In this document: positions 1-40,514 of the stretch, one piece after another | Numbering within the stretch: the first letter of the stretch is position 1 | Layout of the letters: each line of letters starts with the position of its first letter | Source of the DNA: Fibrobacter sp. | GTDB lineage: Bacteria > Fibrobacterota > Fibrobacteria > Fibrobacterales > Fibrobacteraceae | DNA length: 40,514 nt | Direction of reading: 5' to 3' | Assembly: GCA_031271785.1 (NCBI GenBank) | Contig: JAISUZ010000084.1 | Span: 1-40,514 of the forward strand | Made by a program: the position numbers and the translations under genes | The notes under the pieces: generated by a model | What the model saw: the letters and a program-made list of their open reading frames with translations, nothing else | Databases searched by the model: none | What the model was told of the DNA's origin: nothing

Positions 1-45
1 TGAACGAATTTTTATATAAATTTTCAAAATTTATGGATTTGCCTA

Positions 46-74
46 TTGACAAAGTTCCATTCTTTATGTAAATT
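46..74 (+). promoter_or_regulatory. Candidate promoter of the trp operon
   Basis: A perfect TTGACA lies at 46-51. With a 17-base spacer the -10 would be TAAATT at 69-74 (4 of 6 matches to TATAAT). With a 13-base spacer it would be TATGTA at 65-70. Transcription would then begin close to the leader-peptide ATG at 81, leaving little or no 5' leader for it. A TATAAA at 14-19 could belong to an upstream promoter instead. The assignment is inference from motif matches only. Confidence 0.45.
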
Positions 75-80
75 TTCCGC

Positions 81-134
81 ATGCAAAACACAATTTCTAT
101 TCAATCTTTTGGTTGGTGGTGGATGACCCCGTAA
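81..134 (+). CDS. trpL: Tryptophan operon leader peptide TrpL
   Basis: This 17-codon reading frame encodes MQNTISIQSFGWWWMTP and ends in TAA at 132-134. Three consecutive TGG codons at 114-122 are the hallmark of a trp leader peptide: ribosomes stall there when charged tRNA-Trp is scarce. It is followed by mutually exclusive hairpins and a U-tract terminator, all upstream of trpE. No Shine-Dalgarno sequence is visible before the ATG; the likely transcription start is so close that the peptide may be translated from a leaderless or nearly leaderless mRNA. The role is known from enteric trp operons; its assignment here rests on the codon run and the matching hairpins. Confidence 0.88.
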   Translation: MQNTISIQSFGWWWMTP

Positions 135-184
135 TTCGGAGTCGTTTTTGTGTTTTCCTGTTTTTGGAAAAGAAAGGCTCCGGA
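125..184 (+). promoter_or_regulatory. trp attenuator: pause hairpin and antiterminator segments
   Basis: Segment 1 (125-131, GACCCCG) can pair with segment 2 (137-143, CGGAGTC) with one mismatch and a five-base loop. Segment 2 (135-143) can instead pair with segment 3 (176-184) through nine pairs including two G-U wobbles, which would consume the left arm of the terminator. A ribosome stalled on the Trp codons (114-122) covers segment 1 and frees the 2:3 antiterminator. A ribosome that reaches the TAA at 132 covers segment 2 and lets the terminator form. The pairings are read from the sequence; the mechanism is that of the E. coli trp attenuator. Confidence 0.82.
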
Positions 185-200
185 TCCCGGAGCTTTTTTT
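177..200 (+). terminator. trp attenuator terminator
   Basis: A perfect seven-base stem GCTCCGG (177-183) / CCGGAGC (187-193) with the loop ATC is followed directly by seven T residues (194-200). This is a canonical intrinsic terminator placed 53 bases before trpE, so it acts inside the operon leader. Its left arm overlaps antiterminator segment 3. Confidence 0.9.
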
Positions 201-252
201 GTTTCCCGGATCCGCGGTTTTTCAAAGGTTTCATTTTAACCGGGCTTAAACC

Positions 253-1671
253 ATGAGTATAGAAAAAAGAACCGATAGTTTACACCTCATTCTCTCCGGA
301 GATCAATTTACGCCGTACTCGCTTGCCAAAAAGCTGAATGCCGTGGCTGTGCTTGAATCGGCGAGCTTTTCCCAAGGGAAGGCGCGTTACTCTATTTTGA
401 TGCTTTCGGAGGCATTCCGGGTTCGCCAGGAGGCAGACGGCGTTTACCTTATGATAAACGAAGAAAAACGGCGTTATCCGGGAAATCCGCGCGATATTCT
501 CGATGCGCTCCATGATATTGCGGCGGAAAACGAGGCGCCGGAAAACAATATTCCTTTACCTGCTTCGGGTATCGGTTACCTGAGTTTTGAGTTCGCCGCC
601 CGCTGCGATACGATTGCATTCCCGGCAAACCAAACGGACAATCTCGGTATTCCGGAAGCCGAGTTTATGGTAGGGCACATTTATATTATCTTCGACCACT
701 TTAACGAAAAACTTCATTTATTTGCATTAAATTACCGGGAACATGAAATTGATTTGGAGGCGGCGGTACGGCAGGTAAAATCAAGGCTTGAAGACGATGA
801 TTTTTCTTACCTCGCTCCTCCGAAATCCATCCCGGCTTATTCCGTTCTCACCGATGAAACGCTTTCCAAAGCACAGTATCTTGAAAAAATCGACATTCTA
901 AAGCATCATCTCACGGAAGGCGATATTATTCAAGCGGTTCCTTCGCGGCGGTTACAGTTAAAATCCGGCGCGGATGCTCTCGACATCTACCGGCGGCTTC
1001 GCTCCATTACGCCGTCACCTTATTTAATTTATCTGGATTTTAAAGAGTTTCAGCTGCTCGGCGCTTCTCCCGAGAGTTTGATTAAGGTGAAAAACAGAGT
1101 GGCTTTGGTGCCGCCTATTGCCGGCACGATGCGCCGCGGCAAAAATGAAATCGAAGACGCGCGCTTAAAATCGGAACTGCTCGCGAACCCCAAAGAGAGA
1201 GCGGAACACTTGATGCTTTTGGATCTTGCGCGCAACGACCTCGGCAGAGTTTGCGAAGCAGGAACGGTTAAAGTCACAAAGAATACGGAATGCGAAATGT
1301 TCAGTCACGTGATGCATTTGGTTTCCGAAGTGCAGGGTAAACTGGAACCCGGTAAACGCTCTGTCGACGCGCTCCGTTCGGTTTTCCCGGCAGGCACGGT
1401 GAGCGGCGCTCCGAAAATCAGCGCTATTGAAATTTTATCCCGGATCGAACCGGAAAAACGAAACTTTTATGCCGGCGCGGTCGGTTACTTGCAATCGAAC
1501 GGTGATCTCGATTTTTGCATTACCATCCGTTCGGCCTTGAAACAAGGCGATACTTGGACACTCCAGTCCGGAGGAGGCATTGTTTATGCTTCCGAACCGG
1601 AACGCGAATGGGAAGAAACCAATGAGAAACTGATGGCCATGAGAGCTGTTTTCGAAGGGAGTATCCAATGA
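253..1671 (+). CDS. trpE: Anthranilate synthase component I (TrpE)
   Basis: TrpE converts chorismate to anthranilate in the cytoplasm using ammonia supplied by the TrpG amidotransferase, here the N-terminal part of the next gene. The 472-residue length fits the family. The C-terminal chorismate-binding domain is clear: PIAGT near residues 288-292 carries Ala-Gly-Thr, as in anthranilate synthases, rather than the Lys of aminodeoxychorismate synthase. AGTVSGAPK and the final SGGGIVYASEPEREWEET block are also present. The N-terminal VLES near residue 33 corresponds to the LLES element of the tryptophan feedback site, so allosteric inhibition is likely. No clear ribosome binding site precedes the ATG. 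The stop overlaps the next start as ATGA, which suggests translational coupling. It is the first structural gene behind the attenuator. Confidence 0.96.
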   Translation: MSIEKRTDSLHLILSGDQFTPYSLAKKLNAVAVLESASFSQGKARYSILMLSEAFRVRQEADGVYLMINEEKRRYPGNPRDILDALHDIAAENEAPENNIPLPASGIGYLSFEFAARCDTIAFPANQTDNLGIPEAEFMVGHIYIIFDHFNEKLHLFALNYREHEIDLEAAVRQVKSRLEDDDFSYLAPPKSIPAYSVLTDETLSKAQYLEKIDILKHHLTEGDIIQAVPSRRLQLKSGADALDIYRRLRSITPSPYLIYLDFKEFQLLGASPESLIKVKNRVALVPPIAGTMRRGKNEIEDARLKSELLANPKERAEHLMLLDLARNDLGRVCEAGTVKVTKNTECEMFSHVMHLVSEVQGKLEPGKRSVDALRSVFPAGTVSGAPKISAIEILSRIEPEKRNFYAGAVGYLQSNGDLDFCITIRSALKQGDTWTLQSGGGIVYASEPEREWEETNEKLMAMRAVFEGSIQ

Positions 1672-3263
1672 TTGTTTTAATTGATAACTACGATTCGTTT
1701 ACTTACAATACTTATCAAATGCTTGCGACTCTTTCTACGGAACCGATTACGGTTCTGAGAAGCAAAGAGTGCTCGCTCGAAGAAATCGAACGTTTGCATC
1801 CGAGCCGGCTTATTCTTTCTCCGGGTCCCGGGCAGCCGGAAAATGCGGGTATTACGGTGGACGCCATCCGGCATTTCGCAGGAAAAGTGCCGATTCTCGG
1901 GATTTGTCTCGGGCATCAAGCTATCGGTTATGCTTTCGGCGGAAACATTATCCGCGCAAAATATCCGCGGCACGGCGTTGTTGAAACTATTGCAGTCGAC
2001 GGAAAAGGTATTTTCAGAAACATCGGAAAATCTGCCGATTTTGCCGGGTATCACAGCCTTGTGATCGAACGCGAGAGCCTCCCTGCCGATTTTGAGATTT
2101 CGGCGACGGCGGAAAACGGAGAGATTATGGGAATCCGCCATAAAACGCTCCCGATCGAAGGTATTCAATTTCATCCGGAATCCATCGCCTCTCCGCAAGG
2201 GAAATCCGTTTTTCAGGCTTTTCTGAATTACCGGCGCGAAGCAATTTCCAACACACAAATTCTCACGCGCCTTATGAACGGCGAAGACATGACCCGGGAA
2301 ACCGCCGAACTTTTTATGGAAGATTTAACCAACGGCAATCTCGATGAAAGGCAAATGGCTGCGATCCTTACCGCGCTTGCGATCAAAGGTCCCGCCGCCG
2401 AAGAAATTGCCGGCTGCGCGAGCGTTCTCTCCCGGAAAAAGAAACCGCTCCATTTGGAGAACACCGCGGTCGCCGATATTGTTGGTACCGGCGGCGACGG
2501 CAAAGGAAGTTACAACGTAAGTTCCATGGCGGCTATCATCGCCGCCGCTTGCGGACTCCCTGTCGCCAAACACGGAAACCGCGCGGTTTCAAGCAAATCC
2601 GGTTCTGCGGATTTCTACGAAGCGCTCGGAATCAAACTGGATGCCTCCCCCGAAAAAGCCGCCGAACAAATTAAGAAACACCAGTTCACGTTCTTATACG
2701 CTCCGGTTTATCACAGCGCCATGCGTTACGCCGCACCCGTGCGGAAAGCGCTCGGAATCAAAACGCTGATGAATTTGATCGGCCCGCTTTCGAACCCGGC
2801 AAACGCCGATTTTCAAATGCTTGGCGTTTATTCCAAAGAGTTGCTGGTTCCCGTAGCGCAAGCTTCTAAAATGCTCGGCAGTAAAAGAGTCCTCGTGGTT
2901 TGCAGTCACGACGGTTACGATGAAATTTCTCCGGCGGCGCCTACCGATTTTGTGGAAATCGACGAGGATAACCAACTCAAATCCTACACGTTACGCCCCG
3001 AAGATTTCGGTATTTCCCCTTGTTCCGACGGAGACCTCGCCGGAGGAAGCGCGGAAGAAAACGTGAAACTCACTTACGAGATGCTCGACGGAAAAGGAAA
3101 CCCCGGCATTCGCTACTCCTCGGCCATGAACGCGGGAGCCGCTCTCTACATCGGGAAAAAAGCTTCTTCCGTTCAGGAAGGTTTTCAAATGGCCATGAAG
3201 GCTCTTGAAAACGGAAGCGTCAAACAAAAAATCGAACAAATTAAAGAGGACAGCGATGACTGA
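1668..3263 (+). CDS. trpGD: Anthranilate synthase amidotransferase / anthranilate phosphoribosyltransferase fusion (TrpGD)
   Basis: This is a two-domain fusion of 531 residues. Residues 1 to about 195 form a class I glutamine amidotransferase: the nucleophile Cys80 lies in GICLGHQ and the His169/Glu171 pair in QFHPES. It hands ammonia to TrpE. Residues about 200-531 are TrpD, which transfers phosphoribose from PRPP to anthranilate; GTGGDGKGSYNVSS (PRPP and pyrophosphate loop) and the KHGNRAVSSKSGSAD block are intact. The same fusion occurs in E. coli and its relatives. The start overlaps the trpE stop by four bases, and the end overlaps the trpCF start by eight. Both halves look catalytically complete. 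Confidence 0.96.
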   Translation: MIVLIDNYDSFTYNTYQMLATLSTEPITVLRSKECSLEEIERLHPSRLILSPGPGQPENAGITVDAIRHFAGKVPILGICLGHQAIGYAFGGNIIRAKYPRHGVVETIAVDGKGIFRNIGKSADFAGYHSLVIERESLPADFEISATAENGEIMGIRHKTLPIEGIQFHPESIASPQGKSVFQAFLNYRREAISNTQILTRLMNGEDMTRETAELFMEDLTNGNLDERQMAAILTALAIKGPAAEEIAGCASVLSRKKKPLHLENTAVADIVGTGGDGKGSYNVSSMAAIIAAACGLPVAKHGNRAVSSKSGSADFYEALGIKLDASPEKAAEQIKKHQFTFLYAPVYHSAMRYAAPVRKALGIKTLMNLIGPLSNPANADFQMLGVYSKELLVPVAQASKMLGSKRVLVVCSHDGYDEISPAAPTDFVEIDEDNQLKSYTLRPEDFGISPCSDGDLAGGSAEENVKLTYEMLDGKGNPGIRYSSAMNAGAALYIGKKASSVQEGFQMAMKALENGSVKQKIEQIKEDSDD

Positions 3264-4734
3264 TATTTTGTCGCAAATCATCGAAAAGCGAAAAGCGGAT
3301 CTTCTGAGTTTAGGCGTGACATTCGGAATTCAAATTCCGGAAAAACGCATGCGCCCGGCAGTTCCGTTTTTAAGCGAATGCGGAACGATTTTAGAAGTAA
3401 AGCGCGCCTCGCCCTCGAAAGGAAATATCGCCCCGGATTTAAACCCGGTGGTACTTGCTAAAACTTACGCAAGCGCCGGCACGCAAGCGATTTCCGTTTT
3501 GACGGAACCTCATTTTTTCAAAGGTTCGCTCACGGATTTGATAAACGCTTCCAGCGCAGTTCACACCTGCTCATTTCTCCGCAAAGATTTTATTCTCGAA
3601 GAAGAAGAAATCGAGGTTTCCTATAAATGCGGCGCCGATGCGGTTTTACTGATCGCGCGGATTTTGGAAACACCGCATCTTTTGAAACTCTCGGCGCGCT
3701 GCCGCGAGTTCGGCATGACTCCGTTTATTGAAATCCGTTCGCCGGAGGATTTGGAGAAACTCAAAATAGCGGCAGCCGAAGGCATGGTTACAGGCGGCGT
3801 AAACGCACGCGACCTAGCCACATTCCGCATTGACCCTCTGATTCCGGCGGCGCGGCGCGACTTAATGCCGTGCAAAGCGGTGTTTGAATCGGGCGCTCTC
3901 ACGCCCGAGGCGGCGGCAAAAGCGAGAATGCTCGGGTTTGAAGGGATTTTAATCGGAGAAGCCGCCGCGAAAAATCCGGAAAGCGCTAAAAATCTGGTTC
4001 GGGGATTTGTGGATGCGCGCCCGAATCAAAACGGAAGTTTCTGGAAAGAAATTGCAAAGCGGCGCGAAGTTCTCAAAAAAGAAAAGAACGCACGGCCGCT
4101 TGTGAAAATCTGCGGCATCACAAACGAAGAAGACGCCATGCTTGCCAAAGATTCCGGCGCCGATCTCCTCGGGTTTGTCTTCGCCGAAAGCCCGCGGAAA
4201 GCCTCGGCCGAAACGGTGAAATCCATCCGGAAAAAATTACCGGCAAATTCACAAAATCCTCTTCTTGTGGGCGTAATCACAAACCCCGATTCACCCGAAG
4301 GAAAGGAAGCGATTACTTTAGCGAAAGTTGGCATTTTAGACGCGGTTCAATTCCACGGCATTCCTTTACCGGCATTCGATACCGAAAACGGTTTTGCGTT
4401 TTACGCTGCGCTCCGCGTAGGGAATAACGCCGATATCGAACAACTTCAAGAATTACTCCGGAAAGGGGAACCGCGCGTGATGATTGATTCCAAAACGGTC
4501 GTGTGCGCCGGCGGCTCCGGGATTCCCGTTTCGGAAACCCTCGTGGAGCAGGCAAAAGATTTGGCGCCGCTCTGGCTTGCCGGAGGTATCTCGCCCGAAA
4601 ACGTAGAGGAAATCTTCCGGAAATGGAATCCGGAACTCATCGATCTCTCAAGCCAAATTGAGGCCGCCCCCGGAAAAAAAGATTCCGAAAAAATGAAACT
4701 ATTTTTTGAAAAAATAAACAGGAGTTTCTCATGA
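3256..4734 (+). CDS. trpCF: Indole-3-glycerol phosphate synthase / phosphoribosylanthranilate isomerase fusion (TrpCF)
   Basis: The preferred start is the ATG at 3256, five bases after AGAGGA (3245-3250) and overlapping the trpGD stop. This gives 492 residues; a longer frame from 3205 adds 17 residues inside trpGD and is less likely. The N-terminal half is TrpC (EVKRASPSKGNI, FLRKDFILEEEEI, ESGALTPEAA, GFEGILIGEA). The C-terminal half is TrpF (VKICGITNEEDAML, GFVFAESPRKAS, AVQFHG, IDLSSQIE). TrpF isomerises phosphoribosylanthranilate and TrpC closes the indole ring, so the fusion performs two sequential steps. The TrpC GVNNRDL motif reads GVNARDL, a mild deviation. The stop overlaps the trpB start. 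Confidence 0.95.
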   Translation: MTDILSQIIEKRKADLLSLGVTFGIQIPEKRMRPAVPFLSECGTILEVKRASPSKGNIAPDLNPVVLAKTYASAGTQAISVLTEPHFFKGSLTDLINASSAVHTCSFLRKDFILEEEEIEVSYKCGADAVLLIARILETPHLLKLSARCREFGMTPFIEIRSPEDLEKLKIAAAEGMVTGGVNARDLATFRIDPLIPAARRDLMPCKAVFESGALTPEAAAKARMLGFEGILIGEAAAKNPESAKNLVRGFVDARPNQNGSFWKEIAKRREVLKKEKNARPLVKICGITNEEDAMLAKDSGADLLGFVFAESPRKASAETVKSIRKKLPANSQNPLLVGVITNPDSPEGKEAITLAKVGILDAVQFHGIPLPAFDTENGFAFYAALRVGNNADIEQLQELLRKGEPRVMIDSKTVVCAGGSGIPVSETLVEQAKDLAPLWLAGGISPENVEEIFRKWNPELIDLSSQIEAAPGKKDSEKMKLFFEKINRSFS

Positions 4735-5984
4735 GTGAGAATGGATACTTCGGCGTCTTCGGCGGAAAATATGTCCCCGAAGTGCTTCGCCGCCCTATTG
4801 ACGAGCTGGAAAAAGGATTCTATGAAGCCATTCAAGATCCTTCGTTTCTGGAAGAACTGAAAACGCTTCAGGATAACTTTATCGGCAGGCCTACCCCGCT
4901 TTTGTTTGCAAAGAACGCGACCGCCGATTTAGGCGGCGCAAAGATTTACATTAAAATGGAAGGGCTCGCGAACACCGGCGCCCACAAAATCAATAACGCC
5001 ATCGGGCAAGCGCTCCTGGTGAAACGCATGGGAAAAACACGCGTTATCGCCGAAACCGGCGCCGGACAACACGGGGTTGCCACCGCCGCCGCCTGCGCTC
5101 ACCTCGGAATTCCCTGTGAAATTTACATGGGCGAAGTGGATGTGCGCCGCCAGCAACCGAACGTCGCCACCATGGAAATGTACGGCGCGAAAGTGATTCC
5201 CGTGCGCTCCGGAAGCAAAACGCTCAAAGACGCGATTAACGAAGCCATGCGCGACTGGGCAAGCCACCCGGACACTACGCACTATCTCATCGGTTCGGCG
5301 CTCGGCCCGGCTCCATTTCCCGATATGGTGCGCATATTCCAATCGGTGATCGGACGCGAAGTAAAAGAACAGGCCGCCGCGAAAAATCTGGATATCGCCG
5401 CCCTCGTCGCTTGTGTCGGCGGCGGCTCGAACGCCATCGGATTCTTTGAGCCGTACCTGGAAGCAACCGCGCCGAGACTTATCGGCGCCGAAGCGGGCGG
5501 TATCGGAACCGGTTACGGCGAAAACGCCGCACGCATGACCGGAAACGCCGCCCGGGAAGGAATCGTTCACGGTTACAAAAGCCGATTTCTCCTCACCGAA
5601 GACGGACAAATGGCGGAAACACGCTCCATCTCCGCCGGGCTCGATTACCCGGGCATCAACCCGCAATTCGCCGACCTCGGGGTTTCCGGCAGAGTGGAAT
5701 TCATGGCGATTCCCGACAAAGAAGTCCTGGAAGCGCTCCAATACTTTGCACGCAAAGAAGGCGTATTCTTCGCTCTCGAAAGCGCGCACGCCGCCGCCGC
5801 CGCGCTCCGCATTGTCAAAGAAATCCCTAAGGACAAAGCGATTATTATCAATATGTCCGGGCGCGGCGACAAAGATATCTTCATCACTTCGCCCGTATTC
5901 CGCAACAGGCAATGGAAAGAATTCCTGAAGTCCGAGCTCACGCGCCTCGAATCCGGCGCCGACATTTATCATGCCAAAAACTGA
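4731..5984 (+). CDS. trpB: Tryptophan synthase beta subunit (TrpB)
   Basis: TrpB joins indole and serine to make tryptophan using pyridoxal phosphate. The 417-residue protein has the PLP lysine Lys86 in NTGAHKINNA, the phosphate-binding GGGSNAIG loop, the ETGAGQHG segment and SAGLDYPGI. The close correspondence to classic TrpB (family length about 400) argues for TrpB1 rather than the longer TrpB2 type. AGGAG sits six bases before the ATG. Its start overlaps the trpCF stop by four bases and it is followed by trpA, its partner for indole channelling. Confidence 0.97.
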   Translation: MSENGYFGVFGGKYVPEVLRRPIDELEKGFYEAIQDPSFLEELKTLQDNFIGRPTPLLFAKNATADLGGAKIYIKMEGLANTGAHKINNAIGQALLVKRMGKTRVIAETGAGQHGVATAAACAHLGIPCEIYMGEVDVRRQQPNVATMEMYGAKVIPVRSGSKTLKDAINEAMRDWASHPDTTHYLIGSALGPAPFPDMVRIFQSVIGREVKEQAAAKNLDIAALVACVGGGSNAIGFFEPYLEATAPRLIGAEAGGIGTGYGENAARMTGNAAREGIVHGYKSRFLLTEDGQMAETRSISAGLDYPGINPQFADLGVSGRVEFMAIPDKEVLEALQYFARKEGVFFALESAHAAAAALRIVKEIPKDKAIIINMSGRGDKDIFITSPVFRNRQWKEFLKSELTRLESGADIYHAKN

Positions 5985-5994
5985 GGAGAATTTT

Positions 5995-6774
5995 ATGAAA
6001 CCCACCTCCCCTATCCGCTTAATGGCTCACCTCGTTGCCGGATTCCCGGATTACGAAACCGGGCTCCTCATCGCCGATTCCCTCGTGAAAGGCGGCGCGC
6101 ACTTTTTGGAAGTACAGTTTGCCTTCACCGACCCGAGCGCCGATGGTCCGGCGATTCAAACCGCCAATGCTCTCGTACTCTCCAAAGGGTTTACCACAGC
6201 CCGCGCATTTGAATTTGTAGCGGCGATTCATGAACGGCACCCGGATATACCGGTATTTGTCATGACTTACGCTTCGCTCGTTTACACCCCGCAAGTGAAA
6301 CACTTTGTCGCGGAAGCGAAAGCCGCCGGTGTCGCCGGGTTAATCATACCCGACCTCCCGTTCGATCACGACGAAGGACTCACCGAAGCGTGCAAAGCAA
6401 ACGGAATGGTAAATATCCCTGTGGTCGTACCGTCCATGAGCGAAGAGCGTCTCGCACAAATTATTGAGATGAAGTTCCCCTACCTCTACACCGCGCTCCG
6501 CGCCGGGATCACCGGGCAAAAAACCGTCATCGACCAAAATACGCTCGACTTTATCCGGCGCGTGAGCGAGGGCGGCGCGAAAGTACTCGGCGGGTTCGGT
6601 ATCGGCAGCGGCGAACAATCCAAAACGCTCGCCCCTCATGTCTATTCGGTGATCGCGGGCTCCGCATTCATCAACATCGTGCACGAACTCTTCGATGAGA
6701 CGCACTTGGAAGAATCCCGGAAAAAAATCGCTCAGGCGATCGAAGCCAAAGCGCGCGAACTCAGCGGCGGGTGA
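5995..6774 (+). CDS. trpA: Tryptophan synthase alpha subunit (TrpA)
   Basis: TrpA cleaves indole-3-glycerol phosphate and passes indole to TrpB. The start at 5995 is preferred because GAGGAG (5983-5988) precedes it by six bases; this gives 259 residues, while the in-frame ATG at 5971 would lie inside trpB. Glu39 (in LEVQF) and Asp50 (in DPSADGP) match the catalytic Glu49/Asp60 pair of E. coli TrpA, and the RAGITG loop and the GGFGIG phosphate site are present. It is more divergent than the other trp genes: ELG reads EVQ and SRAG reads LRAG. It is the last gene of the operon; a structured repeat begins seven bases after its stop and may help end transcription. Confidence 0.93.
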   Translation: MKPTSPIRLMAHLVAGFPDYETGLLIADSLVKGGAHFLEVQFAFTDPSADGPAIQTANALVLSKGFTTARAFEFVAAIHERHPDIPVFVMTYASLVYTPQVKHFVAEAKAAGVAGLIIPDLPFDHDEGLTEACKANGMVNIPVVVPSMSEERLAQIIEMKFPYLYTALRAGITGQKTVIDQNTLDFIRRVSEGGAKVLGGFGIGSGEQSKTLAPHVYSVIAGSAFINIVHELFDETHLEESRKKIAQAIEAKARELSGG

Positions 6775-6780
6775 GTAACA

Positions 6781-6967
6781 GCGGCAGGGATGCGACCCGA
6801 ACGGGCGGAGACGTGCGGAATTTCTGTTCTTCGGGCATGGAAAGCATGATAATTGCAATTTCTGATTTGAGAGAAATTCCGCGCGGCTCCGTTTCAGCAG
6901 GTGGTTTCACCACCGCTGAAATGCCAGCCCGGTTCCGGAGCGTATGCGGAGGAAGCCGCCCGTAAAA
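6781..6967. repeat. Structured intergenic repeat, copy A
   Basis: This 187-base element shares its ends and core with 23465-23588. Shared blocks include GCGGCAGGGATGCGACCCGA at the left and GGAAGCCGCCCGTAAAA at the right. Stems: CGGAG (6806-6810) / CTCCG (6887-6891), enclosing a perfect 11-base helix 6815-6825 / 6872-6882; and TTTCAGC (6892-6898) + GGTGG (6900-6904) / CCACC (6910-6914) + GCTGAAA (6915-6921). Copy B has GGCGG/CCGCC in place of GGTGG/CCACC, so pairing is preserved. It lies between the converging trpA and the minus-strand metalloprotease gene, ending 15 bases from that gene's stop. The function is unknown; a bidirectional terminator or a 3'-UTR RNA element is plausible. Confidence 0.75.
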
Positions 6968-6982
6968 AAGGTTTCTTTATCT

Positions 6983-7633
6983 TCAAAATCCGGCAGAGAC
7001 CTTGTAAAACAGAAACAAAAAATCGTTCCGCCAACCGGAAAAAGCGCCGGCAAAACCGATGGAAATCGTCCGGAAAATAATCGCGGCATTGAAAAAAATA
7101 AAAGCCGCTATAAACAGATAAGAAAAAAGAATACCGCAATCTTTAATATCGGTTTGCCGCGGACTCAAATCCCTCTTCACGGCAAACGCGTGAAAAGCAA
7201 AACTAACGCCGACCGGCACATCAAAAAACGGAATAAAATCCGGAATAATCACCAAACGAAAAACCAAAAGAACATAAGTATAAACCGGCAGGCAGTAAGG
7301 AGCGAGAGCGATAAAAACATTCCGCGAATACCGCCCGCTGTGCCGCATCATCCCGCCGGAACCGTTCGTCGCCTCAAAAGAATGAATGCGCTGAAAAAAC
7401 AGCAGCCCCACAATCGTATGCGCGAGTTCATGAGTAAAAGTCTCAAAAAAATCCATATTTTTCCGAAGCAGCCGCCGCAGAAAAAAATACGCGACCACAC
7501 CGGCGCCGAAACCGAAAAAACACCGGTAATGCGCGGCCGCATCAATGCCCGCCCGGAAAAGCGAAAAAGCATTCACAGCGATAAAAACGAGCAAAACCGG
7601 GTAAGAAATTATTTTTAGAAATCGAAACAACAT
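6983..7633 (-). CDS. Putative membrane zinc metalloprotease (M50-like)
   Basis: This 216-residue protein is strongly hydrophobic, with about five membrane segments (near residues 5-25, 38-55, 104-126, 128-150 and 165-190). A zinc-binding HExxH motif, HELAH, lies at 68-72 at the start of a hydrophobic stretch, as in M50 site-2-type proteases. A possible third ligand is the Asp in TDIKDCG near 161-166, but the canonical NxxPxxxxDG motif is not evident. The hydrophobic profile and HELAH favour this strand over the lysine-rich plus-strand frame opposite it. It lies 85 bases downstream of the rRNA methylase gene on the same strand. Family M50 is inference; the substrate is unknown. No PDZ domain is visible. 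Confidence 0.6.
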   Translation of the reverse strand: MLFRFLKIISYPVLLVFIAVNAFSLFRAGIDAAAHYRCFFGFGAGVVAYFFLRRLLRKNMDFFETFTHELAHTIVGLLFFQRIHSFEATNGSGGMMRHSGRYSRNVFIALAPYCLPVYTYVLLVFRLVIIPDFIPFFDVPVGVSFAFHAFAVKRDLSPRQTDIKDCGILFSYLFIAAFIFFNAAIIFRTISIGFAGAFSGWRNDFLFLFYKVSAGF

Positions 7634-7718
7634 TTTAAATTTGCCTTAAAATAACTAAAACCCAAGCAACTCGCAAACAAAAAGAACGGGCGCGCGCCGG
7701 GGCATGCCGTCTTCTGTT

Positions 7719-8885
7719 TTAATAAAAGAGAACTTCTACGGAAATTCCGCCGTTTAAGGTGGAGATGCTCTTTTTTTCGGGGAGGTTCAGCGCTTTTTTG
7801 CAGGCGGCGTTCGGGCAAATGAGCGCGCCGGTGTGCGGCAATAAATCACGGCGGATTTTTTTCCCGATTTCTTTGTAGAGCAAAACGCTGTCGGCGGGGA
7901 TTCTTTTTCCGTACGGCGGGTTCAATGCCCAAAGCAGCGGTTCGGGAAATCCTGCGGTGCGAAGCGAGAAGAAGTCGGCTTCCGCAATTTCAATCCGGTT
8001 TTCAAACCCGGCACTTTCCGCGTTATGGAGTATGGTTTTTACCGCTTTGGAATCTTTGTCGGTACACCGGATTTTTTCAAGCGGGAGCAGCGGCTCTCCG
8101 CCCGCGTTTTTCAATATATGTTTCCAGGAAGTTTCGGAATACGCGGGTTGTTCCATGAAGGCAAACCGGCGGCAAATTCCCGGGATTTTCCGGGAGGCAA
8201 AAAATGCGGCTTCCAACGAAAAAGTACCGCTCCCCGCCATCGGGTCGAGAAGCGTTTTGGTTTGGAATAGCCCGCCGGCAAAGAGTATGCTCGCGGCAAG
8301 TGTTTCCCGGAGCGGCGCCCGTTCGGTGAATTTCGAAAAACCTCTTTTGTACAATAGTTCTCCGGCAAGGTCGATACTCACAAGGCATACATCATTTTGG
8401 AATACCAAGTAAACCGATTGGGTTTCCGTTAACGGTTTTTGAGGCGGTCCGCCGGTTTGTAATTTTTCTTCGAGAACCGGCTGCACGGTTTCTTCGACCG
8501 CGCCCGAATGGTAAAGCCGGGAGGCGTGACTCGTGACGAGAATTTTCGGAAGATTCCCTATCGGTAAATAAAGTTCCCAGGGAATGTTTTGAATCTCTTT
8601 TTTAAGCCGGCCGAAATTTTCCGCTTTGAAGCTCGCGATACGCATGAGCACACGGGTGATTGTTCTCGCATGAGCCAGAATTTTCCAGACATCGGCGAGT
8701 TTCGCTTTAAAGTCCACGGCGCCCCGGGTAATTTCATATTTAAACGAGGGTACAATCAGCGCCATTTCCTGAGCGGCAATATTTTCAAATCCGATATGGC
8801 AAACCGCCCGGAACTCGTGAACCGGACCGTGAAGGTGCCTCCGGATTCGCTTTTCGAGCGGGTGATTGAGCTCTGTTAATTGCAT
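7719..8885 (-). CDS. THUMP-domain class I RNA methyltransferase (RlmL/YpsC-type)
   Basis: This 388-residue protein has a THUMP-type N-terminal region (about residues 30-160) and a Rossmann methyltransferase domain. SAM motif I is LDPMAGSGTFSLEAA near 210-220 and the catalytic NPPYGKR motif is near 322-328, typical of N2-guanine RNA methylases. It corresponds to the N-terminal (RlmL, G2445) half of E. coli RlmKL and to Bacillus YpsC; no second RlmK-like methylase domain is present. The expected role is 23S rRNA modification, but a tRNA target cannot be excluded. It is divergently transcribed from the DUF4010 gene. No Shine-Dalgarno sequence precedes the ATG. Confidence 0.85.
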   Translation of the reverse strand: MQLTELNHPLEKRIRRHLHGPVHEFRAVCHIGFENIAAQEMALIVPSFKYEITRGAVDFKAKLADVWKILAHARTITRVLMRIASFKAENFGRLKKEIQNIPWELYLPIGNLPKILVTSHASRLYHSGAVEETVQPVLEEKLQTGGPPQKPLTETQSVYLVFQNDVCLVSIDLAGELLYKRGFSKFTERAPLRETLAASILFAGGLFQTKTLLDPMAGSGTFSLEAAFFASRKIPGICRRFAFMEQPAYSETSWKHILKNAGGEPLLPLEKIRCTDKDSKAVKTILHNAESAGFENRIEIAEADFFSLRTAGFPEPLLWALNPPYGKRIPADSVLLYKEIGKKIRRDLLPHTGALICPNAACKKALNLPEKKSISTLNGGISVEVLFY

Positions 8886-8951
8886 TGTGCAAAAAGATAG
8901 TTTGAAAAAAAAGAAAACAAACTAGATTATTTATGTATTTCGAGGATTTTT

Positions 8952-10232
8952 ATGTTGGAACTCAGCATTTTTTATCGTTTGGCCTGCGCTCTCGCTCTCG
9001 GACTGATGGTGGGTTTGCAGCGGGAACATTCGTTCAGCGCGGATCCGGAAGGGTTTTCTTTTGCGGGTGTGAGAACGTTTTCCGTTGCGGGGCTCCTCGG
9101 GGCGATCGCCGCCATGCTTTCTACGTTAATGAATTCCGTGGCGCCGTTTATTTGCTGCTTTGCCATTCTCGGTTTTTTACTGACGATTTCGCACCAGTCC
9201 ATTACGAGAGGAAACGATAAGAGTAAACCCGGACCGGGGCTCACGACTTGTATTGCCATGATGCTGATTTTTTTACTCGGCGCGCTTTGCTGGTACGATA
9301 AACTTTTGGAGGCGATGATTATTGCAGTAGCGCTCCTGTGGCTTTTGAACGCCAAAAATCAACTCCATTCCCTCGCGAAGAAAATTTCCAAAGAAGATAT
9401 TGTCGCGACGATTAAGTTTGCCGTTATTTCGGCGATTATCCTCCCGATACTCCCCAATCAGGCTTACGGACCGGCGGGACTTGAGGTGTTGAACCCTTAC
9501 AAAATCTGGCTTTTTGTGGTTTTTATCTCGGCGATCAGTTTTGTGGGTTATATTCTCGTGAAAGTGATCGGGCCCGGAAAAGGAATCGGCATCACAGGGA
9601 TTCTCGGCGGTATTGCTTCAAGTACGGCGCTGACTTTAAATATGACGCAGCGAAGCCGGGAAAACCCGAATTTCAGCGGGAGCCTTTCCATGGGAGTGGT
9701 GATTGCCTGGTCAATCATGTTTCTCCGGCTTTACATTATTTGCGGTTTAATCAACCCAGTTTTCTGGAAACCACTGTTTTTCCCTATGATTCTCCCGGCG
9801 CTTCCCGGACTCATTTACGCCATTTACCTGAAATACAGGGAACGCACCGTCAAGGCCGGTGAGGAAGACGCTTTTATCAATCCGTTTCAGCTGTTGCCCG
9901 CTCTCAAGTTCGGCGGCGTTTTCGCGGTAATCCTTTTTGTTTCAAACGCCGCCCGCGTTTATTTCGGCGCGGATGTCTTTTTGATTTCCTGCTTTTTCGC
10001 GGGGCTTGCGGATATGGACGCCATTGCGATTTCCGCTTTGGAGATGACCCGCGCCGATACGATTTCCGTGAGAGCGGCTTGCGTAGCGATTATGATTGCC
10101 GGAATCGCCAATACCTTTTTTAAAGGAATTCTCGTCTTCATTTGGGGAAGCGTTGCTATGAAAAAAGCCGTTTTTCCGGTTTTTCTCGCCATTATCGCGG
10201 TTATTGCAGCGATCTTACTTGTTTTGATTTAA
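8952..10232 (+). CDS. MgtC/SapB-DUF4010 family membrane protein
   Basis: This 426-residue protein is almost entirely hydrophobic with about 11-12 membrane spans. The N-terminus has the MgtC/SapB signature (RLACALALGLMVGLQRE, then FAGVRTFSVAGLLG). The C-terminal half, with ITGILGGIASSTALTLNMTQRSRE and the ADMDAIAISALEMT block, fits DUF4010. Such proteins are inner-membrane proteins of uncertain, perhaps ion-related, function. GAGG lies about nine bases before the ATG. A weak promoter TTGAAA (8902-8907) with GATTAT (8925-8930) at a 17-base spacing lies in the 66-base divergent gap. It is monocistronic, with its own terminator. Confidence 0.85.
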   Translation: MLELSIFYRLACALALGLMVGLQREHSFSADPEGFSFAGVRTFSVAGLLGAIAAMLSTLMNSVAPFICCFAILGFLLTISHQSITRGNDKSKPGPGLTTCIAMMLIFLLGALCWYDKLLEAMIIAVALLWLLNAKNQLHSLAKKISKEDIVATIKFAVISAIILPILPNQAYGPAGLEVLNPYKIWLFVVFISAISFVGYILVKVIGPGKGIGITGILGGIASSTALTLNMTQRSRENPNFSGSLSMGVVIAWSIMFLRLYIICGLINPVFWKPLFFPMILPALPGLIYAIYLKYRERTVKAGEEDAFINPFQLLPALKFGGVFAVILFVSNAARVYFGADVFLISCFFAGLADMDAIAISALEMTRADTISVRAACVAIMIAGIANTFFKGILVFIWGSVAMKKAVFPVFLAIIAVIAAILLVLI

Positions 10233-10252
10233 ATCACACCAATTAAGCCGTT

Positions 10253-10283
10253 AGGCAACATCGTTGCTTTTTGCCTGTTTTTT
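10253..10283 (+). terminator. Intrinsic terminator after the DUF4010 gene
   Basis: GCAAC (10255-10259) and GTTGC (10263-10267) form a stem with loop ATC, followed by TTTTT. An alternative outer stem AGGCAA (10253-10258) / TTGCCT (10271-10276) is followed by a T run at 10278-10283. It begins 20 bases after the stop codon. Confidence 0.65.
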
Positions 10284-10359
10284 ATGTTCCGGGTTTCCAA
10301 AATGAAAAACATTTATACTACATTGCCTTCTTGAAATACATGCGCCGGGACTGCTTTCT

Positions 10360-11496
10360 ATGAAACGTTGCCTTTTTCTTTTATGCTTCGCACTTACTTT
10401 TTCGGGGTGTTACTTTGCTCCGGGAATGGTTTTGGGAGAACGCGCTTCTGCCGACGGCGAAGTGGATACTCTCGCTTCTTTTCAGGGTGCCGAAGTTCAT
10501 TTGAGAAGCATCACTCCGGCCACATTGACTTCCATGGCGACCGAATCCAAGGCCGGCTCGAAAATTCCGCAGAAACTTTTGGAATACCGGCCGGATTCTT
10601 ACAAACTCGGATACTTCGACGTAGTTCAAGTGACCGTTTGGGAACATCCCGAACTCACTCTCCCGCTCGGCCCTTACCGCAGCGATAACGCTATCGGGCA
10701 AATGGTGAATGAAAACGGGGAATTGTTTTTCCCTTACGCCGGACAACTGAACGTGCTCGGAAAATCCATTACCGAATTGAAAGAAGATATTGTCTCCGCC
10801 CTTTCCAAAGTGCTGAATAATCCTCAAATCGATATTCGCCTGATCAAAAGCCAAAGCCAGCGCGCTTATGTGCAAGGAGCCGTTTCGAAAGCAGGCGTAG
10901 TGAGTCTTTCCGATGTGCCGGTCACTCTTTTGGAAGCCCTCAATATGGCCGGCGGCGTTTCCAATTTGGGCGACCCGACGCGTGTCGAACTTTCCCGGGA
11001 CGGTGAAACAACCGTGGTGGATTTACTCGGCGTGTATCCGTTCGGAGAAGGGCCTGCCGATATTTTATTGAAAAGCGGCGATGTGATTCGCGTGGCTTCC
11101 GCCACAGAGGCGCAAGCTTATATTTTGGGAGAAGTTTCAAAACAACAGGCGCTCCCTTTCGTGAACGGAAAAATGACTCTTTCCCAAGCGATCGCCACCG
11201 TCGGCGGTTTGCAGGCATTGAGCGCGCAGAGCCGCGGGATTTACGTGATCCGCGGCGGCGCCAACCCGGCGGATACCATTCGGATTTTCCATTTGGATTC
11301 CCGTAATCCTCTCGCTCTCGTGTTCGGCGATCATTTTGAACTCGAACCGCGGGATGTGGTTTTTGTCGATGCCACCGGACTTGCCCGCTGGAATCGCGTA
11401 ATGACTCAAATTCTCCCAACGGCGCAAGCGGTTTACTATACTGCTCAGTCGGTTCACGGCATCAAAGTCGCCAAAGACGATATTCTCAATTGGTAA
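10360..11496 (+). CDS. wza: Wza-type polysaccharide export outer-membrane lipoprotein
   Basis: This 378-residue protein matches E. coli Wza (379 residues) in length and layout. The signal peptide ends in FSGC, with Cys17 the lipidated residue. The poly-export domain spans about residues 70-170 (LGYFDVVQVTVWEHPEL, VNENGELFFPYAGQLNV, GAVSKAGVVSLSD). Two SLBB-type repeats follow to about residue 350, and the C-terminal LARWNRVMTQILPTAQAVYY segment resembles the Wza barrel-forming amphipathic helix. It should form the octameric outer-membrane exit channel for a capsule or exopolysaccharide. A -10-like TATACT at 10314-10319 lies upstream without a good -35. The wzc-like kinase gene follows after nine bases. 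No glycosyltransferases are nearby. Confidence 0.9.
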   Translation: MKRCLFLLCFALTFSGCYFAPGMVLGERASADGEVDTLASFQGAEVHLRSITPATLTSMATESKAGSKIPQKLLEYRPDSYKLGYFDVVQVTVWEHPELTLPLGPYRSDNAIGQMVNENGELFFPYAGQLNVLGKSITELKEDIVSALSKVLNNPQIDIRLIKSQSQRAYVQGAVSKAGVVSLSDVPVTLLEALNMAGGVSNLGDPTRVELSRDGETTVVDLLGVYPFGEGPADILLKSGDVIRVASATEAQAYILGEVSKQQALPFVNGKMTLSQAIATVGGLQALSAQSRGIYVIRGGANPADTIRIFHLDSRNPLALVFGDHFELEPRDVVFVDATGLARWNRVMTQILPTAQAVYYTAQSVHGIKVAKDDILNW

Positions 11497-11505
11497 ACGG
11501 ATTTT

Positions 11506-13629
11506 ATGAAAAACAGCAATCAGTTACCTCCGGAAGATTCCCAAGAAGAATCCATTGACATCAGCGAAGTTTTAAAGGTTTTGCTTGTCAATAAAAGATG
11601 GCTCGCGCTGTTTCTCGCGATCGGTATTTTTGTGAGCCTTTTCTACGCGCTTTGGTCCCGGCCGGTGTACAAAACCGATACGCTCATTCAGCTTGACATG
11701 TCCAAACACCCAAGCACTGTCATGAACTCAATGGGAGCAATGGCCGGACTTTTTGAAACCGCAAACCCCGCGGTTACGGAAATCGAATTGATCACGAGCC
11801 GCAGCGTGCTGATGGACGTTGTAGAATCCCAAGGGCTTCGCTTTTATGCCACCCCTACCGGATTTATAAACCGCCTTCTTCAAAGAGAAGGGCGCTTACG
11901 CATAAGTGATCTTTACATTCCGGAAGTAGCCCGCACGGAAAAATGGACGGCGGAAACGATTTCGGAAACTGAATATGAGCTCAAGGATGGTTATAATAAC
12001 TCCATACTGAAAGGCATTGTAGGTGAAACTTACCGTGTTCCTTACGCCGGCGATACACTCCGTATTCGCGCTTCAATACTGCGTGGTCCGGTAGGGCAAA
12101 AGTTTGCAATTGGAGAAATTCACCTGCTTACCGCAACCCGCGCTTTAAGAAACAGTTTAAACATCGCCGAAAAAGGGAAACAATCGGGTATTATTTCCAT
12201 CTCGCTGGAAAACCGTTATCCCGGTAATGCCTCCCGTATTTTAAATGCGATTACCCAAACTTATTTAAAACAAAACATTGAAATGCGAAATGAAGAAGCC
12301 AAACAAACTCTTAATTTTTTGGGAAAGCAACTTCCGAACGTAAAAGCAAGACTGGACAGCGCCGAAAAAGCATTGGGCGCGTTCCGCCATAAAGAAGGAA
12401 CCATTGACTTATCCGGAGAAACTCAAATTGTCCTTCAAAAACAAGTGGATTTCCAAAAACAAATTCTCGCTTTAGACCGTCAGAAACAGGAAAACCTGCG
12501 GCTGTTCAAAGAAGATCATCCGTCTATCCAGGTGATCGCTCAGCAGCAGGAACAACTGCAAAAAGAAATTGCGAAGCTGAATGCGCAAGCCAAAACGTTG
12601 CCTTTGACTCAACAGGAATACCTTTCTCTGGAACAGAATGTGGCGATCAATAATTCCATTTACACTTCCATTCTCAATAGCATTCAACAACTTAGCGTGG
12701 TTCAGGCGGGAGAAAACGGAAATGTGCGTATTGTGGATAGCGCCCAAGTGGAGTTGAAACCGATCAAACCGCGACGCAAAGTGATTCTTCTCGCCGGTGT
12801 TTTCGGCGGGTTTGCCCTCGGTGTCGGTTTTGTGTTTCTCCGCCGCATTTTAAATAAAGGAGTGCGTTCCAGTACCGAAATCGAAAGGGAAACCGGAATT
12901 TCGGTTTACGCCAAAGTACCCGAACATAAAGGCAGTCATAAAAAATCGAAAGATCATTTGGAGCTCATTGTGGAAAATGAGCCGAACGCTCCCACCAGCG
13001 AAGCGCTCCGCGTACTCCGTTCCGCGCTGGAATTTTCTTTGAAAGGAAACGTTTTGATGATCACGGGGCTTTCGCCGAATGCAGGTAAATCCTTTGTATC
13101 CAATAACTTAGCGATTCTTTTTAAGGGTCTCGGAAAGCGAGTTCTGCTGATCGACGCCGATTTACGCAACTCTTTGCACAGCCGCAAAATCAAAGGCTTA
13201 ACGGAACTCCTCCACAACAAAAAAACATGGGAAGAAGTGGTTGCTCCGTACGGCAAAACCGGCATTGATTTTCTGCCTCCGGGGCGCATTCCGGTAAACC
13301 CGAGCGAACTCCTCGCAAGCCCGAAATTCAAGCAAATCATTGACCGCGCGAGAGAATCGTACGATTTGGTGATCGTGGACACCGCTCCTGTCATGCTGGT
13401 TACGGACGCCCTTATTATTAGCCAGTATGCCGATTTCAGCCTGATTGTCCTGCATTACGGAACTCACTCCATCGAAGAAATTCAGGAAGCCCTAAAAAAC
13501 CTTTCCATTTCGTCTCCGGATAAGGATAAAGCCTTCGTGTTTAACCGCTGTGTCTATGACGGAAGCAAAAACGGCTATGGTTATAATTACGGTTACGGTT
13601 ATGGCAACGGTTACGTAAACAAAAAGTAA
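11506..13629 (+). CDS. wzc: Wzc-like polysaccharide co-polymerase and bacterial tyrosine kinase
   Basis: This 707-residue protein has the full Wzc plan. A Wzz-type domain starts with a first membrane span near 32-50, followed by a long periplasmic region with coiled-coil/GNVR character (about 270-400) and a second span near 426-446. The cytoplasmic BY-kinase has Walker A GLSPNAGKS (near 521-529), Walker A' LLIDADLR (near 547) and Walker B VIVDTAP (near 622). The last 25 residues hold seven tyrosines separated mainly by Gly and Asn, the expected autophosphorylation cluster. It should work with Wza to set chain length and drive export. The usual phosphatase Wzb is not encoded nearby. Confidence 0.93.
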   Translation: MKNSNQLPPEDSQEESIDISEVLKVLLVNKRWLALFLAIGIFVSLFYALWSRPVYKTDTLIQLDMSKHPSTVMNSMGAMAGLFETANPAVTEIELITSRSVLMDVVESQGLRFYATPTGFINRLLQREGRLRISDLYIPEVARTEKWTAETISETEYELKDGYNNSILKGIVGETYRVPYAGDTLRIRASILRGPVGQKFAIGEIHLLTATRALRNSLNIAEKGKQSGIISISLENRYPGNASRILNAITQTYLKQNIEMRNEEAKQTLNFLGKQLPNVKARLDSAEKALGAFRHKEGTIDLSGETQIVLQKQVDFQKQILALDRQKQENLRLFKEDHPSIQVIAQQQEQLQKEIAKLNAQAKTLPLTQQEYLSLEQNVAINNSIYTSILNSIQQLSVVQAGENGNVRIVDSAQVELKPIKPRRKVILLAGVFGGFALGVGFVFLRRILNKGVRSSTEIERETGISVYAKVPEHKGSHKKSKDHLELIVENEPNAPTSEALRVLRSALEFSLKGNVLMITGLSPNAGKSFVSNNLAILFKGLGKRVLLIDADLRNSLHSRKIKGLTELLHNKKTWEEVVAPYGKTGIDFLPPGRIPVNPSELLASPKFKQIIDRARESYDLVIVDTAPVMLVTDALIISQYADFSLIVLHYGTHSIEEIQEALKNLSISSPDKDKAFVFNRCVYDGSKNGYGYNYGYGYGNGYVNKK

Positions 13630-13672
13630 ATTTCCGTTCCAAATAAGTCTTGACATTTTAAATAGAGATATT

Positions 13673-13843
13673 ATGTTTTCGGGAATGAAAATCAACAAAA
13701 CAGAAAAACCGGCGCTCCCCTCTTGGCACCGGAAATCACAGAAAGCCTACCGGGTGAATCGTGTGATCATTGTTATTCAAATGATCGCGGCTCTGGTTCT
13801 CGGCGCTCTGATCTGGTTTGGTATCAATAATGTTGTTTCTTGA
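13673..13843 (+). CDS. Small single-span membrane protein, 56 residues
   Basis: An ATG at 13673 opens a 56-codon frame ending in TGA at 13841. The first 30 residues are polar and basic (KINKTEKPALPSWHRK). They are followed by one clear membrane helix near residues 31-50 (VIIVIQMIAALVLGALIWFG) and a six-residue tail, predicting N-in topology. It lies 43 bases after wzc and 10 bases before the next small gene, in the same direction and in a compact operon, which supports it being real. A TTGACA at 13650-13655 could start transcription just upstream. The family was not recognised; a helper of the Wza/Wzc machine is only a guess from context. Confidence 0.6.
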   Translation: MFSGMKINKTEKPALPSWHRKSQKAYRVNRVIIVIQMIAALVLGALIWFGINNVVS

Positions 13844-13853
13844 CGAGGTAACC

Positions 13854-14054
13854 ATGAATCGAAAAATCGAATGCGGAAGAAAGCCAAAGGGCAACGATAA
13901 CCTGGATCCTTTGCCGCTCCCCAACGAGGAAGAAGAAAACTACGATATCATCGAAGAAGAAGAAGTGGACGAGGAAGTCGATTTCGACAATCCTACATTC
14001 CGGCGCGATCAGATTTGGTCGGACTACGCCGAAGACTTGGATTACGATCAGTGA
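13854..14054 (+). CDS. Small acidic protein, 66 residues
   Basis: The ATG at 13854 follows GAGGTA (13845-13850) at good spacing; a longer frame from 13818 overlaps the upstream small gene and is less likely. The protein has a short basic N-terminus (MNRKIECGRKPKG) and then a very acidic centre with runs of Glu and Asp (EEEENYDIIEEEEVDEEVDFD), finishing in SDYAEDLDYDQ. No signal peptide, membrane span or known domain is seen. Its stop overlaps the GTG start of the lytic transglycosylase gene, which suggests coupled translation. The function is unknown. Confidence 0.65.
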   Translation: MNRKIECGRKPKGNDNLDPLPLPNEEEENYDIIEEEEVDEEVDFDNPTFRRDQIWSDYAEDLDYDQ

Positions 14055-16273
14055 TTTTTTTCACCCGGTTTTTGGGTAAATTCTTACTTCTAGCCGCTTT
14101 CACTGTGTTGCTTGATTCCTGCGCGTCGTCGAAAGCGGCGAGCAAGGCGGATGCGCCCGCCGAAGAAACGTTTTTGGAACGGGCGCGGCAATACCAGGTA
14201 TCCGCAGAGAATGAAGACCGGCTTTCCTGGCAAAACTACCTTTTCGCATTAGACGCTCTCGAAGCCGGAGATTATCTCCTTGCAAGGCACCACTTAGACC
14301 GTTCCCTGCACATGCTCGTGGCGGAAAAACACGAAGAACCGCCCCGTGCAGACGACAGCGTTTACCGCTGGAAAATGATCCCGAGAATTATGGAAGGACT
14401 CGACGCCATTTACCCGAACCTCGGGATCGGGAGCGATGCTTCTTCTTATTTTCACTATGATTTCTCTTTGGAAGGACTTGATTACCTGGACGAACCGGCT
14501 CTCGACAGCACGGAACGGGTAGAAATCGAAAACTTTTTGGATACGCTTGACTTTTCCCGTTTTTCCCTCCCGATTGAACTCAATGAACGGGTGATGCGTG
14601 AAATTCATTTCCTTTCCAAAACCGTGCCTTACTTTACCGAAAGTTCGCTTTCGAGAAAAACCGCTTACGATTCCATGATTACGGCAAGACTCAAAGAGAA
14701 TCAAATGCCGCCGGATTTAATTTATCTGCCGCTCGTGGAATCGGGTTATAAACTGAAAGCCTACAGCCGCGCCAAAGCGTCGGGCTTATGGCAATTTGTA
14801 CCGGCAACAGGGAAAAGTTTCGGATTGGATTCCGATTACTGGGTGGATATGCGGCGAAACCCCGAGCGCGCCACCGAGGCGGGAGTTGCTTACCTTACTT
14901 ATTTATACAAAGAATTCGGCGACTGGCTCCTTGCGATGGCGGCTTACAACTGCGGTGAAGGGCGCGTGCGCCGTTTGCTGAGAGAAGCCCGCGCCGATTC
15001 GCTCCCCGAGCCCATCACCTATTGGGATTTGAAACTCCCGAAAGAAACGATGCATTATGTTCCGCGGATTCTTGCCGCCATGATTATCGGACATTTTCCG
15101 GAACACTACGGCTTTAAAGTGGAAAAACAAACGAGAACTCCTTTCGATACGGTGACGGTGAATGAATGCGTGCCTCTCGCCGAAGTGGCTCCGGTGGTCG
15201 GTATTACCATCGACGAACTGCAAGACCTCAATATCGAACTTTTAAAACAGACAACGCCGCCGACTTACGAATCTTATACCCTCCGGATTCCCGCCGGTAC
15301 GAGAGAAGTATTTCTCGAAGCCTATGAGAAAATGGATAAAAGCAAATGGTCGCGCTGGGATTTTCACAAAGTCAAAAAGGGCGAGACCTTAAGCGCTATC
15401 GGGCGGAAATACGGACTTTCGGCAGCGCAGATTCTAAGCGCCAACGCCTTGAAAACCACAAAACTCAGCGTGGGGCAATCTCTCCTGATTCCGCTCCCAT
15501 CGAAAACAAAAGCCGCGCCCAAACCGGCGAACGAACAATTGCTCAGCCGCGGTAATTATTTGGTGAAAAAAGGAGAAAATCTCGCGACCATCGCGCGCCG
15601 TTTCGGGATATCCGCCGCGCAGCTTCGGGAATGGAACAGCCTCGGAAAAAATTCTTCGCTGCGCGCGGGACAAATGCTGCTTCTCAAAAAACCTAAAGAA
15701 CTCCCCCGCGAATACCAAGTCAAAGCGGGAGATACCTACCAGTCCATCGCCGACTCTTTCGATATTTCCTTTGAAGAGTTAATGAAACTCAATAACGCTT
15801 CCCGGAAACGCCTTGTGGTGGGGCAAACGCTGAAAATCGCTCCGGAAGAAACCGCGAGACCCCAGCCTCTCGTGGTGAAAAGGGATTCTACACACAAAGT
15901 CGCTTCCGGAGAAACGCTTACCGGTATTGCCAAACTTTACGGCGCCACCGTTACGGATTTAAGAAACTGGAACGGACTCGAAACCGCTTCCCATATTCGC
16001 ACCGGGCAAATTTTAAGAGTCACACCGCCGGAAACCTCCAGGTTTGAATTAATCCCTCCGGAAAGACCCGGACCGGAAACCCCGAATACGGGAGCGCCGG
16101 TACGCAAAATTTTATACCACACGGTAAAAACCGGAGAATCTCTTTGGGATATCGCCCGCTCTTACGGGGTTACCATTCAGCAAATTGTGGAATGGAATAA
16201 ACTCGAAGATACCAAAGTGAAAGTCGGAGCGCGTCTTGAAATCCGGCGGGAATTATCCGCGGCGGAAGAGTAA
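14051..16273 (+). CDS. mltD: MltD-like membrane-bound lytic murein transglycosylase with five LysM domains
   Basis: The GTG at 14051, overlapping the previous stop, gives a clean lipoprotein signal ending in LDSC (Cys24) and 740 residues. A frame from 14015 would place 12 unlikely residues ahead of it. The SLT family 1 domain spans about residues 210-360: catalytic Glu230 in LPLVESGYK, then ASGLWQFVPATGK and AAYNCGEGRVRR. Five LysM repeats follow from about residue 438 to the end; each opens with a variant of HxVKxGETL and closes with VGQxLxI. The enzyme should cleave glycan strands from the outer-membrane side of the periplasm. E. coli MltD has fewer LysM copies. Its place behind wza-wzc suggests wall remodelling around the export machine, which is inference. 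Confidence 0.92.
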   Translation: MIFFTRFLGKFLLLAAFTVLLDSCASSKAASKADAPAEETFLERARQYQVSAENEDRLSWQNYLFALDALEAGDYLLARHHLDRSLHMLVAEKHEEPPRADDSVYRWKMIPRIMEGLDAIYPNLGIGSDASSYFHYDFSLEGLDYLDEPALDSTERVEIENFLDTLDFSRFSLPIELNERVMREIHFLSKTVPYFTESSLSRKTAYDSMITARLKENQMPPDLIYLPLVESGYKLKAYSRAKASGLWQFVPATGKSFGLDSDYWVDMRRNPERATEAGVAYLTYLYKEFGDWLLAMAAYNCGEGRVRRLLREARADSLPEPITYWDLKLPKETMHYVPRILAAMIIGHFPEHYGFKVEKQTRTPFDTVTVNECVPLAEVAPVVGITIDELQDLNIELLKQTTPPTYESYTLRIPAGTREVFLEAYEKMDKSKWSRWDFHKVKKGETLSAIGRKYGLSAAQILSANALKTTKLSVGQSLLIPLPSKTKAAPKPANEQLLSRGNYLVKKGENLATIARRFGISAAQLREWNSLGKNSSLRAGQMLLLKKPKELPREYQVKAGDTYQSIADSFDISFEELMKLNNASRKRLVVGQTLKIAPEETARPQPLVVKRDSTHKVASGETLTGIAKLYGATVTDLRNWNGLETASHIRTGQILRVTPPETSRFELIPPERPGPETPNTGAPVRKILYHTVKTGESLWDIARSYGVTIQQIVEWNKLEDTKVKVGARLEIRRELSAAEE

Positions 16274-16364
16274 TTTTTGCAGGAAAGCTTCTAATAAATA
16301 AACCATATTTTAATAATCGCTTTTAAACGAAGAAAATACGCTTTTTGATGTCTTTTTGACTTGA

Positions 16365-16389
16365 TTGACTTTCAATAATTCACTATTTT
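16365..16389 (+). promoter_or_regulatory. Candidate promoter of the lipid operon
   Basis: TTGACT (16365-16370) is followed after 13 bases by TATTTT (16384-16389); the flanking region 16300-16390 is AT-rich. The spacing is short for a sigma-70 promoter, and an overlapping TTGACT at 16356-16361 would give a 22-base spacer, so neither fits well. The operon starts at 16421. Confidence 0.35.
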
Positions 16390-16420
16390 ACACTCCACTT
16401 CATTTTACTCGGATCTGTTT

Positions 16421-18130
16421 ATGAATCTAGTTAGAGAGTTTATCGGCGACATTAGTTACAACACTTATGACGAACTCGCCTCCAAGTTCGCGATTCAAAT
16501 CCCCAAGAATTTTAATTTTGCCTATGATATTGTAGATCGTTACGCCGAAGAAGTCCCGGGAAAAGAAGCCCTTGTTTGGTGCGACGATACCGGAGAAGAA
16601 CACTTTTTCTCTTACAACGATTTAGCGGCTGCATCCAACAAAACCGCCAATTATTTGACATCTATCGGAATTAAAAAAGGCGATGCGGTGATGCTGATTT
16701 TGCGCCGCCGTTATGAGTTTTGGTTTTTTCTGCTCGCCCTCCACCGTATCGGCGCGATTGCCGTGCCGGCGACCAATATGCTTGCCACGAAAGATATCGA
16801 ATACCGCAATAATGCGGCGGGCATTAAGATGATCGTTGCTTTGGACGACCCGGCTCTCCAACAGCAGATTGAAGAGGCGATGCCGCATTCTCCGACGGTC
16901 AAGACTCTCGTGACCATCGGTCAGGAACGTAACGGCTGGGACTCGTTTAAGGCGGCTTATCAGAAACAATCGTCTCAGTTTAAGCGCCCGAAAGGAAAAG
17001 AAGCCACGGAAAACGAAGATATCATGCTTCTTTATTTTACTTCCGGCACCTCCAGTTACCCGAAGATGGTACAGCATAACTTTACTTATCCGCTCGGGCA
17101 TATTGTGACCGCCAAATACTGGCAGAACGTGAAAGACGACGGCCGCCACATGACCCTTGCCGAAACCGGCTGGGCCAAAGCGATGTGGGGAAAAATTTAC
17201 GGGCAGTGGATTGCAGGCTGCGCGGTGTTCACTTACGATATGCTTGGGTTTGTGCCGAGCAAGCTTCTCGAAAAACTGGATTACTATAAAATAACCTCGT
17301 TCTGCGCCCCGCCGACGGTTTACCGTTATCTGATTCAGCATGATTTCAGCAAATACAATCTGAGTCACCTGACTTACTGCACGACCGCCGGTGAAGCGCT
17401 CCACGCAGAAGTTTATAATAAGTTCTTTGAAAAGAGCGGTATTCGTTTGTACGAAGGTTACGGTCAAACCGAACTGACGCTTACCATCGGTAACTTCCAA
17501 GGTATGGATCTTCGTCCGGGTTCCATGGGTAAGCCGGCCCCGGGCTACAACATTGACATTGTTCATCCCAACGGCACTCCCTGTACGCCCAACGAAGTGG
17601 GTGAAATTGTGATCCGCCTCGACAACGGCCGCCCGTTCGGAATGTTTGCCGGTTATTACCGCGATGAAAAATTAACCGATTTTGCTTTTGCCGGAAATCT
17701 TTACCATACGGGCGATACCGCCTGGAAAGACGAAGACGGCTACTTCTGGTTTGTCGGGAGAACGGATGACTTGATTAAGAGCGCCGGTTACCGCATTAGC
17801 CCGTTTGAAGTGGAAAGCGTACTCCAACAGCACCCTGCGGTTCTTGAATGCGCGGTGACGGGCGTGGACGACGAAAGACGGAACCAGCTCGTGAAAGCGA
17901 CGATTATTCTTGCCGAAGGTTTTGAAGCCACGAAAGAACTCGCGGCCGAAATTCAAACATTCGCAAAACGCATCTCGGCTTCTTACAAGAGTCCGCGGAT
18001 TGTGGAATTTGTGTCGGAGCTCCCGAAAACCATCAGCGGCAAAATCCGCCGGGTAGCGATTCGCGAGAAAGATAACGGCGACGGCAAAACAACGGAAGCA
18101 AATCAAAATTCTCAGGAAGAAAAGAAATAA
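16421..18130 (+). CDS. AMP-binding acyl-CoA synthetase (medium-chain ligase type)
   Basis: This 569-residue adenylate-forming ligase activates a carboxylic acid with ATP and transfers it to CoA. The P-loop-like LLYFTSGTSSYPKMV lies near 204-217, YEGYGQTE near 343-350, the YHTGDTAWKDEDGYFWFVGRTDDLIKSAGYRI hinge region near 430-460, and the catalytic Lys in KTISGKIRR near 540. The overall pattern resembles the ACSM/medium-chain subfamily rather than acetyl-CoA synthetase. Its stop overlaps the fabF start (TAATG), so it is the first gene of a three-gene operon with fabF and fabV. It may supply acyl-CoA or salvage fatty acids. The exact substrate is unknown. Confidence 0.88.
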   Translation: MNLVREFIGDISYNTYDELASKFAIQIPKNFNFAYDIVDRYAEEVPGKEALVWCDDTGEEHFFSYNDLAAASNKTANYLTSIGIKKGDAVMLILRRRYEFWFFLLALHRIGAIAVPATNMLATKDIEYRNNAAGIKMIVALDDPALQQQIEEAMPHSPTVKTLVTIGQERNGWDSFKAAYQKQSSQFKRPKGKEATENEDIMLLYFTSGTSSYPKMVQHNFTYPLGHIVTAKYWQNVKDDGRHMTLAETGWAKAMWGKIYGQWIAGCAVFTYDMLGFVPSKLLEKLDYYKITSFCAPPTVYRYLIQHDFSKYNLSHLTYCTTAGEALHAEVYNKFFEKSGIRLYEGYGQTELTLTIGNFQGMDLRPGSMGKPAPGYNIDIVHPNGTPCTPNEVGEIVIRLDNGRPFGMFAGYYRDEKLTDFAFAGNLYHTGDTAWKDEDGYFWFVGRTDDLIKSAGYRISPFEVESVLQQHPAVLECAVTGVDDERRNQLVKATIILAEGFEATKELAAEIQTFAKRISASYKSPRIVEFVSELPKTISGKIRRVAIREKDNGDGKTTEANQNSQEEKK

Positions 18131-19383
18131 TGAGTAGAAGAGTTGTGGTGACCGGGCTCGGCGCTGTTTCTCCGGTCGGAAAAACCGTACCCGCTTTATG
18201 GGATTCCATCCGAAACGGAAAATGCGGTATTGACCTTATTAAACAGTTCGACGCTTCGGAATACCCGGTGAAGATCGCCGCCGAAGTCAAAGATTTCAAA
18301 CCCGAAGAACATGGGATCGAACCTCAGGAATCCCGTCGTATGGCTCGCTTCACGCAGTTTATGGTCGCCGCTTCCCTGGAAGCCGTTGCCGACGCGAAGC
18401 TCACTCCCGAGATTCTTTCCGGAAACAAAACCGGAATCATTGCAGGAAACGGGATCAGCGGTTTCGATGTTTTGGAATCGGCTTTCGGAAAATATTTTAA
18501 GTCGGGATTCAAACGGATTCCGCCGCTCGCCGTGCCGATGTTCCTCAGCAACGAGGGTGCGGCAAATGTGAGCATTAAACTGAAAATGAACGGCATGTCC
18601 TGGACGCTCGCCACCGCCTGTGCTTCCGGTACGGATGCCCTCGGGCTCGCTCTCGATCAGATTCGTTCGGGGCGTCTCGACGTATGCCTTTCGGGAGGAG
18701 CCGAATCGACCATTACCGGATTCTCCGTCGGCGCGTTCGCCGGAATGCACGCCCTCACGCAGGCTTTTAACGACACTCCCGAAAAGGCAAGCCGCCCGTT
18801 CGACAAAAACCGCAGCGGTTTTGTAATGGGCGAAGGCGCCGGGATTCTCGTGCTCGAAGAACTCGAACATGCTCGCGCGCGCAAAGCCCCGATCTATGCG
18901 GAATTTATCGGCTTTGGGGCTTCTTGTGATGCTTACCACATCACAAGTCCCGACCCGGAAGGGGCGGGCGGCGCGCTCGCGATTACCCGCGCGCTCGAAG
19001 ACGCCGGAATTGCTCCCGAAGAAGTGCAATATTACAATGCCCACGGTACTTCCACCGCGCTCAACGACCCGATGGAATCCAAGATGATCAAGCAGGTTTT
19101 CGGAAACCACGCTTATCAAATGAAAGTTTCGAGCACCAAGAGCATGACCGGACACTGTATCGGAGCCGCCGGCGCGCTCGAAGCGATTATCGGGATTCAA
19201 GCGATGAACCACAGTTTTTACCCGCCGACCATTAACCTTGAGAATCCGGATTTGGAAGCGGGATGCGATTTGGATTATGTCCCGAACACCGGCGTTCCGG
19301 GTGAAATCAATTGTTTTGCCTCCGGTTCCCTCGGGTTCGGCGGGCATAACGGCGTGCTCATTATGAAAAAATTTAAAGCTTAG
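18130..19383 (+). CDS. fabF: Beta-ketoacyl-ACP synthase II (FabF)
   Basis: This 417-residue condensing enzyme elongates acyl-ACP with malonyl-ACP. The Cys-His-His triad is intact: Cys164 in TACASGTDALG, His305 in YNAHGTST and His342 in SMTGHCIGAAG. RRVVVTGLGAVSPVGK opens the protein and FGFGGHN-type glycine-rich residues (LGFGGHNGVL) close it. The length and motifs fit KAS II. It shares one base with the preceding ligase gene and sits eight bases ahead of fabV, so elongation and enoyl reduction are co-expressed. Confidence 0.95.
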   Translation: MSRRVVVTGLGAVSPVGKTVPALWDSIRNGKCGIDLIKQFDASEYPVKIAAEVKDFKPEEHGIEPQESRRMARFTQFMVAASLEAVADAKLTPEILSGNKTGIIAGNGISGFDVLESAFGKYFKSGFKRIPPLAVPMFLSNEGAANVSIKLKMNGMSWTLATACASGTDALGLALDQIRSGRLDVCLSGGAESTITGFSVGAFAGMHALTQAFNDTPEKASRPFDKNRSGFVMGEGAGILVLEELEHARARKAPIYAEFIGFGASCDAYHITSPDPEGAGGALAITRALEDAGIAPEEVQYYNAHGTSTALNDPMESKMIKQVFGNHAYQMKVSSTKSMTGHCIGAAGALEAIIGIQAMNHSFYPPTINLENPDLEAGCDLDYVPNTGVPGEINCFASGSLGFGGHNGVLIMKKFKA

Positions 19384-19391
19384 GAGTCAAT

Positions 19392-20588
19392 ATGATCATT
19401 AAACCTGCCGTCAGAAACAACATTTGTGCAAACGCGCACCCGGTTGGCTGTGCGAAAGAAGTGGAACGCCAAATCAAATATGTGCAAGCCAAAGGAAAAT
19501 CCCGCGGCACGCTCCCGCAAAAACCGCGGAACGTTCTCGTGCTCGGCTGTTCCACCGGTTACGGACTTGCAAGCCGCATTGCCGCCGCTTTCGAATACGG
19601 CGCCGCCACTTTCGGCGTATCTCTTGAGAAAGCGGGAACCGAAACCAAAGGCGGGACTCCGGGCTGGTACAACAACCTCGCCTTCGATCAAAAGGCTAAA
19701 GAAGCGGGTATTCCCTCCGTCACGTTCGACGGCGACGCTTTCTCCGACGAAATGCGCGACCGGGTGATCGCAAAAGCAAAAGAAATGGGAATTACTTTTG
19801 ACCTCGTGATCTACAGCCTCGCAAGCCCCGTCCGTAAAGACCCGAAAACCGGCGAGCTTTACAAATCCGTTTTGAAACCTTTCGGAAAACCGTTTACGGG
19901 AAGCACGATTGATGTGATGACCGGAAAAATCAGCACGATTTCCGCGGAACCGGCCACCGAAGAAGAAGCGGCTCAAACCGTGAAAGTGATGGGCGGCGAA
20001 GACTGGGAACTTTGGATCACCGCTTTAAACAAAGCCGGAACCCTTGCCGAAGGCTGCAAAACCATCGCCTATTCTTACATCGGGCCTTCCCTCTCCCACG
20101 CGATTTACCGCGACGGCACTATCGGCGGCGCGAAAAAGCATTTGGAAGCCACCGCTCTCAAACTCAACGCGGAACTCCAAAAGTCCGTGAAGGGCGAAGC
20201 TTACGTTTCCGTGAACAAAGGGCTTGTGACGCGTTCCAGCGCCGTGATTCCGATTATCCCGCTTTACCTTTCCGTGCTTTTCAAAGTCATGAAAGAAAAA
20301 GGAACTCACGAAGGCTGCATTGAACAGGCTGAACGTTTGTTTGCCGAGCGCCTTTATACCGGCGGCGCGGTTCCGGTGGATGAAAATCACCTGATTCGCA
20401 TTGACGACTGGGAAATGGACCCCGCGATTCAAGCGGAAATCGACAAACGCATGCCGCTCCTCACCGAAGAAACCATCAAAGAACTCGGCGATCTCGAAGG
20501 TTACCGTCACGATTTCCTCGCGACAAACGGCTTTGACGTAGAAGGCGTGGATTATTCTGCCGACGTCGCCCGTTTAGATACGATTTAA
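19392..20588 (+). CDS. fabV: Enoyl-ACP / trans-2-enoyl-CoA reductase (FabV)
   Basis: This 398-residue NADH-dependent reductase performs the last step of each elongation round. The N-terminal block IIKPAVRNNICANAHPVGC is characteristic of FabV. VLGCSTGYGLASRIAAAFEYG is the NADH-binding glycine-rich loop. The catalytic Tyr239-x8-Lys248 pair (YRDGTIGGAK) has the eight-residue spacing that sets FabV apart from FabI. The protein is full length, with the C-terminal DFLATNGFDVEGVDY present. GGAG precedes the ATG. FabV enzymes are typically triclosan-insensitive; some act on crotonyl-CoA in fermentation, so with the adjacent CoA ligase a CoA-linked role is possible. Confidence 0.95.
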   Translation: MIIKPAVRNNICANAHPVGCAKEVERQIKYVQAKGKSRGTLPQKPRNVLVLGCSTGYGLASRIAAAFEYGAATFGVSLEKAGTETKGGTPGWYNNLAFDQKAKEAGIPSVTFDGDAFSDEMRDRVIAKAKEMGITFDLVIYSLASPVRKDPKTGELYKSVLKPFGKPFTGSTIDVMTGKISTISAEPATEEEAAQTVKVMGGEDWELWITALNKAGTLAEGCKTIAYSYIGPSLSHAIYRDGTIGGAKKHLEATALKLNAELQKSVKGEAYVSVNKGLVTRSSAVIPIIPLYLSVLFKVMKEKGTHEGCIEQAERLFAERLYTGGAVPVDENHLIRIDDWEMDPAIQAEIDKRMPLLTEETIKELGDLEGYRHDFLATNGFDVEGVDYSADVARLDTI

Positions 20589-20595
20589 GTGTCTT

Positions 20596-20911
20596 GGGCG
20601 TGCCCCGGCGGCTGCATCTCCTGCATAAAAAGAGAACCGCCGGGTCGGCTGTTCTTCGGGCTACCCGCCGGTCGGTGCCGGATATTTTGGTTCTGCGGGT
20701 ATGTAACTTTTTGGAAAAGGGATACGGGACAGAGGACATGATTGAGTCTTCCGATCCCATTTTATGCATGAGTCGAGATCAATCGGAAATGTAAGACTTC
20801 TTGAATCTGCGCTGTTGCTTAATACCTTGTCCCGTATCCCTAATTTTCATGCCTGGTTTTAGAAATATCCGGCACTGCGCATAAATACGCACCCTCCGCC
20901 TGCCTCACGCG
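20596..20911. repeat. GGGCGTGCCCC repeat, copy 1, interrupted by a palindromic insert
   Basis: The element begins with GGGCGTGCCCCGGCG (20596) and ends with CCTCCGCCTGCCTCACGCG (20911), as do the copies at 31799 and 40246. CCGGCGG pairs with CCGCCGG (about 20605-20611 / 20637-20643). The central motif GGGCTACCC-CCGGTCGGTGC is shared. Here the GTGC/GCAC hairpin is split by a segment of about 190 bases with perfect inverted ends. The right end abuts the stop codon of the minus-strand ddh gene at 20912. It fills the gap between converging fabV and ddh. Confidence 0.75.
20675..20872. repeat. Nested palindromic cassette inside repeat copy 1
   Basis: TGCCGGATATTT (20675-20686) and AAATATCCGGCA (20861-20872) are a perfect 12-base inverted repeat. 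Inside lies a second perfect inverted repeat of 14 bases, AGGGATACGGGACA (20718-20731) / TGTCCCGTATCCCT (20828-20841), and TTCCGAT (20749-20755) / ATCGGAA (20782-20788). The core with ATGTAAGACTT followed by TCTGCG-TG-TGCTTA recurs at 31995-32028. There is no reading frame of note. It could be a miniature mobile element or a large hairpin module. Confidence 0.65.
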
Positions 20912-21838
20912 TTAATACTTCACTCTTTCGAGCCGTTCCTTTACCGTATCGCCTTTGATGAAATCGAGCGGCGGACGTTCCACCATGGTAAAGCAGCCGA
21001 AGGCGCTTTCCGAGGCAGCCCGGAACGCAGCGCGCGCCGACGCGTACATCATGTTCGCAGTCATCACCGGATTTTTTCCGGCAAGCGTAATTTCCACTTT
21101 CACATTGGTTCCGCGATTAACCAAATGCCCCTGGTGTTTATCGGTATCGAACTTTGCAATACTTGAGACAAATTTTACCTGGGTGGGGTCGTTTACAAAG
21201 TAAGGATGATTTTTAATTTCCCGTTCGATGCGTTTCTGTTCTACTTTGTCTGCAACCACATAAACGAGGCGCTTTTGCATTCCCGGTTTTTTCCCGGGGA
21301 GCGTTAAAGATACGGCATCCCGGACACCCCGGATATCTTTTACTTCGGTGGTGTGCCCCATGCTGCGCCCGGGGCCAAACGTGGTGAAGGTCTCCCCCAT
21401 CGGAGAAAGCTGTGCAAACAAAGTACGCTGAACGGAATCAAAGCCCGGATCCCAACCGGTGGATAAAATCGACACGGTTTTATTTTTGCGCGCGACTTTG
21501 CCGATTTCTTCGCGGTAAGCGATAATTTTCGGATGAGAATCGAAACAATCGACGGTGTTGAATCCGAGGTTTAAAAACTTTTTGACATCGTCTTTCACAT
21601 GACCGCTGGGGCCTGCGCAGAGAATCACATCGGGTTTCACTTTCAGAGCGGAGACATCGGAAACTACAGGGATTCCGGCGGGGATTCCCGTATTTTTCCC
21701 GCCGGCATTGCGGCGGATAACCCCCACAATATGGATGTCGTTTTCTTTACCGAATTTGGCGAGATGCTCCTGATGAATTTTCAAAATGGCCCGCCCGATG
21801 TTTCCGAAACTGCTGATTGCGATGTTGATTTTTTTCAT
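20912..21838 (-). CDS. ddh: meso-Diaminopimelate D-dehydrogenase (Ddh)
   Basis: Ddh makes meso-diaminopimelate from tetrahydrodipicolinate, NADPH and ammonia in one step, feeding peptidoglycan and lysine. The start at 21838 (MKKINIAISSFGNIGRA) puts the dinucleotide-binding SFGNIG loop at the normal N-terminal position and gives 308 residues; a frame from 21874 adds 12 atypical residues. VSILSTGWDPGFDS corresponds to the conserved VSTGWDPG block of characterised Ddh, followed by FGPGRSMGHTTEVKDIRGVRDAVSLTLP. It is transcribed away from ychF across a 120-base gap that has a TATAGT -10-like box on the minus strand. Its stop codon touches the adjacent repeat. Confidence 0.93.
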   Translation of the reverse strand: MKKINIAISSFGNIGRAILKIHQEHLAKFGKENDIHIVGVIRRNAGGKNTGIPAGIPVVSDVSALKVKPDVILCAGPSGHVKDDVKKFLNLGFNTVDCFDSHPKIIAYREEIGKVARKNKTVSILSTGWDPGFDSVQRTLFAQLSPMGETFTTFGPGRSMGHTTEVKDIRGVRDAVSLTLPGKKPGMQKRLVYVVADKVEQKRIEREIKNHPYFVNDPTQVKFVSSIAKFDTDKHQGHLVNRGTNVKVEITLAGKNPVMTANMMYASARAAFRAASESAFGCFTMVERPPLDFIKGDTVKERLERVKY

Positions 21839-21958
21839 GTCCGTAATATAAAAAATCCGCACCTCACTCCGCAAAAACCACTATAAAAAAAGAAATAAAT
21901 TACAAAATCCGTATTTTAACTAAATTTGCGCCAACAAGATTTCTTTCGGAGAAAACCC

Positions 21959-23056
21959 ATGGGTTTTAAATGCGGTATTGTCGGACTTCCCAATGTGGGG
22001 AAAAGCACTATTTTTAATGCTATCACGAACGCAGGCGCCGAATCGGCTAATTATCCTTTCTGCACCATCGAACCGAACGTGGGTATGGTCAACGTTCCCG
22101 ATCCGCGTCTTCAAAAAATTTCGGATGTACACCGCACCCGCGCGATCATTCCCGCGGTGACTCAGTTTGTCGATATCGCCGGGCTTGTGAAAGGCGCGAG
22201 CAAGGGCGAAGGGCTCGGCAATCAGTTTTTGACTCACATCCGCGAATGCGAAGCCATTATGGAAGTCGTGCGCTGTTTTGAAGATGAAAACATCGTGCAT
22301 GTGCACGGTTCGGTGGATCCGCTCCGGGATGTGGAAATCATTGAAACCGAATTGATCTTAAAAGATTTGGATTCCGTAGAAAAACGTTACGCCGCCGAAG
22401 TGAAGAACGCGCGCGTGGGCGGAGCGGCGGCGAAAGCGCGTCTCGATGCCTGTGAAAAATTGAAAGAGGCTCTTTCCGGAGGAGCGCCGGCACGGAAGTT
22501 TAAGGGAGAAAGCGAAGAGATGGACAGCCTGATTCACGATCTCGCTCTCCTTACGGCAAAGCCTGTCTTTTACTGCGCGAACGTGAATGAAGCGGATATG
22601 CTTACCGGAAACGCTTACGTGGATACTCTTAAAAAACATGCGGAAAGCGAAGGCAGCGCCGTGGTGGTGATCAGCGGAAAAATCGAAGAAGAGCTTTCCA
22701 CGATGGAACCCGCCGAAAAAGCCGAATTTTTGAATGAGCTCGGGTTAAAGGAATCGGGACTCGATACCATTGTGCGCAAAGGTTATGAAATTCTCGGTTT
22801 GAAAACCTATTTCACCGCCGGAGAAAAGGAATGCCGCGCCTGGACTTTTGAAGCCGGCTGGAAAGCGCCCGCCTGTGCCGGCGTGATTCACTCCGACTTT
22901 GAACGCGGTTTTATTCGCGCGGAAACTCTCGGTTACGCCGATTTTGAAAAATACGGTTCATGGAACGCCGCGAAAGAAGCGGGAGCCGTCCGCACCGAAG
23001 GTAAGGAATACGTCGTTCAGGACGGCGACATTATGTATTTCTTATTTAACGTCTAA
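21959..23056 (+). CDS. ychF: Redox-regulated ribosome-binding ATPase YchF
   Basis: The start at 21959, after CGGAGAAA, gives 365 residues, matching E. coli YchF (363); an upstream in-frame ATG at 21926 is less likely. G1 is GLPNVGKST (residues 9-17). The G4 element reads NVNE (near 208-211) instead of NKxD, the feature that makes YchF prefer ATP over GTP. A C-terminal TGS domain ends in [13 protein letters not shown]. It is an Obg-family translation-associated ATPase, universally conserved. It is transcribed alone and is followed by a repeat-filled gap. Confidence 0.97.
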
Positions 23057-23464
23057 GGTCTTGCACTTTTTTTGACCCGGCAAATGTCTTAACGAGTTAT
23101 ACCTCCATTATTATCGCAAACGCGGGGCGCGTGCGGCAAACAAAGACATGGATCCCGGCTCGGAGGCGGAATGACAGGGAATATAACCACTGTATTCGAT
23201 TTCGCCGGCTCAATTATATTTAAAGGGGGAAGCATCCCCCTCGCTTCCGCCTCGCAAAATCGCGCACCCAAGTTCCTTATTTTATGATCCGGCTTCCGTT
23301 AGTTGCCGGGGTGCGCGGCGAGGCTTACGCTCCCCCCTCAAAACCGATTCTTCAAGCATGAAATGCTTGGAAATGGTATATCGGGAACGGATCATTCGGA
23401 TACCTGAGTCAGCCATTCCCTATTATCTATTACCTGACTTTTATACCGGAAGAACCTGCATGAT
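23057..23464. repeat. Repeat-bearing intergenic region with a long imperfect hairpin
   Basis: No convincing gene is seen here. A long imperfect hairpin spans 23225-23337: GGGGG (23225-23229) against a CCCCCC run (23332-23337), CCTCGC (23250-23255) against GCGAGG (23318-23323), and CGCGCACCC (23261-23269) against GGGTGCGCG (23309-23317), the last two perfect. A small perfect hairpin CAAGCAT-GAA-ATGCTTG lies at 23353-23369. A GACATGGATCCCGG segment near 23145 is palindrome-like. The region looks like an accumulation of intergenic repeat modules between converging genes. Confidence 0.55.
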
Positions 23465-23588
23465 GCGGCAGGGATGCGACCCGAACGGGCGGAGATCCCG
23501 CAGGGAGCTCCGTTTCGGCAGGCGGTTTTACCGCCGCTGAAATGCGAGCCCGGTTCCGGAGCGTATGCGGAGGAAGCCGCCCGTAAAA
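23465..23588. repeat. Structured intergenic repeat, copy B
   Basis: This is the second copy of the element at 6781-6967, shorter (124 bases) because its variable helix is only TCCC-GCA-GGGA between CGGAG and CTCCG. The second stem is TTTCGGC (23513-23519) + GGCGG (23521-23525) with loop TTTTA and CCGCC (23531-23535) + GCTGAAA (23536-23542). Relative to copy A both sides of the inner helix changed together (GGTGG/CCACC to GGCGG/CCGCC). It lies two bases from the stop codon of the minus-strand gene that follows, the same relative place as copy A. Confidence 0.75.
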
Positions 23589-23590
23589 AT

Positions 23591-24100
23591 TTAGGCTTGT
23601 TTTTTTGAATTTCTTTGCTGCCGGATCACAGCGGCAAGACTTGTTGCCATTCCGACGAGCAGCATCATGCTCACGGCATAAGCGCCGAGCCCCGCTTTTA
23701 CCGATATCATCGGAAACCCGATGCGCACAAAGTAAGAAGATGTCTGGTAAATGAAATACCATAAACCGATGAACGCAGAGAGTCCGAAAATCAAAGAGCC
23801 GAAGGGAAAGAAAAACGCGCAAACAGCGGCTAAAAGAATGCTTGCGAAAATGAGATAAAATACTTTGATTTGAACTTCCTCAAAGTTTAAAGCCGCTCCC
23901 ATGTTTTCTATCCAGGTTTCCAATAGCCGGTCTTCCGTTTGAACGCCCGCCATATCAATGCCGGAAGCGAGTTGATAAGCCGTGGGTTCAAGCACCGTCT
24001 TTTCGGAGCAAGATACCGTAAGGACCGGAAAAAGGAACAGCAGAAAACAAAGGAGGTAAGGGAAAGAAATTAACCGTTGTAAAACTTTTTCCTGCTTCAC
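23591..24100 (-). CDS. Hypothetical four-span membrane protein
   Basis: This 169-residue protein has about four membrane spans: residues 13-30, 80-97, 100-120 and 135-158. The first span ends in LTVSCSEK, which could be read as a weak lipobox but more likely starts a periplasmic loop (about 32-78). The C-terminus is basic (RQQRNSKKQA), predicting a cytoplasmic end. Its start overlaps the stop of the SUMF1-domain gene as ATGA, so the two are translationally coupled and probably act together. The family was not recognised. Confidence 0.7.
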   Translation of the reverse strand: MKQEKVLQRLISFPYLLCFLLFLFPVLTVSCSEKTVLEPTAYQLASGIDMAGVQTEDRLLETWIENMGAALNFEEVQIKVFYLIFASILLAAVCAFFFPFGSLIFGLSAFIGLWYFIYQTSSYFVRIGFPMISVKAGLGAYAVSMMLLVGMATSLAAVIRQQRNSKKQA

Positions 24101-26328
24101 TTTGTTTTCTCCGCAGGTTTCGCTTCCTGTAATTTTCTCCGGTGTTCCAGATTTTTTCGAATCTCAGCCGGATCCAATTTTTGTTTGGACGGAAACGCAC
24201 AGCGGAATCCGACTTGATTGCTCCAGTAACGGGTATCTTCGGTTTCTCTTTTCGTTAAATCAATGTCCGCTTCACTGTTTTTCCAGGAGCCGCCCTTCAC
24301 GACCCGCATATGCCCGCGCCAGATTCCCGCCGCGTCGCGCGTCCATTCGGCCACGTTGCCGGACATATCGAAAATTCCCCAGTCGTTGGGTTCTTTTAAA
24401 GCGGCCGGCTGCGGACCGTATCCGGGGTCTTTTTTCCCGAGAGCGTAAGAATTGTCGCGATAGAAGGCGAACTTATCCGGAGATCCGTTTTCTTCCAATA
24501 GCCACAGGGAGCCTTCGTTATAACCGGCCCGGCCCGCATATTCCCATTCGGTTTCCGACGGCAACGTTCCTCCGATTTCCCGGCAGAATGCGTTTGCTTC
24601 GTCCCAAGTGATGTTGTGTACCGGGCGTTCTTCGCCGGAAAAAGTCTGTTCCCGGGGGAATATGCCCATGATCCGCAGGTAATGCGCTTGCGTGACCTCG
24701 GTTTTGTGAAGCGCAAACGGCGGCAAGGATACGATTTTACCGCGGTAACGGAAAGAACCGGAATCCAACTCCCGCACCGCGCCGCGGAAAAGAAGTATCG
24801 AAAGCGAGTCGCCGGAAGAATCCGTCGCTGCTTTTTTCAAAGTGTCCGGCGCGGGAACTTCCGATACCGGAATCGTATCGCCGTTAAGCCAGCGCCGTAC
24901 TTCTTCCTGTTCTTTGATGAATGGAGGAAGTTCAAAAACGCCTTCGCCTTCGTAAGTTTCTCCGTCCGTTACAAACAGGAGTTTCGAGTAACGGTATTGA
25001 TAACGCACCGTAAGAGTATCGTTTTCCTTTACCCAAACCGGTTTGTTCTGCAAGACCATATCAAAGCGCACCTGCCCCGGCTCTTCCGTTTTTTGCGCGA
25101 GGGAATCCATGGAAATTTCTTGAGAAACTCCGGTCCAGCTCACCTGATAACGCAAGTCCGAAGAACGGAAACGGAGATTGATTTGTTTGACCGGAGGCAC
25201 TACGGCGAGCGTGTCGTTGATTTTCGATGAATCCAAAGCGACCGTATCGGAAACAAGGGTATCGCGTACAAAAGAAATCTCAACGGGCGCGAGCGCTACG
25301 CGAATTCTCAAGGCTTCCAAACTATCGCGTTTCATTCGAAGTAGATTTTCCGTCAAGAGAATGGTTTTGGATTTTTCCGCAAGCCACTCGGCTTCCGCCA
25401 TTTTCCGTACCCGCTGATAAGTTTCCCGGTAAGCGGCGGAAACACTGTCTTTGGGAGCACCGGCAATATCCGCGAACGGAGGGTAAATATCTTCGATCGG
25501 GATTGTCTTTATTTTCGGATCGCTTTCGGCATTCCGTAAATCCGCCATAAACTGATCGTATAACAATTCCACCACTTCCAAACTCCCGGCGGCTTTCACC
25601 AATTCCGGAGTGGTTCTCATTTTAATATCAAAAGGCGTTTTATCGACCACCACAAGTCTCGGTTTAAGATACGTCACACCGCCGACAGGCACCATCACCG
25701 CTTCGGTCACCGGATAAAAACCGGGCGCCGAGAAAACGGCAAAGAAGAGTCCGGGCTTCACAGGAAACAGGCTTCGTAAATTTTCCGTAACGGGTTTGCC
25801 GAAAGGTTCGACGGCTGTACCTTTAGGGAGCGAACGGAACACGACTTTCCCCGGAACCGGAGAGGCTTCCAAAGATTCCCATTTTCCGTTTTTCACAAAA
25901 TAAACTACGGGAATCCGCGAAGTATAGAGGTAATCGTGATCAACATAAATGTTCGCTTCGTCTTGAAACGCCTTGGTGCCCCGCTTGCCGTAAAACTTAA
26001 GGGAAGCGACTTCGTGCATAGACATTTTATTTGCTTTCAAATCAAAGGCATAGAGTTCCTGAAAGCGCTCTTCATCCATTTTTCCCAAAAACCAGCCGTA
26101 TTTCTTGGGGCCGAATTTATGCCGGAGATAAAACTCGCCGGGCTTCAGCGAAAAATGCGGTTTCGCGGAAATCAGTTTATCGCCTTCTTTTCCCAAATAA
26201 ATTCTGGAATCCACTTCAAGAGAAAGGCTATCTTGGAGTTGATCCGGCGGAACCGTAAAGTTTTTATCTTCTTTGCCGGCAAAAGAAAGCGCTACGCTCA
26301 TCAAGAGAAAAACCAGTACGACTCTCAT
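24097..26328 (-). CDS. Secreted SUMF1/FGE-domain protein
   Basis: This 743-residue protein starts with a Sec signal peptide (MRVVLVFLLMSVALSFAG). A PEGA-like beta segment lies near 175-240, a charged region near 250-400, and a C-terminal SUMF1 (formylglycine-generating-enzyme-like) domain about 540-735: LHKTEVTQAHYLRIMG, PVHNITWDEANAFCREIGGTLPSETEWEYAGRAG, GIFDMSGNVAEWTRD, GGSWKNSE, NQVGFRCAF. The paired active-site cysteines of true FGE are not apparent, so a binding or structural role is more likely than sulfatase maturation. Similar proteins form a paralogous family in Fibrobacter, as far as I recall. AAGGA precedes the ATG. It lies 53 bases downstream of uvrA and is coupled to the small membrane protein. 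Confidence 0.8.
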   Translation of the reverse strand: MRVVLVFLLMSVALSFAGKEDKNFTVPPDQLQDSLSLEVDSRIYLGKEGDKLISAKPHFSLKPGEFYLRHKFGPKKYGWFLGKMDEERFQELYAFDLKANKMSMHEVASLKFYGKRGTKAFQDEANIYVDHDYLYTSRIPVVYFVKNGKWESLEASPVPGKVVFRSLPKGTAVEPFGKPVTENLRSLFPVKPGLFFAVFSAPGFYPVTEAVMVPVGGVTYLKPRLVVVDKTPFDIKMRTTPELVKAAGSLEVVELLYDQFMADLRNAESDPKIKTIPIEDIYPPFADIAGAPKDSVSAAYRETYQRVRKMAEAEWLAEKSKTILLTENLLRMKRDSLEALRIRVALAPVEISFVRDTLVSDTVALDSSKINDTLAVVPPVKQINLRFRSSDLRYQVSWTGVSQEISMDSLAQKTEEPGQVRFDMVLQNKPVWVKENDTLTVRYQYRYSKLLFVTDGETYEGEGVFELPPFIKEQEEVRRWLNGDTIPVSEVPAPDTLKKAATDSSGDSLSILLFRGAVRELDSGSFRYRGKIVSLPPFALHKTEVTQAHYLRIMGIFPREQTFSGEERPVHNITWDEANAFCREIGGTLPSETEWEYAGRAGYNEGSLWLLEENGSPDKFAFYRDNSYALGKKDPGYGPQPAALKEPNDWGIFDMSGNVAEWTRDAAGIWRGHMRVVKGGSWKNSEADIDLTKRETEDTRYWSNQVGFRCAFPSKQKLDPAEIRKNLEHRRKLQEAKPAEKTK

Positions 26329-26381
26329 AAAATCAGTTCCTTTTTTGCAAATACGCAGTGCTTGTAAAGATAAACTAATTC

Positions 26382-29300
26382 TTAAATGTTCGTTCCCGCC
26401 TCCATGAGGAATCCGCCGCCGTCGCCTCCTTCGGGACCGAGTTCAATCCGGTAATCCGCAAGCCGGATCACATCGGGGTGATGTTCGATAAGCACCACCG
26501 TATCGCCGCGGGCTACCAAACGGTGCAAGAGCGTCCAAAGAAGCTGAATATCCGCGAGATGAAGCCCCGTAGTCGGTTCGTCCAAAAGATAAAGCGTGCC
26601 GGAAGCATGCGCCCGGGAAAGTTCCGCCGCGAGTTTCATCCGCTGAGCTTCTCCGCCGGAAAGCGTTGTTACGGATTGCCCCAAACGCAAATAGCCGAGC
26701 CCTACATCGCACAAAATGCTCAACGGTTTTACAATGGAAGAAATCCCTTCAAAAAAGGTGCACGCTTCATTCAAACGCATATCCAAAACATCGGCGATGT
26801 TTTTTCCCTTAAACTCAACCGAGAGCGTTTCCTGATTGTAGCGTTTTCCTTTGCATTCTTCGCAGACTTCCCAAACGTCGGATAAAAAGTGCATGGAGAG
26901 AGAAACCACGCCTCTGCCTTCGCAAGCGCTGCAGCGCCCGCGCGCCACGTTGTAGCTGAAACGCCCCACATCGAAGCCTTTCATTTTGGAAACGTCGAGA
27001 CGCGCAAATAACTGCCGGATCGAATCTAAAACGCCGGTGTAACTTGCCGGCGTAGAGCGCGGCGTTCCCGAAATCGGCGATTGATCTACAAGCAGCACTT
27101 CTTTCACGGACGGCGGGAGTTCAATGAGTTTTCCCGAAAGTTTTTTCTTTTTCCCGCGGGACAGCGCGGTTTGCACCGCCGGATAAATTTCATCCATCAC
27201 AAGAGAACTTTTTCCGGAACCCGAAACACCCGAAACCACCGTAATCGCCTTTGTGGGAATTTGTACGGAAATATTTTTCAGGTTGTGAGCGTTTAAGTTT
27301 TTGAATTTCAGGAATGAATCGAATGGCCGCGCCGGAACGTTTTCCGGGTTTTGAAGTTTCTTTTTTCCGCTCAGGTATTTCACGGTTTCGCTCTGAGGGT
27401 ATTCCTTGACAGCGGAAGCTTTGGCTAACGCTTTGGGCGCGCCGAGGGCTACGACTTCTCCGCCGAATTCTCCGGCGGAAGGACCGAGATCGAGAAGATG
27501 ATCGGCGGAACGAATCACATCCATATCGTGTTCCACCATCACGAGCGTATTCCCGAGTTTTTTCAAATGCTTTAACGTCTCTAATAATTTATGCGTATCG
27601 CTTTGATGCAAGCCGACCGTGGGTTCGTCCAAAACATAAAGCACGCCTTCCAAACCGCTCCCGATTTGGCTTGCGAGGCGAATGCGCTGCGCTTCGCCGC
27701 CGGAAAGCGTATCCCCCGCTCTTGAAAGCGAAAGATAACCGAGCCCGACGTTGATCAAAAAGTCGAGCCGCCCCAAAATTTCCCGCAAGAGCGGAGCCGC
27801 CACCAGTTCGTCGCCGCCGGAAAACCGGCAGGCCTCAAACCACTGTTTCGCTTTCGCAATACTTTTCGAGGTCACGGACATAATGCTCTCGTTTTGAATC
27901 AGCACCGAACGGTATTCGGGCTTCAAACGCTCCCCATGACAATCCGGACAAACTTCGTTATTCTCATCCGTACCGAGTCCGTAACAGGTTTCGCAAGCGC
28001 CCCAGTGCGTATTGAAACTGAAATTTTTCGGATCCAGCTTGCTTTCCATGTACCAGTGGCAAGAAGGGCAACCGGGTACAAGAGAAAATGTTTCCGGCCG
28101 ATTCTCCGTTTGAACGCCGAGAATCCCGTTGCCGTCGCGGTAAGCGCGTTCCAGAGCCTCCTGCAAACGCACTTTATTTTTTGCGCTCAATACAAAATAA
28201 TCCGTCACCGCAAAAATTTGAGCCACATTTTTCCCGATGGAAGTCAGCGGCAAATCCGTTAATCTTCCGTTCATCATTACTTTGCGGTAACCCATTTCGG
28301 TGAGACGCTCCGAAATCAATTTCGGGCCGGAGATTTCCGAAACCATCGCCGCCCGGTTACTTTTTTGAATCCAAACCGGCGTGAGAATCGTAAGTTCGCG
28401 GCCTTTGGAAGTTTCCCAGAATTTATCCGCAATTTGCGGCACCGTCCAAAAACGAATCGGCTCTCCGCAATGAATGCAGTGCATTTTCCCGGCGCGCGCC
28501 CACAAAATACGGAAGTAATCGTAAATCTCCGTAAGGGTCGCCACAATACTCCGCGGGCTCCGGCTGGAACTGCCCTGATCGATTGCAATGGCGGGAGCGA
28601 GCCCGCGTATCGCATCAATGCTTCCCCGGTCCATGCGCCCCAAAAACCGGCGGGCATAAGTGCTGAGCGTTTCCACAAACCGCCGCTGCCCTTCCGCAAA
28701 AAGCGTGTGAAACACGAGGCTCGATTTCCCCGAACCCGAAACACCCGAAACCACCGTAATTTCATGCCGCGGAATCGTGACCGAAATATTTTTCAAATTG
28801 TGTTTTCGCGCGCCCACAATTTCAATATCCAGAGAAGCGGAATCGGTTTCCGCCACGCTCTCCAAAATGTCTCCGGTAAGCGCTTCCCGGTTTAAAACTT
28901 TCTTCAGGAAACGTCCCGTATGCGATCTTTCATTTTCCGCAATTTGTTCCGGCGTACCGGCGGCAATTACTTCGCCGCCCGCTTCACCCGCTTCAGGTCC
29001 GAGGTCAATCACATAATCCGCGCACTTAATCACATCCAGGTTGTGTTCGATAATCACCATACTGTTCCCCTGACTCCGCAAACGGGCGAGGCAGGAAAGC
29101 AAGCGGTTAATATCTTCAAAATGAAGCCCGGTCGTCGGCTCGTCGAGAAGATACAGCGTGCGCCCGGTACCGGGGCGTCGCAGCTCCGTTGCAATCTTGA
29201 TGCGCTGCGCTTCGCCGCCGGAAAGCGTGGTGGAAGGCTGCCCGAGTTTCAGATAACCGAGCCCGATCTCCTGAAGCAATAAAAGCGGCTCGCGGATCTT

Positions 29301-31664
29301 CGGAATATCCGTGAAAAAAGCAATCGCCTCATCGATACTCATGTCGAGCACTTCGGTAATCGTTCTTCCTTTATAATGAATCTCCAACGTCGCCGCATTA
29401 AAACGTTTACCGCCGCAAACTTCGCAAGGCACCTGCACATTCGGGAGAATCTGCATCTCAACGCTGATCACCCCCGCGCCCTCACAGGCATCGCACCGCC
29501 CGCCCGCGACATTGAAACTGAATCGCCCCTTCGCATAGCCGCGGGCTTTACTTTCGGGCATCTTTGCAAACAAATCGCGAATATCGTCAAAGATTTTCGT
29601 ATAAGTCGCCGGGTTCGAGCGCGGCGTTCTCCCGATCGGACTTTGGTCGATCTCAATCACTTTATTGATATGCTCAAGCCCGGTAATCTTATCGAACTCT
29701 CCGGGAGGATCTTCCGCGCCATGAAAATGGCGCGCGAGTTCGCATTTCAGAATCCGGTTCACGAGCGTACTTTTTCCGGAACCCGAAACGCCCGTCACCA
29801 CCGTGAACGTCCCATCCAGAGGAATCTTCACGCTGATATTTTTCAGATTATTTTCCCGCGCCCCTTTGATTTCCAGGCACGGCGTTTTCGCAGTCACTTT
29901 TTTGCGTTCCTGCGGAATTTCGATTTTCTTTTTCCCGCTGAGGTATTGCCCGGTCAGCGACTTCGGATTCTTAATCAAATCGTCAACGCTTCCCGCCGCC
30001 GTAATCGCGCCGCCGCGAATACCCGCGAAAGGCCCCACGTCAATCACATAATCCGCGTAACGCATGGTCTCTTCGTCATGTTCCACCACAATCAAACTGT
30101 TCCCCTGGCGGCGCAAACGCTCTAAAATAGAAAGCAGCATTAAATTATCGCGCGGGTGAAGCCCGATACTCGGCTCATCCAAAACGTAAAGCACGCCCTG
30201 AAGCCCCGCCCCCACAGCGCTCGCGAGGCGAATCCGCTGCGCTTCCCCGCCGGAAAGGGTGGCTGCCCCGCGAGAAATCGTAAGATACCCAAGTCCCACC
30301 GCTTTCAAAAAACCGAGACGGTTTCGAATCTCTTTAAAAATCTCCTTTCCGACCCGTTCCTCTTTTTCGGACAACACAAGACGATTGAAAAAATCTTCCG
30401 AACGGTCAATCGACCACTCGCTGATCTCGTGAATTCCGTGACCGTGAAACCGCACGGAAAGCGCCGCGGGGTGAAGCCGCGAACCCAAACATTCGGGACA
30501 AACTTCATCAAGCATAAAACGGCGGAAGTGCGCAATGTGCCATTGCTCCCAAACTTCATTCATCACGGGAATCACACCCGAAAGCGCCGGCTCCCCCTCA
30601 ATCCCGTATAAAACCGCATGTTTCGCCTCTTCGGACAAATCTTTCCAGGGCGTTGAAAGTGAAAAGTGCTTGCGCTTTGCAATCGCTCTCAACTCTTTCC
30701 AGCCGTAACGGGTAAAAATCATATCCCCGTCCGCCTTCTGGCATTTCAGCGCGCCGTCGTTAATGGATTTCGTCTCGTCGGGCACAATCAAACCCGGATC
30801 GAATTGATAACTGCGGCCAAGACCCTTACAAGCGGGGCACTGCCCTTTCAGATCGTTAAACGAAAAGAAACGCGGCTCCAACTCGGGAATCGAAATCCCG
30901 CAATCCACACACGCAAGCTCCGTCCCCTGCAAGAAATACTCGCTGTCATCCACAAGGAACGCCACGAGTTTCTCGCCGGTAAGGCGGAGCGCCTGCTCGA
31001 TCGCCTCCCGCACACGGGAAATCCGTTTCCGCTCAAGCACCACGCGGTCCGTCACCACTTCAATCGTATGCTTCTCGTAACGCTCAAGCGGCGGCACCTC
31101 TCCGATCGCATAAATCTTTCCGTCCACCCGCACGCGGGAAAACCCTTTTTCCGCAAGCTCGGCAAGCTCTTTCCGGTATTCACCCTTGCGCTCCTGCACA
31201 ATCGGCGCGAGCACCACCAAATTCCGATTCTCGTAATCCGTATAAAGCCTGTCCACAATCTGATCTTCGGTCTGCGCCCGAATCACCTTCCCGCATTGCG
31301 GACAATGAGGCACCCCGAGCCGCGCATACAAAAGACGGTAGTAATCCATAATCTCAACGGAAGTCCCCACCGTTGAGCGCGGATTGCGATTGATCGTCTT
31401 CTGGTCGATGGAAATCGTCGGCGAAATCCCGCGGATCGTCTCCACAAGCGGCCGCTTCATAGTTCCGATAAACTGCCGCGCATACGCCGAAAGCGACTCG
31501 ATAAACCGCCGCTGCCCCTCTTGAAAAATCGTGTCGAAAGCAAGACTCGACTTTCCGGAACCCGAAACTCCCGTAATCACCACAATGGAATCGCGCGGAA
31601 TCTGAAGATCCAAATGTTTCAAGTTATGTTCATGAGCATCACGAATAATGAGCGAACGAGTCAT
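26382..31664 (-). CDS. uvrA: Double-length excinuclease ABC subunit A (tandem UvrA)
   Basis: UvrA recognises bulky DNA lesions and loads UvrB. Usual UvrA is about 940 residues; this one has 1760, made of two complete UvrA units in one frame with the junction near residues 935-950. Four Walker A motifs (GVSGSGKS) start near residues 32, about 626, about 970 and about 1480, with four LSGGEAQR signatures. Each unit keeps its CxxC zinc modules: CVDC/CPAC and CEGAG/CEVCGG in the first, CPSC/CETC/CPDC and CEGRG/CEECKG in the second. Nothing suggests a frameshift or decay. A similar tandem arrangement is known in Chlamydiae. The protein may act as a covalent dimer. Its promoter carries a candidate LexA site. 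Confidence 0.95.
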   Translation of the reverse strand: MTRSLIIRDAHEHNLKHLDLQIPRDSIVVITGVSGSGKSSLAFDTIFQEGQRRFIESLSAYARQFIGTMKRPLVETIRGISPTISIDQKTINRNPRSTVGTSVEIMDYYRLLYARLGVPHCPQCGKVIRAQTEDQIVDRLYTDYENRNLVVLAPIVQERKGEYRKELAELAEKGFSRVRVDGKIYAIGEVPPLERYEKHTIEVVTDRVVLERKRISRVREAIEQALRLTGEKLVAFLVDDSEYFLQGTELACVDCGISIPELEPRFFSFNDLKGQCPACKGLGRSYQFDPGLIVPDETKSINDGALKCQKADGDMIFTRYGWKELRAIAKRKHFSLSTPWKDLSEEAKHAVLYGIEGEPALSGVIPVMNEVWEQWHIAHFRRFMLDEVCPECLGSRLHPAALSVRFHGHGIHEISEWSIDRSEDFFNRLVLSEKEERVGKEIFKEIRNRLGFLKAVGLGYLTISRGAATLSGGEAQRIRLASAVGAGLQGVLYVLDEPSIGLHPRDNLMLLSILERLRRQGNSLIVVEHDEETMRYADYVIDVGPFAGIRGGAITAAGSVDDLIKNPKSLTGQYLSGKKKIEIPQERKKVTAKTPCLEIKGARENNLKNISVKIPLDGTFTVVTGVSGSGKSTLVNRILKCELARHFHGAEDPPGEFDKITGLEHINKVIEIDQSPIGRTPRSNPATYTKIFDDIRDLFAKMPESKARGYAKGRFSFNVAGGRCDACEGAGVISVEMQILPNVQVPCEVCGGKRFNAATLEIHYKGRTITEVLDMSIDEAIAFFTDIPKIREPLLLLQEIGLGYLKLGQPSTTLSGGEAQRIKIATELRRPGTGRTLYLLDEPTTGLHFEDINRLLSCLARLRSQGNSMVIIEHNLDVIKCADYVIDLGPEAGEAGGEVIAAGTPEQIAENERSHTGRFLKKVLNREALTGDILESVAETDSASLDIEIVGARKHNLKNISVTIPRHEITVVSGVSGSGKSSLVFHTLFAEGQRRFVETLSTYARRFLGRMDRGSIDAIRGLAPAIAIDQGSSSRSPRSIVATLTEIYDYFRILWARAGKMHCIHCGEPIRFWTVPQIADKFWETSKGRELTILTPVWIQKSNRAAMVSEISGPKLISERLTEMGYRKVMMNGRLTDLPLTSIGKNVAQIFAVTDYFVLSAKNKVRLQEALERAYRDGNGILGVQTENRPETFSLVPGCPSCHWYMESKLDPKNFSFNTHWGACETCYGLGTDENNEVCPDCHGERLKPEYRSVLIQNESIMSVTSKSIAKAKQWFEACRFSGGDELVAAPLLREILGRLDFLINVGLGYLSLSRAGDTLSGGEAQRIRLASQIGSGLEGVLYVLDEPTVGLHQSDTHKLLETLKHLKKLGNTLVMVEHDMDVIRSADHLLDLGPSAGEFGGEVVALGAPKALAKASAVKEYPQSETVKYLSGKKKLQNPENVPARPFDSFLKFKNLNAHNLKNISVQIPTKAITVVSGVSGSGKSSLVMDEIYPAVQTALSRGKKKKLSGKLIELPPSVKEVLLVDQSPISGTPRSTPASYTGVLDSIRQLFARLDVSKMKGFDVGRFSYNVARGRCSACEGRGVVSLSMHFLSDVWEVCEECKGKRYNQETLSVEFKGKNIADVLDMRLNEACTFFEGISSIVKPLSILCDVGLGYLRLGQSVTTLSGGEAQRMKLAAELSRAHASGTLYLLDEPTTGLHLADIQLLWTLLHRLVARGDTVVLIEHHPDVIRLADYRIELGPEGGDGGGFLMEAGTNI

Positions 31665-31676
31665 AATGATTTAACC

Positions 31677-31712
31677 AAAATAAGATTTAACAAATAAGTG
31701 AACAAATGTGCA
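31677..31712 (-). promoter_or_regulatory. uvrA promoter with candidate LexA (SOS) box
   Basis: On the minus strand TGCACATTTGTTCA (31712-31699) matches the F. succinogenes LexA consensus TGCNC-N4-GTGCA at all but one defined base. The -35 TTGTTC (31705-31700) lies inside it, and a -10 TATTTT (31682-31677) follows after exactly 17 bases, 12 bases before the uvrA ATG. LexA bound here would block the promoter. uvrA is a classic SOS gene, which agrees. Confidence 0.6.
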
Positions 31713-31798
31713 GCGAATATACAAAAAACCGGCGAAAAAGACAAGGGATCGAGAAATTCGAAATATCTTTCCCCTACCCCAGGACAAAATTTTTTAAT

Positions 31799-31925
31799 GG
31801 GCGTGCCCCGGCGCATTTATATAAAACCGGCATGAAAACCGCGCCGGGCCGGCGTGTTTCCGGGCTACCCTCCGGTCGGTGCTGCGCACTGCGCGCAAGC
31901 GCGCACCCTCCGCCTGCCTCACGCG
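31799..31925. repeat. GGGCGTGCCCC repeat, copy 2
   Basis: This element starts with GGGCGTGCCCCGGCGC and ends with CCTCCGCCTGCCTCACGCG. The first stem is CCGGCGC / GCGCCGG, the second GTGC-TGC-GCAC, and the third TGCGC/GCGCA, with arms that differ from copies 1 and 3 yet still pair. It lies upstream of uvrA in the divergent gap before the Rpn gene. Confidence 0.75.
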
Positions 31926-31930
31926 AAGAA

Positions 31931-32051
31931 AAGGCATTCGTATATGCCTCCAGCACGCAAGCGTATTGACGTTGTTTAATAGAATTGCCCGATTATGTAA
32001 GACTTTTCAAGTCTGCGGTGATGCTTATTTTACGGCATATACAAACGCCTT
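31931..32051. repeat. Palindromic cassette next to repeat copy 2
   Basis: Left arm AAGGCATTCGTATATGCC (31931-31948) pairs with GGCATATACAAACGCCTT (32034-32051) at 16 of 18 positions. Inside are ACGCAAGCGT, and a perfect hairpin AGACTT-TTC-AAGTCT (32000-32014). The segment ATGTAAGACTT through TGCTTA is shared with the cassette at 20675-20872. A shorter relative follows repeat copy 3 at 40400-40481. Confidence 0.65.
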
Positions 32052-32102
32052 GAAAATGTAACTCAAGTTCCTCGAGTATGAAATTTAGGGATTCGGGGCA
32101 AA

Positions 32103-32295
32103 GCGGCGATGAACTTGTTATGGCAAGGCATAGCCCGCGGCCATCCGGACCTTACCGGATCGCCGCACGCGCTCCGCGTTCGCGAGAAATCGCGAACTCA
32201 ACCGATGCGGCCAAAACGGCGGGCGGAAGCCGGTGAAGATTCTGCGATATTCGCCGGTTGAAGCGAGGAGGATTGCTTCCCCCAACCAATCCAAT
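32103..32295 (+). ncRNA. Candidate structured RNA or repeat upstream of the Rpn gene
   Basis: The stretch is dense in stems and has no supported gene. GCGGCGAT (32103-32110) pairs perfectly with ATCGCCGC (32159-32166) and encloses GGC-ATA-GCC and an ATCCGG (32143-32148) / CCGGAT (32155-32160) hairpin, whose outer two pairs compete with the first helix. GTTCGCGA-GAAA-TCGCGAAC (32178-32197) is a perfect eight-pair hairpin with a GNRA-type GAAA loop. CCGGTGAA / TTCGCCGG (near 32230-32260) and GAAGC/GCTTC follow. No match to RNase P, tmRNA, SRP, 6S or a riboswitch that I know was seen. Strand and function are uncertain; an extragenic repeat is an alternative. Confidence 0.35.
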
Positions 32296-32387
32296 GAACT
32301 TTTTTCACATTTCCGGGAACAAAACCGCATTCCCGTTCGTTAATACTTTAGGCAGGCACGTTGCTTGCCGGAAAAAAAGGTAAACGT

Positions 32388-33329
32388 ATGGAAACCGACA
32401 AAAACAACAGCTCAAACCAACTTCAAATACCGGAAATTTTCAAAGGCAAACTCTTTATTGATCCGCGATATGATGAAGCATTCAAAATCCTGTTTAACGA
32501 TAAAAAACTGCTGATTCACTTCTTAAACGGCATTTTGAAACTCGAAAACGAAACCCAAATCACTGACATCGACTACCTTCCCCAGGAAAATATCGCAGGT
32601 TTCACGGATGCGGTCGTCTCGGGACGTTTTGATATCATCGCCAGAACCCAAAGCGAAGAATACATCAATATTGAAATTCAGCAGCAAAAGCATGCTTTCT
32701 GGAAAGACCGTGTACTTCTCTATAACGCGCTCCTTATGCTTCAAGCCAAAAAAGACTGGAATGACAAGCAAAAAACGAAACATGGAAACAAGAGTCATTA
32801 TGTTCCCAGAGTGGTTTCAATTTGGGTTTGTGATTTCAAACAGGGCTCTACCTCTCATTTTCACGATGAGTGGATGCTTTACAGCAAAAATGAGATTGAG
32901 AAGAGAGTGAACATCTTGCCTGTGACGAATGGATTAAGCTATATTTTTTTAGAACTCCCGAAGTTCCGCAAGCATATTGACGAACTGACGACGATTGAAG
33001 ACAAATGGCTTTATTTGTTGAAAACAGCGGGTGACTTACGTTCGGTACCCAAGATGAATGATGAACTGTTTGACTTGGCTTACACACGACTTCGGGTGGA
33101 TAAACAGAATCAAGTGACCCTTTTGAAACTGGCGGAGAGCATGGTAACACAAGCAGAAATTAATGATTGCAAGACTCTTGCTTTGCAAGAAGGACGTCAA
33201 GAAGGGCGTGAGGCCGGGCGAAATGAAAAAGCCAGGGAAATGGCTCGTGAAATGTTGAAAGATAAGGCTTCGATTCGGACAATTTCAAAATACACGGGTC
33301 TCTCCGAAGAAGAAATCTTGAAGTTGTAA
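32388..33329 (+). CDS. Rpn-family PD-(D/E)XK nuclease / putative transposase
   Basis: The ATG at 32388 follows AAGG at suitable spacing and gives 313 residues; a frame from 32361 adds nine residues. LFIDPRYDEAFKILFND is the typical opening of this family. The PD-(D/E)XK catalytic set is visible as Asp82 (FDIIA) and Glu96-x-Gln98 (INIEIQQQ). The C-terminus has the usual basic EGRQEGREAGRNEKAREMAREM helix and a short helix-turn-helix-like tail (ASIRTISKYTGLSEEEILKL). Rpn proteins are RecA-independent recombination-promoting nucleases; such genes multiply in host genomes. No terminal inverted repeats bounding the gene were found. It appears intact, in a repeat-rich pocket. Confidence 0.88.
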   Translation: METDKNNSSNQLQIPEIFKGKLFIDPRYDEAFKILFNDKKLLIHFLNGILKLENETQITDIDYLPQENIAGFTDAVVSGRFDIIARTQSEEYINIEIQQQKHAFWKDRVLLYNALLMLQAKKDWNDKQKTKHGNKSHYVPRVVSIWVCDFKQGSTSHFHDEWMLYSKNEIEKRVNILPVTNGLSYIFLELPKFRKHIDELTTIEDKWLYLLKTAGDLRSVPKMNDELFDLAYTRLRVDKQNQVTLLKLAESMVTQAEINDCKTLALQEGRQEGREAGRNEKAREMAREMLKDKASIRTISKYTGLSEEEILKL

Positions 33330-33368
33330 CAACGGCGGCGGTTTTTTAACCCGGTAATACAGCCCTGT

Positions 33369-34796
33369 TTATTTCTCCGAAGCCGCTTCTTCGAGCATCC
33401 TTTTCACACTCTCCGCAAAGGCGCCGAGGCTCGGATCCCGCGCGCCCATTAAAAGAATCGTATCTCCCGCGCGAGCTTCTTTTACCATTTCGCGCGCGCA
33501 AGCATCCCGGTCTTCAATGTAAAACGCGAGTCCGCCCTCCTGATTGACATCGGCAGCGAGATCTGCGGCGGAAATATCCTGATTTGCAGAACCGCCCGCG
33601 TAATAAATTTTACTGAAATAAAGGCGGTCTTTTTTCTCCGGAACACCGGAAAAATGAAGAGATTCCAAAAACGATTTCTTAAAATCAAAGCGAAGGAATT
33701 TGGCAGGTCCAAAACCGTGAGGCTGAAACCACGCAAACACGCGCCCGGATGTGAAAGAGCGCACGCTTTCAATACTCGCGGCGATTTTTGCCGGATTATG
33801 CGCAAAGTCGTCCATCAGGTGAACCCCGGCAAAAGTCCCTAAAAACATTTGCCGGCGGAATACGCCTGCAAATGTTTTCAGAGCGGCGGCGCACACACGG
33901 AGAGAAACGCCCGCCTGCAAAGCGCACGCCGTCGCCGCGAGAGCGTTCTCCATATTATACTTTCCGGGAAAAGGAAGTTCAAACCGCACCAGTTCCCCGC
34001 GGTGGCGCACCCGAAAACGAATCCCTATGCCGGCGCTTTCAAAATCAAGCCCCTGCACACCGCAATAACTTTCCGTACCGAAGTCAAACTCGCGCCCTCT
34101 GCTGAACGCTTTGGAAAGCGGGTGCGCATCATTTACAATTAAAATTTTGCCGCGGCTTTCCAGATTCCGCGCAAACTCCGCAAAAATATTTTGAAGCTCC
34201 GCAATTTCTTTATGATCTTTATCAATATTCAAAATAAGCCCGATTTCGGGTTTATAACGCACGAGCGTTCCGTCACTCTCATCGGCTTCTACCACAAGCC
34301 ATTCCCCGTTCCCCGCAAACGCATTTCCGATCATCCCCTGACTCTCAAGACTTACCAAACTTGCTCCCGTCATGAGCGAAGGAGAAAGCCCGGCCTCGGT
34401 TAAAATATGGAAAATCATGGCGGTCACGGTACTTTTTCCGCTCGTGCCGCTCACCGCAATCGTTTTCGTATGGTTCGAAATCGCCGCAAGCATTTCACTG
34501 CGGTGCCACACGGGAACGCCGAGTTCTTTTGCCTTTTTTAAATCCGGATTGGTTTCTTCGATCGCCGTACTGATTACCACCGCCGAGAGACCCGCATGAA
34601 TCCCGCTCCCGTCCTGCGTAAAGCATTGAATACCGAGCTGTTCAAGTTGCGCTTTAATCCGCGGAGAATCCTCTCCGAATTGGCGGTCGGAACCGCTCAC
34701 CGAAAATCCTTTTCCGGCCAAATACTGCGCAATCGCGCTCATACCCACGCCGGCAATACCGATAAAAAAATAAGACTGCGAAGGCTCTAAATTCAC
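33369..34796 (-). CDS. MurC-like Mur ligase (UDP-N-acetylmuramate-alanine ligase family)
   Basis: This 475-residue protein has the three Mur ligase domains. An N-terminal UDP-binding fold opens with YFFIGIAGVGMSAIAQYLAGKG as in MurC. The central ATPase has GTSGKST (residues 117-123) where canonical MurC has GTHGKTT, followed by VVEADESDGTLV and NIDKDHKE. The C-terminal domain has DDFAHNPAKI where MurC normally has DDYGHHP. It could be the organism's divergent MurC, or a MurC paralog acting on a related substrate (an Mpl-like role). It is the last gene of a five-gene operon, 14 bases after the pseudouridine synthase gene. No other mur genes are nearby. Confidence 0.8.
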   Translation of the reverse strand: MNLEPSQSYFFIGIAGVGMSAIAQYLAGKGFSVSGSDRQFGEDSPRIKAQLEQLGIQCFTQDGSGIHAGLSAVVISTAIEETNPDLKKAKELGVPVWHRSEMLAAISNHTKTIAVSGTSGKSTVTAMIFHILTEAGLSPSLMTGASLVSLESQGMIGNAFAGNGEWLVVEADESDGTLVRYKPEIGLILNIDKDHKEIAELQNIFAEFARNLESRGKILIVNDAHPLSKAFSRGREFDFGTESYCGVQGLDFESAGIGIRFRVRHRGELVRFELPFPGKYNMENALAATACALQAGVSLRVCAAALKTFAGVFRRQMFLGTFAGVHLMDDFAHNPAKIAASIESVRSFTSGRVFAWFQPHGFGPAKFLRFDFKKSFLESLHFSGVPEKKDRLYFSKIYYAGGSANQDISAADLAADVNQEGGLAFYIEDRDACAREMVKEARAGDTILLMGARDPSLGAFAESVKRMLEEAASEK

Positions 34797-34810
34797 GAGG
34801 TTCTCCCGGA

Positions 34811-36058
34811 TTATTCCATAGTCGGTTCGTGACCGGGAAGCACGATTTTATCCGGATCTTCCCCGCGTTTAATCGCTTCCCGCACCGCTTTTTTAAGCAT
34901 TTTTTCCTGTTCCAATTCTTTTTTCCGGGCGAGGCGCTCTTTCTTTTTGACAAACCGTTCCGCCCGCGTTAAGCGTTCTTTACGGGGAACCATCTCCTCA
35001 AGCGAAATCATCTCCTCTTCTTCCTCCGGTTCTTCATAACGCATTTTAGCATCGTAACTTTTGAAGAAAACCATTTCCGCATCCGGAATTTCCGAAGCGT
35101 AACCCGCGCGCAAAAAGTCGAGAGCCTTTTGAAACACCGGTTCGTGAGGCACTTCAAACGCGAGACGTTTTCCGGTACGCGGGTGAATCAGTTCGATTTT
35201 TACCGCCTGCAAATACTGAGAAGGATTCATTTCAAGAAGCGTAGCCGCCCCGTCGCGAATCAGCGGCGGTACGCGCTGAAGACACGTTTCCCGGCCGTCA
35301 TACTGCGCGTCCCCTACCACCGGGTTTCCCATGTAACGCATATGCACGCGAATCTGGTGCGTGCGCCCGGTTTCGAGCTTGAGGCGGACAAGAGAACAAA
35401 ACTGAAAGGTTTCTTTCACCTGAAAATGCGTGCGCGCTTCTTTTCCGCCGGAAACCACATTCATCTTTAACCGGTTTCGCGGATCACGCGCCATAGGCGC
35501 GTCCACAAGCCCTTCCAAATCCCGGGGGATTCCCCAGACAAGCGCGTGATAAACTCTCGAAAGCGAACGCGTTTCAAGTTGCGCCGCCAAATGACGATGC
35601 GAAAAATCATTTTTAGCCACCACCATCAAGCCCGCCGTATCTTTATCCAAACGATGCACGATTCCCGGGCGGAGCGCGCCGTTCACCGAAGAAAGATTTT
35701 CCTTAAAATGGTGAAGAAGTCCGGCGGCAAGCGTACCCCGGTGAACACCGTTTCCCGGGTGCACCACTAAATTCCGAGGCTTGTTCAGCACCACCATATC
35801 GTCGTCTTCATAAACAATATCGAGCGGAATCGCTTCGGGTTCCAGCGCAGAAGCCTCTTTTTGCGGAAGGGAAAGAATCTCAAACTCCATCCCTTCTTCA
35901 ACCTTCAAATTTTTAGAAACCGCTTTCCCGAGTAAAAAAACCTGCGCGGCGGAAATCAGTTTTTGAATGTCGGTTCTCGAAAAATCCTGCAGCTTTTCCT
36001 GTAAAAACTTATCAATCCGTTTTCCGGCATCGGCAGCTTCCGCCTTAATTTTCGTCAT
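34811..36058 (-). CDS. rluD: RluD-type 23S rRNA pseudouridine synthase with charged C-terminal extension
   Basis: This 415-residue RluA-family enzyme has an S4 RNA-binding domain (about 12-60) and a catalytic core with HRLDKDTAGLMV, catalytic Asp138, and the GRTHQIRVHM motif near 235. RluD is normally about 320-330 residues. Here roughly 90 extra residues form a strongly charged tail, first acidic (EEPEEEEEMISLEE) then basic (KKERLARKKELEQEKMLKK), that could bind RNA or ribosomes. The start overlaps lspA by 14 bases. The RluD subtype rests on the S4 domain and the lspA neighbourhood, as in many bacteria. Confidence 0.88.
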   Translation of the reverse strand: MTKIKAEAADAGKRIDKFLQEKLQDFSRTDIQKLISAAQVFLLGKAVSKNLKVEEGMEFEILSLPQKEASALEPEAIPLDIVYEDDDMVVLNKPRNLVVHPGNGVHRGTLAAGLLHHFKENLSSVNGALRPGIVHRLDKDTAGLMVVAKNDFSHRHLAAQLETRSLSRVYHALVWGIPRDLEGLVDAPMARDPRNRLKMNVVSGGKEARTHFQVKETFQFCSLVRLKLETGRTHQIRVHMRYMGNPVVGDAQYDGRETCLQRVPPLIRDGAATLLEMNPSQYLQAVKIELIHPRTGKRLAFEVPHEPVFQKALDFLRAGYASEIPDAEMVFFKSYDAKMRYEEPEEEEEMISLEEMVPRKERLTRAERFVKKKERLARKKELEQEKMLKKAVREAIKRGEDPDKIVLPGHEPTME

Positions 36059-36611
36059 TCGTTTTCTTCTCTTTTTTCCGGTGAACCGATTTCAAAATGA
36101 ACGGCGAAAGAAACACGCAAATCACGCTCACCGTAACAAAACTGTCCGCCACATTAAACGTGGGAAACCGCGTCATGATAAAATCGGGAAAATCCGAATC
36201 GATAAAATCAACGACTTTTCCAAGACGCATCCGGTCGATAAAATTCCCGCACGCGCCGGAAATAATACCCGCAATCCCAAGGCGCGTGAGCCAGTCTTCT
36301 TTATTCGCGGAACGGTAAATCCAAAACAGCACGGCAAGCGCAACGATCGAAAGCACCAGGAAAAAGACCGTGGGAGAAAGAAACGGGATCAAGTCTTGCG
36401 GCCGGCTGCTGAAAGCGGCGCCCTCATTGTAAACCAACTGAAAACGGAGAAAATTCCCGAGAGCGGGAATAATCTCACCGTTCGGGTGACCCAAACTATC
36501 GGTAAAACGGGAAACCGCCCAAAATTTCGTCAATTGGTCGAGGAGAATCCCGCCCACGCCAAAAGCGATATGAAAGCGGAAATCATTCAAAACAGAAATG
36601 CATTTTTTCAT
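36045..36611 (-). CDS. lspA: Lipoprotein signal peptidase (LspA)
   Basis: LspA removes the signal peptide of prolipoproteins in the inner membrane, and would act on the Wza-, MltD- and LptE-like lipoproteins of this window. The 188-residue protein has four membrane spans and both catalytic aspartates: Asp126 in GNFIDR and Asp156 in FNVADS. The conserved NEGAAF (62-67) is also present. It is slightly longer than usual (about 160-170), with a short N-terminal extension and a basic C-terminal tail. It overlaps the squalene synthase gene (ATGA) and the rluD gene, so it is translationally coupled on both sides. Confidence 0.94.
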   Translation of the reverse strand: MKKCISVLNDFRFHIAFGVGGILLDQLTKFWAVSRFTDSLGHPNGEIIPALGNFLRFQLVYNEGAAFSSRPQDLIPFLSPTVFFLVLSIVALAVLFWIYRSANKEDWLTRLGIAGIISGACGNFIDRMRLGKVVDFIDSDFPDFIMTRFPTFNVADSFVTVSVICVFLSPFILKSVHRKKEKKTNDEN

Positions 36612-37657
36612 GCGCGCATCCTCAGAAATTCCCGGCGGAGCCAGGAATCGGAATAAAAATGAAGCATCGTTTTTCTAATAATTTTCTTCACGGCTACACG
36701 GGAAATCTTCAGTTTTTGTTCGGAAAGGAAAAGGTTTTCACCCTTCCCGATCACTCTCAAATTTTCTGCCGCCATAAAAAGAGGCCAAAGGCAAAACAAA
36801 CGAATCCGGGCGTATCGCCGCGGAATCCGGAGCGTATAATCGAGAGCGTCTTTGAGATGCCCCCACGCCTTTTGAATCAGCGCGTCCATCACCTTGCCTT
36901 TCTTTTCTATGGGAACACCGGGCGAAAATAAATCCGGAGAATGCGGAATCCCAAATTCCCGGCAAAGAGCTTCCGGAACAAAACAAACTTTCCGCGAAGC
37001 ATCTTCGTGAATATCCTTGATAATGTTCGTCACCTGAAGCGAAAGCCCGAAACTCACATCCAGTTTTCTCATCGCCGCCGCGCGTTCTTCCGAAATCGCC
37101 GGGGCGCTTACGATAAAAAGTTCGGTCAATAATTTTCCGACAATGCCCGCGACATAATAACAGTAATCATCCAACTCGGCGACCGTTTCGAGCGTGAACC
37201 AGCCTTTCGCAAGGCGCGCCTCCTGCTTCAGCGCATACTTAGCCATTCCGCCGCACATCTCCTGAACCACATTCGAAACCGGTCTCACATATTTGAGAGG
37301 CAGCAGCGGAAGCAACGAAACCACCGTTTCCGTATTCACGCAAAGTTCGTAATTCGGATCTGCCGAAGTGCGCCAACTCTCCGGAAGCGCGTTCAGAAAA
37401 TCGCGGAGCGCGGTTTCATGATAACCGCCGTCTTTAAAAACACCGGCAAAAAGCCCGAGAAGCGCCTCTTTTTGCAAAGCGGGCAAAACAGGATCGTCTT
37501 CCACCGTATCTGCAATCCGCAAATACAGATAAGCGAGAAGCACCGCTTTCTTAAGATCACCCGAAAGCACATTGATATTGAGCGCGAAAGTCCGCGACAC
37601 CAAAAGAAGCATTTTGTCTGCGTAAGCGAAATTTTCCTTAGAGCGAACCGGATTCAT
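36608..37657 (-). CDS. Squalene/phytoene synthase family protein
   Basis: This 349-residue trans-isoprenoid head-to-head synthase has both Asp-rich motifs: RIADTVEDD (47-55) and NIIKDIHEDASR (211-222). YCYYVAGIVGKLLTELF near 165-181 resembles squalene synthase more than phytoene synthase. The expected reaction is coupling of two farnesyl or geranylgeranyl diphosphates with loss of pyrophosphate. No squalene-hopene cyclase, desaturase or other terpenoid gene is in the window, so the product is unknown. GAGGAAGAGG precedes the ATG. It overlaps the upstream membrane-protein gene by 20 bases and lspA by four. Confidence 0.85.
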   Translation of the reverse strand: MNPVRSKENFAYADKMLLLVSRTFALNINVLSGDLKKAVLLAYLYLRIADTVEDDPVLPALQKEALLGLFAGVFKDGGYHETALRDFLNALPESWRTSADPNYELCVNTETVVSLLPLLPLKYVRPVSNVVQEMCGGMAKYALKQEARLAKGWFTLETVAELDDYCYYVAGIVGKLLTELFIVSAPAISEERAAAMRKLDVSFGLSLQVTNIIKDIHEDASRKVCFVPEALCREFGIPHSPDLFSPGVPIEKKGKVMDALIQKAWGHLKDALDYTLRIPRRYARIRLFCLWPLFMAAENLRVIGKGENLFLSEQKLKISRVAVKKIIRKTMLHFYSDSWLRREFLRMRA

Positions 37658-38228
37658 TTTTTTCCTCTTCCTCGCTCCATTCTTCTTCTCTTACTTTTCC
37701 GGAAACAGCCATAGCTTTCACATACTTTAAAAAACGATGCCGCTTATCGGCCTTTAACAACAAATAATTAAACTTCCATGTCGTTCGGTTTTTCAGTTCC
37801 GTTTCGGAAAACGCATGCTCGTAGTCCTTAGCCAATTGACCATTCAGAAAGTAATAACAATCGACTTCGAGGTTCGGCACATAAGCCACGGATTTACGGA
37901 ACAGAAACCAAGCGAGAAAAGCAAACGGAAGCGCCAAAAACGGTGCCACGGGAGCGATTTGAGAAATATTATGCCAAAGAGAAATCACGGCGGAACAAAC
38001 CGCAAGCAAGACAATAAAGACAGTCCCCACGCGGGTCCAATTTTGCCTGACGCTGCTTTCCTTCCACCACAGGGGGATATACATCCAGGATTTCCCTTTT
38101 TTGATCCTTTTTTTCAATTCCAAAGGATACGCAACGTATCTGGACCAGAAAAAAAGTCCGAACCAGAAGATGAGGGTCACACCGAAATAACCGACCCACC
38201 GAAGAATAATACCTTGTTCATGCGTCAT
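37638..38228 (-). CDS. Hypothetical membrane protein
   Basis: This 196-residue protein has about four membrane segments: 10-30, 66-86, and a longer stretch 92-112 that may form two. KKRIKKGKSWMYIP between the first two is basic and likely cytoplasmic. A soluble C-terminal domain (about 115-196) ends in a highly acidic tail (VREEEWSEEEEKNESGSL). The family was not recognised. It is the first gene of the five-gene minus-strand operon and is divergent from dnaA across 64 bases. A link to isoprenoid or envelope work is only suggested by its overlap with the synthase gene. Confidence 0.65.
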   Translation of the reverse strand: MTHEQGIILRWVGYFGVTLIFWFGLFFWSRYVAYPLELKKRIKKGKSWMYIPLWWKESSVRQNWTRVGTVFIVLLAVCSAVISLWHNISQIAPVAPFLALPFAFLAWFLFRKSVAYVPNLEVDCYYFLNGQLAKDYEHAFSETELKNRTTWKFNYLLLKADKRHRFLKYVKAMAVSGKVREEEWSEEEEKNESGSL

Positions 38229-38292
38229 GATGGCTCAATAATAATTAAATTGTTCACTTTAATGGTTTTGGACTTTCAGTTTAGGAAAGAGT

Positions 38293-39606
38293 ATGCTCCT
38301 TCAATGGGAAAAATGTTTAGGACTTTTGCGCGGTAAGGTTTCTGAGAGCGTCTTCACGGAGTTCGGCGATTTAAAAATTTCCTCGTGCGCAGGTAACCGC
38401 TGTCTCATAATTGTTCCTCACGGAAAAGATCCGAAGGCCGTGCTTCCTTACAAACCGTTATTCGAACTTTCATGGCAGGAAGCCAACGGAAGTAAGGTGG
38501 AATTTGATTTTCAGCGGCTCCCGGAAACCCCGCAGAATTCCGCCGCCAAACCGAGCTTCATCGAAGGCTTTACCCCAAGTGTCAAACTCTCCCCCGATTA
38601 CCGTTTCGATAATTTCGTGGTGGGCGATAAATCGCAGCTCGCATTCAGCGCTGCCTTTGCCGTCGCCGAAAACCCAAACGGCAACAAATACAACCCGCTA
38701 TTTATTTACGGCGCCTCCGGGCTCGGAAAAACACATCTCCTCCAAGCCATCGGAAACTTTGTGCTGGAAGAAGACGCCAATAAACGCGTACGCTACGTCA
38801 CCGCTTTTGATTTTCAGCAGGAATATGTGAACAGTCTCCGGGCGCAGCGCGCGAACGAAATGTCCGCCTACTACCGCGAAGAAGTTGATGTCCTTTTGAT
38901 TGACGACATCCAGCACTGGAGCGGCAAAGACGAAACGCAAAACGAATTCTTCCATATATTTAACGCGCTTCACCAAGCCGGAAAACAAGTCGTACTCACC
39001 TCCGACGCACCGGCATCCGAAGTAAAAAGTCTCTCCGACCGCCTTGTGAGCCGCTTCTCGTGGGGGCTCACCGTCGATATCCAACCGCCGAATGTGGAAA
39101 CGCGCGAAGCGATCCTCCGAAAAAAAGCGGAAAGCAATCACCTGGACATCAGCGACGATGTGATCGTGTTCCTCGCAGAAAGTATTGAGAGTAATGTTCG
39201 TTTGCTTGAAGGCGCCATATTAAAACTCATGGTGCAATCAAGCGTATCGCAGCAAGACATCGACCTCAACATCGCAAAACGTGTGGTCGCCGAAATGATC
39301 CCGACCATCAAACGCCATGTAAACAAAGACTCCATTATTCATGCGGTCTGCAATCATTTTGAAGTCTCCGAAGATAAACTTTTGGAATCCGGCCGCGGCA
39401 CCAAAGAAGTCGCTCATGCGCGCCAAATCGCCATGTTCCTCATGAAAAAATTCACCACCCTGAGTTTGAAAAGCATCGGGATCCGGTTCGGCGGCAGAGA
39501 CCACTCCACCGTAGTTCACGCCATCAAGACCGTCGAAAAAGAAATTCAGAACGACCCGGCTTTTGCAAGAACCATCGACACGCTGAAAAGCGCGATCCAC
39601 GATTAA
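38293..39606 (+). CDS. dnaA: Chromosomal replication initiator DnaA
   Basis: This 437-residue AAA+ initiator has Walker A GASGLGKT (140-147), Walker B LLIDDIQ (201-207), a sensor/arginine region (LVSRFSWGLTVDIQPPNVETREAIL) and a C-terminal helix-turn-helix with the DnaA signature GGRDHSTVVHAIK near 399-411. Domain I (about 1-75) is divergent and the linker short. AGGA precedes the ATG. dnaN, recF or rpmH do not follow: the next gene is a convergent lipoprotein gene, so the classic dnaA-dnaN cluster is absent. It could be the sole DnaA or a second copy; the intact signature favours a functional initiator. Confidence 0.92.
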   Translation: MLLQWEKCLGLLRGKVSESVFTEFGDLKISSCAGNRCLIIVPHGKDPKAVLPYKPLFELSWQEANGSKVEFDFQRLPETPQNSAAKPSFIEGFTPSVKLSPDYRFDNFVVGDKSQLAFSAAFAVAENPNGNKYNPLFIYGASGLGKTHLLQAIGNFVLEEDANKRVRYVTAFDFQQEYVNSLRAQRANEMSAYYREEVDVLLIDDIQHWSGKDETQNEFFHIFNALHQAGKQVVLTSDAPASEVKSLSDRLVSRFSWGLTVDIQPPNVETREAILRKKAESNHLDISDDVIVFLAESIESNVRLLEGAILKLMVQSSVSQQDIDLNIAKRVVAEMIPTIKRHVNKDSIIHAVCNHFEVSEDKLLESGRGTKEVAHARQIAMFLMKKFTTLSLKSIGIRFGGRDHSTVVHAIKTVEKEIQNDPAFARTIDTLKSAIHD

Positions 39607-39618
39607 GGCGTATTCAAC

Positions 39619-40116
39619 TCACCACTTCGCGAGCGCGTTCGTAATAATTAATTCCTGCAATCTCTCCACCGCCCGGGCTTGCCCGTGGCGGTCTTCCGTT
39701 TCATTAGCGAGAACATCGTACACGCCGTCCGCCGACAAATTTTTCCCTTCATAAATCATGCGGTCGCGCACATTATCATAAAAACGGACGTTCACCCGCA
39801 TCGTCACGCGGTAAGTCTCCACCAAGTCGCTTGCGCTGTAATTCTCGGGACGGTTCGTATAACTTAATAAGGTAATCTCGAAATCCGCATTCGCGTTTTC
39901 ATTCACCATCCGCACCGAACTCGCGTTCTTCCGGAAAAGTTCCACAATCCCGTCGCGCAGCACGTTCGCAAGCACCGGATCAAGCGTCTTATTGTCCACT
40001 TCGTAAATCTTCACGGTTTTGATATAGCTCGGGAGCGTACTCGCCGTAAAACTGTAACACCCGGAAAGCACCAACACCACAAAAGAAACCAAAAACAGAA
40101 AACTCTTTTTCATCAT
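39619..40116 (-). CDS. lptE: LptE-like LPS assembly lipoprotein
   Basis: This 165-residue protein has a lipoprotein signal ending in LSGC (Cys20), followed by YSFTASTLPSYIKTVKIYEVDNKTLDP, the typical opening of the LptE/LPS-assembly lipoprotein family in the Bacteroidetes-Fibrobacter group. The alternating-strand region ADFEITLLSYTNRPENYSASDLVETYRVTMRVNVRFYD also fits. It should plug the LptD barrel in the outer membrane during lipopolysaccharide insertion. It converges on dnaA with a 12-base gap. Assignment is by pattern, as LptE sequences diverge strongly. Confidence 0.8.
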   Translation of the reverse strand: MMKKSFLFLVSFVVLVLSGCYSFTASTLPSYIKTVKIYEVDNKTLDPVLANVLRDGIVELFRKNASSVRMVNENANADFEITLLSYTNRPENYSASDLVETYRVTMRVNVRFYDNVRDRMIYEGKNLSADGVYDVLANETEDRHGQARAVERLQELIITNALAKW

Positions 40117-40245
40117 GCACCAAAACTACATATTTCTCTGTTTTATTATGAACCAAATACCGGTAAAATAACACCGGGTATCCAATAAACACGGGATTTC
40201 AATTTATACCGAGAATTTTTAAACACAAAATGCGACAAAGAGTTT

Positions 40246-40394
40246 GGGCGTGCCCCGGCGCATCCACCGTCACCGTGATCTTGAATACGCCATACGGAAT
40301 CCCGTCATTCTGATGCGCCGGGTCGGCGCGGCTACGGGCTACCCTCCGGTCGGTGCTTTGCACCGGCTTCGCCGCCCTCCGCCTGCCTCACGCG
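40246..40394. repeat. GGGCGTGCCCC repeat, copy 3
   Basis: The element begins GGGCGTGCCCCGGCG (40246) and ends CCTCCGCCTGCCTCACGCG (40394). CCGGCGCATC (40255-40264) pairs perfectly with GATGCGCCGG (40312-40321). GGTGC-TTT-GCACC and GGC-TTC-GCC hairpins lie in the right half. The preceding gap 40117-40245 holds no feature that I can support beyond the presumed lptE promoter. Confidence 0.75.
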
Positions 40395-40399
40395 AAGAA

Positions 40400-40481
40400 A
40401 AGGCATTCGTATATGCCTCCAAAAACATTGTCAGCACGCAAGCGTATTGACGTTGTTTTTTACCGCATATACAAATGCCTT
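40400..40481. repeat. Short palindromic cassette next to repeat copy 3
   Basis: The left arm AAGGCATTCGTATATGCC (40400-40417) is identical to that at 31931, and GCATATACAAATGCCTT (40465-40481) is its partner with one mismatch. Relative to the 31931-32051 cassette the central 50 bases holding the AGACTT hairpin are missing and a short AAAACATTGT segment is added. Both share the sequence GCACGCAAGCGTATTGACG. Confidence 0.65.
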
Positions 40482-40514
40482 GAAAATGTAAAATACCACT
40501 CCCGCGCGATTCCA

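Follow-up and report, generated by a model that had tools for sequence, protein, structure and literature searches.

The DNA directly upstream of trpE in the stretch analysed here (the window, 40,514 nucleotides, which starts 252 nt upstream of trpE) very probably constitutes a ribosome-mediated attenuator of the trp operon, for whose leader peptide the most likely template is a leaderless mRNA. Its anatomy, conservation, competing structures, outer helix and promoter spacing are evident from the sequence, from folding and from comparison with relatives. The host genome belongs to the Fibrobacteraceae, the same family as Fibrobacter intestinalis (NZ_FUWU01000018), as an earlier note on this DNA had supposed in considering a Fibrobacter-type bacterium. 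The features of the element and of the operon behind it are as follows:

46..51, + strand: -35 box TTGACA (consensus scan; TTGCCA or TTGACA at the same position in relatives)
69..74, + strand: -10 box TAAATT, with a 17-nt spacer from the -35 box and ending 6 nt before the leader ATG
81..134, + strand: trpL leader ORF of 17 codons, read from the sequence and kept in relatives
86..93, + strand: segment A, 5' arm of the outer helix, leader codons 2-5 (AAACACAA) (fold; pairing test in relatives)
114..122, + strand: Trp control codons (TGG)3, three in tandem, codons 12-14 (sequence)
125..131, + strand: segment 1, 5' arm of the pause, or anti-antiterminator, hairpin (sequence, fold)
135..143, + strand: segment 2, pairing with segment 1 (via 137-143) or with segment 3 (fold, masked folding)
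148..155, + strand: segment B, 3' arm of the outer helix (TTGTGTTT), 8/8 Watson-Crick with 86-93 (fold, pairing tests)
176..184, + strand: segment 3, 3' arm of the antiterminator, of which 177-183 doubles as 5' arm of the terminator (sequence, fold, masked folding)
187..200, + strand: segment 4 (187-193) and U tract (194-200), intrinsic terminator (sequence, fold)
253..1671, + strand: trpE, anthranilate synthase component I (Spirochaetota-type clade)
1668..3263, + strand: trpGD fusion
3253..4734, + strand: trpCF fusion
4731..5984, + strand: trpB
5995..6774, + strand: trpA

Competing structures in the leader RNA

The WWW leader, pause hairpin, nine-pair antiterminator and perfect terminator described in the earlier note are all present. 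The leader ORF, read directly from the sequence, runs from the ATG at 81-83 to the TAA at 132-134 and encodes MQNTISIQSFGWWWMTP; TGGTGG is invariant in an alignment of 21 leader sequences (A1). The pause hairpin (125-131/137-143) comprises six pairs and one C.A mismatch (128/140), and is lengthened by folding to 121-131/137-147, whereas the antiterminator (135-143/176-184) has nine pairs, including two G.U pairs, and is extended by folding while segment 4 is not yet transcribed. The terminator at 177-200 consists of a perfect 7-bp stem (177-183/187-193) with a 3-nt loop, followed by seven T residues (194-200). Folding of the RNA 81-200, proposed earlier as a check, indeed reveals a mutually exclusive antiterminator and intrinsic terminator, the fold having a z-score of -4.5 with none of 200 shuffles equally stable. 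An Rfam scan of the window gave no match at the gathering threshold, including to Trp_leader (RF00513), which is also absent among the matches with E<=5 for positions 1-400; the Rfam Trp_leader family therefore does not cover the Fibrobacter element. Sub-threshold matches to mir-1954 and Phe_leader were judged not credible.

The effect of ribosome position was modelled by folding the RNA as far as segment 3 with the ribosome footprint masked, the ribosome being placed on either the final Trp codon or the stop codon. In the window, segment 3 pairs upstream with a mean probability of 0.94 for the stalled ribosome versus 0.19 for that at the stop codon; the corresponding values across leaders are 0.66 and 0.27, with the stalled value being the higher in 71 of 74 distinct leaders. 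The earlier proposal that the classical segments lie at correct ribosome-footprint distances is thus borne out. The thermodynamic preference of the full-length RNA is for the terminator, even with a stalled ribosome, so that kinetics must decide between the structures, as holds for every attenuator of this type.

We considered it very unlikely that the WWW ORF is translated with regulation being translational or Rho-based, the 177-200 hairpin acting as a constitutive partial terminator that sets the basal level only. The terminator is strong, and some read-through must be constitutive, as such an arrangement would have it; however, the mutually exclusive pairing of segments 1, 2 and 3 is kept across diverged leaders, as is the contrast between stalling and stopping, and a fixed terminator would not preserve tandem TGG codons.

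Predicted leaderless start and conserved outer helix

A good promoter ends 5-8 nt upstream of 73 of the 78 trpE-linked leader ATGs that we identified, but of only 4 among 3224 control ATGs taken from this DNA. Since the promoter ends 5-8 nt before the ATG, transcription should begin at the AUG; in the window the start is predicted at or next to nt 81, giving a leaderless leader mRNA. The leader peptide is probably translated from such an mRNA, leaderless initiation being suggested by promoter spacing. This spacing is lacking in L033, L039 and L175, which are among the most distant leaders.

Through the outer helix, the region at the leader start is paired with RNA immediately 3' of segment 2; the helix directly abuts the extended pause hairpin. 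The AUG is part of it in many leaders, and a comparable helix is closed from different sequences in the minimum-energy folds of many diverged leaders. RNAalifold on a MAFFT alignment recovered only the terminator, because the helices slide; hence, alignment-free pairing tests were used instead. Pairing of a leader with its own downstream RNA was stronger than in permuted combinations, with z = -5.95 in 20 trpE leaders, z = -5.92 in the 13 leaders from other trp genes and z = -9.53 for both sets combined, and dinucleotide shuffles gave a Fisher p of about 8e-14, the leaders within the set being phylogenetically related to one another; singly, the helix is significant (p<0.05) in 13 of the 33 leaders, with p = 0.09 for the window leader. 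The outer helix is conserved, and its proposed role, together with the 1:2 hairpin, is that of a lock on the start region which would make termination the default. On a predicted leaderless mRNA, it leads to the general prediction that the start region would be locked if a ribosome does not arrive in time.

From these features we infer a response to tryptophan with the following kinetic steps. RNA polymerase would start at the leader AUG, and a ribosome would load on the 5' AUG. When charged tRNA-Trp is scarce, the ribosome would stall at codons 12-14 and mask segment 1, such that segment 2 (135-143) could pair with segment 3 (176-184), no terminator would form and trpEGDCFBA would be transcribed. 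When tryptophan is plentiful, the ribosome would reach the stop codon (132-134) with its footprint covering segment 2, enabling segments 3 and 4 to form the terminator, with transcription ending near nt 200. If no ribosome has loaded, the outer helix (86-93/148-155) and the 1:2 hairpin would lock away segment 2, leading to default termination, and would also tie up the leader start region.

Distribution of the leader and origin of the operon

TrpE was sought in 168 Fibrobacterota genomes and the upstream DNA was scanned for a WW(W) leader ORF and a terminator. Leader ORFs with two or three tandem Trp codons and a terminator behind them were found upstream of trpE at 78 loci, representing about 70 distinct sequences; Fibrobacterales account for nearly all of these, and a few belong to Fibrobacterota families further removed. 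The leader is carried by nearly every Fibrobacter-like genome with the window type of trpE, and is also upstream of trpE in both genomes of a sister family, in two genomes of the same family with a very different TrpE (L047, L048), and in one genome from each of four families further away (L030, L033, L039, L175), of which L033, L039 and L175 are the weaker cases. In the upstream scan it was not found in the majority of the distant Fibrobacterota families, nor was a Trp leader detectable upstream of the different TrpE of genus g6 of the same family (G005, G014, G023, G026, G029, G032, G036). The earlier note had held that related genomes lacking the TGG run and hairpins would speak against the element; both are nearly universal in the trpE leaders of close relatives, but their occurrence is patchy in distant Fibrobacterota and they were not found in g6.

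A covariance model built from 21 leaders matches 120 of the 168 phylum genomes at E<=0.01, the weakest of these matches possibly being bare terminators. It gave additional full-length matches in Fibrobacter genomes, of which 59 further loci were classified by the gene behind them: trpB (36), trpB or a TrpB-like gene (19, including a few with an identity of about 30% that are probably trpB), trpE (2), trpCF (1) and trpGD (1). Copies upstream of trpB, TrpB-like genes, trpCF and trpGD are what one would expect if the element responds to Trp. Where relatives have their trp genes split, several of the pieces are each preceded by an attenuator copy of their own. The window genome, in which the trp genes form one operon, gave one full-length match; its extra R1 matches were rejected as attenuators because they are partial terminator matches. 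Terminator-like sites over 7 kb are as frequent as in shuffles, as would suit a chance arrangement in an AT-rich upstream region, yet recurrence at 78 trpE-linked and 59 further loci refutes this reading, the probability of which is negligible.

It is also very improbable that the leader is chiefly the gene of a trans-acting sRNA or peptide with its main role elsewhere, as with rnTrpL/peTrpL of Sinorhizobium meliloti. In favour of such a role are this precedent (PMC7298713) and the abundance that a terminated, leaderless leader mRNA would have. All classified copies are directly upstream of trp genes and the peptides vary freely outside the Trp run, both of which argue against this reading, though the leader may have an additional role in trans. 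With respect to other regulators, neither TrpR nor TRAP, one of which would be encoded where it controls the trp operon, had a match in 31 genomes, while positive control genomes were matched. A scan for runs of His codons, which might have pointed to further attenuators, gave no useful information.

Two observations concern the wider trp gene set. A TrpB-like PLP enzyme (NF009057) lies behind its own WWW attenuator in Fibrobacter (L241, L242, L244, L245, L247, L249), a position that links this enzyme, itself poorly understood, to the supply of tryptophan. In two Fibrobacter genomes (L282 in G134, L310 in G152) an attenuator precedes trpB, about 2 kb upstream of trpE, and none was found directly upstream of trpE, as if trpB and trpE were in one shared unit. 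An apparent divergent orientation of trpE and trpG in Fibrobacter was dropped, being an orientation artefact of minus-strand loci. Elsewhere in the window (10360-13629), two ORFs resemble, from their translations by eye, an outer-membrane polysaccharide export protein and a Wzc-type chain-length/tyrosine kinase protein.

The window operon (253-6774) and the L055-L130 loci are closest to Treponema and other Spirochaetota, together with one Helicobacter genome (TrpE about 60%, TrpB 68-73%). In the TrpE tree, the window and most Fibrobacterales lie inside a Spirochaetota-type clade, which also holds one Helicobacter, and which is split from the other Fibrobacterota TrpE with 100/100 support on a branch of 2.3 (midpoint root). 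This tree indicates lateral transfer of the trp operon; an enteric origin, hinted at by the identical gene order, was rejected, since TrpE groups with Spirochaetota. No Trp-rich leader with the expected features was found at 30 sampled spirochaete-type loci, and some Fibrobacterota with the other TrpE type do carry such a leader. The simplest reading is that a resident attenuator took over the acquired operon, with independent origin or loss as alternatives; the leader sets of the two TrpE types have similar peptides, e.g. MKNANFAIRFWWWQAL and MNNANLTFRRWWWPL, and may be homologous. We tentatively suggest, at somewhat less than even probability, that the Fibrobacteraceae have a dispersed trp regulon in which leaderless attenuators act in cis and share a conserved lock on the start region, and that the resident switch was placed before an operon acquired from Spirochaetota, whose own copies are without the switch. 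If so, the attenuator would have outlasted the replacement of the genes under its control.

Relation to known attenuators

Each feature of the element has a precedent, and it is their combination that seems unreported in the literature searched. As in E. coli trpL (RF00513), there are WW control codons and 1:2, 2:3 and 3:4 segments, and the gene order trpE-trpGD-trpCF-trpB-trpA is identical. The computed fold of E. coli K-12 trpL also has a long-range helix (GGGUAUC/GAUACCC) that encloses the leader ORF, and Das and colleagues (1983) reportedly found that translation of E. coli trpL is inhibited by distal RNA. E. coli differs, however, in having TrpR as well as a 5' UTR before trpL, whereas the Fibrobacter leader mRNA is predicted to be leaderless and TrpR was not found; furthermore, the window TrpE is not of the enteric type (37% over 350 aa).

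The S. meliloti trpL (rnTrpL) is likewise a Trp attenuator transcript beginning at the trpL ATG, but of the three trp operons there, attenuation is confined to trpE(G) (PMC7298713); in Fibrobacter, attenuators precede several trp units. The ilvBNC leader of Corynebacterium glutamicum is also leaderless, and its anti-antiterminator hairpin is proposed to block the translation start, leaving the terminator free (PMC11857589); this logic is that which we propose for the Fibrobacter outer helix and 1:2 hairpin, though ilvBNC differs in structure and in its control codons, which are for branched-chain amino acids. Classical trp attenuators with double or triple UGG occur outside the Proteobacteria in Corynebacterium and Streptomyces, with C. 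diphtheriae having two trp operons with one attenuator each (PMC1262725); these are of another phylum, and the Fibrobacter set also includes a TrpB-like gene and trpCF.

A 2010 survey placed leader-peptide attenuation only in Proteobacteria and Actinobacteria, to which Firmicutes were then added (PMC2965389), and a 2013 study regarded it as gamma-proteobacterial, with rare transfer (PMC3766115). The literature search returned no paper joining Fibrobacter with attenuation and leader peptides; the wide survey of Lopatovskaya et al. 2010 (cited in PMC4833913) may already list related cases. The phylum is apparently previously undescribed for this mechanism. The earlier statement that the element extends trp attenuation beyond the groups where it is best known is fair, albeit with precedents in Actinobacteria (PMC1262725) and a suggestion, based on reported clues, of leader-peptide attenuation in Flavobacterium (PMC9723704). 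The present results add Fibrobacterota to its recorded range, and the rumen Fibrobacter, with separate attenuators before several trp units per genome, provide a natural series for studying attenuator multiplication.

Follow-up and report, generated by a model that had tools for sequence, protein, structure and literature searches.

Two elements in the window, that is, the whole 40,514-nucleotide stretch of Fibrobacter sp. DNA analyzed here, share flanks and differ in a helix in which both strands have changed together. They raise the question of what structure is conserved at these sites, where it originated, and in which kind of single strand it folds. The original prediction placed the elements at 6781-6967 and 23465-23588; both are present, but their true ends lie at 6959 and 23580. 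Copy A (6781-6959, plus strand) was matched by covariance model R1 at 6780-6967 (123.4 bits) and by a second model, R2, with 30.4 bits, and copy B (23465-23580, plus strand) was matched by R1 at 23464-23588 (129.5 bits) and by R2 at 23465-23580 (45.1 bits). Both are closed by GCGGC/GCCGC, and a conserved CC trails the 3' stem of copy A, up to 6961. The trpA gene (tryptophan synthase alpha subunit, as read from its translation; 5971-6774, plus strand) lies outside the element and ends 6 nt before copy A.

We aligned and folded 18 genomic copies, which yielded a common structure of 37 pairs. In this alignment, 97.4% of cells were paired compared with a mean of 85.8% after shuffling, and both-sided changes were observed in 17 of the 37 pairs compared with a shuffled mean of 10.4; none of 500 shuffles reached either observed value. 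The covariation score was 0.328, against 0.118 for shuffled alignments (0 of 500 reached it) and 0.074 or less when partners were slid by 1-3 columns. For model R2, 34 diverse copies were used, with their apical loops shortened and no enterobacterial sequences among them. Here, 97.7% of cells were paired, double changes occurred in 18 of 33 pairs (0 of 500 shuffles), and the covariation score was 0.363, compared with 0.105 for shuffled alignments and at most 0.100 for slid partners. Stems that vary independently in a larger alignment had been named in advance as the outcome that would speak against selection on structure, and the opposite was found with both 18 and 34 copies. There is practically no doubt that the conserved single-strand fold, a closing stem and four hairpins around a conserved core, is real.

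The consensus reads, in order, closing stem, A, GGGAUN (with N'-AGCCC), GUGA, P1, P2, P3, P4, and closing stem, with CCC/GGG as P1 and CGGAG A.../...CUCCG as P2. All four hairpins vary in length, and the length of the core is constant. The N-N' pair between GGGAU-N and N'-AGCCC was seen as A-T, G-C, C-G, and T-A (subfamily II; 34-sequence alignment). In copy A, all on the plus strand, the closing stem (helix 1 of the 18-copy alignment) pairs GCGGC at 6781-6785 with GCCGC at 6955-6959; across copies, it covaries as GCGGC/GCCGC, GTGGC/GCCAC, GCGTG/CACGC, GCGTT/AACGC, and GCGAA/TTCGC. The 5' strand of the core helix in the common fold, GGGATGC (6787-6793), has as partners GC at 6923-6924 and CCC at 6928-6930. 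P1 (6796-6805) is CCC-GAAC-GGG here and CAG-GAA-CTG, CCTGACCAGG, or CCTGTACAGG elsewhere. P2 (6806-6891), seen in the sequence and as helix 5 of the 18-copy alignment, is the variable-length helix already recognized in the original prediction; its base pairs CGGAG with CTCCG (6806-6810 with 6887-6891), and its inner helix in copy A is formed by 11 perfect pairs between GCGGAATTTCT (6815-6825) and AGAAATTCCGC (6872-6882). P3 (6892-6921; TTTCAGCAGGTGG...CCACCGCTGAAA) is helix 6, with double changes in 10 of its 12 pairs. The exchange of GGTGG/CCACC for GGCGG/CCGCC that had first drawn attention to the two copies forms the middle of P3 (6900-6904 with 6910-6914 in copy A). P4 (6933-6954; TTCC...GGAA) is helix 7 and appears elsewhere as CCGCC/GGCGG or CCCGCGC/GCGCGGG. 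In copy B, the 18-copy alignment places P1 at 23480-23489, a short form of P2 at 23490-23512, P3 at 23513-23542, and P4 at 23554-23575, all on the plus strand. A long-range pairing of ACGGGCGG...CCGCCCGT was rejected: it lies outside the conserved fold, its 5' strand shifts to ACTGCGG while its 3' strand stays CCACCC, and it shows no covariation. This 5' strand belongs to hairpins P1 and P2 instead.

With DNA energy parameters, the same five-helix junction was the minimum-energy structure for the Bradyrhizobium copy, the IncN copy, and one Fibrobacter copy, and it appeared as the centroid for the F copy. Two of the five DNA-folded examples (Bradyrhizobium and IncN) did not exceed their shuffled versions in stability. 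On the plus strand in the Fibrobacteraceae genome, 37 G-T pairs were counted against 15 A-C mismatches, an excess which indicates that the plus strand is the folding strand and is equally compatible with RNA and single-stranded DNA (ssDNA). In the small plasmid set, this excess was absent (8 versus 7).

BLAST with copy B found 37 places in its own genome. With R1, the same 2.28 Mb genome gave at least 136 matches, at least 132 of them at E < 0.01; these counts are lower bounds, as 150 of 1504 candidates were scored. Contig ends carry many of the copies (e.g., C39:3, C57:1, C30:10, C97:34, and C79:1); the assembly probably breaks at the repeat, and the actual number of copies is then likely higher. 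Across the phylum, R1 matched 53 of 167 genomes, every one in Fibrobacteraceae, a family recognized from copies that equal, with identical score, those of named records such as Fibrobacter intestinalis ATCC 43854. Six other Fibrobacter genomes searched with R2 contained 1-6 copies each, indicating that the expansion belongs to the lineage of the window. Three subfamilies were distinguished by their ends, of the GYGGC/GCCRC, GCGTG/CACGC, and CGGGCAGGG types; in Fibrobacter proper, the ends are GCGTT/AACGC. BLASTN with the element gave no match in relatives because divergence is too high without structure. No Rfam family matched the window at the gathering threshold, and neither the copy B region at E ≤ 5 nor ten alphaproteobacterial and related loci had an Rfam match. 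The element was also unmatched in phage and viral collections, and literature searches on repeats in Fibrobacter and in Alphaproteobacteria and on the raw core sequence returned nothing relevant. Checks proposed with the original prediction, namely, collection of the genomic copies, a covariance model, a covariation test, and an Rfam search, returned at least 132 copies, significant covariation (0 of 500 shuffles), and no known family at gathering or relaxed thresholds. Both window elements are members of a large family without an earlier name.

Several further observations concern these genomes. A second repeat type, GCGTGAGGCAGGCGGAGGG...GGAGGGTAGCCCG..., with a different core, occurs on the minus strand of the window at 31793-31925, ~20600-20930, and ~40315-40421. 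It has the closing stem GCGTG/CACGC and a P4 sequence common to several main-family copies, and in two of its three window copies the 5' flank TGGAGGCATATACGAATGCCTTTTCTTC is likewise shared with several main-family copies. A 1760-aa ORF (26382-31664, minus strand) with fourfold internal DNA repeats of the ATP-binding-cassette type perhaps encodes a fused UvrA-like protein. In two near-identical Fibrobacter loci (L198 and L199, ~1340-1480), the same site carries an element with the same P2, a similar P4, and an unrelated P3; one hairpin is swapped between them. Some Fibrobacter copies (L250, L069, L070, and L068) adjoin housekeeping-like fragments (leuS, nifJ, and carB) that start mid-gene.

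Across phyla, the pattern AGGGATNGTGACCC-N(3,6)-GGGCGGAGAC occurred in 58 stretches of GTDB genomes, from Fibrobacter, Bradyrhizobium, Sphingobium, Sphingomonas, Bosea, Gemmobacter, Tepidicaulis, a Gemmatimonadota, and a Myxococcales MAG. All tested alphaproteobacterial, gemmatimonad, and myxococcal loci but one aligned to R1 over the full length or to the contig end; the Sphingobium locus L129 aligned partially. Three contigs labeled as Treponema, Lachnospiraceae, and rumen Alphaproteobacteria (L116, L117, and L166) look like misbinned Fibrobacter and were excluded as phyla, and L117 is one row of the 34-sequence alignment. Among ten hand-picked non-plasmid copies from Alphaproteobacteria, genes for ParB-like (four), ArdC (three), DUF736, DUF3991, and YspA-like proteins were found in plasmid-like position.

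With alphaproteobacterial copies as queries, PLSDB yielded 200 and 245 matching plasmids, many of them conjugative, from Rhizobium, Agrobacterium, Sinorhizobium, Sphingobium, Shinella, Herbaspirillum, Xanthomonas, Morganella, Citrobacter, E. coli, and other hosts. The annotated neighborhoods are leading regions, with ssb, DUF932, ParB/RepB/Spo0J-like proteins, ArdC-type zincin metallopeptidases, methylases, and toxin-antitoxin pairs. Several plasmids carry two or three copies, in a single orientation within each. In nearly all cases, the gene 5' of the plasmid element is on the opposite strand, with its start at a distance of a few hundred bases; in Shinella, IncN Citrobacter, Herbaspirillum, Leisingera, Xanthomonas, and Roseivivax, copies precede opposite-strand ssb, DUF932, ArdC, or ParB-like genes. 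Sinorhizobium pMl2, whose element has transposon genes as its 5' neighbors, is the one clear exception. The conserved upstream (CUP) elements of IncN are defined as ArdK-regulated upstream repeats (PMC6289460). One IncN plasmid has three copies of the fold in the same orientation in its leading region.

ssDNA promoters govern the first minutes of plasmid establishment. On the F plasmid, Frpo2 lies upstream of ssb, yfjA, yfjB, psiB, and psiA, and Frpo1 lies upstream of ygeA and ygeB; deletion of Frpo1/Frpo2 abolishes early leading-gene expression in recipients (PMC9849209), for which they are also needed according to PMC11541004. An unfiltered R2 search of the 19 kb F leading region gave two strong matches, both on the minus (transferred) strand, and the next best scored 10.7 bits. 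The match at NC_002483 58093-58172 (53.1 bits, E 3e-10) lies 471 nt from the ssb start and adjoins Frpo2, and that at 63481-63560 (41.6 bits, E 1e-7) lies 472 nt from the next annotated leading gene and adjoins Frpo1. BLAST with the F copy found 8129 places in 4003 plasmids, 3086 of them conjugative. An A/T-rich promoter-like hairpin on F, GCAAAATTTTTTACC...GGGTAAAAAATTTTGTGG, which we read as the published promoter hairpin, is separate from the fold, at a distance of roughly 200-250 nt for both matches. The fold resembles the Frpo1/Frpo2 and ssi promoters of F and ColIb-P9: on F, the one of these two plasmids that was searched, it lies on the transferred strand by both Frpo regions, and many plasmid relatives share the orientation toward leading genes; however, the -35/-10 hairpin that defines Frpo/ssi is a distinct structure. 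The homology to the F Frpo regions extends to the family of the window through the two R2 matches. In contrast to the leading-region, transferred-strand location of the plasmid relatives, the window copies have ordinary chromosomal surroundings without leading genes, and no promoter hairpin was noticed by eye. The window copies themselves are not Frpo promoters. Frpo surveys used BLAST with five known sequences and -35/-10 hairpins, and neither the junction fold nor its chromosomal relatives are described in the survey texts covered here (PMC11541004, PMC12826799).

We next consider the setting in the chromosome, using the 52 copies with both neighbors; ORFs were called by a simple longest-ORF rule, so that single distances may be off. 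A convergent gene lies on the 3' side of 31 copies, and convergent pairs are the commonest setting (21 of 52). The convergent stop is within 50 nt in 23 of these 31 copies, compared with 7.3 expected when elements are placed at random within those gaps (0 of 20000 simulations). The remaining three faces of the element were at chance; for example, 5' ends lay by same-strand stops in 9 of 34 cases versus 8.0 expected. Both window copies fit this 3'-end polarity, with the stops of convergent minus-strand ORFs 23 nt from the 3' end of copy A (ORF 6983-7633) and ~10 nt from that of copy B (ORF 23591-24100). On plasmids, the 3' end of the element likewise comes after the stop of the preceding leading gene. 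The plasmid-like tandem arrangement was seen in only 10 of the 52 copies in their own genome.

The polarity toward convergent stops and the prevalence of convergent pairs would be expected if the copies acted in RNA, in which the fold is able to form, as terminators, insulators, or mRNA stabilizers at the 3' ends of the abutting genes. We nevertheless consider this unlikely. The excess is one-sided, with same-strand stops by 5' ends at chance; the abutting gene would carry the reverse complement, yet the G-T pairs favor the plus strand; and plasmid copies have the same 3'-end polarity but precede promoters. A U-run follows the helices on neither strand, and, by reading, the G+C hairpin with an immediate U-run of an intrinsic terminator was not found; the 3' flank opens with CC and is rich in A on the plus strand. 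Like REP/BIME and similar palindromes dispersed between genes, the present element is short, extragenic, present in many copies, and near gene 3' ends; it differs from a palindrome of 20-40 nt in being a multi-helix junction with a conserved core, found across phyla and tied to conjugative plasmids. A reading with somewhat less than an even chance treats the chromosomal element as a small, mobile hairpin of ssDNA, similar to a MITE, that a transposase acting on folded single strands has spread and that has no host function, its fold being conserved for recognition by the enzyme. This would account for the contrast between at least 132 copies here and 1-6 per Fibrobacter genome or a handful in other phyla, for flanks that are mostly unrelated and occur in both orientations, and for a single strand that appears to be the folded one. 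However, 50 copies showed no target-site duplication or sharp border motif, save the CC after the 3' stem, and a clean empty site was not found. Near a radical-SAM gene, the element is absent in G041-like genomes, but this coincides with other gene changes and proves nothing on transposition. Such elements are not typically conserved across phyla in few copies or linked to leading regions. This spread by transposase is compatible with a leading-region source of the fold, which concerns origin.

Use of the element as a recombination or attachment site for exchangeable genes, like the attC of integrons, is very improbable. At one Fibrobacter locus, the 3' flank is constant and the 5'-side gene differs in five genomes, in two of which (G041 and G049) the element is cut inside P3, and P3 is swapped between the two near-identical loci noted above; attC also folds in ssDNA, has variable apical parts, and borders variable gene content. 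On the other hand, the element has five helices in a junction rather than a single hairpin, no invariant core site, and no integrase or cassette array seen beside its copies, and its ends vary freely (GCGTT/AACGC, GCGTG/CACGC, and GCGGC/GCCGC). The attC core GTTRRRY with its complementary inverse core was not found, the terminal stems being GCGTG/CACGC, GCGGC/GCCGC, GCGAA/TTCGC, and TGCC/GGCA. Homologous recombination between repeats explains the same data. At this variable locus (L281-L285), ffh and a conserved block are separated by a variable island that in every case stops precisely where the element has its 3' end; the gene content of the island differs in the five genomes, one of which has, by eye, a WYL-type regulator and a UvrD/AddAB-like protein. 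An integron-like reading of this ffh-linked locus was rejected: the flanking genes vary, but neither an integrase nor a core site was found, so that homologous recombination suffices.

We are very confident that the window elements are related to the leading-region fold. Since the F matches came from a model without enterobacteria and many other plasmids carry the fold in their leading regions, it most likely started out as an ssDNA fold in conjugative leading regions. In the plasmid copies, it is the transferred strand that folds, and the adjoining gene lies on the opposite strand, which favors folding in ssDNA. The folded strand is also the template of the leading genes, and compensatory change preserves its structure, so that the simplest reading would be folding in the single strand as it enters. 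ssDNA is thus more likely than RNA as the folding form. Selection on structure as an RNA element had been proposed in the original prediction; covariation upholds selection on a folded single strand, but action in RNA is not favored, because the plasmids point to ssDNA. That the fold functions in ssDNA on plasmids seems, on balance, the better supposition from sequence comparison. In this home setting, the fold occupies the transferred strand and lies upstream of leading genes by a few hundred bases, next to ssDNA promoters of the Frpo/ssi type. As the strand enters the recipient, the fold would form in ssDNA and aid a module for ssDNA promotion or primer initiation, working like part of an ssDNA-promoter module. 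It might, for example, prevent SSB from covering the strand, or load RNA polymerase or a priming factor. In the Fibrobacteraceae chromosome, the fold appears to have spread by itself, unaccompanied by promoter or leading genes, and is present in at least 132 copies, mainly where its 3' end abuts a convergent stop codon. The chromosomal copies would most likely be remnants, mobile or recombining, that are tolerated where genes end and may have been reused as 3'-end or insulating structures. We regard it as probable overall that this is a conserved single-strand fold at home in the leading regions of conjugative plasmids, with such remnants as its chromosomal copies. More tentatively, and at less than even odds, it may represent a cross-phylum class of functional, junction-defined ssDNA folds that act on entering T-strands and are bound by a widely conserved host factor, one of which became a chromosome-wide repeat with fixed polarity toward gene 3' ends in a single Fibrobacteraceae lineage.

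Detection of ssDNA promoters has so far relied on BLAST with F-like sequences and on -35/-10 hairpins. The covariance model describes a distinct module that is deeply conserved. It reaches rhizobial, sphingomonad, Xanthomonas, and Burkholderiales plasmids in which ssDNA promoters are hard to see, and it could therefore map leading regions in many phyla. The preservation of a structure in several phyla through compensatory changes implies that a specific activity or binding partner exists, which can now be sought, and the chromosomal expansion in the Fibrobacteraceae genome is a natural set of more than 130 variants.
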